This document shows positions 1 to 47,867 of a stretch of 47,867 bases of DNA, one piece after another. Location of the stretch: contig DAIDHX010000221.1 of NCBI GenBank assembly GCA_027451885.1, positions 1 to 47,867 of the forward strand, in the 5' to 3' direction. Source of the stretch: Planctomycetales bacterium (lineage in GTDB: Bacteria; Planctomycetota; Planctomycetia; Isosphaerales; Isosphaeraceae). How positions within the stretch are numbered: position 1 is the stretch's first letter; each line of letters starts with the position of its first letter. Made by a program: the position numbers and the translations under genes. Under the pieces are notes generated by a model. That model was not told the DNA's origin. It worked only from the letters and a program-made list of their open reading frames with translations, and searched no databases.

Positions 1-215
1 GCGCCACGAACCTTGTTATCTGCTTCTTTCATCGACCGAATCTCCCCGATGGACCTGGGGTGTGCCGTGTCCACGTCCTGTCGCGACGCGGTGAGGGGCT
101 GGATGCGTGCGCACCCCCGCCGCGTGGAATCGATTCAATAACCTACGCCCGTCTCATGACTTCGACAAGAGCCAGAACGCCGACTTCGCGTGGAATGCTT
201 CAGATAAGGGGTTGT

Positions 216-1091
216 TTAATCGTGCTCGATGGGCAGGTCGAGCCGGGCGCTCCATTCGTTCCAGGAGCCGTCGTAGTTGGCGAGGTTCTTGAATCCCAGC
301 CTGGCCAGGTTGAAGAGCACGACGGTGGCGGCGACGCCGCCGTTGCAGTAAGCGGTGATTCGGCGAGAGGGATCGAGGCCGTGCTGACTGGCCAGAGCGC
401 GGAGGTCGTCGAGGGGTAGGAAGCGTCCTTGTGCGTCGAAGAAGAGCTCGCGTGCGGCGCCCAGGGCGCCTGGGATTCTGCCGCCGCGCGGGCCTCTGCG
501 TTTGGCGGCTGTGAACTGGCCGATGTCGCGGGCGTCGACCAGGATCTCGCCCGGGTCGGGGTGTTTGATGCGCTCGAGCAGCTCGACGGCGGTGACACGG
601 AGCTCGGGCCGGACGCGGGCGTGGAAGCTGCCGGGCGCGGGGGTTGCCGTTTGGCCGCTGGCGACGGGGCGCCCCTCGGCCGCCCAGGCCTGAAAGCCCC
701 CCTCGAGCACGCTCGTGCGATCATGCCCATAATAGGCAAGAGCCCACCAGAGCCGAGTGGCGAACTGGCCCCCGGCGTGATCGACCGCGATCACATGCGT
801 GTCGTCGTTGACGCCGCGGGTGCGCATGGCTTCCGCAAACCGCTCGGGACCGGCCACCTGCACCGGCACGGGGTCATCTGGATCGATGATGTCGCGCGTC
901 CAATCGACATATTGCGCGCCGGGGATGTGGCACTGAGCGAACTCCTCGGGGCAGCCGAGATAATCTGCTTCCTCAACGCCGGGCGCCGTTTCGCGGCGCA
1001 GCACCTTGCCCCGAATATCGAGCACGCGCACCCCGGGGTCGTCGAGATGTGCGGCGAGCCAGGCGGTGGAGACAATCAGGTCTTCGCTCAT
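216..1091 (-). CDS. Sulfurtransferase, two rhodanese domains
   Basis: 291 residues. Two rhodanese-like domains in tandem, as in thiosulfate or 3-mercaptopyruvate sulfurtransferases, which pass a sulfane sulfur from donor to acceptor through a persulfidated Cys. The C-terminal domain carries the active-site loop CNGGVAA, with the Cys at about residue 252; the N-terminal domain (LDIRG, then GHDRTSVLEGGFQAW) has no equivalent Cys, as usual in this family. Classical enzymes have CRKGVTA (thiosulfate) or CGSGVTA (mercaptopyruvate), so this loop does not settle the donor. The ATG at 1091 is chosen because GGGAG lies just upstream and the family N-terminus begins there; an upstream in-frame extension looks non-coding. 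It is divergent from the reductase gene at 1219, with 127 bp between them. Confidence 0.88.
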   Translation of the reverse strand: MSEDLIVSTAWLAAHLDDPGVRVLDIRGKVLRRETAPGVEEADYLGCPEEFAQCHIPGAQYVDWTRDIIDPDDPVPVQVAGPERFAEAMRTRGVNDDTHVIAVDHAGGQFATRLWWALAYYGHDRTSVLEGGFQAWAAEGRPVASGQTATPAPGSFHARVRPELRVTAVELLERIKHPDPGEILVDARDIGQFTAAKRRGPRGGRIPGALGAARELFFDAQGRFLPLDDLRALASQHGLDPSRRITAYCNGGVAATVVLFNLARLGFKNLANYDGSWNEWSARLDLPIEHD

Positions 1092-1218
1092 CGTGGAGCT
1101 CCCTTGCACGCGTCTGGCGTGCGATTCGGCTAAGATACCTTGCTTGTGTCCCTTTCCCAAGATCTCGCAGAACTCGACTGGGCAAGCGAGTTCGCGGGAT
1201 TTCCCGGAGCAATCGTCG

Positions 1219-2205
1219 ATGAAGGCCGCGGTGTTCGACGCGTTTGGTCCTCCAGATCAGGTATTGCAGGTGCGTGATTTGCCCACGCCGAAGCCGGGGC
1301 CCGGCCAGGTGCGGGTGCGGATGATCTATAGCCCGATCAACCCCTCGGACATGTTGGTGGTCGAAGGGAAGTACGGCGTATTGCCGACCTTGCCGGCCAC
1401 GCCAGGCTTCGAGGGTGTGGGGGTAGTCGACGAGGCTGGGCCTGGGATTCTGGGCCGGCTGGTGCTGGGCAAGCGTGTTGCGGTGATCAATTCCGCTGGC
1501 GGCAACTGGGCCGAATATGCCGTGATCCCTGCGCGGCAGGCGCGGCCGATTCCGCATGGGGTTTCGGACGAGCAGGCCGCGGCTTTTTTTGTGAATCCGG
1601 CGACGGTGCTGGCACTCGTGAGGCATGTGCTGGCGGTGCCACGGGGCGCATGGCTCTTGCAATCGGCCGCGGGCTCGACCCTGGGGCGGATGGTCATCAA
1701 GCTGGCCAGGCACGACGGGATCAAGACAATCAACGTGGTGCGCAGGCAGGAGGCGGTCGCGGAGCTCGAGGCGCTGGGAGGCGATGTGGTGCTCGCCTCC
1801 GCGGACGGCAATATTGAGGACAGAGTTCGCGAGATCACAGGGGGCCGGGGAGTTCTCCACGCCATCGATCCCGTGGGAGGCGCGACCGGCCTCGGCCTCT
1901 TCCGGGCGCTCGGCGAGGGGGGCAAGCTGGTGCTCTATGGCGCGCTCTCGGGCGAGCCAATTCCCATCGAGCCCCGCGCGGCCATCGCCGGCGATCGCCG
2001 ACTCGAGGGTTTCTGGCTCGGCCACTGGATGCGCAAACGCTCCATTCCCGCCTCGCTCAAGCTCTTTCGCGAGATCGGCCGGCTCATCCGCGAAGATGTG
2101 CTGAGCTCGCGGATCGGAACAATCTATCCGCTCGACCGGATTCAGGAAGCCACGCGCGAGGCGGCGTCGATTGGCCGCGATGGCAAAACCTTGCTCCGCC
2201 TCTAG
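1219..2205 (+). CDS. Zinc-independent MDR-family NAD(P)H oxidoreductase
   Basis: 328 residues, typical for the quinone oxidoreductase/enoyl-thioester reductase branch of the medium-chain dehydrogenase/reductase family. The N-terminal GroES-like domain begins MKAAVFDAFGPPDQ and includes the family signature around YSPINPSDML. The Rossmann domain follows, with SAAGSTLGRMVIKLAR and VVRRQE as the cofactor-binding loop, then GGRGVLHAIDPVGG. The Cys/His zinc ligands of true alcohol dehydrogenases are not visible, so a zinc-free reductase acting on an enoyl thioester, quinone or similar enone is likely. The ATG at 1219 aligns with the family start; the open frame extends upstream into the divergent promoter region. 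The exact substrate cannot be read from sequence. Confidence 0.87.
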   Translation: MKAAVFDAFGPPDQVLQVRDLPTPKPGPGQVRVRMIYSPINPSDMLVVEGKYGVLPTLPATPGFEGVGVVDEAGPGILGRLVLGKRVAVINSAGGNWAEYAVIPARQARPIPHGVSDEQAAAFFVNPATVLALVRHVLAVPRGAWLLQSAAGSTLGRMVIKLARHDGIKTINVVRRQEAVAELEALGGDVVLASADGNIEDRVREITGGRGVLHAIDPVGGATGLGLFRALGEGGKLVLYGALSGEPIPIEPRAAIAGDRRLEGFWLGHWMRKRSIPASLKLFREIGRLIREDVLSSRIGTIYPLDRIQEATREAASIGRDGKTLLRL

Positions 2206-2767
2206 TTAGTAACTCACCTGGGAAGTCTGTAGGCGTGAGTGCATACGCGGAAATGGCAGGCACGGCGACGGTTCCGGGAGGAGTCGCCGGCCGTGCTTCG
2301 CTCCGGCTGTGCACGCGTGAAACAACCGTGTCGTTTTTCCAGAATTCATTCGCCCTCGACCACACGCCTGGTTAGAATCTCTATAGTGTTGTCAGAGACT
2401 TGCTCCCGGTACCGTGCCGGCTCGACTGCATGAGCCTGGCTGGATTCGTGGGTCACCCTCGTCTCGCTCGACGCCAGAGAAGCTGCGGTCCGCCCGGACC
2501 ACGGCCCGGCTCGCGTTTTCACTGTCGTGCGTGGATGCGACCCGGGTGAATGCCTGGACGAGCGAGATGTTCATCAGATCCGTATCGGATCGGGCCAACG
2601 TGCCGCTGGTGTGATCGCCTGATGGAGAATGATTTGCACGATGGCGAGATTGGGGAGCAACCTGAAGGCAGGTAATTCATAGTTTCGCCAGCGCTTTGCC
2701 TCGAGGAGGCGTGGCTTGCCAGGGAAACGCGGGGCAGGTCGTGAGCGTTCGGCAGGGAGAAGAGACA
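2206..2767. other. Non-coding stretch, no gene recognised
   Basis: 562 bp between the reductase and a small gene. The short open frames here are Arg/Ser-rich, lack ribosome binding sites and match nothing I recognise. An AT-richer patch near 2371-2395 contains TAGAAT and TATAGT hexamers on the plus strand, but no good -35 element sits at the right distance. I see no tRNA, repeat array or mobile element. Confidence 0.5.
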
Positions 2768-3097
2768 ATGAGCAGTGCAGCGGTTGGGGCTCAGGATTGG
2801 CGCGCGGTTGCGTGCCTGACGCCGAACGGCGAGCGACTCCTCTGCGTGGGAGAGAGCTCGTCTCAGGTGCGCGCGGCTTACACGGGCGCGTGGGGCGAAG
2901 TGATTCGCGACGAGGACCGTCCGACCGTGCGTGCGATCTCACTCCAACGCTGGTCGGGTCCGTTCTGGGCTGGCCAGTGGGAGCATCAGGGTTACCTGAC
3001 CGTGCCCACCGCCCGGGCAGCACGAACCTCGATGGATGACGATCTGGTCGAAGAGGAAGCCGAAGCGGTCGGTGCCGATAAGTCCAAGAAAAAGTAA
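2768..3097 (+). CDS. Small hypothetical protein
   Basis: 109 residues, not recognised. The start MSSAAVGAQDWRAVACLTP has an AGGGAGA ribosome binding site 7 nt upstream. The N-terminal 85 residues look like a compact alpha/beta fold with several Trp (QRWSGPFWAGQWEHQGYL). The C-terminus is charged, first acidic (MDDDLVEEEAEAV) and then ending KSKKK. No signal peptide or membrane segment is seen, so it is probably cytoplasmic. It is followed by an intrinsic terminator at 3167-3193, which marks the end of its transcript. Codon use fits the neighbouring genes. The C-terminal tail looks like a disordered interaction tail, but no function is claimed. Confidence 0.72.
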   Translation: MSSAAVGAQDWRAVACLTPNGERLLCVGESSSQVRAAYTGAWGEVIRDEDRPTVRAISLQRWSGPFWAGQWEHQGYLTVPTARAARTSMDDDLVEEEAEAVGADKSKKK

Positions 3098-3166
3098 ACC
3101 CAAGGTCTGTGTCGCGGGGCTCGTTGGCCCGCAAATTCTTGTTTGGCCGGCGTTCAGGGTAGCAAG

Positions 3167-3193
3167 CCCCCGGTTCGAGACCGGGGGTTTTTT
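3167..3193 (+). terminator. Rho-independent terminator
   Basis: A 7-bp GC stem (CCCCCGG paired with CCGGGGG) closes a 7-nt loop, TTCGAGA, and is followed at once by six T. It lies 70 nt after the stop of the gene ending at 3097 and 34 nt before the GTG start at 3228. It therefore either ends the first gene's transcript or limits readthrough into the second. Confidence 0.85.
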
Positions 3194-3227
3194 GCTTGAT
3201 CAGCGCCGTTTTGCTGGGAGGATTACC

Positions 3228-3551
3228 GTGAGCTCGCTCGAAGACTCGGATGACGAAATCCCTGAAATGACGGTCCGCATCGAAACGAAGCTTGACAAGC
3301 TCGACGAGCTGGGGATCGATCCACTCGAATTCGAGCAGGCGCTCGATGCCGCGCTGGATCATTTTTTCGACTCGATTGAGGCGGCAGAAAATCCCGATCA
3401 GGTTCCCGATATCGACGACGTGATCGTGGAAGTGGGCGGTCAGAGCGTACGGCTCGGAGATGTTGCGAGCATCGAGATTGGCGAAGATGATCTGGACGAC
3501 GAGGATGAGGAAGAGCTGGACGACGCGCACGAGGAGCATGACGAGGACTGA
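3228..3551 (+). CDS. Small acidic hypothetical protein
   Basis: 107 residues, strongly acidic. The start is a GTG at 3228, supported by GGGAGGA seven nt upstream; the open frame runs further back but crosses the terminator at 3167-3193, so an earlier start is unlikely. The central part (TVRIETKLDKLDELGIDPLEFEQALDAAL, split here only by description) looks helical, followed by a beta-like stretch ending VGGQSVRLGDVASIEIG. The last 25 residues are almost all Asp and Glu. No membrane segment or signal is seen. It converges with the NIF3-family gene, with 20 nt between the stops. Function unknown. Confidence 0.68.
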   Translation: MSSLEDSDDEIPEMTVRIETKLDKLDELGIDPLEFEQALDAALDHFFDSIEAAENPDQVPDIDDVIVEVGGQSVRLGDVASIEIGEDDLDDEDEEELDDAHEEHDED

Positions 3552-3571
3552 AGCGGTCCCGTTGATTTGCC

Positions 3572-4693
3572 CTAGCCTGTAACGAGCTGGAACGGGTCGC
3601 GTTCGTGCTGGCTTGGCCAGATGGCGAGCCCGGGCAAGGATTTGCTCAGGGCATTGGCGAGCTGGACCACGCCGATGCGTTCGGTGGCGTGGTGTCCGGC
3701 GGTGATGAGGCCGATGGAGAGCTCCTCGGCCTCGATACCGCGATGGAACCGGGCCTCGCCGGTGACGAGCACGTGAGCGCCTGCCTGGTGTGCTTCGCGG
3801 AGGAAATCATCCCCTGCGCCGCAACAGATGGCCGCGCGCCCGATGGGCTTTGTCGGGTCGCCCGCGAATTGCACGCAGCCGCTTTCGAAGGTGTGCGCGA
3901 CGAGGCGGGCAAAATGGCCGAGTGTCGCGGGCTGGTCCAGGCGTCCGACACGGCCCGCGCCCGGGAACCGCGGCACGGGCTCGCCGGCCAGGGGATACAC
4001 ATCGATCGCCGGCTCCTCGTAGGAGTGGCTCGCGCGTACAGCGGCGAGGGCGGAGGCGAGTTGGCTGGCCGGGCAGATGAATTCCAGGCGAAGCTCATCG
4101 ACAGTCTCTCGATGACCTTTCGCGCCGACGGTGGGATGGGTGGTGTCGTCGCCGAAGAACGTGCCCTGGCCTGGGATGGCGAACGAGCATTCGCCGTAAT
4201 GGCCGATGATCCCCGCGCCCGCCGCGAATGCTGCGTGGAGCACACGTTCACGATCGGATTCGGGCGTGAATACCACGATCTTGAATCGCGACGACGGAAC
4301 GGGTGCGGCTGGCCGGAGCGGTTCGACGTCGCGGAGTCCGAGCCGGTTGGCGAGCAGGTCGTTGATGCCGCCCTGGGCGTTGTCAAACGCGGTGTGAGGA
4401 CTGGCCACGGAAATGCCGGCCCGCGCCAGCGTCCAGAGAAAACCGGTGCCGGGCATGTCGGCCGTGACCTTGCGTGTCTGGCGAAAGAGCACGGGGTGGT
4501 GGCTGACGATGAGCTCTGCGCGTTCGGCGATCGCCTCCTGTGCGATGGCGGTGGTCACGGTGAGGCAGGTCATCACACGTGAGACATTTGTGGCTGGGTC
4601 GCCCCAGAGCAGCCCGACGTTGTCCCACGACTCCGCGGCCGCGAACGGCGCAAGTGCGTTCAACTTCTGGACCACATCGCGGACGGTGATCAT
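3572..4693 (-). CDS. NIF3/YbgI/DUF34 dinuclear-metal protein
   Basis: 373 residues, the length of the long NIF3-like class (YqfO type), in which a PII-like domain is inserted into the NIF3 fold. The N-terminal half has the conserved SWDNVGLLWGD and SHHPVLFR motifs; the His pair belongs to the dinuclear metal site. The insert runs roughly from residue 130 to 235 (RFKIVVFTPESDRE to SYEEPAIDVYPL). The C-terminal half returns with VTGEARFH and GHHATE, which supply further metal ligands. The family forms toroidal hexamers; a role as a GTP cyclohydrolase I-like or general hydrolase has been proposed but is not settled. The start overlaps the stop of the pabC-like gene by 4 nt (ATGA), which suggests translational coupling and a link to pterin/folate metabolism. 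Confidence 0.9.
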   Translation of the reverse strand: MITVRDVVQKLNALAPFAAAESWDNVGLLWGDPATNVSRVMTCLTVTTAIAQEAIAERAELIVSHHPVLFRQTRKVTADMPGTGFLWTLARAGISVASPHTAFDNAQGGINDLLANRLGLRDVEPLRPAAPVPSSRFKIVVFTPESDRERVLHAAFAAGAGIIGHYGECSFAIPGQGTFFGDDTTHPTVGAKGHRETVDELRLEFICPASQLASALAAVRASHSYEEPAIDVYPLAGEPVPRFPGAGRVGRLDQPATLGHFARLVAHTFESGCVQFAGDPTKPIGRAAICCGAGDDFLREAHQAGAHVLVTGEARFHRGIEAEELSIGLITAGHHATERIGVVQLANALSKSLPGLAIWPSQHERDPFQLVTG

Positions 4694-5541
4694 GTGCGAT
4701 CGCCTCCTTTTTCGAGCCAGGCGAGGAGGTGTTGTGAGAGCTTCCGCGTAACCGGGCCTGGGAGAGCCAGGCTGCGCTCGAAGACGCGGGCAACGGGCAC
4801 GATTCCGCGCACGGAGCTGGTCAGGAAGACCTCGTCGGCGTTGTGCAGCCGCGCGATCGAGACCAAGGATTCGGCGGCTTCCAGTCCAAGTTTACGGGCG
4901 AGTTCGAGCAGGGTGCCGCGCATGACTCCGGGCAGGAGCGCTCCGGAATCCGCGGGGGTGACGATCCGGCTCGATTCGATGAGAAACAGATTCGACCGTG
5001 TTCCCTGCTGGACCATGCCGTCGGGCGTGAGGCAAAGCACCTCGTGCTCGCCGCGGGCCATGGCCTCTTCATGGGCTTTGCGCATGCGCCAGTAGTTGAG
5101 GGTCTTGTGCTGTGTGAGGGGATCGTCGGGAGGCACGGTGATGGTCCTGGCCACGATAGCGCCCGGGATGATCGGCGGCGGCAGAGAGCCCGCGGTCATC
5201 CAGACGGCCGCGTTTTTCCCTGCGGAGGTTGACAGGCCGCCGGTGAGGGTGATTCGAAGCCGGACGTCGCCCGTTTCTCCCTGAGCCTGGAGGTAAGCAT
5301 CCACAAGCGCGCGGACGGCGGGCTCATCGGGCAAGCAATCGGCTTCAACGCTCAGCCCGAGCGCGGCGGCGGACTGCCTGAGCCGTTGCAAGTGGCGCTC
5401 AAGCAGCGTTGCCGTACCCTTCCAGGTACGGAGCGTCTCGAACAGGCCAAGGCCGTGCTCGAAGGCGCGATCGAGCGGGCTGATGCCGCAAGTGGGTTCG
5501 GACGTCACGCGGCCACTCTGCCAGATCATGGGTCGTGCCAT
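4690..5541 (-). CDS. pabC: Class IV aminotransferase, likely aminodeoxychorismate lyase
   Basis: 283 residues, fold-type IV PLP enzyme. Visible family marks are DRAFEHGLGLFETLR near residue 25, the PLP-binding Lys in QHKTLNYW (about residue 146), EVLCLTPDGMVQQGTRSNLF, and a C-terminal LTSSVRGIVPV. PabC releases 4-aminobenzoate and pyruvate from 4-amino-4-deoxychorismate; branched-chain and D-amino-acid aminotransferases share the fold. The lyase assignment rests on the immediately upstream pabB. The start at 5541 overlaps pabB by 16 nt. An in-frame ATG at 5529 makes the classic 4-nt ATGA overlap and would give 279 residues; I cannot choose firmly between them. Confidence 0.87.
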   Translation of the reverse strand: MARPMIWQSGRVTSEPTCGISPLDRAFEHGLGLFETLRTWKGTATLLERHLQRLRQSAAALGLSVEADCLPDEPAVRALVDAYLQAQGETGDVRLRITLTGGLSTSAGKNAAVWMTAGSLPPPIIPGAIVARTITVPPDDPLTQHKTLNYWRMRKAHEEAMARGEHEVLCLTPDGMVQQGTRSNLFLIESSRIVTPADSGALLPGVMRGTLLELARKLGLEAAESLVSIARLHNADEVFLTSSVRGIVPVARVFERSLALPGPVTRKLSQHLLAWLEKGGDRT

Positions 5542-6965
5542 TCTGTAGCTTCGCCCACGAGCGCTGTACGAAGCCCCCTACCCTTGGACAGGGTTTCCTC
5601 GTGCTCTTGCTCGGGGACAGAATCCGCCACGATGCCTCCTCCCACATGGAAGCAGGCCCGGTCCCCCTCGACGGCAATGGTTCGGATCGCGATGTTGAAG
5701 GCGCTTGCACCCCAGCTCAGATATCCGATCGACCCGGTGTAAACCGACCGCCGGCACGGTTCGAGCTCGTCGATGATCTGCATGGCCCGAATCTTGGGCG
5801 CGCCTGTAATTGAGCCGCCAGGGAACAGAGCGCGGATCACGTCCACCGGGCCAACGTTCCGTCTCAGGCGACCGCTGATCGTCGCGACCTGGTGGTGAAC
5901 CTGGGCGTACGATTCAATCCGGCACGCTTCAACGACCTCCACGCTGCGGAATTCGCACACGCGGCCGAGGTCGTTGCGTTCAAGATCGACGATCATGACC
6001 AGCTCAGCGTGGTCCTTGGCCGACGCGCGGAGCTCGGCTGCCAGGCGTTCGTCCTCGTCGAGATCGCGCCCGCGCGGCCGTGTGCCCTTGATCGGGCGCG
6101 TGATGATCAGATCGCCGCGGGTCTGGTAAAACCACTCGGGACTGGCCGAGATCACGGCCAGGTCGTCCCAGGCAAGGTAGGCGCTGAAGGGTGCGGGGCT
6201 CAGCTTGCGAAGGCGTCTGAAGATGCCATAAGGATCGGAGACGCCCCGCGCCTCGAAACGCCTGGCCAGGTTGACTTGGTAAACATCGCCGGCGGAGATG
6301 TATTCGAGCGCACGCTCGACCGAGCGCAAATACGCGGCCCGGTCGATCGTCGGCTGGAGCGCTACCGGTTGGAATTGACGGGCGTGAGGCACATTCGCGA
6401 TGGATCTCGCGATCAGGCGCTGCCATTGCGTCGCCCGCTTCTTGACCGTGAGCTCCCCTTCACCCGCGAGATCCCATGCCCAGAGCTCAGTCCGCCCTTT
6501 CATGAGATCGATGATCACCGCCGTGTCGTAAAGGCCAAGGCGGATATCCGGCAGGCGCGAGTCACGCGGATGCTGTCTTGGGCACGGCTCGATGAGCGGG
6601 CCAGCGTCGTAACCGAAATAGCCGATGAATCCTCCCTGAAACGGCGGTTCCTCGGGATCGGGAGGCGCATGTTCCCAGTCGAGATCAAACTGGCCAAGCA
6701 CGAGTCCGAGCCCGCGCAAGGGATCGCTGTCGATCCAGCGTTTATCCTTGCCGGGAGGCAACAGGCGATATCGAGTGTCCTGGGCTTCGAAAACGATTCT
6801 TGGCCACGCCGTTAAGATCTGATAACGTCCTGCGCCGCCGAACTGTGAGCTCGAGCCGCTATCGAGAAACGCGGGGCTGGGCCAATCGGCCATGATGTCC
6901 ATCACGCGATCGCCCGGTTCGTCGAGCAATCGCCTCACGATCGCTCTCGAATATCGCGTCGCCAT
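5526..6965 (-). CDS. pabB: Aminodeoxychorismate synthase component I
   Basis: 479 residues, chorismate-binding enzyme. It converts chorismate with ammonia to 4-amino-4-deoxychorismate, the first step towards 4-aminobenzoate for folate. The N-terminal domain contains FQGGFIGYFGYDAG. The C-terminal chorismate domain has SPEWFYQ, PIKGTRPRG with the catalytic Lys near residue 293 (PIKGT is typical of PabB, where anthranilate synthase has PIAGT), VDLERNDLGRVC, FPGGSITGAPK and HVGGGIVADS. The start ATG at 6965 is preceded by GAGGA; the open frame extends another 105 codons upstream but that part looks non-coding. No glutaminase partner (pabA) is in the window. It is the first gene of a tightly overlapping trio with pabC and the NIF3 gene. 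Confidence 0.95.
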   Translation of the reverse strand: MATRYSRAIVRRLLDEPGDRVMDIMADWPSPAFLDSGSSSQFGGAGRYQILTAWPRIVFEAQDTRYRLLPPGKDKRWIDSDPLRGLGLVLGQFDLDWEHAPPDPEEPPFQGGFIGYFGYDAGPLIEPCPRQHPRDSRLPDIRLGLYDTAVIIDLMKGRTELWAWDLAGEGELTVKKRATQWQRLIARSIANVPHARQFQPVALQPTIDRAAYLRSVERALEYISAGDVYQVNLARRFEARGVSDPYGIFRRLRKLSPAPFSAYLAWDDLAVISASPEWFYQTRGDLIITRPIKGTRPRGRDLDEDERLAAELRASAKDHAELVMIVDLERNDLGRVCEFRSVEVVEACRIESYAQVHHQVATISGRLRRNVGPVDVIRALFPGGSITGAPKIRAMQIIDELEPCRRSVYTGSIGYLSWGASAFNIAIRTIAVEGDRACFHVGGGIVADSVPEQEHEETLSKGRGLRTALVGEATEWHDP

Positions 6966-7311
6966 CGAATTCCTCGAGCAAAAGCAATCACGGGGCGCCC
7001 TAACCGCCGATCCAAATCTTGATCGATTGCTGTGTTTGCAGCAACCGGCCACGCGAAGGGGATCGTTCGATCCCCTGAAATCGTGAGCTGGGAACGCCTT
7101 GGGGAGGACAAAGCACTCCAGGCGAAAAACGCCCAAGAGAATTCGGCGCAAACGGGTGGGACTCGTTTGAACCTTCTCGCCTGGGCGCAACGTAGAATGG
7201 AGTGTTTGGGAAACGAGGTTCGATCTCGGATCCAGGTCAAACGGAAGGGCCCTCCATGGACAACTGCTACAAAACTCCATTCATGGACGTCATGAAGGCC
7301 TGGATCTCTCG

Positions 7312-7317
7312 TATAAT
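7312..7317 (+). promoter_or_regulatory. TATAAT box, candidate -10 element
   Basis: A perfect TATAAT in GC-rich surroundings. The hexamer 17 nt upstream (GTCATG) is a poor -35 match, so this is only a candidate. Initiation would fall near 7324, giving a leader of about 395 nt before the start codon at 7718. Confidence 0.35.
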
Positions 7318-7521
7318 CCTGGTGTGGACTTTTGGTCGTGTTGGTCCACCGGGTTTGTGCCCGATCCCCGTCCCCGCAAGTCGAGAACTGGGGCGGAGAT
7401 GGGTCGCTCGTCGATGAGTTTCTGATTCGTCGTGCGGCGAGAAGAGGTGGGGCCGGGTTCTCGGGGTAGCCGAGGGTTTCCGGCGGTTTCGTCCGGGGTG
7501 CGCGCGGATTTTGCGGCGTCT

Positions 7522-7615
7522 CGGGTCGGATGGAAAGAGGTCGCCGTCGAGACAAGGCATCACGAGACGTTTGCAACCAGGTGGTCGCGACGGCGGCCTC
7601 TTTCCCTTCGACCCG
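7522..7615. repeat. 28-bp imperfect inverted repeat
   Basis: Arms at 7522-7549 and 7588-7615 pair at 25 of 28 positions around a 38-nt spacer. The inner 18 bp have a single non-Watson-Crick position, which is G.U in one RNA orientation. No T-run follows, so it is not a simple terminator. It lies 100 bp before the FabD-like start. Confidence 0.75.
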
Positions 7616-7717
7616 GCATGAGTGGGTCGTGGGTGACGTGGAGAGTTTCCCTTCGGGGATGGCCGACGGCGAAGGATCGTGGCGATCGAGGTCCGAGTGA
7701 GCTCGAGGTTCGCAGCC

Positions 7718-9007
7718 ATGAGAACGACGAAGGCGAGCGGGCGTGAAAGTCAGGGTGAGAGCCGGTCCGGGTCCTGGCTGGCCCGCACGGAGTTCCCCGC
7801 GCGGCGCGGATTTATCCGCGGCCCGAAGACCGCGGCTCCCAAGCGCCTGGGCCGGCCGCTCCAGCCCGCGGAGTTGCGGACGCTTGTGAGTCGGGCGGCG
7901 ATCGCCTTCCGGGGTTACGACGCCACCAACATCGGCCGCAGCGCTGAGTTGCTCGCGCATCCCGTTTACGGCCCGATCATCACTCCCGTACTCGAAGAGG
8001 CATCTGAGCTCTGCCGGCCCATCCTCGGCCGCTCGGTCGCGCTTGCGGACCGCATCCGCGCGGGTGCTGAGTCCACGCTCGACAGCTTCGTGGAAGACAT
8101 CGCCACGATCGTGGGGCTTGAGCTCGCGCAGATGAAGATTCTCGAGCAGGTGTTCGACGTTCCTGTCAAGAACGCGCGGATGAGCTTCGGCCACAGCATT
8201 GGTGAGCTGGCCGCCCTTGTGCTCGGGGGCGTCTATACCATGGAACAGCTCTTGCCGGTGCCGCTCTCGCTTGCACCCGACTGCGCAGCGCTCACACCCG
8301 ATACCATGATCGGCATTGTCTCCGCCAATCACAGCACGCTCGATATCACCCGGATCGAGCGCCTCTGTCGCTCGATCAGCGGCCGCGGGCACGGGCTCGT
8401 GGGGCCGTCGACCTATCTTTCGCCCGATCACATTCTGCTGATCGGACAGCAGGGCACGCTCGACGAATTCGAGCGGGAAATGCACGCGTTTCTGGGTGAG
8501 GACGTGGCGCTCAAGCGGCGGCCGAATCATTTTCCCCCCCTGCACACCCCGCTCGTGTGGGAGAAAAACATTCCCAACCGCACGGCGATGGCGATGCACC
8601 ATATCATCGGCGGGAACGTGAAACCCACGCCGCCGATCGTCTCGGGATGCACGGGCATCGCGAATTACGACGAGTGGAACAGTCGGGTGGTGCTCGCTGA
8701 CTGGACGGATCATCCCCAGCGGCTCTGGGACGTGGTCGAGACGACCTTGCACGCGGATGTGGAGCTTGTCATCCACGCCGGGCCCGCGCCCAAGCTCTTT
8801 TCCTCGACCTTCGAGCGGCTAAGCCATCGTGTTGTGAAACAGCTTCGCAGGAGCCACCTGGAACGTCTGAGCTCGAGCGTGATCCCGAGCATCAGCCGCC
8901 AGAGGTGGTTGTTGCGGAGCCTGCCTGACAGCGCCGTGCTGTTGCGGGCGCCCTACCTCGGGCATATGATCCTTGAGGATTGGCTGCTTGCCCAGGACGT
9001 CGCTTGA
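7718..9007 (+). CDS. FabD-like acyltransferase (malonyltransferase fold)
   Basis: 429 residues. It shows the acyltransferase nucleophile elbow GHSIGELAALVLGG (Ser at about residue 160) and the matching catalytic His in PPLHTPLV (about residue 276, compare FHSPLM in FabD). In malonyl-specific enzymes an Arg roughly 25 residues after the Ser binds the malonate carboxylate; here that stretch reads LPVPLSLAPDCAAL and I see no equivalent Arg. The N-terminus is longer than in FabD, and no signal or membrane segment is seen. The ATG at 7718 has GAGG 9 nt upstream and is preferred over an in-frame GTG at 7679. It heads a cluster with acyl-CoA dehydrogenase, FadB-like and thiolase genes, so transfer of a fatty acyl group seems more likely than malonyl transfer. 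Confidence 0.75.
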   Translation: MRTTKASGRESQGESRSGSWLARTEFPARRGFIRGPKTAAPKRLGRPLQPAELRTLVSRAAIAFRGYDATNIGRSAELLAHPVYGPIITPVLEEASELCRPILGRSVALADRIRAGAESTLDSFVEDIATIVGLELAQMKILEQVFDVPVKNARMSFGHSIGELAALVLGGVYTMEQLLPVPLSLAPDCAALTPDTMIGIVSANHSTLDITRIERLCRSISGRGHGLVGPSTYLSPDHILLIGQQGTLDEFEREMHAFLGEDVALKRRPNHFPPLHTPLVWEKNIPNRTAMAMHHIIGGNVKPTPPIVSGCTGIANYDEWNSRVVLADWTDHPQRLWDVVETTLHADVELVIHAGPAPKLFSSTFERLSHRVVKQLRRSHLERLSSSVIPSISRQRWLLRSLPDSAVLLRAPYLGHMILEDWLLAQDVA

Positions 9008-9109
9008 GGGAGCATTGCGAACGGGGTCGGCCAGGGCGGTCCAGATGAGGGCGCCCAGGCGTGTTCGAGGCGTGAGTACGAGAAATCGGACGGCGGGAGC
9101 GAGCCGGCC

Positions 9110-9150
9110 AGCGCAGGTCGTGATCAAGGCAATTGGCCTCGACCTGCGCT
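9110..9150. repeat. 11-bp perfect inverted repeat upstream of acyl-CoA dehydrogenase
   Basis: AGCGCAGGTCG at 9110-9120 is the exact reverse complement of CGACCTGCGCT at 9140-9150, separated by 19 nt. It sits in the 217-nt gap between the acyltransferase and acyl-CoA dehydrogenase genes. There is no T-run. It could be an RNA hairpin that adjusts expression inside the operon or a split operator. Confidence 0.7.
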
Positions 9151-9224
9151 CGGACCTCTGGCCAGCGACCGCGCGACCGGGAATGTTCGACTCGCAACGG
9201 CCGAGACGGCCAAGAGGTGGTTCG

Positions 9225-11141
9225 ATGAGTGCCCCAGTTCGGGAATCGGAATCGCAGACCTTCGTGGAATCGGCCCTCGCCCTTTCGGGGAAAAGCGAGG
9301 AAGAAGCCCGCAAGACCGGCTCGATCGACCGGGCCGATGACCAGGTCGATGCACTCTTTGACCTGCGTCATCAGACGCCGCACAGCCCGGTGCACCGGGC
9401 TGTTTGGGAGCACGAGCTGCCGATTGATCTGTTCCTGCCGGAAGCCCCCGTCGTGCCCGAGCACTGCGCCCGCACGATGAGCAGCTCGCTGGAGATCGTT
9501 GCCCGCCATCGCCGCGCGGGCACGCTTTATGGCAGCGACAACAAGGTCACCGACGAGGTGCTGGCGGAGCTTGGCCGCGCTGGATACTGGGGGCTGCTCA
9601 TCGATCGCGAATATGGCGGCGGCGGCTCATCCTTCGCCGGGTTTGCCCAGTTCCTCACGCGAATGGCCACGATCGACCCCAACGTCTCGGGCCTGGCGTC
9701 CGTGCACGGCTGCATCGGCGCCGTCGACCCCATCCGCACCTTCGGCAGCCGCGAGCAAAAGGAATGGTATCTCCCCAGGCTGGCGAGCGGCGAACGGCTC
9801 TCGGCCTTCGCGCTCACCGAGCCAGGCGCGGGGTCGGACCTTACCGCGCTCCGCACCCGGGCCACGCTCCAGGGCGATGAATATGTGGTCGAGGGCGAAA
9901 AGCTCTTCATCACCAACGCGGTCCCCGGGCGCACGATCGGGCTCGTGTGCAAGATCGAGGACAAACCCAGCGTGCTCATTGTCGATCTTCCCGATCAGGA
10001 GAACGAGGCGTTCCAGATCGTGGATTACGGCCTGTTCGCGCTCAAGCACTTGCATAACCACGGTCTGCGGTTCCATGGCCTGCGGGTGCCGCGCGAGAAT
10101 TTGCTTGAGGCTGGGCGCGGCGATGGACTGACGATCGCGTACCACGGCCTCAATCTCGGTCGCGTGGCGCTCTGTTCGGCCGCGGCGGGCTCGATGCGTG
10201 TGATGCTCGCCAACATGCTCCCCTGGGGCCATTTCCGTCGCACGTACGGCGCGGCGATCGTCACCCGCGAGCTTGTCGAGCGGCGGCTCGGCCGGCTGGC
10301 AGCGCTGATCGTGGGGGCCGATGCGCTTGTGGCCTGGTGCTCGTGGCTGCTCGACCAGGGCTACCGCGGCGAGCTCGAATGCATCGTGGCCAAGATCTTC
10401 GGCAGCGAGGCGCAGAAGGAAGCCGCGATCGAGCTCTTCATGAAGACGCACGGCGGCCGCGCGTTCCTGAAGGGGCATCACTTTGGTGAGAACGTGCACG
10501 AGTTCCTGGCCCCGTGCATCTACGAGGGCGAGGGCGAGATGCTGGGCATGGCGTTCTTCAAGTCGCTCGTCAAGGAGCACGGCAAGACCTACTTCGAGCC
10601 GGTGGGCAAGGCGCTCGCCGCGGCGAAGATCAAGCAGCCGAATTTGCTCAACCCCGCGCACGTGTGGGCGCTCAAGGACGCGATGATCCCCTACGCGAAG
10701 TGGCGGATGAGCCAGGCGGTCCAGGGCCGGCGGTCGCTGCCGGCGAGCACGCTGTCGAAGGTGCCCCCCGCGCTTGCGGCGCATGCGGAATTCGCCTCGC
10801 ACATGCTCGAGCACGGCCGGCTCGAAATCAGCGGCGTGATGACCAAGCACCAGCTTCGCCTGGCTGACCGCCAGTGCCGAATGGCTGAGCTCTCCCAGCG
10901 CATGCAAGATGCCGTCGTCATGCTGGCGACGAGCCTCTGGGCCGGTCGGCAGTCGAACGAACTCATCGCAGACGCGGCTGACATCCTTTGCCAGGATCTT
11001 ACCCGCAAGCTCACGGGCAAACGGCCCAGCGACGCCTACTTCCGCGCTGTCACCCGGCTTGGCCAAAAGATCGCGGCCGGCGGTTTCGAGGCGATCGCCG
11101 GCATTGAGCCCGGCGAGATTCTCATGCCTTACCAGAACTAA
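9225..11141 (+). CDS. Acyl-CoA dehydrogenase, long form
   Basis: 638 residues, an FAD-dependent enzyme for the first step of beta-oxidation (acyl-CoA to trans-2-enoyl-CoA). The core (about residues 90-450) has GYWGLLIDREYGGGG, the signature FALTEPGAGSDL, EGEKLFITNA and GLNLGRVALCSAAAG. CIYEGEGEMLG places the catalytic Glu near residue 434, at the position of IYEG in medium-chain enzymes. About 190 extra C-terminal residues, mostly helical, follow the core, as in very-long-chain types. The ATG at 9225 is preceded by AAGAGGTGG; the frame is open upstream but looks non-coding. It is 19 nt from the FadB-like gene, which supports co-transcription. Confidence 0.92.
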   Translation: MSAPVRESESQTFVESALALSGKSEEEARKTGSIDRADDQVDALFDLRHQTPHSPVHRAVWEHELPIDLFLPEAPVVPEHCARTMSSSLEIVARHRRAGTLYGSDNKVTDEVLAELGRAGYWGLLIDREYGGGGSSFAGFAQFLTRMATIDPNVSGLASVHGCIGAVDPIRTFGSREQKEWYLPRLASGERLSAFALTEPGAGSDLTALRTRATLQGDEYVVEGEKLFITNAVPGRTIGLVCKIEDKPSVLIVDLPDQENEAFQIVDYGLFALKHLHNHGLRFHGLRVPRENLLEAGRGDGLTIAYHGLNLGRVALCSAAAGSMRVMLANMLPWGHFRRTYGAAIVTRELVERRLGRLAALIVGADALVAWCSWLLDQGYRGELECIVAKIFGSEAQKEAAIELFMKTHGGRAFLKGHHFGENVHEFLAPCIYEGEGEMLGMAFFKSLVKEHGKTYFEPVGKALAAAKIKQPNLLNPAHVWALKDAMIPYAKWRMSQAVQGRRSLPASTLSKVPPALAAHAEFASHMLEHGRLEISGVMTKHQLRLADRQCRMAELSQRMQDAVVMLATSLWAGRQSNELIADAADILCQDLTRKLTGKRPSDAYFRAVTRLGQKIAAGGFEAIAGIEPGEILMPYQN

Positions 11142-11160
11142 CCGAGCGAGGGACTCTCAC

Positions 11161-13302
11161 ATGGACGCCGCGCTAAAGTTCGACGAGCTGGAAGGCGGGC
11201 TGGGGCGAATCACCTTCGACCTCCCCGGGAGCAAGGTCAACACGCTGGGCCGGCAGGTACTTGAGGAGCTGGCCGGCATCGTCGCCCGGCTTGAGAGCCG
11301 AAGCGATCTCAAGGGTCTCGTCTTCATGTCCGGCAAGCCCGGCCAGTTCATCGCCGGTGCCGACCTGAAGGAAATCGCAGCACTTTCGTATGTCACGCCC
11401 GAGCAGGCGGGGGTGATGCTCGAGTTCGGCCACCGGCTGTTCTCGAAGATCTCGCGCTTGCCGTTCCCCACCGTGGCGCTGATCGACGGCGCCTGCCTGG
11501 GGGGCGGCACCGAACTTGTGCTCGCGCTCGATGAGCGCGTCGCCTCGAAAGCCGATCACACTCAGATCGGCTTGCCCGAAGTGAAAATCGGGCTCATGCC
11601 CGGCTGGGGCGGCACGCAAAGGCTGCCGCGGCTTATTGGCCTCAATGCGATCGAGATGATCGCGGCCGGCGAGGCTGTAAGCGCCCAGAAGGCGCGTGAC
11701 CTGGGGCTTGTGTTCGATGCCGTGCCCCCCGATCGCCTGCTCGACGAGGGGCGGCGGCTGATCGAATACCTGCGCGATTCGGGCGCCTGGACCAAAAACC
11801 GAGAGACCCGCAGCGGCCCAGTGTCGGTCAGCCTGGACGCCCTGCATTTCGCGTTCGCAGTGGCCGGCGGCGTGGTCAAGGCCAAGACCAAGGGGCACTA
11901 TCCCGCGCCCCTGGCGGCGATCGGGGCCATCAAGGACGGCCTGGCCTTGCCGCTTGATGAGGCCCTCAAGGTCGAGCAAAAGGCTGTGCAGAAACTGGTC
12001 GGCTCGCCGATCCTGGCAAACCTGATTGGGATCTTCTTCCTCAAGAACAAGCTCTCCCGCGGCGACGGCGCCAGGGACGTCGAGCGCCTGAACAAGGTGG
12101 GCGTGCTGGGCTCGGGGCTCATGGGCGCAGGCATTGCCGCGGCCTTCGCCAGGTCGCGCAAGAAGACCGTGATGCTCGATGTCGACGATGCCCGGCTGGC
12201 CGACGGCATGAACCGGGCGATGGACGTGGTCAAGGGCCGAATCGCCATTGGCCGCGCCACGCCGCAGGATCTGGCCGACATGCTCTCACGGCTGGTGGCG
12301 ACGACCAATCACACCCTCCTGGCCGACTGCGATATCGTCATCGAGGCCGTCACCGAAAACGAAGCGCTGAAACGCGAGGCGTATGCCAAACTCAAGGGCG
12401 TGCTCCGCGACGATGCAATCGTTGCGTCGAATACCTCGACGATCTCGATCACGCGAATGGCCTCCGCCGCGCCCAATCCGGAGCGGTTCGTGGGCATGCA
12501 CTTCTTTAACCCTGTCGACCGCATGGAGCTCGTGGAAGTCATCCGCGGCAAGGAGACGAGCGACGCCACCATCGCGGCCGTGGTTGAGCTGGCGCGGCAG
12601 GCGAGGAAGGCGCCCATCGTCGTCAACGATTGCCCCGGCTTCCTGGTCAATCGCGTGCTGTTCCCGTACATGAACGAGTCGCTCATCCTGGCGCAGGAGG
12701 GGGCGGCGATTGAGGCAATCGACGCCGCGTCCACTCGATTTGGCATGCCCATGGGGCCGATCACACTCACCGACCTGGTTGGGCTTGAGACCGCGGTCTA
12801 CGCCGGCAAGCTGCTCCTGGCGGCGTATCCGGACCGGTCCGTCGCTTCGCCGATCCTGGTGGACATGCTCAAGCAAGGGGGCGGCGGCAAGAACGCTCTG
12901 AAGTTCTATCTGGCCAAGTCGAAATCGTCGGCCCCTCAGGTCAATCCCCAGGTTGCCGAGATCGTCGCCCGCCACCGCACCGGAGACCACGCCTTCGACG
13001 AGGCCGAGCTCACCGATCGGCTCTTCCTGCCGATGCTGCTCGAGGCCGTCCGCGTGCTCGAGGAAGGCATTGTGGGCGATCCCGGCGAGGTCGACATGGG
13101 CCTCATTCTGGGCATCGGCTTCCCGCCCTTCCGCGGCGGAATCCTCCGCTATTGCGATACGCTGGGTGCCAAGAACGTGCTCGAAAAGCTCGAGCGCTAC
13201 GCCCATCGTGGCAGACGCTACCAGGCCCCCGAGTCTCTCGTCGCGCTCGCCAAGTCGGGCGGAACCTTCTATCCCCGGCCCAAGCTGACCTCGGTCGCCT
13301 GA
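11161..13302 (+). CDS. fadB: FadB/FadJ-type enoyl-CoA hydratase / 3-hydroxyacyl-CoA dehydrogenase
   Basis: 713 residues, the usual length of the bifunctional beta-oxidation alpha subunit. The N-terminal crotonase domain (about 1-290) has GQFIAGADLKEI for the oxyanion hole, GACLGGGTEL, and EVKIGLMPGWGGTQRLPRLIG with the catalytic Glu. The dehydrogenase domain begins with the NAD-binding VGVLGSGLMGAGIAAAFARS near residue 313, followed by SNTSTISIT, MHFFNPVDRMELVEVI and NDCPGFLVNRVL. The C-terminal helical domain closes with GFPPFRGGILRY. It hydrates enoyl-CoA and oxidises the product to 3-ketoacyl-CoA. It starts with AGGGA 11 nt upstream and is followed after 32 nt by the thiolase, its expected partner in the trifunctional complex. 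Confidence 0.95.
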   Translation: MDAALKFDELEGGLGRITFDLPGSKVNTLGRQVLEELAGIVARLESRSDLKGLVFMSGKPGQFIAGADLKEIAALSYVTPEQAGVMLEFGHRLFSKISRLPFPTVALIDGACLGGGTELVLALDERVASKADHTQIGLPEVKIGLMPGWGGTQRLPRLIGLNAIEMIAAGEAVSAQKARDLGLVFDAVPPDRLLDEGRRLIEYLRDSGAWTKNRETRSGPVSVSLDALHFAFAVAGGVVKAKTKGHYPAPLAAIGAIKDGLALPLDEALKVEQKAVQKLVGSPILANLIGIFFLKNKLSRGDGARDVERLNKVGVLGSGLMGAGIAAAFARSRKKTVMLDVDDARLADGMNRAMDVVKGRIAIGRATPQDLADMLSRLVATTNHTLLADCDIVIEAVTENEALKREAYAKLKGVLRDDAIVASNTSTISITRMASAAPNPERFVGMHFFNPVDRMELVEVIRGKETSDATIAAVVELARQARKAPIVVNDCPGFLVNRVLFPYMNESLILAQEGAAIEAIDAASTRFGMPMGPITLTDLVGLETAVYAGKLLLAAYPDRSVASPILVDMLKQGGGGKNALKFYLAKSKSSAPQVNPQVAEIVARHRTGDHAFDEAELTDRLFLPMLLEAVRVLEEGIVGDPGEVDMGLILGIGFPPFRGGILRYCDTLGAKNVLEKLERYAHRGRRYQAPESLVALAKSGGTFYPRPKLTSVA

Positions 13303-13334
13303 ACCAAGGAACCACATGACGGAGGGATGACGCA

Positions 13335-14498
13335 ATGAAGACCGCTGTGGTGATCGACGCCGTGCGAACGCCTATTGGCCGGGCCTCGGCTGACAAAGGG
13401 TGGTTCCGCGACACGCGCTCGGAAGATCTTTCGGCCCATGTGATCAAGGCGCTCGTCGAGCGCACTGGGGTTGATCCCAGGTTGATCGAGGACGTTCGCT
13501 TTGGCTGCGTGCAGCAGCAGGGCGAACAGGGCTTTGACGTGGCGCGGATCGCCGCGCTCGCCGCGGGTCTGCCGGTCGAAACGGCCGGTGTGACCATCAA
13601 CCGCAACTGCGGCTCGAGCCTCACCGCGCTCAACGATGCGGCCATGAGCATCGCGGCCGGCGGCGACGATGTCCAGATCGCCGGCGGAGTCGAGCACATG
13701 GAGCATGTGCCCATGAGCAAGGACTACAATCCCTATCCTGGGCTCTTTCGCGGGCATTCCGAGGCGGTCATGAACATGGGCTTCACCGCCGAATATCTGG
13801 CTGCCAAGTACAGAGTTCCGCGTGCGAAGCAAGACGAGTTCGCCCTGCGCAGCCACGCGCTCGCTGCGCAGGCCACGCAGAAGGGCGAGTTCGCGTCCGA
13901 GATCGTGCCGACCTGGGGCCGTGACGAGGCTGGACGCAAGACCCTGCTCACCGTTGACCAGTCGATCCGGCCGGATACCACGCTCGAGGCACTCGCCGCC
14001 TTGCCCCCGGCGTTTCAGCCCGACGGCGGGTCGGTGACGGCGGGGACAAGCTCGCCGCTTTCCGTGGGCGCATCGGCGATTCTTGTGATGTCGGAAGAAA
14101 AGAGCCAGGCACTTGGGCTCAAGCCGATGGCCAGGATCCGCGCCACGGCCGTCGTTGGCGTCAATCCGGAGGAAATGGGCATCGGCCCCGTTCCCGCGGT
14201 GCACAAGGCGCTCAAGCGCGCGGGGCTCTCGCTCGATCAGATCGACGCGATCGAAATCAACGAGGCTTTTGCTGTGCAGGTGCTTTCGGTGCTGGGGCTG
14301 CTCAAGCTCAGCGTGGACAAGGTCAACACGCGCGGCGGCGCGATCGCGATCGGCCATCCGCTGGGCGCATCGGGCGCCCGCATCGCTACCACCCTGCTCT
14401 ATCGCATGCGCGACTCAGGCGCCCGCTACGGCGTGGCGACCATGTGCATTGGTCAGGGCCAGGGAATCGCCACCGTGTTTGAAGCGTGCGCATCGTAG
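13335..14498 (+). CDS. fadA: Acetyl-CoA acyltransferase (3-ketoacyl-CoA thiolase)
   Basis: 387 residues, thiolase family. All catalytic signatures are present: the acyl-accepting Cys in NRNCGSSLTALN (residue 92), EINEAFAVQ, the His in GGAIAIGHPLGASGAR (about 341) and the second Cys in MCIGQGQG (about 371). It cleaves 3-ketoacyl-CoA with CoA to acetyl-CoA and a shortened acyl-CoA. CGSSL at the nucleophile and the position after the FadB-like gene favour the degradative enzyme over acetoacetyl-CoA synthesis. GGAGG lies upstream of the ATG. It completes, with the two preceding genes, a beta-oxidation spiral. Confidence 0.95.
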   Translation: MKTAVVIDAVRTPIGRASADKGWFRDTRSEDLSAHVIKALVERTGVDPRLIEDVRFGCVQQQGEQGFDVARIAALAAGLPVETAGVTINRNCGSSLTALNDAAMSIAAGGDDVQIAGGVEHMEHVPMSKDYNPYPGLFRGHSEAVMNMGFTAEYLAAKYRVPRAKQDEFALRSHALAAQATQKGEFASEIVPTWGRDEAGRKTLLTVDQSIRPDTTLEALAALPPAFQPDGGSVTAGTSSPLSVGASAILVMSEEKSQALGLKPMARIRATAVVGVNPEEMGIGPVPAVHKALKRAGLSLDQIDAIEINEAFAVQVLSVLGLLKLSVDKVNTRGGAIAIGHPLGASGARIATTLLYRMRDSGARYGVATMCIGQGQGIATVFEACAS

Positions 14499-14513
14499 AT
14501 TCAGGAACCGCTC

Positions 14514-15296
14514 ATGATTCGAAATCCTCTGGCCCTCCGGCTCGATTCCGAACACTCGATCCGCGACCAGATTCAGGACGCTGCTCGCCTCGGCGCGCGC
14601 GGGGTCGTGCTGGAAGCCTCCGGCGACCTCGCGCCCCATCGCCTGGGCGAAACAGCCAGGCGCGACCTGAGACACGTGCTCCGTACCGTTGAGCTTGCGC
14701 TCCCCGCGGTCGTGCTCCCCACGCGCAGGCCGTTCGATTCTCTCGATCAACTCGACGACCGCATGCGCAGGGCCGATGCTGTTTTCGCGCTTGCCTATGA
14801 GCTTGGCGCTCGCACCGTGCTCGTCCGCGCGGGTGCTGCGCCCGCGGTCGAGGACCCGCGCAGAGAGGTGTTTCTTTCGACGCTGCACGAGCTCGAACGC
14901 AGGGCCGATCATCGCGGAGTCGTGCTCGCGCTCGAGACCGGCGGCGAGCCAATCGAGCCGCTCAACCAGATTCTCATCGACCTGGGATCTCAGCTCCTCA
15001 AGGTCAGCCTCGATCCAGCCGGCCTGCTTTACGTTGGCGTTGATCCCATCGCTGCGGTTAGCCTGCTCGCCGAGCGCCTGGCGCACGCCTATGCCGATGA
15101 CGCCGTCGGCCGCCCGGGTGCGATCGCACGCCACCCCCGCGGAGTGGGTTTTCCCTCCGGCGCGCTCGACTGGGAAGAATACGCCGGCGCACTCGAGGAA
15201 GTCGGCTACCACGGGTTCCTCACCTTCCGCGGCGACTCCGCACGCCCCATCGGACCGCAGTTTCAAACGCTCCTCGCCAGGCTCAAGACGATTTAG
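14514..15296 (+). CDS. Sugar phosphate isomerase/epimerase-like TIM barrel
   Basis: 260 residues, xylose-isomerase-like TIM-barrel family (AP endonuclease 2 superfamily). Barrel strands can be followed through GARGVVLEAS, GARTVLVRAG, GVVLALETGG with the metal-ligand Glu, LKVSLDPAGL with the Asp, and a C-terminal GYHGFLTFRGD. Several usual ligands look shifted: the His of the DxxH pair is not obvious. No signal peptide, so cytoplasmic, unlike the exported relative at 31656-32528. It starts 15 nt after the thiolase stop with AGGA upstream, so it is probably part of the same transcript, but a role in fatty acid breakdown is not evident. Substrate unknown. Confidence 0.8.
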   Translation: MIRNPLALRLDSEHSIRDQIQDAARLGARGVVLEASGDLAPHRLGETARRDLRHVLRTVELALPAVVLPTRRPFDSLDQLDDRMRRADAVFALAYELGARTVLVRAGAAPAVEDPRREVFLSTLHELERRADHRGVVLALETGGEPIEPLNQILIDLGSQLLKVSLDPAGLLYVGVDPIAAVSLLAERLAHAYADDAVGRPGAIARHPRGVGFPSGALDWEEYAGALEEVGYHGFLTFRGDSARPIGPQFQTLLARLKTI

Positions 15297-15504
15297 CTTG
15301 CACCGCCGTATCTTCTCAGCCTTGCCTGGACTTTCTGCTTTCGCAACTTGAGTACGAGTCCGATCCTTCAGCGACCATGATCGGTACGGGGATCGCGGAT
15401 TTTTTGGGTGTCCGTGAATCGAATTCGCGGTTGCGCCCCTCTTTCTTCTGGAAGACCGACGCACGAGTGTGCGGGGTCGCGTTTCCCGAGGAGAGGCTAC
15501 GATC

Positions 15505-15708
15505 ATGAAGACGAATGTTGGAACGGTTGAGCGTATCGCTCGCGTGCTGGGTGGCGGCCTGCTTGTCGCTACGGGATTTCTCGCGTTCAGTCAGGGAATG
15601 ATGGGATACGGGATCGCGGCGATGGGGTGCATGCTGCTGATGACGGGTCTCATGGGATACTGCCCGGCCTGCCATCTGATGGGGCGCTGCCCTGTTCGCG
15701 CCCACTAG
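15505..15708 (+). CDS. DUF2892 (YgaP-like) small membrane protein
   Basis: 67 residues. The start MKTNVGTVERIARVLGGG is typical of DUF2892, in which a short amphipathic N-terminus precedes two hydrophobic helices (about 12-30 and 33-50). The C-terminus, GYCPACHLMGRCPVRAH, has three Cys and two His and matches the usual CPxxxLxGxxP ending of the family, though CPAC and the extra His could bind metal or be redox-active. The ATG at 15505 has GAGGAGAGG upstream. It is the first gene of a four-gene plus-strand cassette, with 27 nt to the sigma factor. In other bacteria this domain is often fused to rhodanese or found in metal and sulfur resistance loci. Confidence 0.82.
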   Translation: MKTNVGTVERIARVLGGGLLVATGFLAFSQGMMGYGIAAMGCMLLMTGLMGYCPACHLMGRCPVRAH

Positions 15709-15735
15709 ACAACTACTCGAGAAGGAAGCGTTTCG

Positions 15736-16245
15736 ATGGGCTCAAACGGCGTTTCCGTGGAAATGATTCGCCTTGCGGTAAACGGTGATCCGGCCGCGGT
15801 TGAAGCGCTTTTGTCAGTGGCCCAACCGGATATTCGCCGCTACGCGAAGCGCTACTGCATCAGCCATGAGGATGCGGAAGACGCGGCCCAGCAGACGCTC
15901 TGGCAACTCTATCGCAGGATTGGCGCTCTCAGAACGGCAGCGTCGTTTCCCGCGTGGCTGATGATGATCGTGCGCAGGGAGTGCTCACGGCTCGCAAGCC
16001 ACTTAAAGCATCAGTCCCTGATCGAGGAAAGTGTGCTCGCGGAGCGGTCGGATTCGGAGCTTCGCCTCGACATCGCCGCGGCGATCGAGTCGTTGCCCGA
16101 AAGGTTTCGTTTAGTGGTGATCCTGCGCGACTTGCAAAGCAAGACCGTCGATGAGATCGGTCAAGAACTCTCCCTCGGCCGCGAGGCGGTCAAGAGCCGG
16201 TTGCATCGGGCTCGGATCCTGATGCGAGAATATCTGGCTGATTGA
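15736..16245 (+). CDS. ECF-type RNA polymerase sigma factor
   Basis: 169 residues, compact sigma-70 family protein. Region 2 spans about residues 20-90 (YAKRYCISHEDAEDAAQQTLWQLY, with the RNA polymerase-binding DAEDAAQ segment, then FPAWLMMIVRREC). Region 4 spans about 112-165, with LPERFRLVVILRDLQSKTVDEIG and the DNA-recognition helix GREAVKSRLHRARILMREYL. No anti-sigma factor with the usual zinc motif is next to it; instead a Cys/His-rich lipoprotein gene (41 nt on) and a thioredoxin-like gene follow. Regulation may therefore involve one of those partners or lie elsewhere. GAAGGAAG precedes the ATG. Confidence 0.9.
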   Translation: MGSNGVSVEMIRLAVNGDPAAVEALLSVAQPDIRRYAKRYCISHEDAEDAAQQTLWQLYRRIGALRTAASFPAWLMMIVRRECSRLASHLKHQSLIEESVLAERSDSELRLDIAAAIESLPERFRLVVILRDLQSKTVDEIGQELSLGREAVKSRLHRARILMREYLAD

Positions 16246-16286
16246 TCCCCTCTCACGTTCATCTCTCAAAGAGAAAGGATGCTCTC

Positions 16287-16487
16287 ATGTCTCGACGTGT
16301 TGCAGCTCTCGGTTTTGTGCTTTCCGTCCTTTCGATTCAAGCAGGGTGCATCTGCGAGAACTGCCGCCGCAATACGGCCGCGGAATCCTCGATCAAGAGC
16401 ACGTCGCAACCCCCGATGAGCCCCACGGCCCATAACCACCAAAGCGGTGATGCCAGCTCGTGCCCGGCGTGCATGCGTTCGCACTGA
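16287..16487 (+). CDS. Small Cys/His-rich lipoprotein
   Basis: 66 residues. An N-terminal positively charged segment and hydrophobic stretch end in IQAGC, a plausible lipobox with the modified Cys at 21, although Gln at -3 is not consensus. The mature part has five Cys in three clusters (CICENC at 21-26, then CPAC at 59-62) and His at 49, 51 and 66, a spacing suited to metal or disulfide chemistry. The rest is Ser/Thr/Pro-rich and probably disordered. The ATG at 16287 has AAAGGA upstream; the open frame begins earlier, but an earlier start would bury the signal peptide. No homologue recognised. Placed between an ECF sigma factor and a thioredoxin-like protein. Confidence 0.65.
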   Translation: MSRRVAALGFVLSVLSIQAGCICENCRRNTAAESSIKSTSQPPMSPTAHNHQSGDASSCPACMRSH

Positions 16488-16569
16488 TCGGCTTTATCTC
16501 GCAAGGACCTTCCGAGATTCGACAGGCCGCCCGGACTGTCTCGGAGATTCCCTGGACTGGAGCACTCCA

Positions 16570-16998
16570 ATGTCGCGTTTGAAGATTCGACCCGTTCTTT
16601 GCCTGTTCTTGGGATTGTTTCAAATCGCCGCGCCGGGGTCGGAGGTCGAGCCCGCGATTCACTGGACGAACGGCTGGCAAAAGGCCGTCGCGACCGCGAA
16701 GCGACTCGATCGCCCAATCCTGCTCTATTTCCAATCCGGGAGTTGCGGTTTTTGCCGCAAGCTCGAGCGCGTGACGCTGAGTGAGCCAGACGTTGTCGAT
16801 CAAGTGAACAGAGCGTTCGTGCCCGTCAAGATCGATGGAGAATCAAGCGCCGCACTCTGTGACAGATATCACGTGGAAGGCTATCCCGCCCTGGTGATGA
16901 TCTCCCCGCGTGGCGCGACTCTGGAACACCTGGAAGGATTCATCTCTCCCAGAGATTTGCTTCATCGCCTGGAGGCGTCTTTGCTGAAGAAACGCTGA
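16570..16998 (+). CDS. Exported thioredoxin-like protein with CGFC
   Basis: 142 residues. A signal peptide occupies about residues 1-23 (RLKIRPVLCLFLGLFQIAAPGS). The mature domain is a thioredoxin fold of the thioredoxin_7/DUF255-like type: DRPILLYFQSGSCGFCRKLE with the redox motif CGFC at 59-62, then FVPVKIDGES and the cis-Pro loop VEGYPALVMISPRG. CGFC is unusual next to CGPC (thioredoxin) or CGHC (PDI), and a Lys-Leu pair after it recalls proteins that act on exported disulfides. It probably works in the periplasmic space as a thiol-disulfide exchanger. The ATG at 16570 has GGAG 9 nt upstream. It is the last gene of the cassette. Confidence 0.85.
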   Translation: MSRLKIRPVLCLFLGLFQIAAPGSEVEPAIHWTNGWQKAVATAKRLDRPILLYFQSGSCGFCRKLERVTLSEPDVVDQVNRAFVPVKIDGESSAALCDRYHVEGYPALVMISPRGATLEHLEGFISPRDLLHRLEASLLKKR

Positions 16999-17161
16999 TG
17001 GCTTTTGGTGTCTCAAGTCTCGACTCGCAGGACCGCTGCGTCGATCCAGGGCTCTAACCCACCTTCGGCCTGTTGCGGCCACACTCCCGGGTTTTCGCTG
17101 TTTAACATTTATTGTATAGTTGAGGGTATTGAGATCGGGTGAGAGCCGGGAGACGCAGGGC

Positions 17162-19615
17162 ATGATGGCGAAGCGAGGGCCAGTGGTTGTGAGGGTACTG
17201 GCGCGCGGGTTCCTTGCGGCGATTTTCGCGGGTGTGTGCGCTGGGATTGGCGTGAAAGCGGCAGCGAGCGAGGTGGATGGCGACGTCGCGAAGCTGTTCA
17301 AGTTACGGTGTCTCAAGTGCCACGGTCCGATCAAGCCCAAAGGTAAGCTGAATCTGAGCAACGGGCGTTCGATTGCGCGCGGGGGCGCGAGTGGTCCGGT
17401 AGTGGTGCCTGGCGATCTTTCTGAGAGCGTGCTCTGGGAGCGGGTTGAGAGCGACGAGATGCCGCCCCAACCCGAAGAGCCGCTTTCGCGTGATGAGAAG
17501 GCGGCGCTCCGTCAGTGGATTGAGCGAGGCGCACGCGGGCTTGCCGGTGCTGCCACGGTTTTGCGCGACGGCCCGGGCGCGGATCACTGGGCGTTTCGCA
17601 GGCTTGAGCCTCCGGCACCGCCGCGTGTTCAATCAACGCGCCTGGGACGCACTCCCGTCGACCTGTTCGTGCTGCGGGCACTTGAGGATCGCGGGCTGAC
17701 GCTTGCTCCGGAGGCGGATCGCGCGACCCTCATCAGACGCATGAGCTTTGACCTGACCGGTCTGCCGCCGACGCCGGAAGAAGTCGAGGCGTTCGAGCGC
17801 GATTTCGCGCCCGATGCTGCTGAGCGATTGATCGAGCGACTGCTGGCATCACCGCGCTATGGTGAACGCACAGGAGGTCTTTGGCTCGATGCCTCGGGAT
17901 ACGCGGATTCGAATGGATACTTCAACGCGGATACCGATCGGCCCCTGGCGTATCGCTATCGCGATTACGTGATTCGTGCGTTTCAAGGTCACAGGCCGCT
18001 TAATCAGATCATTGTGGAGCAATTCGCCGGCGACGAGCTGACGTCGGAGCGTGGGCCGGGCGTGTCTCGCGAGGCGGTTGACAAGCTGGTTGCAACGCAC
18101 TTCCTGCGAAACGCGCAGGACGGCACTGGGGAAAGCGACGGCAATCCCGACGAGGTCCGTGCGGACAAGTACGCCGTGCTCGAGGGAACGATCCAGATCA
18201 TCGGTTCGTCGCTGCTGGGACTGACTCTCCAGTGCGCGAAGTGCCATGATCACAAGTTCGAGCCTGTGACCCAGCGGGAGTATTATCAGCTCCAGGCCAT
18301 GCTGTTCCCCGCGCTCAACGTCGAGCACTGGCAAAAGCCAAGGGAGCGTGAGGTGGTCGCCGGTCCGTGGTCGGAGCTCGGCCCCTGGCAGGCGCACGAG
18401 CGCGCGATCGACGCGCAGATCGCGGGTCTCAGGCGGCTCTTCGCGTCCGTAAAGGGGGATGCCAAGAAGCAAGGCGAGGAGGCCATTGCGCCTCTGATCA
18501 AGCAACTTGAGGAACAGCGTTGGCCGAACCCAGCGCGGATCGCCTGGATCGGAAGTGAGCACGCCCAACCCGAACGGGCGCCGATCCTCTTACGCGGCAA
18601 TCCCAGCACGCCAGGTGAAAGGGTCGGTCCGGGCGTTCTCGCATTCCTGACCGATGCCGATAACCAGTATCAGCCTGCACAGCCGGTCTCGGGTGCAGGA
18701 ACCTCGGGACGCAGGCTAGCCTTCGCGCGCTGGTTGACCAGGTCTCGATCACGCCCGGCCGCGCTCCTGGCGCGCGTACTCGCCAACCGAATCTGGCAGC
18801 AGCATTTCGGTGTGGGACTCGTCGAGACTTCAGAAAACCTGGGCTATACAGGTTCGCCCCCGAGCCATCCGGAGCTGCTTGAGTTTCTGGCCGCCGAGCT
18901 GATGCGATCTGACTGGGATCCGCGGGTGCTGCACCGGCTGATCATGACTTCCTCGGTCTATCGCCAATCGAGCGCGGCCGGGACCAGGGGCGCGCGTGTC
19001 GATCCGGATAACCGCCTGCTCTGGCACAGCCCGCTCAGGCGGCTCGATGCGGAGTCGATTCGCGACGCAATGCTCGCGATCTCGGGCGAGCTCGATACCC
19101 GCGTGGGAGGTCCATTTGTGCGCACCAGCCGGGTTGGGTCGGGCGAGGTGCTGGTTGAGGAATCGAACCCGGGCGCACACAGACGCTCAATCTATCTCCA
19201 GCATCGCCGCACGCAGACGATGAGTCTGTTGGAAACGTTCGATACGCCGTCGATCGTTACGACCTGCACAAGGCGGTTGCCGTCCACGATCCCTACACAG
19301 TCGTTGTGTTTGCTCAATTCGAGCTTTGTAGTCGATCGCGCAGCGAGCTTTGCCGAGCGGTTGGAACGAGAGACCGCGCGGGGCGAACCAGGCCAGGGAA
19401 CGACGCAATCCGCCGCGGATGCGTTTCTGGCACGGGCGTTTCGGCTCGCACTTGGCCGCGCGCCGGGCGAGCAGGAGCTCGAGGCTTCACGGCGATTTCT
19501 TGTGAGTCAGCCAGCGCACTATGCAGCGCTTGGCGTAAAGCAAGCGGAGCGCAAGGCCCGCGCGGATTTTTGCCAGTTGCTGCTTTCGAGCAACGCGTTC
19601 CTTTACATGGAATGA
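17162..19615 (+). CDS. PSCyt1/DUF1549/DUF1553 planctomycete cytochrome protein
   Basis: 817 residues. A signal peptide (residues 1-35) is followed by a Planctomycete-type cytochrome c domain with a haem-binding CLKCH at 50-54 and the Met-containing DEMPP loop. DUF1549 (about 150-360) contains LTGLPPTPEEVEAF, GLWLDASGYADS and a second CxxCH, CAKCH in LQCAKCHDHKFEPV. DUF1553 (about 530-790) contains RVLANRIWQQHFG, LGYTGSPPSHPELL and ETFDTPS. The family is abundant in Planctomycetes and is almost always paired with a DUF1501 protein, as here (6 nt downstream); a role in outer breakdown of polysaccharides or sulfated compounds is suspected, not proven. An AT-rich patch with TATAGT at 17115-17120 lies upstream. 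The next ATG, at 17165, is equally possible. Confidence 0.92.
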   Translation: MMAKRGPVVVRVLARGFLAAIFAGVCAGIGVKAAASEVDGDVAKLFKLRCLKCHGPIKPKGKLNLSNGRSIARGGASGPVVVPGDLSESVLWERVESDEMPPQPEEPLSRDEKAALRQWIERGARGLAGAATVLRDGPGADHWAFRRLEPPAPPRVQSTRLGRTPVDLFVLRALEDRGLTLAPEADRATLIRRMSFDLTGLPPTPEEVEAFERDFAPDAAERLIERLLASPRYGERTGGLWLDASGYADSNGYFNADTDRPLAYRYRDYVIRAFQGHRPLNQIIVEQFAGDELTSERGPGVSREAVDKLVATHFLRNAQDGTGESDGNPDEVRADKYAVLEGTIQIIGSSLLGLTLQCAKCHDHKFEPVTQREYYQLQAMLFPALNVEHWQKPREREVVAGPWSELGPWQAHERAIDAQIAGLRRLFASVKGDAKKQGEEAIAPLIKQLEEQRWPNPARIAWIGSEHAQPERAPILLRGNPSTPGERVGPGVLAFLTDADNQYQPAQPVSGAGTSGRRLAFARWLTRSRSRPAALLARVLANRIWQQHFGVGLVETSENLGYTGSPPSHPELLEFLAAELMRSDWDPRVLHRLIMTSSVYRQSSAAGTRGARVDPDNRLLWHSPLRRLDAESIRDAMLAISGELDTRVGGPFVRTSRVGSGEVLVEESNPGAHRRSIYLQHRRTQTMSLLETFDTPSIVTTCTRRLPSTIPTQSLCLLNSSFVVDRAASFAERLERETARGEPGQGTTQSAADAFLARAFRLALGRAPGEQELEASRRFLVSQPAHYAALGVKQAERKARADFCQLLLSSNAFLYME

Positions 19616-19621
19616 GCGCTC

Positions 19622-21055
19622 ATGGAATCACGACGTTATCCTGGCGGTCTTGCCCTTCATGAAGGCTTCGCGCTCAATCGCCGCGCTTTCCTGGGCCGGT
19701 ACGCCGGCGGGTTGGGCGCGCTTGCGCTTGCCAGTTTGCTCGAGGAGCAATCCCGGGCAGGGGCTGCGCTCGGAGAAGCAGTCACGCGCCCCAAACCGCG
19801 TGCCCGCGCGGTCATCAGCTTGTTCCAGCACGGCGGGCCGAGCCAGGTCGACCTGTTCGATCCCAAGCGCGAACTCAGCAAACATCATGGCAAGCCCTAT
19901 CCTGGTCAACTGGAGATTCACTTCAACAATCGCGCGGGTAACTTGCTGGCGTCGCCGTTCCGGTTCCGGCCGGCGGGGCAATCCGGCATCGTGCTGAGCG
20001 AGCTGCTGCCGCATCTGGCGGGGATCGTCGATGACGTGACCCTCATCCGCTCGATGTCGACGGAGTCGGTCGACCACGAGACAGCGCTCCGGTTGATTCA
20101 CACGGGCAAGATCCTCGCGGGTCGGCCGGTGCTGGGCTCCTGGGTGGTATACGGCCTCGGCACGGAGAACCGCAATCTGCCGGCCTATGTAGTGCTATCC
20201 GGCCCTGGAGGGCTGCCGGTCGACGGCACTCGCAACTGGTCGAGCGGCTGGCTGCCCGCGGTTCTTCAGGGAACGCCGTTTCGATCAGGCGCTGAGCCTG
20301 TGCTGAACCTGCATACCGCGCGTGGCGTGACGGCGGAAGCGCGCAGGGCGCAGCTTGGGTTTCTCGAGGAGCTCAATCGGATTCATCTGGGCCGCCACGC
20401 GGGCAATGGCGAGCTCGAAGCCCGCATCGCGAATTTCGAGGTGGCTGCGGCCATGCAAAGCGCAGTTCCCGAGGCGCTCGACCTTTCGAGTGAAACCCCC
20501 GCCACGCGCAGAATGTACGGTCTTGATGATCCGGTCACGCATGAGTACGCAGCGCGGTGCCTGATGGCCCGGAGGCTCGTGGAGCGTGGTGTTCGGTTTG
20601 TGCAGCTATTCCACGGCGGCCAGCCCTGGGATACCCACAACGAGAACGCGAAGTCGCTTCGCTCTCTCTGTGCGAAGACCGATCAACCCAGCGCAGCGCT
20701 TGTGCGAGATCTCAAGGAACGCGGTTTACTTGAAGAGACCATTGTGATCTGGACCGGCGAGTTCGGCCGGCTGCCGGTCTCGGAAGGGAAGGACGGGCGG
20801 GATCATAATCGCCACGCTTTTTCGCTTTGGCTGGCTGGCGGCGGGTTCAAGGCGGGTTACGCCCATGGCGCAACCGACGACTTCGGCTACAAGGCCGTCG
20901 ACAAGATCGTGACCGTGCACGACCTCCACGCCACCCTGCTCCACGCGCTCGGGCTTGATCACAGGAAGCTCAACTTCCCGCACGAAGGGCGCATGGACAG
21001 TCTTACGGACGCTGAGGTCACGAAGGCGAAGATTGTGCCCGATCTTCTGACCTGA
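19622..21055 (+). CDS. DUF1501 protein with Tat signal
   Basis: 477 residues. The N-terminus NRRAFLGRYAGGLGALALAS is a twin-arginine signal, so the protein is exported folded. The body is DUF1501, a family related to the alkaline phosphatase/sulfatase fold: ISLFQHGGPSQVDLFDPK near residue 65 with the first metal-ligand-like residues, DDVTLIRSMSTE, FVQLFHGGQPWDTHNEN, IWTGEFGRLPVSEG, GRDHNRHAFSLWLAGGG and HDLHATLLHALG. The His/Asp pattern fits a metal centre. The enzyme activity of the family is not established. It is encoded 6 nt after the PSCyt1/DUF1549/DUF1553 gene, the usual planctomycete arrangement, and converges with DUF1810. Confidence 0.92.
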   Translation: MESRRYPGGLALHEGFALNRRAFLGRYAGGLGALALASLLEEQSRAGAALGEAVTRPKPRARAVISLFQHGGPSQVDLFDPKRELSKHHGKPYPGQLEIHFNNRAGNLLASPFRFRPAGQSGIVLSELLPHLAGIVDDVTLIRSMSTESVDHETALRLIHTGKILAGRPVLGSWVVYGLGTENRNLPAYVVLSGPGGLPVDGTRNWSSGWLPAVLQGTPFRSGAEPVLNLHTARGVTAEARRAQLGFLEELNRIHLGRHAGNGELEARIANFEVAAAMQSAVPEALDLSSETPATRRMYGLDDPVTHEYAARCLMARRLVERGVRFVQLFHGGQPWDTHNENAKSLRSLCAKTDQPSAALVRDLKERGLLEETIVIWTGEFGRLPVSEGKDGRDHNRHAFSLWLAGGGFKAGYAHGATDDFGYKAVDKIVTVHDLHATLLHALGLDHRKLNFPHEGRMDSLTDAEVTKAKIVPDLLT

Positions 21056-21073
21056 TGGCCGGCGGCGATCGGG

Positions 21074-21541
21074 TCACGCGGGTTCTGGGGCGGTCCCGAG
21101 CCTGCGCAGTGTTTCCTGGTCGCGCTCGCCCTGGAAAAACCTGTCGAGCAGCCGGGCGAACGCCGATCCTGGAGGCGAAACGGCCTCGAACAGAGTCGCG
21201 CTCGAACGCAGCTTGAGATCGTCGGGATAGCCGAAGATCTGGCTCGCGGATCGGTCAGGGACGGCAAGTACGGCCTCCGCGCATTCGCGCAGGCGAGGTC
21301 CGAGCACGGGATGCGCGAGGTAGGCGGCTGCCTCCGCCCGAGACTGGATCGCATAACGCTCGGCCGTGGGGCTATGGCCCAGGCCCGCGACCTGCGGAAA
21401 CACATACCACATCCAGTGCGACTCCTTGCGCCCACGCTTGAGCTCGGCGAGCGCGCGGTCGAAAGAAGTGCGCTGGGCCGCGAGAAATCGGGCCAGATCG
21501 TGAGGGTCGTGGGTGGGAGCAGATTCGCCAGGCTGGCTCAT
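21074..21541 (-). CDS. DUF1810 family protein
   Basis: 155 residues, full length for DUF1810. Family marks are DLARFLAAQRTSFDRALAEL, the conserved KESHWMWYVFPQVAGLG (HWMWYVFPQ is diagnostic), ERYAIQSRAEAAAYLAHPVLG and IFGYPDDLKLRSSATLF. The function of the family is unknown; it is a soluble helical protein. The ATG at 21541 is supported by GGGAGGG eight nt upstream, so the longer open frame to 21679 is not used. It lies 35 nt after the DUF4159 gene on the same strand and may be co-transcribed with it. Confidence 0.9.
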   Translation of the reverse strand: MSQPGESAPTHDPHDLARFLAAQRTSFDRALAELKRGRKESHWMWYVFPQVAGLGHSPTAERYAIQSRAEAAAYLAHPVLGPRLRECAEAVLAVPDRSASQIFGYPDDLKLRSSATLFEAVSPPGSAFARLLDRFFQGERDQETLRRLGTAPEPA

Positions 21542-21576
21542 GATGTACCCTCCCCTCGCCCTGGCCGGGTCGAGCC

Positions 21577-23874
21577 TCACGGCAAGGTCGAATAGATCAC
21601 CACATTGGCCGCGATTCGGGTCGCGCTCGTGTGGGTATACCCCTTGCAGTCGATGCCGGAATGACGCTCGAGTGCGCATCCGATATCGAGCTTTGAATAA
21701 ATAATCGCCCAGTGATCGTTGATCTTGATGCCCTCAAGCTGGGGAAAATCCTGGCCTCCGCCGGCCGCGGGAGTGTACTGGCAGTCGGAAAGATCGAAGG
21801 CGATCTTGGTGGAATAGAGCGGATCGTTGCGTGGAATTGGCGTGAGCGGCTTGCCGGGCAGAAGCTCCTTGACGAACTTTCGGAAGGCAGTATCGAAGGC
21901 GAAGCTGCCGCAAGCTGCGTCTGCGAAGAGGGTGCCGCCGCCTGGCTCCAGGTGGCGCCTGAGCGCTTCGATGTCTTCCTGATCAAAGGCCATGGCCGAC
22001 CGCCCATGGAGGTAAACGAGGGGGTAATAGATCAGTCCCTGATCCCTGGCGGCGAGGTCTTTCTGGTTGATCACGACGTCGAAGTTGAGCGGGGGCCGGC
22101 GGAGGGTTTCCATCAGATTTGCAACCGCGCGGGGGGCGATGTTCCAGTCGCCTGCGTACTTGAGCTTGGCGACTCGCAATGCACCTCGCCGGGGTGCATC
22201 AAGCTGGGGCGAGACCGTGGCGCGGACGGCGAGTTTGTCGGCCGGACGTTCTCGCCCTGTTGCGTAATCGACGATGTTTCGACCCACGTGCATGCCGCGA
22301 ATGACCGCGGGATTTCTGGGATCGCGTTCGGCCTGGTTCCAGTAGCAAGAAAGGTCCTGCGCGGAGTAGATCACGATCGTGCGGCAGCCGTGCTCGACCC
22401 CGTAGAGCGGGTTCCAGTTGGGATCGAGGTTGTAACGCGCCCGGTAGACCGGGTGTTCAGGAGGCAGGAGCTTGAGCTGGTATTCCTCTTCGGGCAGGAT
22501 TTCCTTGATCAGCCTGCGGAATCCTGCGTCGAATCGCGAATCGCCGCAGCAGGCGTCCGCCATGAGAAAGCCCCCCTGTTCCAGATAGCCGCGCAGAGTC
22601 TTGCGCGCGGCGGGGGAAAGCTCGGGCGCTTCGTGGCCGTTCATGAAGGCGATGGGGGCCTGGAGCATGTCCTCGACCGAGGCGTACGCCGGATTCACGA
22701 TTTGCCAGGTGAGAAGCGTTTTCCAGTCGCGGCTGGTCTCGTTTGTGAGCTCACGGACGTCGTCGGGGTCGTTGTTCCAGTCGGTGATTGGCTCGCGGAA
22801 GAGCTTGTTGATGATGACCGGCGAGCGTCCCTTGGCCAGGAACAGGAGTGCGAAGCTGGTGGCGACAAGCTCATTTTCGCTTCCGCCGCCGCGCCAGAAT
22901 CCGGAGAGCCGGTTCTGCGATTGCACAAGCTCCTCAGCGCCCAGCCTGTACCAGTCGTTGCGGCCGAAGTACCGCACGCCCGCGAGCCGGCCTGCGCGCT
23001 CGAGTGCGTACAGGTAATAGTAGCGCCATTGCTGGCCGTTGCCGAAGTTCTGCTGGACCGAGAAATGATTGGCCAGCCAGGCCACTCCGCGCGCGAGGTT
23101 GATGTTGAATCCCCCTTTGCCGCAGTCGCGGATCGCCTCTCCCTGGAGGAATTCTTGCCCCATGTACCTTCGAACGCCCGTGATCACCAGGCTTGAGACC
23201 CCAGCGCAGGTCATGCTGCCGGTGGGATTCGAGCGCCCGATCGTGTAGCCCCAGCCGCCGTCTCGCGTCTGGAACCGCTCGAAATAGGCACGCGAAAGCG
23301 CCCAGACGTCGGGATTGACCGGCACGCCGGCCTCATGGGCCGCACTTAAGCCCAGAAGCGCGTACTGGGTGTTGGAATTATCCCCTGCCTGGTTCTTCTG
23401 GTCAGAGTAAGTCCACGCTCCTGGCCAGGGCACGCGGTCGTTGGGTGTGATCTGTGCCTGTTCAAGCCAGTTCACATTGGCCACGATCCGCACCCGGTCG
23501 CGCTCGGGATCGGCCAGAGCGTAAACCATCGTCTGGAGCGCGATCGCATAGGTCGACCGCAGCTCATCCGGTGTATGTTTACGCAGGTAGTCAAGCGCAC
23601 GCGCAACCTCCGGAGCATCCGCTTTCTCACCGGCGGTCAGCAGCGCGAGCGTCACGAGCGCTGTGGTCCCGACGCCCGTGCGCATCTCGACTTCAGCCCA
23701 GGAGCCGTCGCCCTTGTTCTGGCGCCCCTTCAGAAATCGGATGCCGTCGCGGATCGCGAGCTCGACCTGCTCGCTTGTGACGCCGCCCTGCGTCTCCGGT
23801 ACGAGGAATAAAACGAGCGGCACGGCAAGCGCCGTCACAATTCCCAACGTGATGGCTCGCGTGAATCGAACCAT
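21577..23874 (-). CDS. Squalene-cyclase-like protein with two DUF4159 domains
   Basis: 765 residues. An N-terminal signal anchor (about 5-25, TLGIVTALAVPLVLFLVPET) is followed by an alpha/alpha toroid resembling prenyltransferase/squalene oxidase repeats, with repeats such as GTTALVTLALLTAG and FQTRDGGWGY up to about residue 380. Two DUF4159 domains follow, the first near 400-550 (GGFLMADACCGDSRFD) and the second near 620-765 (GGTLFADAACGSFAFD). DUF4159 resembles a glutamine-amidotransferase-like fold and is common in Planctomycetes; no catalytic activity is known. The protein is predicted to be extracytoplasmic. The start at 23874 has GAGG upstream. It lies 135 nt after the phosphodiesterase-like gene on the same strand. 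Confidence 0.85.
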   Translation of the reverse strand: MVRFTRAITLGIVTALAVPLVLFLVPETQGGVTSEQVELAIRDGIRFLKGRQNKGDGSWAEVEMRTGVGTTALVTLALLTAGEKADAPEVARALDYLRKHTPDELRSTYAIALQTMVYALADPERDRVRIVANVNWLEQAQITPNDRVPWPGAWTYSDQKNQAGDNSNTQYALLGLSAAHEAGVPVNPDVWALSRAYFERFQTRDGGWGYTIGRSNPTGSMTCAGVSSLVITGVRRYMGQEFLQGEAIRDCGKGGFNINLARGVAWLANHFSVQQNFGNGQQWRYYYLYALERAGRLAGVRYFGRNDWYRLGAEELVQSQNRLSGFWRGGGSENELVATSFALLFLAKGRSPVIINKLFREPITDWNNDPDDVRELTNETSRDWKTLLTWQIVNPAYASVEDMLQAPIAFMNGHEAPELSPAARKTLRGYLEQGGFLMADACCGDSRFDAGFRRLIKEILPEEEYQLKLLPPEHPVYRARYNLDPNWNPLYGVEHGCRTIVIYSAQDLSCYWNQAERDPRNPAVIRGMHVGRNIVDYATGRERPADKLAVRATVSPQLDAPRRGALRVAKLKYAGDWNIAPRAVANLMETLRRPPLNFDVVINQKDLAARDQGLIYYPLVYLHGRSAMAFDQEDIEALRRHLEPGGGTLFADAACGSFAFDTAFRKFVKELLPGKPLTPIPRNDPLYSTKIAFDLSDCQYTPAAGGGQDFPQLEGIKINDHWAIIYSKLDIGCALERHSGIDCKGYTHTSATRIAANVVIYSTLP

Positions 23875-24009
23875 GAGCCACGCCTCGGCACCGCCAGAAT
23901 ACCCCAACCGATCGTTGATTGTGGCCTCGACCACGATGGTTCGACAAGGCGCAAGCTTTGCAGAGACGACTTCCGAACGCCGGCGCACACATTCTTGGAC
24001 GACCTGCGA

Positions 24010-25443
24010 TTACTCAGGAAAGAGCGCCCGGAGCACGTGCTCGTGAACGCTCGTCATCGCCAGGGTTGCGGAACCATCGGGTGCTGGGCCGTCGCCGATC
24101 AGGATCGGACGGTCGAGATCGGTCGCGGCTGGCAGGCCGTGACTGCCACGCACGAGCGCGGGATCGAGCGGAATCACGTCGAACAGGGTGCGAAAGCCAA
24201 GCTTCTTCTGGATCAGCCTGCGGATCACGCGGCCGGTGGGCCAGAATAGCCGCGGGTCCACCAAAAGCTCGCAGGGATCGAAGCCGGGCTTGCGATGAAT
24301 GTCCACTGTACGAGCGAAGTCGGGCGCTCGGGACTCGTCGAGCCAGTAAGGATAGGCGAACCATGCACTCGGTTTGCAGAGAGCGATGAGCTCGCCCGAG
24401 CGAGGATGCTCCAGGCCGATTTCCTTGCGCTCTTCGCCGCGGTAGACCCGAGCAACCCCAGGAATCTGGGCGATCGTCTCGTACGCCAGCTCGAGCGCGT
24501 GTTCATCCCCTGGACGGGTGTAAATATGGGCAAGTTGGTGGTCGCAGACGGCGAAGGCGCGGCTCTCGAAGATGTCGAGCGTTTCGCCGAAGGGACCGTC
24601 GCGGGCAGTGAGCAGTCCCGCGTTGCGCAGCGCCCGGTTGATCAGAATCGGTTCGGAGACGTCGCAATGGCCGTATTCGCTCACGAACCAAACCCGGGCG
24701 CCGAGCTTTTTGGCGGAATCGAGAATGGGCTCGCAGGCGGCATCAAGCTCGCGCACAAGCCTGGGCATGTTGCAGCCAGATGGCCCCATGCGCTGGGGCT
24801 CGTAATCAAGATGCGGCAAGTAAGCGAGTGTGAGATCCGGCCTCTCGCGCTCCACCACATGAGCCGTCGCCTGTGCGATCCAGCGCGTGCTGGGCAAGCC
24901 GGCACGCGGACCCCAGAACGACGGGAATGGGAACGGGCCGAGTGTGGATTCCAGGTCGGAGCAGAGCCCATCCGGCCGCCCCGTGATGCCAAAGGCCTTG
25001 TTTCCGTCCGCGCCGTAGTAGGGCTTGGGCGTGACGCTGTACGCCACGTCCGCACCCTGGTTGAACCACCAGAAGAGCTTGGCTGCCCGGAACAACCGGC
25101 CCCGCGCCGCGGCCATGTGCCGCGCGGTCGTGTAAAACGGCTGCCGGCCGAGTAGAGAATTGGACTGCTGCCAGAATCGAACCTCGCCGGTTTCTCGAAA
25201 CAGCCAGCCGTTGGCCACGATGCCGTGCTCCTCGGGCGACGCGCCTGTGAGCAGCGTGGCCTGCGCGGAGCACGTGACCGCGGGTAAAACCTCGACGAGC
25301 GAGCGAGACCATCCCGCGGCCGCCAGGGCCTTGAGCCGAGGCGCATGCTCGAGCGTACGAGGCGTGAGCCCCACCGCCAGCACGAGGATCAGCGGTTGCG
25401 ATTCCACGCGGCTTCGAGATTCCTCTTGAACAGGAGACCACAC
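24010..25443 (-). CDS. Alkaline phosphatase superfamily, phosphodiesterase-like
   Basis: 477 residues, type I phosphodiesterase/nucleotide pyrophosphatase family. The nucleophile is probably Thr57 in LPAVTCSAQATLLTG. Other family segments are EEHGIVANGW, YLPHLDYEPQRMG and FVSEYGHCDVSEP. Two metal-ligand positions differ from the classic pattern: the first strand reads LVLAVGLTP where DGLRP is usual, and SEYGHC stands where SDHGM is usual. No signal peptide is seen, so it is probably cytoplasmic. The start is a GTG at 25443; another GTG at 25407 (residue 13) has AGAGGA upstream at wide spacing and cannot be excluded. It follows ccsA by 29 nt on the same strand, suggesting one transcript. Confidence 0.82.
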   Translation of the reverse strand: MWSPVQEESRSRVESQPLILVLAVGLTPRTLEHAPRLKALAAAGWSRSLVEVLPAVTCSAQATLLTGASPEEHGIVANGWLFRETGEVRFWQQSNSLLGRQPFYTTARHMAAARGRLFRAAKLFWWFNQGADVAYSVTPKPYYGADGNKAFGITGRPDGLCSDLESTLGPFPFPSFWGPRAGLPSTRWIAQATAHVVERERPDLTLAYLPHLDYEPQRMGPSGCNMPRLVRELDAACEPILDSAKKLGARVWFVSEYGHCDVSEPILINRALRNAGLLTARDGPFGETLDIFESRAFAVCDHQLAHIYTRPGDEHALELAYETIAQIPGVARVYRGEERKEIGLEHPRSGELIALCKPSAWFAYPYWLDESRAPDFARTVDIHRKPGFDPCELLVDPRLFWPTGRVIRRLIQKKLGFRTLFDVIPLDPALVRGSHGLPAATDLDRPILIGDGPAPDGSATLAMTSVHEHVLRALFPE

Positions 25444-25472
25444 GCCCTGTCGCGGGCGTGCGTCTTCACATT

Positions 25473-28112
25473 TCAGCTCGAAGCCAGCGCGTGCGGCGAG
25501 GGCCGCGATCGCGTGTCCTTCTCCGCTGTTTGCAGTCGCTCAAGCGCGCGCTGGCCAAGCGACCGCCTCCAGGCCGCGGCGATCGGCAGCGCCATCACAC
25601 CGGCGATGATCATGCTCATCGCGCCCTGATAGCCCGCCTCAACAAAGCCGTATGAATGCAGGCCCACGCCCAGAATGAAGTTCACACCGTACCAGGCCAT
25701 GATCACCGATAAGAAGCACACAACCGAAGACACCACAAGCGCGAACGAACTGATCCAGCCGGCGAATCGCCCGTGGAGCGGGATGAGGTAAACCAGGAGC
25801 GTGATGAGCGCCCAGACTTCCTTGGGATCCCAACCCCAGAATCGTCCCCACGATTCGTCGGCCCAGACGCCTCCTAGAATCGTGCCGGCCGCAACCAGGA
25901 GCACTCCCACCTGCATCGTGCGGTAGACGAAGTTCGAAAGTAGCTTCACGGATGCAGCCGAATTCTGCATGGCGCGGGCGCGGAGGTTCTCGCTACCGGC
26001 GGCGGATGAGACCCCCTCGGTTCGATATGCCTCGGGGTAAAGCATCCGGTTTGTGAGCTCACCGGCCACTGCCAGGAACCCAGCCAGTGACAACGAGCCG
26101 CCCAGAAGCCCCAGCACGGCACAGACGTAGAAGAGCGTATCGCTGCTCATGCTCCCCGACTGGGTCACCGCCCAGCCCGGCCCTAGCAAGCCGTAGAACG
26201 CGGCCACGCCGCCAGCGCCCACAAGCAGCATGGGCGCGCCAATGCCGAGCGGCGCAGCGAGTTCGATCGGCCGTGGCGAACGCCTGTACGTGGTCACAAG
26301 GTAGCGCCCGCAAGCAATCAGCCCCAACATCCATGCCACGGCGAAGGCCGCATAGCTCGAGACCTCGGTCAGAACATGGATCGTCAGCCAGTAATTACTG
26401 CGCAGCACAGGCTGCAAGCTCTTGATGCTGGGGTCGAGCAGCGGCACGTTTGCCGCCGTGATGGTGCCCAGCAAGGCCACGCCGGAGCCCGCAATCGCGA
26501 GCATCACCTTGGGATAGATGAGTTCCATGATGAACGCCAGAACCGCCGCGACGAGCGCCACCCAGATCACGGTCTCGTACATGTTGGTCACAGGCGCCCA
26601 GCCACTGATCCGCACACGAAGGTAAAAGCCGTAGACCTCGATCACAATTCCAGCCAGAAGCGCCGTGAGGCCAGTGCGATAGACGGTGCGGGTGAGGAAA
26701 CCTGCAACAGTCGACGCCTGCATCAGGCTCGCAAACCCGAGTGCGAATAAAAGCAGAACCAGGGCCAGTCCATACGCCAAAGGCGCCTGGTAGAACGGGT
26801 TCGTGGCGTTGAAGCTGGTCTCGCGATTAATGATCGATGTCGCTGGATAGCTGGTGGGATTAATCGCCTCTCCAAAGGCGCGCGCGGCGGCCAGAAAGCT
26901 CTTGCCCACCATTTCGGGCGAGTGGCCGGGGGCGCCGGCTTCAGACGATTCAAGCGTGCGGTAAGCCTCCAGGAACGCCCGAAGCTGCGACTCCGGATAG
27001 CCAGCGGCGATCAGATCCTCCGGCTTCGATTTGAGAAAAACCTGCACCGGGGTCCACACGACGTTATCCCGCAGCCAGTTCTTGTAGCGTTGATCAGCAT
27101 CCTTGCTCTCGGCCGGATCGTGCCGGTCGTCGATGGGGATGTCATTCCAGTAGGTCGAGATGGCCTTGAGCTCGTCGAGCACGAGCAGCGACGCCTGAGC
27201 CATGTCGCGGGTCTCGCGGGCGTGTTTGATCGACTTGGCGGTATCGGCCAGATATGCGTCGCTCGTGAGCCGGGGCATGATCAGGACGAGTCCATTCGAC
27301 TGAAGCCGGTCGCTCGAGTAGGCCTTGTAAGTCATGAGGCGATTACCCACCTCGACGGCCCTGCGCTCGACCTCGGAAAGTCTGGGTGCGGAAGTCGGAT
27401 TCGCGTTGTATCTACGCTGCTGGTCCTGAAGATCAGACGCCCAGTCAAGAAAGGGCCTGGGCTGATCGTGCACGATCACGCGGGCCTCGTTGAGCTCGCG
27501 CGGGCTCATCCAGTGGTCGGACTCTGACAATTTGAGCGCCAGCTCAGCGACGGTTTTCTTGTCTTCAAGCGGCAAGCTTGATCGGCCGAGAAAGCCTGCA
27601 AGTGCGGTATGCGACGGCTCCACGGCCGCGGCGAGCGACTCCAGCGATTCGCGGTCGGCCTGCGAGGTCGTGGGCTTGGCTGCCACAGCCTTGAGCCGCG
27701 TCATGAGTGTTTCAGCCAGGATCATGCGTCTGAGGGGCAGGTAATCGACCAGGATGAACGACTGATCGTCCCAGAACTCCGGGCACATGAACCAGCCCAG
27801 GAAGACGCTCACATGGCCCCATTTAACAGGAGTGTCGCGATCGCCGGGCTTGACCCTGGGATCGACCATGAGTTCAATGCCGCGGGTCTTGTCGGCGAGC
27901 TTGATGGTCTCGCGGCCGTAGACCTGTTTGACTTCCTCGCGTGCGACAGTGTCAAGCGGCTTGACGCGGCCCTCGTGCATCACGGGGACCTTGCCGATCG
28001 CCTCGTATCCAGCGCCTGTCCCGGGAGCGTCGGCCGCCCGGGCATGGCTGGCCCCCCCAGGGCTCGCCGCGACCGCAACCGCAACCGCGCACGAAAGAAT
28101 CCACTGCCTCAT
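25473..28112 (-). CDS. ccsA: Cytochrome c synthetase subunit CcsA/ResC, with large N-terminal extension
   Basis: 879 residues, against about 320-400 for ordinary CcsA. Residues 1-27 are a signal peptide; about 30-410 form a soluble, mostly helical exported domain (MHEGRVKPLDTVAREEV); from about 435 a multi-helix membrane part leads into the CcsA domain. The haem-handling WWD motif is WGRFWGWDPKEVW near 755-767, flanked by conserved His in the helices (HVLTEVSSYAAFAVAW and later PLHGRF). CcsA with ResB moves haem across the membrane and ligates it to CxxCH motifs (System II). It starts 33 nt after the resB stop with GGAG upstream, a clear pair. Long N-terminal extensions of this kind occur in Planctomycetes and related phyla. 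Confidence 0.93.
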   Translation of the reverse strand: MRQWILSCAVAVAVAASPGGASHARAADAPGTGAGYEAIGKVPVMHEGRVKPLDTVAREEVKQVYGRETIKLADKTRGIELMVDPRVKPGDRDTPVKWGHVSVFLGWFMCPEFWDDQSFILVDYLPLRRMILAETLMTRLKAVAAKPTTSQADRESLESLAAAVEPSHTALAGFLGRSSLPLEDKKTVAELALKLSESDHWMSPRELNEARVIVHDQPRPFLDWASDLQDQQRRYNANPTSAPRLSEVERRAVEVGNRLMTYKAYSSDRLQSNGLVLIMPRLTSDAYLADTAKSIKHARETRDMAQASLLVLDELKAISTYWNDIPIDDRHDPAESKDADQRYKNWLRDNVVWTPVQVFLKSKPEDLIAAGYPESQLRAFLEAYRTLESSEAGAPGHSPEMVGKSFLAAARAFGEAINPTSYPATSIINRETSFNATNPFYQAPLAYGLALVLLLFALGFASLMQASTVAGFLTRTVYRTGLTALLAGIVIEVYGFYLRVRISGWAPVTNMYETVIWVALVAAVLAFIMELIYPKVMLAIAGSGVALLGTITAANVPLLDPSIKSLQPVLRSNYWLTIHVLTEVSSYAAFAVAWMLGLIACGRYLVTTYRRSPRPIELAAPLGIGAPMLLVGAGGVAAFYGLLGPGWAVTQSGSMSSDTLFYVCAVLGLLGGSLSLAGFLAVAGELTNRMLYPEAYRTEGVSSAAGSENLRARAMQNSAASVKLLSNFVYRTMQVGVLLVAAGTILGGVWADESWGRFWGWDPKEVWALITLLVYLIPLHGRFAGWISSFALVVSSVVCFLSVIMAWYGVNFILGVGLHSYGFVEAGYQGAMSMIIAGVMALPIAAAWRRSLGQRALERLQTAEKDTRSRPSPHALASS

Positions 28113-28145
28113 CGCACCATCTCCACTGGATCGTCGGCGTCGCGA

Positions 28146-30317
28146 CTAGAGTTCAAGATTCGCACCTTCCGTGGCAGCCTTTCCAGCCGGCACGGACAGC
28201 CCCTTGCCCTTCAGATTCTTGTCACGCTCGCGCTTGCCGCCATCGGTGAAGATGCCGGCGCGCATGTAAAACTGCAGGAACGTTCCCAGCACCACCAGGA
28301 TGCAACCGCTGTAAATGATGTACCTGCCAGGATTCGTGGCCACCTGAAAAACTGACTGAAACTGGCCAGTGAATTGCCGGGTTCGGGGGTCGCGCACCCG
28401 GATGTAATTGGTCTGATAGAACGTGTAACCCCGGTAATCGAGCGGGTGGTTCATCCAGATCTTGTATCGGTTGTCGTTGATACCGGCGGACTTGTCCGTG
28501 AGCAGGACTGTACTTTCAAAGTGTGTGGGTTGCTCGGTACCGGGTTCGTAGCCGGTGTCGAAGTCCTCGAGCTTGAGCGTGAATCCGAGCGGCTTGCGAT
28601 CGACGTCATAGAGGACCTCGAAGAATGTGTCACCGAAGGTCAGGTGCTGCGGAGGGGGTGGGTCGAGCGATTCCGAGCGGCTCAGCCAAATTTCCTTGGA
28701 TTGTCCGTTGTACGTCATGACGGCGCGGCAGGCAGCGATGCCGTTGCCCATCTGATTCTTGGGCAGGACCACTGGCTCGTAGATCTGCTTCTCGATTCCG
28801 GAGGGCAGGTAGTCGTCCACTCGGAACGAGATGGTCATGGGCATGTTGGGCCCGCCGCCGAAGGCCGGGATCGGCTTCCCCTTGGTGGCTGGTCCGGAGG
28901 ATCGCAGGGTTCCCGTGGATTCCTTGCCACGGCCGTAGACGCGCTCATAGAGCTGACCGTCAGGGCCGGCCAGAATCTCGATCTGGCCGAAACGGCCGTT
29001 GGTCTTGGGATCGATCGTGGGGGCCGTCATGTAATGGATGGAACAGAGCGGATGCGCCGGTTTGCTGGTAGTCTCTTCCTGCGCCGGGATCACGTTTGGA
29101 ACCATGGGCAGATTGGCGAGCGCCATGTGGGTCACCGGCGGCCCTGCGTCCTGGCGGATGGCGAAGATGGCGATGGGAATCGGATCCTCACCAAGGACGT
29201 GGTCGAGACCGGCCGAGACGGTCGGTAAGTCGCTGACTTCCCGGAACTCCACCGTGAGCTTGCTCTCGGGAAGTGGGAAAGTCTTGCCGGAGGCCAGGCC
29301 CTCGATCGCGACGTCGTGGGTGCGCGGTTTGCCCGCCGCATCCTGGTACCGAAAGCGTGCAATCCCCTTGGTTCCGAGCTCAGGTGGCTTGAGAAAGTCG
29401 TCGACGAGCTCCTGACGATCAACTTGTGCGAACACGATCACGGCCGGGCGCTGATTGCGCACCACGCGGCGGAACTTCTTCTCGAGCACGAACCAGTGCT
29501 CGTCCTCCGAGGTGAAGGCATCGCTCCCCTGGGGCATGCCAGGCGCCTTGAAGTCGAGCGTGAGCCGAGCCATCGGCGCACCATCTGGATCGGTGACGTG
29601 GACCGTTGCGGGAACCGATGCCGGCAGGTGCTCCTTGACCACGAAGGTGAACGGGTCGCCCTTCTGTGTCAGAACATCCTCGGTGGTGGGCGGCGCCAGG
29701 TGTCCCAGCGACACAAGCCGGAGCATTCGGCCGAAGAAACCCGCGTCACGCGGCTTGCCCGGCCCCCACTCAAACGGTCCGGGGTGGAAGGGGATCTCGA
29801 ACTCGGCCTTCACAGCGTTTGCATGAGGATCGATCTCGCGGACCCGGATGACCGGATGATCGATCCGCACCAGCTCGCCACGTTGTTCGCCTTCGAGCAT
29901 CCCCACCTGCCCCTCGTCGGAGGTACGCACTGCAACGTACGATCCGGCGAGGAGAATCAAAAGCCCGGCATGCGTGACCACAAATCCGGTCTGGCGCTTC
30001 TTCCAGGGGTAGCGGATCAGAGCCGCGCACAGGATGTTCATGCCCAGAAACGCGAGCAGAATCGCGAAGCCCGGGCTGCGGTAGATGTACTCCTGCGACG
30101 CGGACGTGCCGTACCAAGACTCGAAAAAAGTGGCATACGCCAGCGTGGCGGCAAGCGAGCTGAGCGTGATCACCGCGAGCTTGAGCGAGGCCAAAAAGCG
30201 GTAGAGGGCGTCGACGGCCCGCGCTGCTCGCTCGAGGACCGACAGAGTCGGCTCGGGTTTTCCAGCATCGCCTCGTGGCGATGAGGCAGAGGGCACGGGC
30301 TTCGACGCAGTCACCAT
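28146..30317 (-). CDS. resB: Cytochrome c biogenesis protein ResB/Ccs1
   Basis: 723 residues, ResB family. Four hydrophobic helices are expected: about 42-62 (LKLAVITLSSLAATLAYATF), 82-102 (FAILLAFLGMNILCAAL), 113-132 (GFVVTHAGLLILLAGSYVAV), and one near 675-695 (YIIYSGCILVVLGTFLQFYM). The large region between is the periplasmic domain, with YTFYQTNYI near its end, the usual ResB segment. VTHAGLLILLAGS carries the conserved His. With CcsA it forms the System II synthetase that attaches haem to apocytochromes outside the membrane. GGTGAG precedes the ATG. A candidate promoter lies at 30406-30434. The sigma factor gene upstream on the same strand has a CxxCH motif of its own. Confidence 0.94.
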   Translation of the reverse strand: MVTASKPVPSASSPRGDAGKPEPTLSVLERAARAVDALYRFLASLKLAVITLSSLAATLAYATFFESWYGTSASQEYIYRSPGFAILLAFLGMNILCAALIRYPWKKRQTGFVVTHAGLLILLAGSYVAVRTSDEGQVGMLEGEQRGELVRIDHPVIRVREIDPHANAVKAEFEIPFHPGPFEWGPGKPRDAGFFGRMLRLVSLGHLAPPTTEDVLTQKGDPFTFVVKEHLPASVPATVHVTDPDGAPMARLTLDFKAPGMPQGSDAFTSEDEHWFVLEKKFRRVVRNQRPAVIVFAQVDRQELVDDFLKPPELGTKGIARFRYQDAAGKPRTHDVAIEGLASGKTFPLPESKLTVEFREVSDLPTVSAGLDHVLGEDPIPIAIFAIRQDAGPPVTHMALANLPMVPNVIPAQEETTSKPAHPLCSIHYMTAPTIDPKTNGRFGQIEILAGPDGQLYERVYGRGKESTGTLRSSGPATKGKPIPAFGGGPNMPMTISFRVDDYLPSGIEKQIYEPVVLPKNQMGNGIAACRAVMTYNGQSKEIWLSRSESLDPPPPQHLTFGDTFFEVLYDVDRKPLGFTLKLEDFDTGYEPGTEQPTHFESTVLLTDKSAGINDNRYKIWMNHPLDYRGYTFYQTNYIRVRDPRTRQFTGQFQSVFQVATNPGRYIIYSGCILVVLGTFLQFYMRAGIFTDGGKRERDKNLKGKGLSVPAGKAATEGANLEL

Positions 30318-30405
30318 GAATTCTCACCTACCCAGGGTGGGATGTCGCGGAGGGTCGCGGAGCCCTCATCAGAAGGGCCCAAACCAGGAACGTCAACCGA
30401 CTTTC

Positions 30406-30434
30406 ATTCTATTCGCATCGTACCACAGTGGCCA
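30406..30434 (-). promoter_or_regulatory. Candidate promoter for resB-ccsA
   Basis: Read on the minus strand: TGGCCA (4 of 6 to TTGACA), a 17-nt spacer, then TAGAAT (5 of 6 to TATAAT). Initiation would fall near 30399, giving an 82-nt leader to the resB start at 30317. It would let resB-ccsA be expressed separately from the sigma gene upstream. Confidence 0.45.
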
Positions 30435-30560
30435 GTGTTCTCGTGGCTTCGGCTTTGCTTCGCGGCTCTGGTCTTCTGTCGCAAAGCATTACATCTGTGA
30501 AAGTTAAACGATGAACGGGGGCAGATTACAAGTGTCGTATGCCGCGGGGCTGGATCGACC

Positions 30561-31547
30561 CTAGTCGCGGGCGGCGAGGTGGCAGCGGAGGCAAGCGAGC
30601 TCGAGCCTTTGGGCTGCGGTCACGGTCGTTTTAGCGGTTGGGTCGGGCTGGGTGAGGAGTGCGGCGATCGCGCGGTATTCATCACCCTGGCTGGTGTCTG
30701 GTTGGCCGTCATCGCTGCGATTGAGCCGATCGAGCGCAGGCGCGGCGTTGATCAGCTCACGGGCGGCCTTCTCGAATTCGCGCGACTCGGGAAGACGAGC
30801 TTGGGCGAGCAGCCTGCGCAGGCTGGCGGCTGGTTGTGCGTGCCCCGGTAGTGGCGAGCGAGTGGACAGCTTGGGTGCGGGGTGAGTGCTTTCGAGCTGG
30901 GAGCGCAAGCTGGTCGCCGCCATCGGGGCAACAACGGCGAGGGCGAGTGCAAGCGCGATCCCGCGAAGGGCGAGTTCGCGCCGCAGAAGGCTGCGAGCCC
31001 GATCGAGGCGCCGCGACATCGAGCCCACAGGCCAGCCCAGGGCGCGGGCTGCATCCTGGTGTGTCTCACCCTCCAGGTCGCAGAGGACCACAAGGGTACG
31101 ATATTTTTCGGGAAGACGTTCCATCGCGTTCTGGACCGCGGCGCGAAGCTCTGCCAGGTCGAGATCGGCGGGAGGGAGCGTGACCGGGTGCAGCGTTTCG
31201 GGAACGGCCGAGGCTTGATCCTGACCGTCATGCACAAGAGATGACACGCACAGTTCACGCGTGCGGGTGCGTGCAGCGTCGCTACGCGCGGCGAGAGCGA
31301 GCCTGCGTGCCACGGCGACGAGCCAGCCTGCGATTGACTCGCGCCAGGTGACCCGATCCGCCTTGCAGGCAAGGACGAGGAACACGGTCTGGAGTACGTC
31401 TTCAACATCGCGCGGATCGCGGAGCAGGCGGCTGCAAACCCGCCGCACGCGCGGTTCGTGCCGTCGAACCAATGTCACGAAGGCGTCTTCCTCGCGGGTC
31501 GCGGCGAATCGTCGCACGAGCGCAGCGTCGGAGGGTGTGGTCGTCAT
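30561..31547 (-). CDS. ECF sigma factor with transmembrane helix and C-terminal CxxCH domain
   Basis: 328 residues, about twice a minimal ECF factor. Region 2 covers about 10-85 (HEPRVRRVCSRLLRDPRDVEDVLQ, split here by description; WLVAVARRLAL). Region 4 covers about 130-192 (LPEKYRTLVVLCDLEGETHQ and the recognition helix GSMSRRLDRARSLLRREL). A hydrophobic helix follows at about 196-213. The remaining 115 residues would lie outside the membrane; they are helical, Pro/Ser-rich at first, and end in LACLRCHLAARD, with CLRCH at 319-323 and Arg four residues after the His, as in class II cytochromes (c'). Haem attachment is inference. Planctomycete sigma factors with C-terminal extensions are known, but I do not recall this haem-motif type as characterised. 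It lies 243 nt upstream of resB. Confidence 0.9.
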   Translation of the reverse strand: MTTTPSDAALVRRFAATREEDAFVTLVRRHEPRVRRVCSRLLRDPRDVEDVLQTVFLVLACKADRVTWRESIAGWLVAVARRLALAARSDAARTRTRELCVSSLVHDGQDQASAVPETLHPVTLPPADLDLAELRAAVQNAMERLPEKYRTLVVLCDLEGETHQDAARALGWPVGSMSRRLDRARSLLRRELALRGIALALALAVVAPMAATSLRSQLESTHPAPKLSTRSPLPGHAQPAASLRRLLAQARLPESREFEKAARELINAAPALDRLNRSDDGQPDTSQGDEYRAIAALLTQPDPTAKTTVTAAQRLELACLRCHLAARD

Positions 31548-31655
31548 CGTGTCCGTCCCCAGCAGGCTTCTCGTCTCCTCTATCTCTTGATGCCCCCGGT
31601 TGGAGCTTTGAATGCATCTTTTTGAGAAATACCTCAGGCCGTCCGGGTTCCAGGG

Positions 31656-32528
31656 TTAGCCAATGTTGAGCAGTGCATCCATGCGGCTGGTGACGTCCTT
31701 CATCTCCGCCAGGTCGCCAAGACCAACCTCTGCCGTGATCCAGCCTTTGTAGCCGGTGCTCGCGAGCGCCTTTGCCACAGCGCTCCAGTCGATGTCTCCC
31801 TCGCCCAATTTGCAGTCGAACCGCCTGGCGCGAGAGTATTCCTTCACATGGATCTTAAGAATCCGCGTTCCAAGCTCCTGGATCCATTGCTCGGGGAAGC
31901 CGTATTCGACGATGTTGCCCACGTCGAAGTAGGCGCCGACCCAGGGGCTCTTGAAGTCGTCGATGTAGCGCGCGAATTCGATGGGGCTTAGGAGAAACTT
32001 GTTCCAGACTTCCTCGATAGCGATCTTGATGCCGTGTTTTTCGGCGTCGGGAAGCAGTTTCTCGATGTTGGCACGGGACCGTTTGTAGGCATCGCGGTAG
32101 GTGACCTTGCGGTTTACCACGGCCGGAACGAGGAGTACGGTGTCGCCGCCGTAGGCTTTGCAGTCAACAAACTCCTGGCGGACGGCTTGCAGGCCCTGCG
32201 CCACGATGGCCGGATCGGGATCGGACAGCGGGCATTGCCAGTGCAGACCTCCAGATACGCCGTGGATCTTGAGTCCGGTCTGGTCGCGGGCCTCGAGTAC
32301 TTCCGACTGCTCGAGCTGGCTGGGGCTGATGAGTTCGACGCCTTCGAATCCGGCCTCGCGCAGCTTTTTGAAGACCGGTAGCGGCGATCCCTTGGTGAGC
32401 CCGCCGAGCATGAATGCCTTTTTCCAGGGGTTCTTGGCCGACTGTGCGAGTGCCGCGGGATTGACAGCGGCAGCGAATGCGGCGGCGGCCGCGGCCTTCA
32501 TGCAGGATCGGCGGTGGATCGAGGTCAT
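31656..32528 (-). CDS. Exported xylose-isomerase-like TIM-barrel protein
   Basis: 290 residues. The N-terminus HRRSCMKAAAAAAFAAAVNPAALA is a signal sequence with a twin Arg, probably Tat-dependent, with cleavage after ALA. The mature part is a sugar phosphate isomerase/epimerase-like barrel with a complete set of likely metal ligands: Glu in IKIAIEEVWN, Asp in GAYFDVGNI with its context, His in ILKIHVKEYSR, and Glu in GWITAEVG. Exported members with Tat signals are frequent in Planctomycetes and are thought to act on sugars or polyols in the periplasm; the substrate is unknown. GGAG lies 8 nt before the ATG. The gene precedes the sigma factor on the same strand, 108 nt away. Confidence 0.9.
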   Translation of the reverse strand: MTSIHRRSCMKAAAAAAFAAAVNPAALAQSAKNPWKKAFMLGGLTKGSPLPVFKKLREAGFEGVELISPSQLEQSEVLEARDQTGLKIHGVSGGLHWQCPLSDPDPAIVAQGLQAVRQEFVDCKAYGGDTVLLVPAVVNRKVTYRDAYKRSRANIEKLLPDAEKHGIKIAIEEVWNKFLLSPIEFARYIDDFKSPWVGAYFDVGNIVEYGFPEQWIQELGTRILKIHVKEYSRARRFDCKLGEGDIDWSAVAKALASTGYKGWITAEVGLGDLAEMKDVTSRMDALLNIG

Positions 32529-32655
32529 GGGGCGAGCTCCGGCTGGCTTTCAGGAAGGCAGGCTTGGGCGGATTGGCAATCATAGGGTCGCGCCTGCTTG
32601 ACGCTAACCGAGTTTGGTGCCGATGTCCATGCTCCGCGGATCTCAAAACGCGAAA

Positions 32656-32685
32656 CCGGAGACCACTCCGAGGAGTGATCTCCGG
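32656..32685 (-). terminator. Rho-independent terminator of the subtilase gene
   Basis: A 13-14-bp stem (arms at 32656-32669 and 32672-32685, one G.U or mismatch) with a very small loop, 39 nt after the protease stop on the minus strand. It is followed on that strand by TTTCGCGTTTT. The arms begin CCGGAGA. Confidence 0.75.
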
Positions 32686-32724
32686 CCTTCGCTTCCCGAC
32701 TTATGGAGCGTGCGACTTCGCTCA

Positions 32725-35700
32725 CTAGAAGGGCTTCTTCATATCGGTCCACAGGTTCGACCAGAAGCTGCTGCTCTTGGAGCTCGAACTGCTCTTGGTC
32801 GAGGACTTGTGAGTCGTGACAGACGCGGGCGGCGTCTTCGAGGAACTGCTCGAGCTTGACGCGGTCGAGGAGCTCGTGCTGCTCGAAGCCGTGGAGCTTG
32901 CCGAACTCGATGCGGTCGGCGAGCTCAGGATTGCGCCAGCGGGAGTGAGCGAGGTTGGGAGGGCAGGATTCGCCGAGGACACGATTCCGTCGAGCGCTGG
33001 ATTTCGCGTCGCGGTGGGCATGAACGTGCCGACGGTCGAAGTGCCGGTGACCACCGCTCCGAAGCTGCTCGAGCCGGGGCTTGAGGAACTGCTCGAGGGC
33101 GTCGCGGCCGCTGTGCTCGGTGAGCTCGATGCGGCCGGGGTTGTCGTGGCGGCCGGGGTTGTCGTGGTTGCCGGCGCGGGGGTCGTGGTGGCCTGCGTTG
33201 AGCTTGAGCCTGGCGAGCTGGTCGTTGACGAAGCTGTCGTCGGCGAGCTGCCAGTGCCTGGGCTTGTCGAACTGGCTGTGGGGACGGCCGAGAGATAATC
33301 GATCGTGATCTGCTGGCCGTCGATCATCGCCGTGCGAGCGCCCGAGACCACGGTTTCGGTGGGCATTGACGTGGCCGTGGTGTTCCCGCTCGGCGAGAAC
33401 AGGGTGTAGAACGGCAGATACGTACCCGGCATCTCGCCACGATTGACCTTGAAGCGATCAGGAGAGATGCCGCGATACTTCGCAACCGCGGACTTCGGCA
33501 CCCAGAGGAACCTGGGCTGGATATGCTGGATCGCGACGAAGTTCCGCGGGGTGGTCGGGGCGAGCAGGAAGCCGTTGGCCGAGGCCCGTTGCCGGTCGGT
33601 GACGGCGTAGGCATCGGGCGAAGGCAGGAGCGTGCGGGCGAGCATCCGGAACTGGTTGAGCGTGATGCCGCCGGTCAACTCGCCCGAGGCGGCGTAGTTG
33701 AAGAAATTGAACCTGCGCTGTTCGGCCCCTGGCTGGTCCGGATTCTCGTTGAAGCCCAGATTGTTGAGCCCCGGCTGGACTGCCGAATAGGTCGCTGTGC
33801 CGCCCAGGAGGGCCGCCATGGCGCCTGCTTCAGGCATGCCCATTGAGGCTGAGTTGTTGACGAAGTTCTGGAGATCCTGGGCCGTCACCACGCCGTCGTG
33901 ATCGGCGTCGATGTACTGGAAGTCGTGGTGAGCGAGCAGGTAATTGATCGCAACGTAGCCTTCGACCGCGGCCACGGCATTGGCCACGTTGACGCTGGCG
34001 TACGAGCGGTATTGCGTGCTGCCTGGCAATTGCGGCGGCGTTGAGAGGCTGCCGCCGTTATTCGCGTCGATGGCCGGCATGGCTGTCCAGGCGAGGATGC
34101 CGTTGATCCCCGACGGGGTGTTCCAGGCCGACAGATTCCTGAACGCGTGCTTACCGAAGTTGAGCGAATCGACTCCGACCGGCGTGGTCAGATAGGCGTC
34201 GGCCGTGTAGCCATTCGACTGGGCCAGGGTGGTCCAGTAGTTGAGTGCCGAGGACACAAGGGCATAGGCACCAGTCACGATGGCCGAGGACATCGAGGTC
34301 CCAACCTGTGTGAAGGTGTTGTGGTTGGCGGGATCGCCCGTTGTGGTCGACGTTGTGGACGTCGTGCCTGTCGTGGTCGTTGTGAACGTGCGGCGGAAGG
34401 TTGGCACGTCGAACGCCGGCGCGGCGAAGTCGGTTGTGTTGCTACGATTGACGCCTGCGGCGATCTTGTTGGCGTACTGCGTGAAGTCGGCCGCGGCGAG
34501 CAGGTTGGCATTGGCATTGAAGCCGCTGGTGCTCGTGGTGGTCCCGCCGCCGCCCGCGGTCCCGCCGCCGCCGCCCGCGCCGTTGGTGCTCGTCGCGGTG
34601 CCGCCCAGGGTAAGCTGGCTCCCGAAGAGCAGAACAGGCCCTGGAGGCTGCGGGATCACACCCGTGGGCGCCCCGATCGGCGTTGAGGCCGGCGTGTTGA
34701 TGTACGGGAACGGATAGACGCCGGTCACCGAGATCACCTCGTTGAGCACCGCCGGCAGAGACATGCCGTTCACGTCGCCGAGCGAGGGGTTCGAAGCACT
34801 GTTGTTGCCGTTGGTGGTCGAGGCCGTCGTACCCGTGCCGCCATTCCCCGCGGTCGTAGTGGTCGAGCTCGATGCGCCAAGCGGTGCGCCAAATTCGCCA
34901 GAGGCCGCGATCGGGGCGATGCCCTCCCTCAGGAACTTGTGGTACTCGTTCTTGAGAGCGATGACGATTTGCGGGTAATTCTTGTAGGCATTGACCTCGG
35001 TCTGGAAGGTCTGCGGCGTACCGAAGGCGAACTCTGCCGCGATGATCCGATCCACCTTGCCGGGACGAACGGGATCGACCACGTACGGGTGCTGCACGAC
35101 ATATTGCAGCCCGTTGTAGAGCATGTTGGACGTGGTGAGCGCGTTGGCGGTTTGAGTGAAGCCGGTCGTACCGGCACCCGTACCTCCCGTGCCACCCGTG
35201 CCACCCGTACCGCCTGTGCCCCCCGTGCCGCCCGTGCCTGTGCCCCCTGTCAGCGTGATGTTGCCAACAAAGGGGACGAAAATGTCGACCGGCACGATGG
35301 TGGCCTGCGGCACGAACTGAGCGATGACGCCTGCGACGGGGGTGCCGTGGCCGTCCACGGTATTGGAGAGCAACGAGGCCGCGCCCTGGCCGGTGCCAGT
35401 GCCTGTACCGCCTCCCGTACCGGTTCCAGTCGTCGTGCTCGTCGAGCTCGAGGCTGTGTCCACATTGCCCAGCCCGCCGGTGAAGATGTCGGTGCCGGGC
35501 GCAACTCGGCCTCGGAACGGAGGTGAGCTGGTCACGCCTGTGTCAACCACCGCAACTGCCGCGCCCAGGCCGTCGTAGGGAACGCCCAGGGTACGCAGAT
35601 CGTTGAGGCCGACCAGCGAGCCCGAGGTCGAACCCGCGAGGCTGGCGGTCGTCTTGAACTGCCAGATCCCCTGGTCGTCCGACGCGAACAGAGTGGTGCC

Positions 35701-37335
35701 GTCGGCCGAGAAGCTGATGGAGAGCATCGAGTTGATAAAGCTCGACGAATCCTGGGCACCGTTGGTGGCAAAGCCATAGGCGAACGTGTTGGCCGTGCCG
35801 TTCGGCAGCACGCGGATAACGCGGCCGCCGAAGGTGTTGCTGCCGCCAGTCGTATTGCCGTCGGTGATGATCGGGATGACCGCGCCGGCGGAGTCGGTCG
35901 TGACGCCGATCGTGCCCGAACCTTGCACCGGCACCTGAATCGGCGTGGTTGGGAAGGGCGCGACTGGCGTCACGGTCACAAAAAGGCCGGAAGCCAGGTC
36001 GCTGACGAACAGGCTGCCGCCGTAATTTGGCGGATTCGTCACTGTATAGGTTGTGCTTGACTGGCCGGTGGTCGTGGTTGTCGAGGTCGTCGTCGTGAGC
36101 TGAAGGCTCTGTGAGAAGTATCCATACTGGTCGAACGCGATGCTTTCAAACCGGCGGAAGGGGGTGGTCACCGCGCCCCGTTGATCAAGCGGAGTCGTGG
36201 TGGCGAGTGTGACTCCCTGGCCGAGCAGAAGCTCGCCGGCCGAGCTGCCCTGGATGCCGCTATAGCCTGGCTTTGCGGGGATGCCACCCGCCGCCGGTGT
36301 GCCGAAATCAGTGAAAATCGAGTAGACCGGGGAGGTGTAATCTGAGTTGGATGCGGTGAGTCCGACAATTGGGCCCGTGTTCACCGTGGTTGACGTTACC
36401 ACACCATTGACGATTGTGTTGGTCTGGACGGGGAGGCCCAGGTTCGTCTCAGTTACGCCGGTCGGCAAGGTCGCGTTGCTGATGACCTGGCCGGGCGAAT
36501 AAGAAGACGACTGGAAGTACAGGGCCGCGAAGGTTCCCGAGGTCGAGCTGATGCCGCTGCCGGCAATGAGTCCGCTCAGGAACGCCTGATCCTGCACGGG
36601 GGGCACCAGGATCGCGGTGGGGTTGATGTTAAACTTCAGCGAGGAAAGCCCGTCGGTGAACTGGGCAAACACCCCCATAAGCGTGCCGTTGGGAGCGATC
36701 TCGAAGATCAAATTCTTGGCGGGATCAGAGCGATCCACGCTACTCACGAACATGGCAGGAGTGCCGCTGAAGATGCCCTCTGAGTCGAACGTGATGCTGT
36801 ACCAGTTCACCAGCCCAGTCGAGGCGCCGAGGGAGTTCGCCGCGGGTGTGCCCGGCGTCGCGTTATTGGGATCGATCTGGTTGATAACCGTGTTAAGGTC
36901 GAAGAAAACGCTCGTCTTGCCCGTGGCTGGATCAACGCGGTAGATCACACCCGGCCGGTTGATCGCACCCGTGGCGGCGTTGTCGCCCGCGCCTCGCGAG
37001 ATCGCATAGACGTCGTTGCCGAAGACGCCGCCAGGTCCGGCAGCGATCGTGACGATATCGCCGCCGAACGACGATATCGGCGTAAGCTCCGACACCGACG
37101 TAATCGGCGCGGCCGTGCCAATGTTTGTGGCCGTTGTGTTCTGTGAAACGACCACCGAGCCCAGGTCGGCGTTCGTTGGGGTTGCGGCCGCCGTGAAAAC
37201 CGCCTGCAGTGGATAGGTTGCCACAACAGGAGCAGGCATGCACCGCGCCTCGAGCGGGACTGGCGCCGACATTTTGAGTTCGCGACGATTCCGCCGCGTT
37301 TTCCCGCTTGACCGCGGTCGGGATGGCTGAGACAT
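32725..37335 (-). CDS. Large secreted subtilisin-like (S8) serine protease
   Basis: 1536 residues. The Arg-rich start leads to LEARCMPAPVV, a variant of the planctomycete surface-protein N-terminus. Residues 50-580 are repeat-like beta structure (propeller-like, YRVDPATGKT). The protease domain has the triad Asp598 in VAVVDTGV, His663 in DGHGTPVAGV and Ser1014 in VGTSMSSAIVTG. Where subtilisins have AAGNxG with the oxyanion Asn, this protein reads AASGEFG. Insertions split the domain: Gly/Thr repeats at 697-721, Ser/Thr/Gly loops at 820-850 and 910-940, and a Thr run near 984-999. An EF-hand loop (DADHDGVVTAQD, 1143-1154) may bind calcium. The last 185 residues are Ser/Thr/Pro-rich and resemble a cell-wall linker or glycosylated stalk. 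GGGAGA precedes the ATG; a terminator follows. Confidence 0.9.
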   Translation of the reverse strand: MSQPSRPRSSGKTRRNRRELKMSAPVPLEARCMPAPVVATYPLQAVFTAAATPTNADLGSVVVSQNTTATNIGTAAPITSVSELTPISSFGGDIVTIAAGPGGVFGNDVYAISRGAGDNAATGAINRPGVIYRVDPATGKTSVFFDLNTVINQIDPNNATPGTPAANSLGASTGLVNWYSITFDSEGIFSGTPAMFVSSVDRSDPAKNLIFEIAPNGTLMGVFAQFTDGLSSLKFNINPTAILVPPVQDQAFLSGLIAGSGISSTSGTFAALYFQSSSYSPGQVISNATLPTGVTETNLGLPVQTNTIVNGVVTSTTVNTGPIVGLTASNSDYTSPVYSIFTDFGTPAAGGIPAKPGYSGIQGSSAGELLLGQGVTLATTTPLDQRGAVTTPFRRFESIAFDQYGYFSQSLQLTTTTSTTTTTGQSSTTYTVTNPPNYGGSLFVSDLASGLFVTVTPVAPFPTTPIQVPVQGSGTIGVTTDSAGAVIPIITDGNTTGGSNTFGGRVIRVLPNGTANTFAYGFATNGAQDSSSFINSMLSISFSADGTTLFASDDQGIWQFKTTASLAGSTSGSLVGLNDLRTLGVPYDGLGAAVAVVDTGVTSSPPFRGRVAPGTDIFTGGLGNVDTASSSTSTTTGTGTGGGTGTGTGQGAASLLSNTVDGHGTPVAGVIAQFVPQATIVPVDIFVPFVGNITLTGGTGTGGTGGTGGTGGTGGTGGTGAGTTGFTQTANALTTSNMLYNGLQYVVQHPYVVDPVRPGKVDRIIAAEFAFGTPQTFQTEVNAYKNYPQIVIALKNEYHKFLREGIAPIAASGEFGAPLGASSSTTTTAGNGGTGTTASTTNGNNSASNPSLGDVNGMSLPAVLNEVISVTGVYPFPYINTPASTPIGAPTGVIPQPPGPVLLFGSQLTLGGTATSTNGAGGGGGTAGGGGTTTSTSGFNANANLLAAADFTQYANKIAAGVNRSNTTDFAAPAFDVPTFRRTFTTTTTGTTSTTSTTTGDPANHNTFTQVGTSMSSAIVTGAYALVSSALNYWTTLAQSNGYTADAYLTTPVGVDSLNFGKHAFRNLSAWNTPSGINGILAWTAMPAIDANNGGSLSTPPQLPGSTQYRSYASVNVANAVAAVEGYVAINYLLAHHDFQYIDADHDGVVTAQDLQNFVNNSASMGMPEAGAMAALLGGTATYSAVQPGLNNLGFNENPDQPGAEQRRFNFFNYAASGELTGGITLNQFRMLARTLLPSPDAYAVTDRQRASANGFLLAPTTPRNFVAIQHIQPRFLWVPKSAVAKYRGISPDRFKVNRGEMPGTYLPFYTLFSPSGNTTATSMPTETVVSGARTAMIDGQQITIDYLSAVPTASSTSPGTGSSPTTASSTTSSPGSSSTQATTTPAPATTTTPAATTTPAASSSPSTAAATPSSSSSSPGSSSFGAVVTGTSTVGTFMPTATRNPALDGIVSSANPALPTSLTPAGAILSSPTASSSASSTASSSTSSSTASSSSSSSKTPPASVTTHKSSTKSSSSSKSSSFWSNLWTDMKKPF
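35173..35247 (-). repeat. Nonameric Gly-Thr coding repeat
   Basis: Within the protease gene, about eight imperfect copies of a 9-bp unit encode Gly-Gly-Thr (residues 697-721). The unit differs mainly at third codon positions. It is a low-complexity linker between the His and Ser parts of the catalytic domain and is likely to be length-variable between strains. Confidence 0.85.
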
Positions 37336-37495
37336 TCCTGGATCTCCCTACGCTTGACTCGTCCGTCCTGGACCGAGGCCGAGACGCCCGGCGATCATCC
37401 ATATCGGCGCGGCGAGCACCTCTGGATCACCCGAACCGCTCGGCGAATTCGCATCATCCGTTAAGACACGCGGGCGCGGCTTGCCCGATCACACT

Positions 37496-37525
37496 TTCAC
37501 AATCGGCCGAAACCGAGGCTGTCAA
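37496..37525 (-). promoter_or_regulatory. Candidate promoter for the subtilase gene
   Basis: On the minus strand a perfect TTGACA (37520-37525) is followed after 18 nt by TGTGAA (37496-37501), a weak -10. The leader to the start at 37335 would be about 155 nt. Confidence 0.3.
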
Positions 37526-37804
37526 TCAGACAAAGAGCCGCCACAGCCCGAAAAATCCGCACGTCCGGTTCCTGGAATGCAGGTGGCCGGAGAGATCCTC
37601 AGGAGAGTCGACACTGGCCGCATCGAGGCGCGTTCGAACGTTCGCACGGGGCCCGATCAGAGATGCCCGGCAAAGGTTCCCTAAATAGGCTAGTTTGCCT
37701 TGGGGCCGTGGTTGCTCTAGGCCGCAAGTTTTGTGGGGTTGAATGAGAGCTTGGCCCGGGGATGGGTGGGAAGCAGCGACGGTACTGTCGCGGAGGAAAT
37801 GAAA

Positions 37805-37836
37805 AGACGTCCCGGGCGGCGTGCGCCGGGACGTCT
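37805..37836 (-). terminator. Rho-independent terminator of the DUF3467 gene
   Basis: An 11-bp perfect stem, AGACGTCCCGG with CCGGGACGTCT, around a 10-nt loop. On the minus strand it is followed by TTTTC and lies 26 nt after the DUF3467 stop. Confidence 0.85.
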
Positions 37837-37861
37837 TGAGATTGTCATGATCCAGGATCGC

Positions 37862-38245
37862 CTACTCGACGACGCCCTGAGGGCCCACGCGGCCGGGCTG
37901 AGCGAATCCCTGGGGAACGCCTGCTGCACGCCTACGCACGTCAAGCTCGATCGAGCCGAAGGTGCTTTCGTGCCGCTGGATGGTCATTCCAAGTGCGGTG
38001 AGCAGCCGCTTGGCGGTGTAAAAGTTCATCACGAGCCGCTGATTCGCACGAACTTCCTGCCGTCCCGTGGCGAAGGGCTGGGGATTGAGGCCGAAGTCGA
38101 GAATCACTTCCTCTGGGGTGGCGGTCACCCGGCAGAAATTGGAGTAAGACGGCACGGTGGACGAGTCATCGACGACGACTTCGGTCTGCACCTGCGTCTG
38201 TGCCTGCGGGGTGGGTTCCACGTCTTTGCCTTCCTTTTCGCTCAT
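37862..38245 (-). CDS. DUF3467 family protein
   Basis: 127 residues. After a disordered, Gln/Thr/Val-rich N-terminus (about 1-32), the DUF3467 domain runs to about residue 95: YSNFCRVTATPEEVILDFGL is the diagnostic segment, followed by RLVMNFYTAKRLLTALG. The C-terminal 30 residues are Pro/Gly-rich. DUF3467 proteins are small and soluble and have no established activity. GGGAGA precedes the ATG. It lies 168 nt after waaA on the same strand and ends at a good terminator, so it may be the last gene of a secA-waaA-DUF3467 run or a single gene. Confidence 0.9.
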   Translation of the reverse strand: MSEKEGKDVEPTPQAQTQVQTEVVVDDSSTVPSYSNFCRVTATPEEVILDFGLNPQPFATGRQEVRANQRLVMNFYTAKRLLTALGMTIQRHESTFGSIELDVRRRAAGVPQGFAQPGRVGPQGVVE

Positions 38246-38413
38246 TTGGTTCTCCCGTGATCGAATCGATGCTCGGACGAGAGGCGCGCGGGCCGTGGAC
38301 CCGATGACGGGAGTGCAAAGACCGCACCATCCCCTCGGACGTCGCTTATTTCAGCGTAGCATTCATGAAAACGCAAGTGCGCTCGGAAGGAACGAGGACG
38401 AGAAATCGCGGGT

Positions 38414-39727
38414 TCAACCCGAGCGCGAAGAGCCTGGCAGCTCAACCAGACGATCGAGCACAGCAGCCGTCCGCCCCGCCGCGCCATGCTGCGCCAGGAC
38501 GAATTCCCGGCCAGCGGATCCCCTCGCGGCGGCCGTTTCAGGGTCATCCAGATCCGCGATCAAGCCCTGCGCGAGGTCACGCGCGTCGAGTACGCGTCTG
38601 GCTGCCTGTCGCTTGAGAAGCTGATCGACGGTCTCGCGGAAATTCGAGGTGTGTGGTCCGAACATCACCGCCGCGCCGTAGGCTGCGGGCTCCATCATAT
38701 TCTGGCCCCCCCGGCCGGGAAGCAGGCTTCCCCCCACAAACGCCACGTCCGCCAGACCCCAGATCGCGGCAAGATCGCCGATGGTGTCGATGACCACCAC
38801 GGGCGCACGCACGCCAGGCACCCGCACCAGCGGCCGATCGAGATCGCTTTTCCGGACAACCGTTTCACCCAGCCGTGATAGATCGCGGCAAACGGAATCG
38901 AATCGTTCCGCATGCCTGGGCGCGACGATGAGCCGCAGGTTGGGATGCTTTTTCAGTGCGCCTCGATAGGCCTCGAGGGCCGCGGTCTCCTCGCCCTCCA
39001 TCGTGCTCCCAGCCACAAAGACCAGGTCGGTCGCGGCAAGGCCAAGCAACCGCCTGAGCTCATATGTACGCGGGTTGTCGCGATTGCTCTCCAGGCCGTC
39101 GAATTTCACTGAACCGGTGACGCTCACGCGACCGCTATCGAGCCCCAACTCGATGAATCGTTGGGCGTATTCCTCGTTCTGCGCCGCAACAAAATCGATG
39201 CGCGAAAACGTCGTTCGCAGCGGGCCCCGCAGATTGCGATAGCCGCGATAGCTACGGCTCGAGAGCCGAGCATTGATCACAGCCACCTTGGCCCCAGACT
39301 GCTTGGCAGCCCGGATCAGGTTGGGCCATAGCTCGAGTTCCACAAGCGCCAAAACAGTGGGGCGCACCCGCGCGATCGCGTGTTCGGTGGCCCAGCTAAA
39401 ATCCAGGGGGGCATAAAAGGTCACCAGATCTGGGAACGTTTTGCGAGCCACCGCAAGACCGGTCGAGGTCGTGGTGGAGATCACAACTTGCCAGCCTGGC
39501 CTCCGCCTGGCAATCAGCCTCACCAAAGGACGCAGAAGCAAGACCTCGCCCACACTCACGGCGTGGAACCACAGGCAAGGTGCCTCACCAATCCGGTTGG
39601 GTGCGCGGCCGAGCAGCTTCTCCGCCCAGCCCTCGCGATACTTGCCGGAGCGAACATAGCGATAGAGCAGTACCGGCGAGCAAGCGAACGCGGCGACGGC
39701 GTAGATTACATCGAGCAGTACAGCCAT
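38414..39727 (-). CDS. waaA: Kdo transferase (3-deoxy-D-manno-octulosonic acid transferase)
   Basis: 437 residues, GT30 glycosyltransferase that adds Kdo to lipid IV-A in lipopolysaccharide synthesis. An N-terminal hydrophobic anchor (about 3-22) is followed by the N-terminal Rossmann domain with LWFHAVSVGEVLLLRPL (including the catalytic Glu), ISTTTSTGL, and ELELWPNLI. The C-terminal domain has VAGSTMEGEE, LIVAPRHAERF, VAFVGGSLLPGRGGQNMMEPA and GPHTSNF. Its presence implies a Gram-negative-type outer membrane. The ATG at 39727 follows an AAGGAA box; an in-frame GTG directly before it (39730) is a less likely start. It lies downstream of secA on the same strand, 306 nt away. Confidence 0.94.
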   Translation of the reverse strand: MAVLLDVIYAVAAFACSPVLLYRYVRSGKYREGWAEKLLGRAPNRIGEAPCLWFHAVSVGEVLLLRPLVRLIARRRPGWQVVISTTTSTGLAVARKTFPDLVTFYAPLDFSWATEHAIARVRPTVLALVELELWPNLIRAAKQSGAKVAVINARLSSRSYRGYRNLRGPLRTTFSRIDFVAAQNEEYAQRFIELGLDSGRVSVTGSVKFDGLESNRDNPRTYELRRLLGLAATDLVFVAGSTMEGEETAALEAYRGALKKHPNLRLIVAPRHAERFDSVCRDLSRLGETVVRKSDLDRPLVRVPGVRAPVVVIDTIGDLAAIWGLADVAFVGGSLLPGRGGQNMMEPAAYGAAVMFGPHTSNFRETVDQLLKRQAARRVLDARDLAQGLIADLDDPETAAARGSAGREFVLAQHGAAGRTAAVLDRLVELPGSSRSG

Positions 39728-40033
39728 CACGGGGATTCCTTTCCCGATCCGTCATCCTTCCGCGCGTGGCGGGGTCCTGGAAACCCACAACAAGTGCAAA
39801 TTGCATGCCCGTGTCGGCATGAGAACACCGTTCACGAATAATCCTGGCGGCTCAACTCTCATCAAGCTGCGGCGAGCTTGTGGCCCGCGGAAGCGGAGTT
39901 CTGAACCAAGATCTTGTCCTGAAACGGGTTCCCAACACAGACGCGACTAGGTCAGACCGTGCGAGGACAAGAATCAGGGGAAGCCTGCGGTTCTGGTGGG
40001 TTTTGGGTGGGTCGGGCTGGATGCATGGCCCTG
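39728..40033. other. 306-bp gap between secA and waaA
   Basis: No gene is seen. It contains a short palindrome near 39795-39805 (TGCAAATTGCA) and a 6-bp hairpin at 39804-39821 (CATGCC with GGCATG), neither followed by a T-run. No clear promoter for waaA was found. Confidence 0.4.
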
Positions 40034-43000
40034 TTAAAATGGGTCGGCAGAGGCGGTTTTCCGCATGCAGCAAGATTTGAACTTTTTACCGGATCCGCAA
40101 GGACAGGGATCGTTGCGGCCGACCTTCCTGCCAGCGTTCCGGACGGGTTCGCGTTTCTTTTCAGTCGACTGCTGATTGCGGTTCATGGCAGCGTCGAGCT
40201 GACCACGGTTTCCAGCCTCATCCCCGCTGGCGTGCGGCGCGATGCCTTGATGGATCGTCTGAGCGCGGTCGAGCTTCCACTGCGAGCCGAGATATTCCAT
40301 GAAGCTGGGGTCGAAGTGTTCGACGTGGAAAAGGAACTCGGTCACCCGATTCCCCATGGCCACCCACATCTCGCTGAAGATCCGCATCCCCTCGCGCTTG
40401 TATTCCACCTTGGGATCGACCTGGGCATAGCCTTGCAGGCCGATTGAGCTCCGCAGGTGATCCATCGCCCGCAGATGTTCCATCCAGGCCGAGTCGAGGA
40501 TCTGGAGCAGCACCGACTTTTCCATTTCGCGCATTTCGGGGCGAAACTTGGCCTCAAATGCTCTCGTGAGCGTGCGCTCGAGCTCTTCCTGGTCCATCTC
40601 CGAGACAGCGTCTGGGTCGAGATCAAGATTCAGATTCGCCCGGGCCCACTCCGCCACGGCCCCCGCGCGATTCTTGCCGTCAGCCGGCAAAAACGACCCG
40701 CTTCGACTGAGTAATTGCCGCCCAAGAGCGGCCTCGATCTCCAACCCCTTGTAGTGTTTGCGTGCGAGGTCGAGCAGCATTGTCTCGATCTCGGGGCGAA
40801 GCAGCAGGCGAAGTGCTTCGGGATCGAGCGACACACCGTAGCGGTCGTTCATCCACTGGGCGAGTCCGTCGCGATCGTACTGGGGAAGCTGGTGGCTTGA
40901 GGGATCGCCCAGGAAATTGAAGATCGCAACGCGCGCGGGGAATTCCGCCTCCTTGACGTTGTAGGCGTCGATCGCCCGAGCCCGGAGATCCTCGGTGATC
41001 GCCGTGCGGTCGCGGTCCGCCCACTGGGCAGGATCGATGGCGGTGCCGAATTGATGGTGCGCCCAGCCGGACAGAGCCCGCCGGCCCCATTCCGGCTCGA
41101 GGAACTCCCGCGCTGGCTCGAGATCGATCGCCGCGATTGTCTTGAGTGCGCGCTCAGCCAGGAAATCTGCAACGGCATTGTGCGTCGCCCGGGGCTCATC
41201 GTCCTCCGACGCCAACTTCCGCAGTTCGCGCTCCTTGATACTCAGGCCGAACCGCTTCTCGGCCCACGTGGCAAGTGCTTGCCAGGTCCATTCCGACGGC
41301 TCGGCATCGGATGGCAGATTCTCCTCGAGCGCCTGGCGGATGATCTCATCGAGCTCTCGCTCCGCCTTTTCACGAGCGATCTCAACGGCGTCCTCGAAGC
41401 TCGCCCCCTTCACGTCGCGCACGCTGAGTTCAACGCCCAGTCGATCCCCCGCCCAGGCCGCGAAGCACGCGGCGCCATAGTCATCCGCCAGGAACTCCTT
41501 CATCCCATCGCGGACCTGCTCGTCGATCATTCCCAGGATCATCTTCTTGGGCGATGCCCCTTCGAGCAGACTCTGGCGATACGAATAAATCCGCTTCCGC
41601 TGCTCGTCCATGACCTCGTCGTACTCGAGCAGGTTCTTGCGGATATCGAAATTGCGCTCCTCGACCTTCTTTTGTGCTCCCTCGATTCGGCGGCTGACCA
41701 TCCGGCTTTCGATGGCCTCACCCTCCTGCATTCCGAGCCGGGTGAGCACGCTCGCGACCCACTCGCCCGCGAACTTACGCATGAGGTCGTCCTCGAGCGA
41801 CAGGAAGAAGCGGGACGAGCCCGGATCGCCCTGCCGGCCCGACCGGCCGCGGAGCTGGTTGTCGATCCGGCGGCTCTCGTGCCGCTCGGTTCCGATAATG
41901 TGCAGTCCGCCCAGCTCGGCAACCTGGCGGCCCTCCGCCCGCATCTCGGGCTCGTATCGGGCCACCGCCTGCTCCCAGACCTCCTTGGGTACATCGAGCC
42001 GCGTCTCGTAAAGCAGCCGGCCGTCTTCATTCGTCAGACGCTTGAGATCCGCCCAGGCCATGAATTCCGGATTGCCGCCCAGAATGATGTCGGTGCCGCG
42101 GCCGGCCATGTTGGTCGCGATCGTCACCGCTCCCTTGCGGCCCGCCTGGGCCACAATCTCCGCCTCGCGCTCGTGATACTTCGCGTTCAAGACCTGATGC
42201 GGAATCCCATACTGCCGGAGCATGTCCGACAGCTCCTCGGACTTCTCGATCGAGACCGTCCCCACCAGGATCGGCCGGCCAGTCGCGTGAATCTCCCGGA
42301 TCTCATCCAGGATCGCTCGATTCTTTTCAGTCTCGCTACGATAAATCACATCCGGGTAGTTGATTCGCGAAAGCGAGCGATTGGTTGGAATCGCCACCAC
42401 GTCCAGATCGTAAACCTTGTGGAACTCCGCGGCCTCCGTCATCGCGGTGCCCGTCATCCCCGACAGTTTTTTGTAGAGCTTGAAGAAGTTCTGGAGCGTG
42501 ATCGTGGCGAGCGTCTGACTCTCTTCCTTGACTCGCACCCGCTCCTTGGCCTCGACCGCCTGGTGCAGGCCGTCGGACCACTGCCGCCCCACCATCAAAC
42601 GCCCCGTGAACTCGTCGACGATTACCACCTCGCCGTCGGGCTGCACCACGTAATCACGATCGCGGCGATAAAGGTGATGCGCCTTCAGAGCGTTATCAAT
42701 CAGATGTGGCCATTCCATGTTGCCGGGCGTGTAAAAGCTCTCGATGCCCGCCAGTCGCTCGGCTTCCCGCACCCCGTCGTCGGTGAGATGGCAGGTGCGT
42801 TCCTTTTCCTTGACCTCGAAGTGCACATCGCGCTTAAGCTGGCGCGCAATCTGATCCGCCCGCGAGTACCGCGCGACATCGTCGAATGCCGGGCCTGAAA
42901 TGATCAGCGGCGTTCGCGCCTCGTCGATCAGGATGCTGTCGACCTCGTCGATGATGGCGTAATGAAGCACCCGCTGCGATTGCAGCTCGCGCGTCGGCTT

Positions 43001-43633
43001 CATGTTGTCGCGCAAGTAGTCAAAGCCGAACTCGTTATTCGTGCCGTAGGTGATGTCTCGGTTGTAGATCGCCTTGCGCTCGGCGGAATCCATCTCGGAT
43101 TGGATCGCGCCCACGCTCATGCCCAAACCACGGAAAAGCGGGCTCATCCACTCCGCATCACGCCGAGCCAGGTAATCGTTCACCGTCACAACATGCACGC
43201 CGCGGCCGTCAAGCGCGTTCAGATAGGCCGCCAGGGTGGCGACCAGCGTCTTGCCTTCGCCCGTGACCATCTCGGCGATGTTGCCGCCATGGAGTACGTA
43301 GCCGCCCATGAGCTGGACGTCGAAATGGCGCATGTTCAGGTTGCGCCGGCCCGACTCCCGCACCGCGGCGAATGCCTCCGGAATCAAGCCGTCGAGCGAT
43401 TCTCCCGCCTCGCGGCGGCTGCGGAAGGTGTCGGTGAGAGCCCGTAACTCCGCGTCAGAGAGAGCCCGGGTTCGCTCCTCTAGCTCATTCACACGCACGA
43501 CCATGCCGCGCATTTGCCGCACCCGGCGCTCGTTCGAGCTGCCGAACATCCGCACCAACCCCTCGGACACACCCTCCGAGAGAGCGGTAAAGGCGTCGCT
43601 GGTCTTGTCCCAGATCTCGCTCAGCAGCTCCAT
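40034..43633 (-). CDS. secA: Preprotein translocase ATPase SecA, enlarged helical wing region
   Basis: 1199 residues, some 300 more than E. coli SecA (901). Motor domains are intact: Walker A in MVTGEGKT (122-129), NDYLARRDAEWM, IIDEVDSILIDEARTP, TNMAGRGTDI, and HIIGTERHESRRIDNQLRGRSG, given in two parts in the protein. The helical scaffold appears as NLLEYDEVMDEQRKRIY (about 667) and LQILDSAWMEHLRAMDHLR (about 1043). The extra length lies between these two, at about 716-1015, where five related units are found (see the repeat entry). The C-terminal zinc motif CPCGSGKKFKSCC (1177-1189) for SecB/lipid binding is complete. The ATG at 43633 is favoured over a GTG at 43645. A good promoter lies upstream at 43694-43721. 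Confidence 0.96.
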   Translation of the reverse strand: MELLSEIWDKTSDAFTALSEGVSEGLVRMFGSSNERRVRQMRGMVVRVNELEERTRALSDAELRALTDTFRSRREAGESLDGLIPEAFAAVRESGRRNLNMRHFDVQLMGGYVLHGGNIAEMVTGEGKTLVATLAAYLNALDGRGVHVVTVNDYLARRDAEWMSPLFRGLGMSVGAIQSEMDSAERKAIYNRDITYGTNNEFGFDYLRDNMKPTRELQSQRVLHYAIIDEVDSILIDEARTPLIISGPAFDDVARYSRADQIARQLKRDVHFEVKEKERTCHLTDDGVREAERLAGIESFYTPGNMEWPHLIDNALKAHHLYRRDRDYVVQPDGEVVIVDEFTGRLMVGRQWSDGLHQAVEAKERVRVKEESQTLATITLQNFFKLYKKLSGMTGTAMTEAAEFHKVYDLDVVAIPTNRSLSRINYPDVIYRSETEKNRAILDEIREIHATGRPILVGTVSIEKSEELSDMLRQYGIPHQVLNAKYHEREAEIVAQAGRKGAVTIATNMAGRGTDIILGGNPEFMAWADLKRLTNEDGRLLYETRLDVPKEVWEQAVARYEPEMRAEGRQVAELGGLHIIGTERHESRRIDNQLRGRSGRQGDPGSSRFFLSLEDDLMRKFAGEWVASVLTRLGMQEGEAIESRMVSRRIEGAQKKVEERNFDIRKNLLEYDEVMDEQRKRIYSYRQSLLEGASPKKMILGMIDEQVRDGMKEFLADDYGAACFAAWAGDRLGVELSVRDVKGASFEDAVEIAREKAERELDEIIRQALEENLPSDAEPSEWTWQALATWAEKRFGLSIKERELRKLASEDDEPRATHNAVADFLAERALKTIAAIDLEPAREFLEPEWGRRALSGWAHHQFGTAIDPAQWADRDRTAITEDLRARAIDAYNVKEAEFPARVAIFNFLGDPSSHQLPQYDRDGLAQWMNDRYGVSLDPEALRLLLRPEIETMLLDLARKHYKGLEIEAALGRQLLSRSGSFLPADGKNRAGAVAEWARANLNLDLDPDAVSEMDQEELERTLTRAFEAKFRPEMREMEKSVLLQILDSAWMEHLRAMDHLRSSIGLQGYAQVDPKVEYKREGMRIFSEMWVAMGNRVTEFLFHVEHFDPSFMEYLGSQWKLDRAQTIHQGIAPHASGDEAGNRGQLDAAMNRNQQSTEKKREPVRNAGRKVGRNDPCPCGSGKKFKSCCMRKTASADPF
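40595..41476 (-). repeat. Five tandem helical-wing-like units in SecA
   Basis: Five copies of an approximately 25-residue motif with the pattern aLaxWaxxrfGlxLDPxxL lie at residues 720-741, 782-807, 849-873, 919-944 and 988-1013. Their conserved Trp (727, 790, 857, 927, 996) are spaced 63, 67, 70 and 69 residues apart. The motif resembles [20 protein letters not shown] in the E. coli helical wing domain, present there once. The repeat is divergent at DNA level and recognisable only in protein. Confidence 0.75.
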
Positions 43634-43693
43634 TGCCGGTTCCACTCCCGTCTCAGCATCGACTCGACGCGATAAGTCTTTTCAAAAAAGCAA

Positions 43694-43721
43694 GTTATAT
43701 AATGTTGTCCAGGTTCGTCAA
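43694..43721 (-). promoter_or_regulatory. secA: Sigma-70-type promoter of secA
   Basis: On the minus strand TTGACG (43716-43721), a 16-nt spacer, then TATAAC (43694-43699) in an AT-rich island. Initiation near 43687 gives a leader of about 54 nt to the secA ATG. It is the best promoter in the window. Confidence 0.7.
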
Positions 43722-43847
43722 GGGACGGTGAGCCCAGAGGCGGGACGCCAGCCACGCCCCCTTGTCGTGTATCCAGACTGTCATCCATGGGACGCAAGCC
43801 CTCGCCTGGCTCGCTTTTGAGCGAATCGCAGTTCATGCATGGAGTGA

Positions 43848-45239
43848 TTACTCGATCGCGTATCTCCGCAGTTTCTCCCGCAAAGTCCCGCGATGAATGC
43901 CCAGGATCTGAGCCACGCGGGCGCGGTTACCTGTGTGTTCCTCGAGCAGACATCTCAAGAGAGGCGGTTCGGTGAGCTCAAGAAACCTCTCGTAAAGATC
44001 CCCGTTGGCATCCGCGTGATTTCTTCGCGCCCAGGCGGCAAGCTGGGAGCGCAGGTCGGTTTCGATGTCGGGTGTTTGGCTACCGAGCGGCTGAGGCGGC
44101 GGCAGATCCGCGGGCTCGATCGCCCGGCCGCGCGCGACGATCGCGGCGTGTTCGATTGTATTCTTGAGCTCGCGGATGTTCCCGGACCAGGGCCGGGCAC
44201 GGAGCTCGGCAACCGCTGCGGGGGAGAGCGCTCGTGCCTCGCCGGTGCGGCCGCCGATGCGTGCCAGAAACGATTGCGCCAGTTCCTCGATGTCATCGCG
44301 GCGGTCGCGGAGCGGCGGCAGATGGATCTGAAAAACCCCGAGACGGAAGAAGAGATCCTCGCGGAATTGCCCGGCTTCCATGAGCTCCTTGAGCGGCCGA
44401 TTGGTGGCGGCCAGCACGCGGATGTCGACCTGTCGCGGACGTGCGTCCCCCACTGGCGTCGCCTCGCGTTGTTCGATCGCGCGCAGGAGCATGACCTGAA
44501 GGTTCAATGGCGCGTCTCCGATCTCGTCGAGCAGGACCGTCCCCCCCGCGGCCAGTTCGAAGAGCCCCTTGCGATCCTCGGTCGCCCCCGTAAACGATCC
44601 GCGTTTGTGGCCAAAGAGCTCGCGCTCGACCAGATTCGGGCTGAGCGCGGAGAGGCAGATCGGTAAGAAAGGTCCTGCACGTCTCGGGCCGTGGCGATGA
44701 ATGGCACGCGCGACGAGTTCCTTGCCGGTGCCGCTTTCTCCCGTGATCAGAACCGGCACCTCGGTGGGGGCCACAAGCGCGATTGCGCGATACAGGTCCT
44801 GCATCGCCCGCGAGCGCCCGAGCAGGGTCTCCTCGCCCACGCTCGCGGCGGGCGCTGGGCTGCCCGCGGCATCAGCGGAAGGCCTGGCGAGGGCTCGCTT
44901 CACCAGTCCCACAGCCTGATCGAGATCGAACGGCTTGACAAGATAGTCATAGGCTCCGGCCGCCATGGCCCGGACCGCTGTTTCCAGGCTGCCAAAGGCG
45001 GTGATCATGATGATCGCCGCGGCAGGATTGAGCTCGCGGAATGCGCTCATGGCGGCAAGGCCGTCCATGCCCGGCAGCCGGATGTCGAGTACGATGGCGT
45101 CAAATGGGGTGCCGCGGGCGAATTCCAGCCCTTCCTCCGCGGAGGCGACGGCCCGGGCGCGATGGCCCTCGTCGGCAAGTGCCTCGCGGAGCGTCCAGCC
45201 GATGGCGGCCTCGTCGTCGACGATCAGGATCTCGCTCAC
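43848..45239 (-). CDS. NtrC-type sigma-54 response regulator
   Basis: 463 residues in three domains. The receiver (about 1-120) has the acidic pair DD at 8-9, the phosphoacceptor Asp52 in LDIRLPGMDG, Thr80 and Lys102. The AAA+ sigma-54 activator domain (about 138-375) has Walker A GESGTGKE (167-174), the sigma-54 contact loop GSFTGA (214-219, GAFTGA with Ser for Ala), Walker B TVLLDEIGDA and the sensor segment ATNRPLKE with FREDLFFRL. The C-terminal Fis-type helix-turn-helix is ARVAQILGIHRGTLREKLRRY. It would activate sigma-54 promoters on phosphorylation. It overlaps the kinase gene by 4 nt (ATGA), so the two are a coupled pair. Its targets are not evident; no clear -24/-12 promoter was found in the window. 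Confidence 0.95.
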   Translation of the reverse strand: MSEILIVDDEAAIGWTLREALADEGHRARAVASAEEGLEFARGTPFDAIVLDIRLPGMDGLAAMSAFRELNPAAAIIMITAFGSLETAVRAMAAGAYDYLVKPFDLDQAVGLVKRALARPSADAAGSPAPAASVGEETLLGRSRAMQDLYRAIALVAPTEVPVLITGESGTGKELVARAIHRHGPRRAGPFLPICLSALSPNLVERELFGHKRGSFTGATEDRKGLFELAAGGTVLLDEIGDAPLNLQVMLLRAIEQREATPVGDARPRQVDIRVLAATNRPLKELMEAGQFREDLFFRLGVFQIHLPPLRDRRDDIEELAQSFLARIGGRTGEARALSPAAVAELRARPWSGNIRELKNTIEHAAIVARGRAIEPADLPPPQPLGSQTPDIETDLRSQLAAWARRNHADANGDLYERFLELTEPPLLRCLLEEHTGNRARVAQILGIHRGTLREKLRRYAIE

Positions 45240-46627
45240 GAAATGCCTCCAGCCCTGCCCGACCGGGGCAAACAGAGCCGGAACCGGGTTGCTCCCGACT
45301 CTCTCGCGAAGCTGAGCCGCCCGCCGTGTCCCGCAGCCACACGGCTCGCAAGGGCGAGCCCCAGACCTGCCCCTTCCGGCTTGCTGCTGACGAATGGCTC
45401 GAAGAGGCGGTCGGCAAGCTCCCGAGGCGGCCCAGGTCCGCTGTCAATCACGTCAACCTCAACCTCGTTTCCCACGTCACGCGCTTCGAGGCGAACCCAG
45501 CCGCCGGAACCAGCCGCCTCGATCGCGTTTAACGTCAAATTCAGGATTGCCCCACGCAAGTACGAACGATCACCGCGAAAAAGTCGCGGCTCTTCCGCCA
45601 GCCTTGGACCCCGCGAAAGCCGCACCCGAGCATGGCGGCACGAGGGCTCAACGTAGAGCTCAACCTCATCCAGAAGCAGGTTGAGGTCGCAGGTCGCCAC
45701 GGCCGATTGCTCCATCCTGCCCACGGAGAGTAGCCCCTTTACCTGCTCTTCAGTCAGCTCAAGCTGCCGCAACGCCATCTGGATCGACTCGTCACCCGCG
45801 GCCTCGGCATGCCTGCGCATGTAAAGCTGAATGCTCATGCGGGCGCCCGAAAGCGCGTTGCGAAACTGATGCGCGAATCCCGCCGCGATCTGGGCCAGCA
45901 ACCGCGCACGCTCCGTTTGCTCAATCCCACGCCGCATCGAACGCAGATCCAGCCGCATCTGGTCGATTGATCGGGCCAGATCGTCCACCTCGTCTCCCGT
46001 TCGATCCGTCGCGACGGATTCACCCTCAAACGCACCGGCGGCGATCCCCGCCACATGCGTACGCAACCGTCCGATCCGGTCGCTTAACCGCCGGGCGATC
46101 CAGCCGGTCACGACGACCATCACCACCAGAGCTGCTGTGCCCAGCACCAGCGGCGGCGTGGCCGCGTCCCTGCGACCTTGACGGATCGCCGTCTCCGGAT
46201 AAAGCACGAAAAAACTTCGGCCAAAATCACCCCCGGGAGCATCGAGCCTGGCCGCAAAATAACGCGTCCCTCCGATCGAGACGGCCGGTAACTGCTCGAG
46301 CGACGCAATTCGCTCGCAAGGCGCGATGCCCTGCAGCCACTCGGGCAAAACGGCAAGATCAGAACGCGTTGAGACCACCAGCCGGCCCGCCGCATCGCCC
46401 ATCAAAAAGTCAGCGCCTGTCAATCGGCTCAGTTTGTGTAAAACCTCCAGGGTGTGTGGGATCCCCCCCTGCCGCAACGTCTCCATCACGTCGTTCAACC
46501 GCGATGTGATCACAAGCTCACTGCGGCGGGCGGTAAGAGTCGCGGTGGCGATTGTCGCGGCCATGACCGCAATCGCCTGTATCCCGACAAGCGGTATCAG
46601 AATCTGTCGATGTATCGTCCACCGCAT
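45236..46627 (-). CDS. Sensor histidine kinase, partner of the NtrC-type regulator
   Basis: 463 residues. Two membrane helices (about 9-31 and 156-177) frame an outer sensor domain of about 120 residues containing GADFLMGDAAGRLVVST, which resembles a dCache/PAS-like ligand domain. HAMP follows (about 180-232, RLSDRIGRLRTHVAGIAAG). The phosphoacceptor is His253 in AAGFAHQFRNALSGAR. The ATPase domain has the N box NLTLNAIEAA, G1 VIDSGPGPP and G2 GAGLGLALASRVAAGHGG. The HQFRNAL H-box places it with the NtrB/ZraS-like kinases that pair with sigma-54 regulators. AGGA precedes the ATG. The signal is unknown; the sensor domain has no obvious metal or haem motif. Confidence 0.94.
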   Translation of the reverse strand: MRWTIHRQILIPLVGIQAIAVMAATIATATLTARRSELVITSRLNDVMETLRQGGIPHTLEVLHKLSRLTGADFLMGDAAGRLVVSTRSDLAVLPEWLQGIAPCERIASLEQLPAVSIGGTRYFAARLDAPGGDFGRSFFVLYPETAIRQGRRDAATPPLVLGTAALVVMVVVTGWIARRLSDRIGRLRTHVAGIAAGAFEGESVATDRTGDEVDDLARSIDQMRLDLRSMRRGIEQTERARLLAQIAAGFAHQFRNALSGARMSIQLYMRRHAEAAGDESIQMALRQLELTEEQVKGLLSVGRMEQSAVATCDLNLLLDEVELYVEPSCRHARVRLSRGPRLAEEPRLFRGDRSYLRGAILNLTLNAIEAAGSGGWVRLEARDVGNEVEVDVIDSGPGPPRELADRLFEPFVSSKPEGAGLGLALASRVAAGHGGRLSFARESGATRFRLCLPRSGRAGGIS

Positions 46628-47207
46628 ACGCCCAGGATCCTGATTCGATCACATCGCGACGGGATTTCAACCCACACTCGTGGCTTCCAGATTCAGCGTA
46701 TCCACCCAAAAGAGTTGGAGTCCAGCCGCCCCAGGCCAGTTGATCACGTCGTGGCCGACGCACCACTCCGTGACGACCTTTCTCGCTCGAGGCAAGGCGC
46801 GACCCCTGGATCGACGGTCTCAGAATTTTTCTGGGAATCCGCGCGAATAATAGGACCCCGGCGGTCGTCCATGAAGATGGTCGGAGATAGAACGTTGTGC
46901 CTGGCTTATGCCAGTTTTCTCTCGCTGACCTCGGGTTGTGGTCCTGGGTTTCACTCAAACCCTCCCATTTTGAGTCTTCAGGCTTTGACCTGAGGCTCGC
47001 TGTCCAGGGTTCATCGGCAAAAGACTTTCCCACGGGAAGTTCTCCGCCATCTTCCACTGGACCTTGCCGGTGTTCAGCGGTTGCTCGTGGGCGCCGTTGC
47101 GCTTCCCGCGTGCGCCATTGTGCGCACATGTGACTGTCCTGCGTACAGGAATCCCATTACTCGGATGGGCGATTCTCCCGCGGTTCAAGCAAGAAAGGCT
47201 CACTCTC
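46628..47207. other. 580-bp intergenic region
   Basis: This lies between the divergently transcribed kinase gene and the Gly/Met-rich gene. It contains a small palindrome (CTGGC-TTAT-GCCAG) near 46905-46918 and a possible 40-residue lipoprotein gene at 46871-46993. Otherwise nothing is recognised. Confidence 0.45.
46871..46993 (+). CDS. Possible 40-residue lipoprotein
   Basis: 40 residues. MKMVGDRTLCLAYASFLSLT leads into SGC, so the region reads as a short signal peptide with the lipobox LTSGC (Cys at 23) followed by a 17-residue Gly/Pro/Ser tail. No convincing ribosome binding site precedes the ATG, and nothing similar is recognised. It may be chance in a GC-rich region; a real gene would be among the smallest lipoproteins. 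Confidence 0.25.
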   Translation: MKMVGDRTLCLAYASFLSLTSGCGPGFHSNPPILSLQALT

Positions 47208-47867
47208 ATGGATCGCTCGAAGCGTGACATGACCATGTTTGGAATCGGCCTCCTGATGATGGCGCCGTCGATGGTTTGGGCCGATGATGGCAAATCCTCC
47301 CACGCGCAATCAAATGTCAAGACTTCAAGCTCGGTGCACGCAGCCCCCGCCGCTCCCCACGCGGAAGCAGCGGTGCCTGAACTGAGCCTGCTGGACGCGA
47401 TGCGGGACAAGCTCGTGACCGTGAAGATTACCGGCATTGGCGACGGGCGCGTCACCTGCTCGATCAAGAACCACTCCCACCGAACCCTGCGCGTGGTCCT
47501 GCCTCCGGGGATCATCGCCCAGAGTGCGACGGGTCAGATGGGAGGCATGATGGGCGGCATGGGCGGCGGCATGATGGGCGGTATGATGGGCGGGATGGGC
47601 GGCGGGATGGGCGGCGGCATGATGGGCGGCGGCATGATGGGCGGCATGGGCGGCGGCGGCATGATGGGTGGCATGGGCGGCGGTATGGGCGGCATGGGTG
47701 GCGGGATGATGGGCGGCATGGGCTCAGTGCCGCCAACGGACCTCCCTTCTGCGCAACTGAATCCTGGCCAGACGCGTCACCTTCCGACGCGAGTAGTGAA
47801 TTTGAGTGCGCCTGACGCGGAAGGACACGTGGGTTTGCCGAAGAAGGACGAACCGCTTCGGATAGTG
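47208..47867 (+). CDS. Exported protein with Gly/Met-only tract, truncated by window end
   Basis: 220 codons to the end of the window, with no stop, so the gene is partial. A signal peptide covers about residues 1-25 (hydrophobic stretch FGIGLLMMAPSMVWA, cleavage after VWA). A linker rich in Ala, His and Ser follows, then a beta-rich domain, LVTVKITGIGDGRVTCSIKN to LRVVLPPGII, that resembles planctomycete exported beta-sandwich domains. This domain is interrupted by 62 residues of Gly and Met only (111-172), and resumes with PGQTRHLPTRVVNLSAPD. The interruption in the middle of what looks like one fold suggests a surface loop. AAAGG lies upstream of the ATG. A copper-binding role for the Met is possible but untested. 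Confidence 0.8.
   Translation, partial: MDRSKRDMTMFGIGLLMMAPSMVWADDGKSSHAQSNVKTSSSVHAAPAAPHAEAAVPELSLLDAMRDKLVTVKITGIGDGRVTCSIKNHSHRTLRVVLPPGIIAQSATGQMGGMMGGMGGGMMGGMMGGMGGGMGGGMMGGGMMGGMGGGGMMGGMGGGMGGMGGGMMGGMGSVPPTDLPSAQLNPGQTRHLPTRVVNLSAPDAEGHVGLPKKDEPLRIV
47538..47723 (+). repeat. Gly/Met low-complexity coding repeat
   Basis: 186 bp made only of ATG and GGN codons, encoding 62 residues (39 Gly, 23 Met) in patterns such as MMGGMGGG. The irregular unit lengths point to slippage and local duplication. The opposite strand gives an open Pro/Met/Ile frame, which is a shadow. Confidence 0.95.

Follow-up and report, generated by a model that had tools for sequence, protein, structure and literature searches.

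Most ECF-class sigma factors sense the outside of the cell through a separate anti-sigma factor, and the locus considered here raises the question of whether one of them could do so by itself, through a cytochrome domain at its own C terminus. The locus lies in a window of 47,867 nucleotides (the whole stretch of DNA that was analyzed), and a preliminary description had proposed that its product is a sigma factor of the ECF class in which regions 2 and 4 are followed by one membrane helix and a class II cytochrome tail. The features are collected in Table 1.

Table 1. Features of the sigma factor gene and its neighbors, in window coordinates
Feature	Position	Strand	Details
Membrane-anchored ECF sigma factor with cytochrome c′-like outer domain	30561..31547	−	328 aa
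Sigma region 2 (Sigma70_r2, PF04542)	31269..31472	−	residues 26–93, 43.4 bits, above cut-off
Sigma region 4 (Sigma70_r4_2, PF08281)	30987..31142	−	residues 136–187, 52.0 bits, above cut-off
Single hydrophobic (predicted membrane) helix	30909..30962	−	about residues 196–213; hydropathy and positive-inside rule, 17/17 homologues
Outer domain, probable reduced class II cytochrome	30564..30908	−	residues 214–328; family-level PF01322, PDB profile matches, relative's model
CLRCH, putative haem-attachment motif	30579..30593	−	residues 319–323; CxxCH invariant 17/17
Bipartite promoter-like element AAAAGATGCATTC...GGGCATCAAGA	31585..31622	−	conserved ahead of sigma start in 17/17 homologues
Sigma70-like resB promoter, TGGCCA-N17-TAGAAT	30406..30434	−	in sigma-resB gap
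resB (CcsB), cytochrome c synthetase subunit	28146..30317	−	PF05140, 70 bits
ccsA (ResC), haem-handling cytochrome c synthetase subunit	25473..28112	−	PF01578, 101 bits
WWD haem-handling motif of CcsA, WGRFWGWD	25827..25850	−	

The sigma gene begins with an ATG at 31547, and its product bears out the assignment to the ECF class, because both sigma regions score above their Pfam cut-offs and Pfam finds no region 3 match in the protein, which leaves the ECF architecture of regions 2 and 4 only. The same Pfam architecture is common to all 17 homologues, and in each of them C38 and C156 of the sigma part are invariant. We propose that the sigma part is ECF57-like. The ECF57 group likewise consists of planctomycete ECFs with a C-terminal extension, and C38 and C156 may be the counterparts of the two conserved cysteines that have been reported there between sigma2 and sigma4; however, the extensions as described are WD40-like repeats for protein contacts, with no class II cytochrome among them.

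Beyond region 4, the best 19-residue hydrophobic stretch of the window protein is 192–210, with a mean Kyte-Doolittle value of 2.1. It is preceded by six Lys or Arg in 15 residues and followed by one in 15, so the sigma part is predicted to lie inside the cell and the tail outside. Hydropathy and charge give a single helix after region 4, with sigma predicted inside, in 17/17 homologues, and the one helix of the preliminary description is thus predicted for the window protein and for every full-length relative. These relatives, 17 full-length proteins plus one that is partly masked (G032), come from a group of soil planctomycetes in six genera of the Isosphaeraceae, and family members score 410–493 bits, whereas other ECFs score 237 or less. 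A phylum-wide search of 392 genomes returned no full-length homologue outside the family; five candidates were scored per genome, so this does not prove absence elsewhere.

None of the full-length homologues lacks the helix or the CxxCH motif (17/17 for both; 18/18 for CxxCH with G032), and the preliminary reading survived this comparison. Following G196, C319, C322, and H323 are the sole invariant residues among the 17. As had been described, the CLRCH of the window protein has an Arg four residues past its His (Arg327, in a tail ending CLRCHLAAR), and an Arg occupies that position in 11 of the 17, the window protein included. Among other planctomycete ECFs, a sample of about 110 had just two with a CxxCH in the tail, one of which is a genuine di-haem domain. 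Chance occurrence of the motif, considered as an explanation, is ruled out by this rarity together with the 17/17 invariance.

The relationship of the tail to class II cytochromes is supported at the level of the homologues, where the sequence comparisons point to a cytochrome c′-type family. The cytochrome c′ profile PF01322 matches 11 of the 17, counting matches listed up to an E-value of 10, and the matches fall at the profile's C-terminal end; with the cut-off at 26.5 bits, only one member (relative L013) passes, with the best score of 27.1. A profile of the outer domain compared with the PDB matched cytochrome c′ and b562 with E-values of about 0.001–0.005. Class II cytochromes such as cytochrome c′, cytochrome c-556, and Kusta0087/0088 combine a C-terminal CxxCHxxFR with a helical-bundle fold, a pairing that members of the sigma family appear to share, but they are free-standing, whereas the present domain is tethered to a sigma factor. 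These genomes also encode exported proteins that contain the same outer domain by itself.

With regard to structure, AlphaFold models the outer domain of one relative (L107, from Singulisphaera sp. GP187) as a helical bundle with a mean pLDDT of 76.5, the blocks from residues 51 to 140 of the domain model reaching 83–96. The model resembles cytochrome c′ and cb562: its leading Foldseek matches are cb562, Kusta0087/0088, and cytochrome c′, with weak E-values of 0.01–0.1 and with the caveat that helical bundles match one another easily. VIA-align gave the relative's outer domain Z values of about 10–12 against many unrelated helical bundles, below the tool's level for such folds, and these were not used as proof. 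The full-length window protein was modeled poorly (pLDDT 54.7, too low for fold claims), so the structural check of the preliminary description succeeded for the relative's domain and not for the window protein. The class II cytochrome tail is likewise supported among the homologues, and the window's own outer domain is probably a reduced version of it, with no Pfam match.

The synthetase genes lie downstream of the sigma gene on the same, minus strand, just as first described, and the sigma gene is directly upstream of resB in 15 of the 17 loci, also where the neighbor on the other side has changed; in Aquisphaera the genes are linked, and in Singulisphaera the sigma gene lies away from resB. 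ResB and CcsA attach haem. Against the CcsB-type model TIGR03144, the ccsA product scores 151.6 bits, below the equivalog cut-off of 187.6. A search of the genome did not find CcmE of system I, which makes ResB/CcsA the likely haem-attachment machine. The cell has system II (resB/ccsA), and the predicted topology puts the CxxCH on the outer side of the membrane, where a substrate of ResB/CcsA would have to be.

As for regulation, the bipartite element ahead of the sigma gene is nearly unique genome-wide, and a position-weight scan does not find it in the sigma-resB gaps. It can also be written TGCATTC...GGCATAAT. Matches of 16.5 bits in two Singulisphaera resB upstream regions were treated as chance, as true sites score 22.3 or more. 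Beyond the sigma genes, the strict pattern yields just scattered single matches inside ORFs, a search that can miss degenerate targets of a wider regulon. Sequence similar to the sigma70-like promoter of resB is present in 14 of 15 homologous gaps. Since the element precedes only the sigma gene and resB has a promoter of its own, autoregulation of the sigma gene would be likelier than direct control of resB-ccsA, which the preliminary description had envisaged and which we do not uphold. Read-through from the sigma gene into resB-ccsA is possible.

From these observations, we favor, with a probability of roughly 0.6, a one-protein transmembrane switch made of a tethered ECF sigma factor and a haem-c outer domain, with release of the sigma part and reading of its own promoter. 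One helix would tether an ECF57-like sigma to the membrane, and ResB/CcsA would attach haem covalently to its outer class II c-type cytochrome. Whether the sigma factor is tethered and inactive or set free would depend on the outer domain's state, be it haem loading, redox state, or a bound ligand; intramembrane proteolysis, as in IutY, would be the most likely means of release, and the freed sigma would read its own promoter to raise its own level and perhaps, by read-through, that of resB-ccsA. The two Cys, the His, and the upstream element are invariant across six genera, also with changed gene order, which argues for selection. More tentatively, and at slightly below even odds, the sigma factor would be a c-type cytochrome itself whose haem loading or state, set by the neighboring synthetase, controls its release, so that the protein acts as a haem or cytochrome-maturation homeostat.

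This explanation can be sharpened in two ways. In the first, the CxxCH tail serves ResB/CcsA as a test substrate and haem loading itself is the signal: when haem supply or synthetase activity falls short, the apo, unfolded tail would be cut and the freed sigma would raise cytochrome maturation, with electron transfer and ligand binding irrelevant. The helix-A Met is absent in seven of the 17 members, the window's included, leaving CxxCH as the sole invariant feature of a shrunken domain, and this fits a test substrate, as does the steady adjacency to resB-ccsA; but the version is doubtful, given that the resB promoter is its own and without the sigma element, that the Singulisphaera gene is elsewhere, and that about 25 family genomes have resB where no such sigma was found. 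In the second version, haem is always loaded, and a redox change or the binding of NO or CO, both of which cytochrome c′ binds, triggers release. The cytochrome c′ relationship and the invariance of the helix-A Met in the 10 better-preserved members agree with this, and NO-sensor properties have been reported for a Cache sensor domain with covalent haem (PMC12889525). Against it, that Met has been lost and the helices shortened, with CxxCH kept, in the window clade and in most of one other genus, and we consider this version unlikely too; since the window domain is reduced, lacks the helix-A Met, and gives no Pfam match, ligand binding by the window protein is uncertain.

It is also quite improbable that the CxxC(H) serves in thiol-disulfide chemistry or zinc binding rather than holding haem, making the tail a redox-thiol or metal switch. 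Cys motifs are used in this way in other sigma and anti-sigma proteins, for example in metal sensing by CorE (PMC8999054), and the window protein has no outer Cys beyond the motif; however, the His is as invariant as both Cys, the motif falls at the end of the cytochrome c′ profile in most members, and the neighboring genes attach haem. Least probable of all is that the resB-ccsA linkage is inherited gene order only and the tail a decaying, functionless remnant, since, although flanking genes are also retained in many loci, the outer domain is poorly conserved overall, and the sigma gene is missing from this place in one genus g2 genome, the invariance of the Cys, His, and element despite altered gene order speaks against it.

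Parts of the proposed switch have precedents. In Pseudomonas putida, IutY (ECF243) joins a sigma factor to an anti-sigma domain that is anchored in the membrane (PMC5411451, PMC8999054); it too is one polypeptide with a cytosolic ECF sigma, one membrane span, and a periplasmic domain, for which release by proteolysis (Prc, RseP) is the model; its outer part, however, is a cell-surface-signalling anti-sigma domain that reads a siderophore receptor and not a cytochrome. The ECF52 protein SCO4117 of Streptomyces coelicolor is likewise membrane-tethered with an outer sensing part, but belongs to a different sigma group and has a proline-rich, carbohydrate-binding outer part (PMC8999054). CorE and CorE2 of Myxococcus xanthus likewise sense a cofactor through their own C-terminal domain with no anti-sigma factor, yet that domain is cytoplasmic, Cys-rich, and metal-sensing, with no membrane helix and no haem (PMC8999054). 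Geobacter GSU0582/GSU0935 (PMC3460858) and the haem Cache domains (PMC12889525) do wire an extracytoplasmic sensor with covalent c-type haem to a cytosolic output, but with PAS-like or Cache folds and with chemotaxis or other signalling outputs, not as sigma factors. In the literature searched, we found no description of a fusion between a sigma factor and a c-type cytochrome domain.

What we observe suggests a switch, contained in one protein, by which haem status on the outer side of the membrane is read and gene expression on the inner side is altered. If the sigma factor carries its own covalent-haem domain, the ECF class would gain a sensory input that is new to it; such a sigma factor would also give a direct handle on bacterial sensing of cytochrome maturation or periplasmic redox state, and could be used as a reporter of system II activity. 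A second ECF in the same genome is fused to a di-haem DHOR domain, and relatives have such fusions too, so the coupling of ECFs to cytochromes recurs independently. Together with these ECF-DHOR di-haem fusions, the protein described here would, if the reading is true, represent a class of cytochrome-gated sigma factors in the Isosphaeraceae.

The ECF sigma factor of the window, in which Pfam recognizes the sigma domains only, was accurately described in the preliminary description, with its regions 2 and 4, hydrophobic helix and CLRCH at the end of the tail, and the ORF coordinates place its gene, as stated there, upstream of resB and ccsA on the same strand. By phylum and two invariant cysteines, it looks close to ECF57. 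In 45 genomes of the same family we found 17 full-length homologues including that of the window, among them those of Singulisphaera sp. GP187 and Aquisphaera insulae JC669, and an 18th (genome G032) that is interrupted by masked bases but in which CVRCHVAMR is visible. A profile built from these proteins scores them at 410-493 bits, versus at most 237 for about 110 other C-terminally extended ECFs of planctomycetes. Among 392 genomes of the phylum, with few candidates scored per genome, no full-length homologue was found outside the family, which keeps the number of independent evolutionary samples small (six genera).

Features of the window at and around the sigma gene
Feature	Position	Strand	Remarks
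ECF sigma ORF	30561-31547	-	encodes 328 residues
Sigma region 2	residues 26-93		
Sigma region 4	residues 136-187		
Hydrophobic helix	about residues 192-213		
Outer tail			~115 residues; C-terminal end CLRCHLAARD
resB	28146-30317	-	downstream of sigma gene, same strand
ccsA	25473-28112	-	downstream of sigma gene, same strand
Repeat protein	21577-23988	-	803 aa; by eye, prenyltransferase-type repeats then two similar halves; gene syntenic in loci L041 and L043
Subtilisin-like protein (by eye)	32725-37335	-	1536 aa; tail long and rich in Ser/Thr; conserved in L040 and L047
Sigma region 4, weak match	16051-16239	+	inside a separate 178-aa open frame

In every homologue region 4 is followed by a hydrophobic helix, basic residues being more numerous on its sigma side, and a CxxCH stands near the C-terminal end; homologues without one or the other had been named beforehand as a refutation of the proposed haem control, and all keep both. 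Beyond G196 only C319, C322 and H323 are invariant, and because the majority residue averages 69% in the sigma part versus 43% in the outer part, the CxxCH stands out within a fast-changing domain. Another planctomycete ECF (L167:4893-6914) also carries a hydrophobic helix and a CMRCH in its tail, where SnoaL-like and membrane-fusion-protein-like parts are apparent by eye.

The proposal that the outer domain is a class II cytochrome rests on the relatives, and the window's own sigma factor, with no Pfam match there, is the weakest case for the fold. At a permissive threshold, PF01322 (cytochrome c') matches 11 of the 17 homologues, that of locus L013 above the curated cut-off (27.1 vs 26.5), and the matches examined end at the last or last-but-one profile position. 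A PDB search with a profile of ten outer domains returned cytochrome c' and cytochrome b562 chains (E ~0.001-0.005). The domain model of Singulisphaera sp. GP187 has a membrane helix and then a bundle of helices (residues 51 to 140 at pLDDT 83-96 per ten-residue block), and among its leading Foldseek matches are cb562 variants, cytochrome c' and the Kuenenia Kusta0087/0088 complex; because these matches have weak E-values and a helical bundle readily finds similar folds, the sequence evidence outweighs them. A Met in the domain's first helix, a Trp and a Phe after the CxxCH are also invariant in the ten better-preserved homologues, and this Met could be a sixth haem ligand. The window clade and four homologues of another genus lack it and have shorter helices; we therefore read the window's outer domain, from its sequence, as a class II cytochrome in reduced form, which retains the CxxCH while the remainder erodes. 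The same domain also occurs by itself, in proteins that begin with an apparent export leader and are widespread in the family (L191, L194, L195, L198, L205-L207) and present in the window's own genome (L197, contig C177); the L194 protein contains two copies.

ResB and CcsA attach haem to CxxCH motifs outside the membrane. At 15 of 17 loci, the window's included, resB directly follows the sigma gene on the same strand, which bears out the expected co-conservation with this neighbourhood; only two Singulisphaera genomes, whose resB is elsewhere, depart from this order. In genus g13 and genome G029 the gene on sigma's other side differs or is displaced and the sigma-resB pair is intact, and G003 lacks the sigma gene, so that a sugar-phosphate-isomerase-like gene abuts resB there. 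Because resB is present in 43 of the 45 family genomes, the synthetase does not require the sigma factor, which is an accessory to it. CcmE, the system I marker, was not found in the window's genome, making system II the likely route of haem attachment. The window's CcsA carries WGRFWGWD as its WWD haem-handling sequence, a motif whose role in CcsBA has been described (PMC6299221). Where the sigma gene is absent from the locus (L073, L074, L077, L080, L082), another conserved gene, DUF3754/TMEM143-like by eye, often precedes resB. In g13 (L043, L044, L045) the gene oriented divergently to the sigma gene is a candidate target; it encodes a cytochrome protein of planctomycete type, with CVGCHG and PSCyt1/DUF1592-like by eye.

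Upstream of the sigma start in all 17 homologues, Singulisphaera included despite its different surroundings, lies a bipartite promoter-like element of approximate consensus AAAAATGCATTCG-N14/15-GGCATAAT, its first base 74-98 nt before the start. True sites have position-weight scores of 22-38, with nothing comparable elsewhere in ~290 kb of surrounding sequence, and across the 45 genomes the strict pattern finds the sigma gene of 13, its other hits being a few scattered sites inside open reading frames. The sigma-resB gaps read contain no copy; 14 of 15 have a sigma70-like promoter, CTGGYC...TAGAAT, before resB. These placements suggest that the element is the sigma factor's own promoter and is read by it, a pairing that we infer and in whose place the element could serve a different regulator, and that resB-ccsA has a separate promoter. 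Direct sigma control of resB-ccsA, proposed earlier, is accordingly unsupported, and read-through from the sigma gene is a possible link.

Every functional step of the proposed sigma-cytochrome switch is one that we infer. Its way of working would be like that of the membrane-tethered ECF52/53 sigma factors and of IutY of Pseudomonas putida, a one-piece tethered ECF that can be freed by Prc and RseP and is activated by removal of its periplasmic parts (PMC5411451, PMC8999054). By analogy with IutY, the outer cytochrome domain would govern protease access. From sequence alone, two forms of the signal fit: failed haem loading, with the domain as a sentinel, or a redox change or ligand binding. 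Loss of the Met and shrinkage with the CxxCH retained lean slightly to haem loading itself, but a five-coordinate haem could equally bind gas. The sensory logic resembles that of periplasmic haem-c sensors of chemoreceptors (PMC3460858) and of haem Cache domains with NO-sensor properties (PMC12889525). In the literature searched, mostly outside subscription journals, we found no description of a c-type cytochrome domain joined to a sigma factor.

The window's genome encodes a second such ECF (L183:2553-4919, minus strand, contig C211), which combines regions 2 and 4 and a hydrophobic stretch with a di-haem oxidoreductase (DHOR) domain at its C-terminus that contains CLGCH and CAHCH (PF06537, 88.8 bits vs a cut-off of 22). 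Each of the five other family genomes examined (G037, G038, G027, G009, G014; L250-L254) also has a full ECF-DHOR protein. The ECF-cytochrome fusion has thus arisen in this family with cytochrome domains of two unrelated kinds, and this strengthens the case for a functional fusion.
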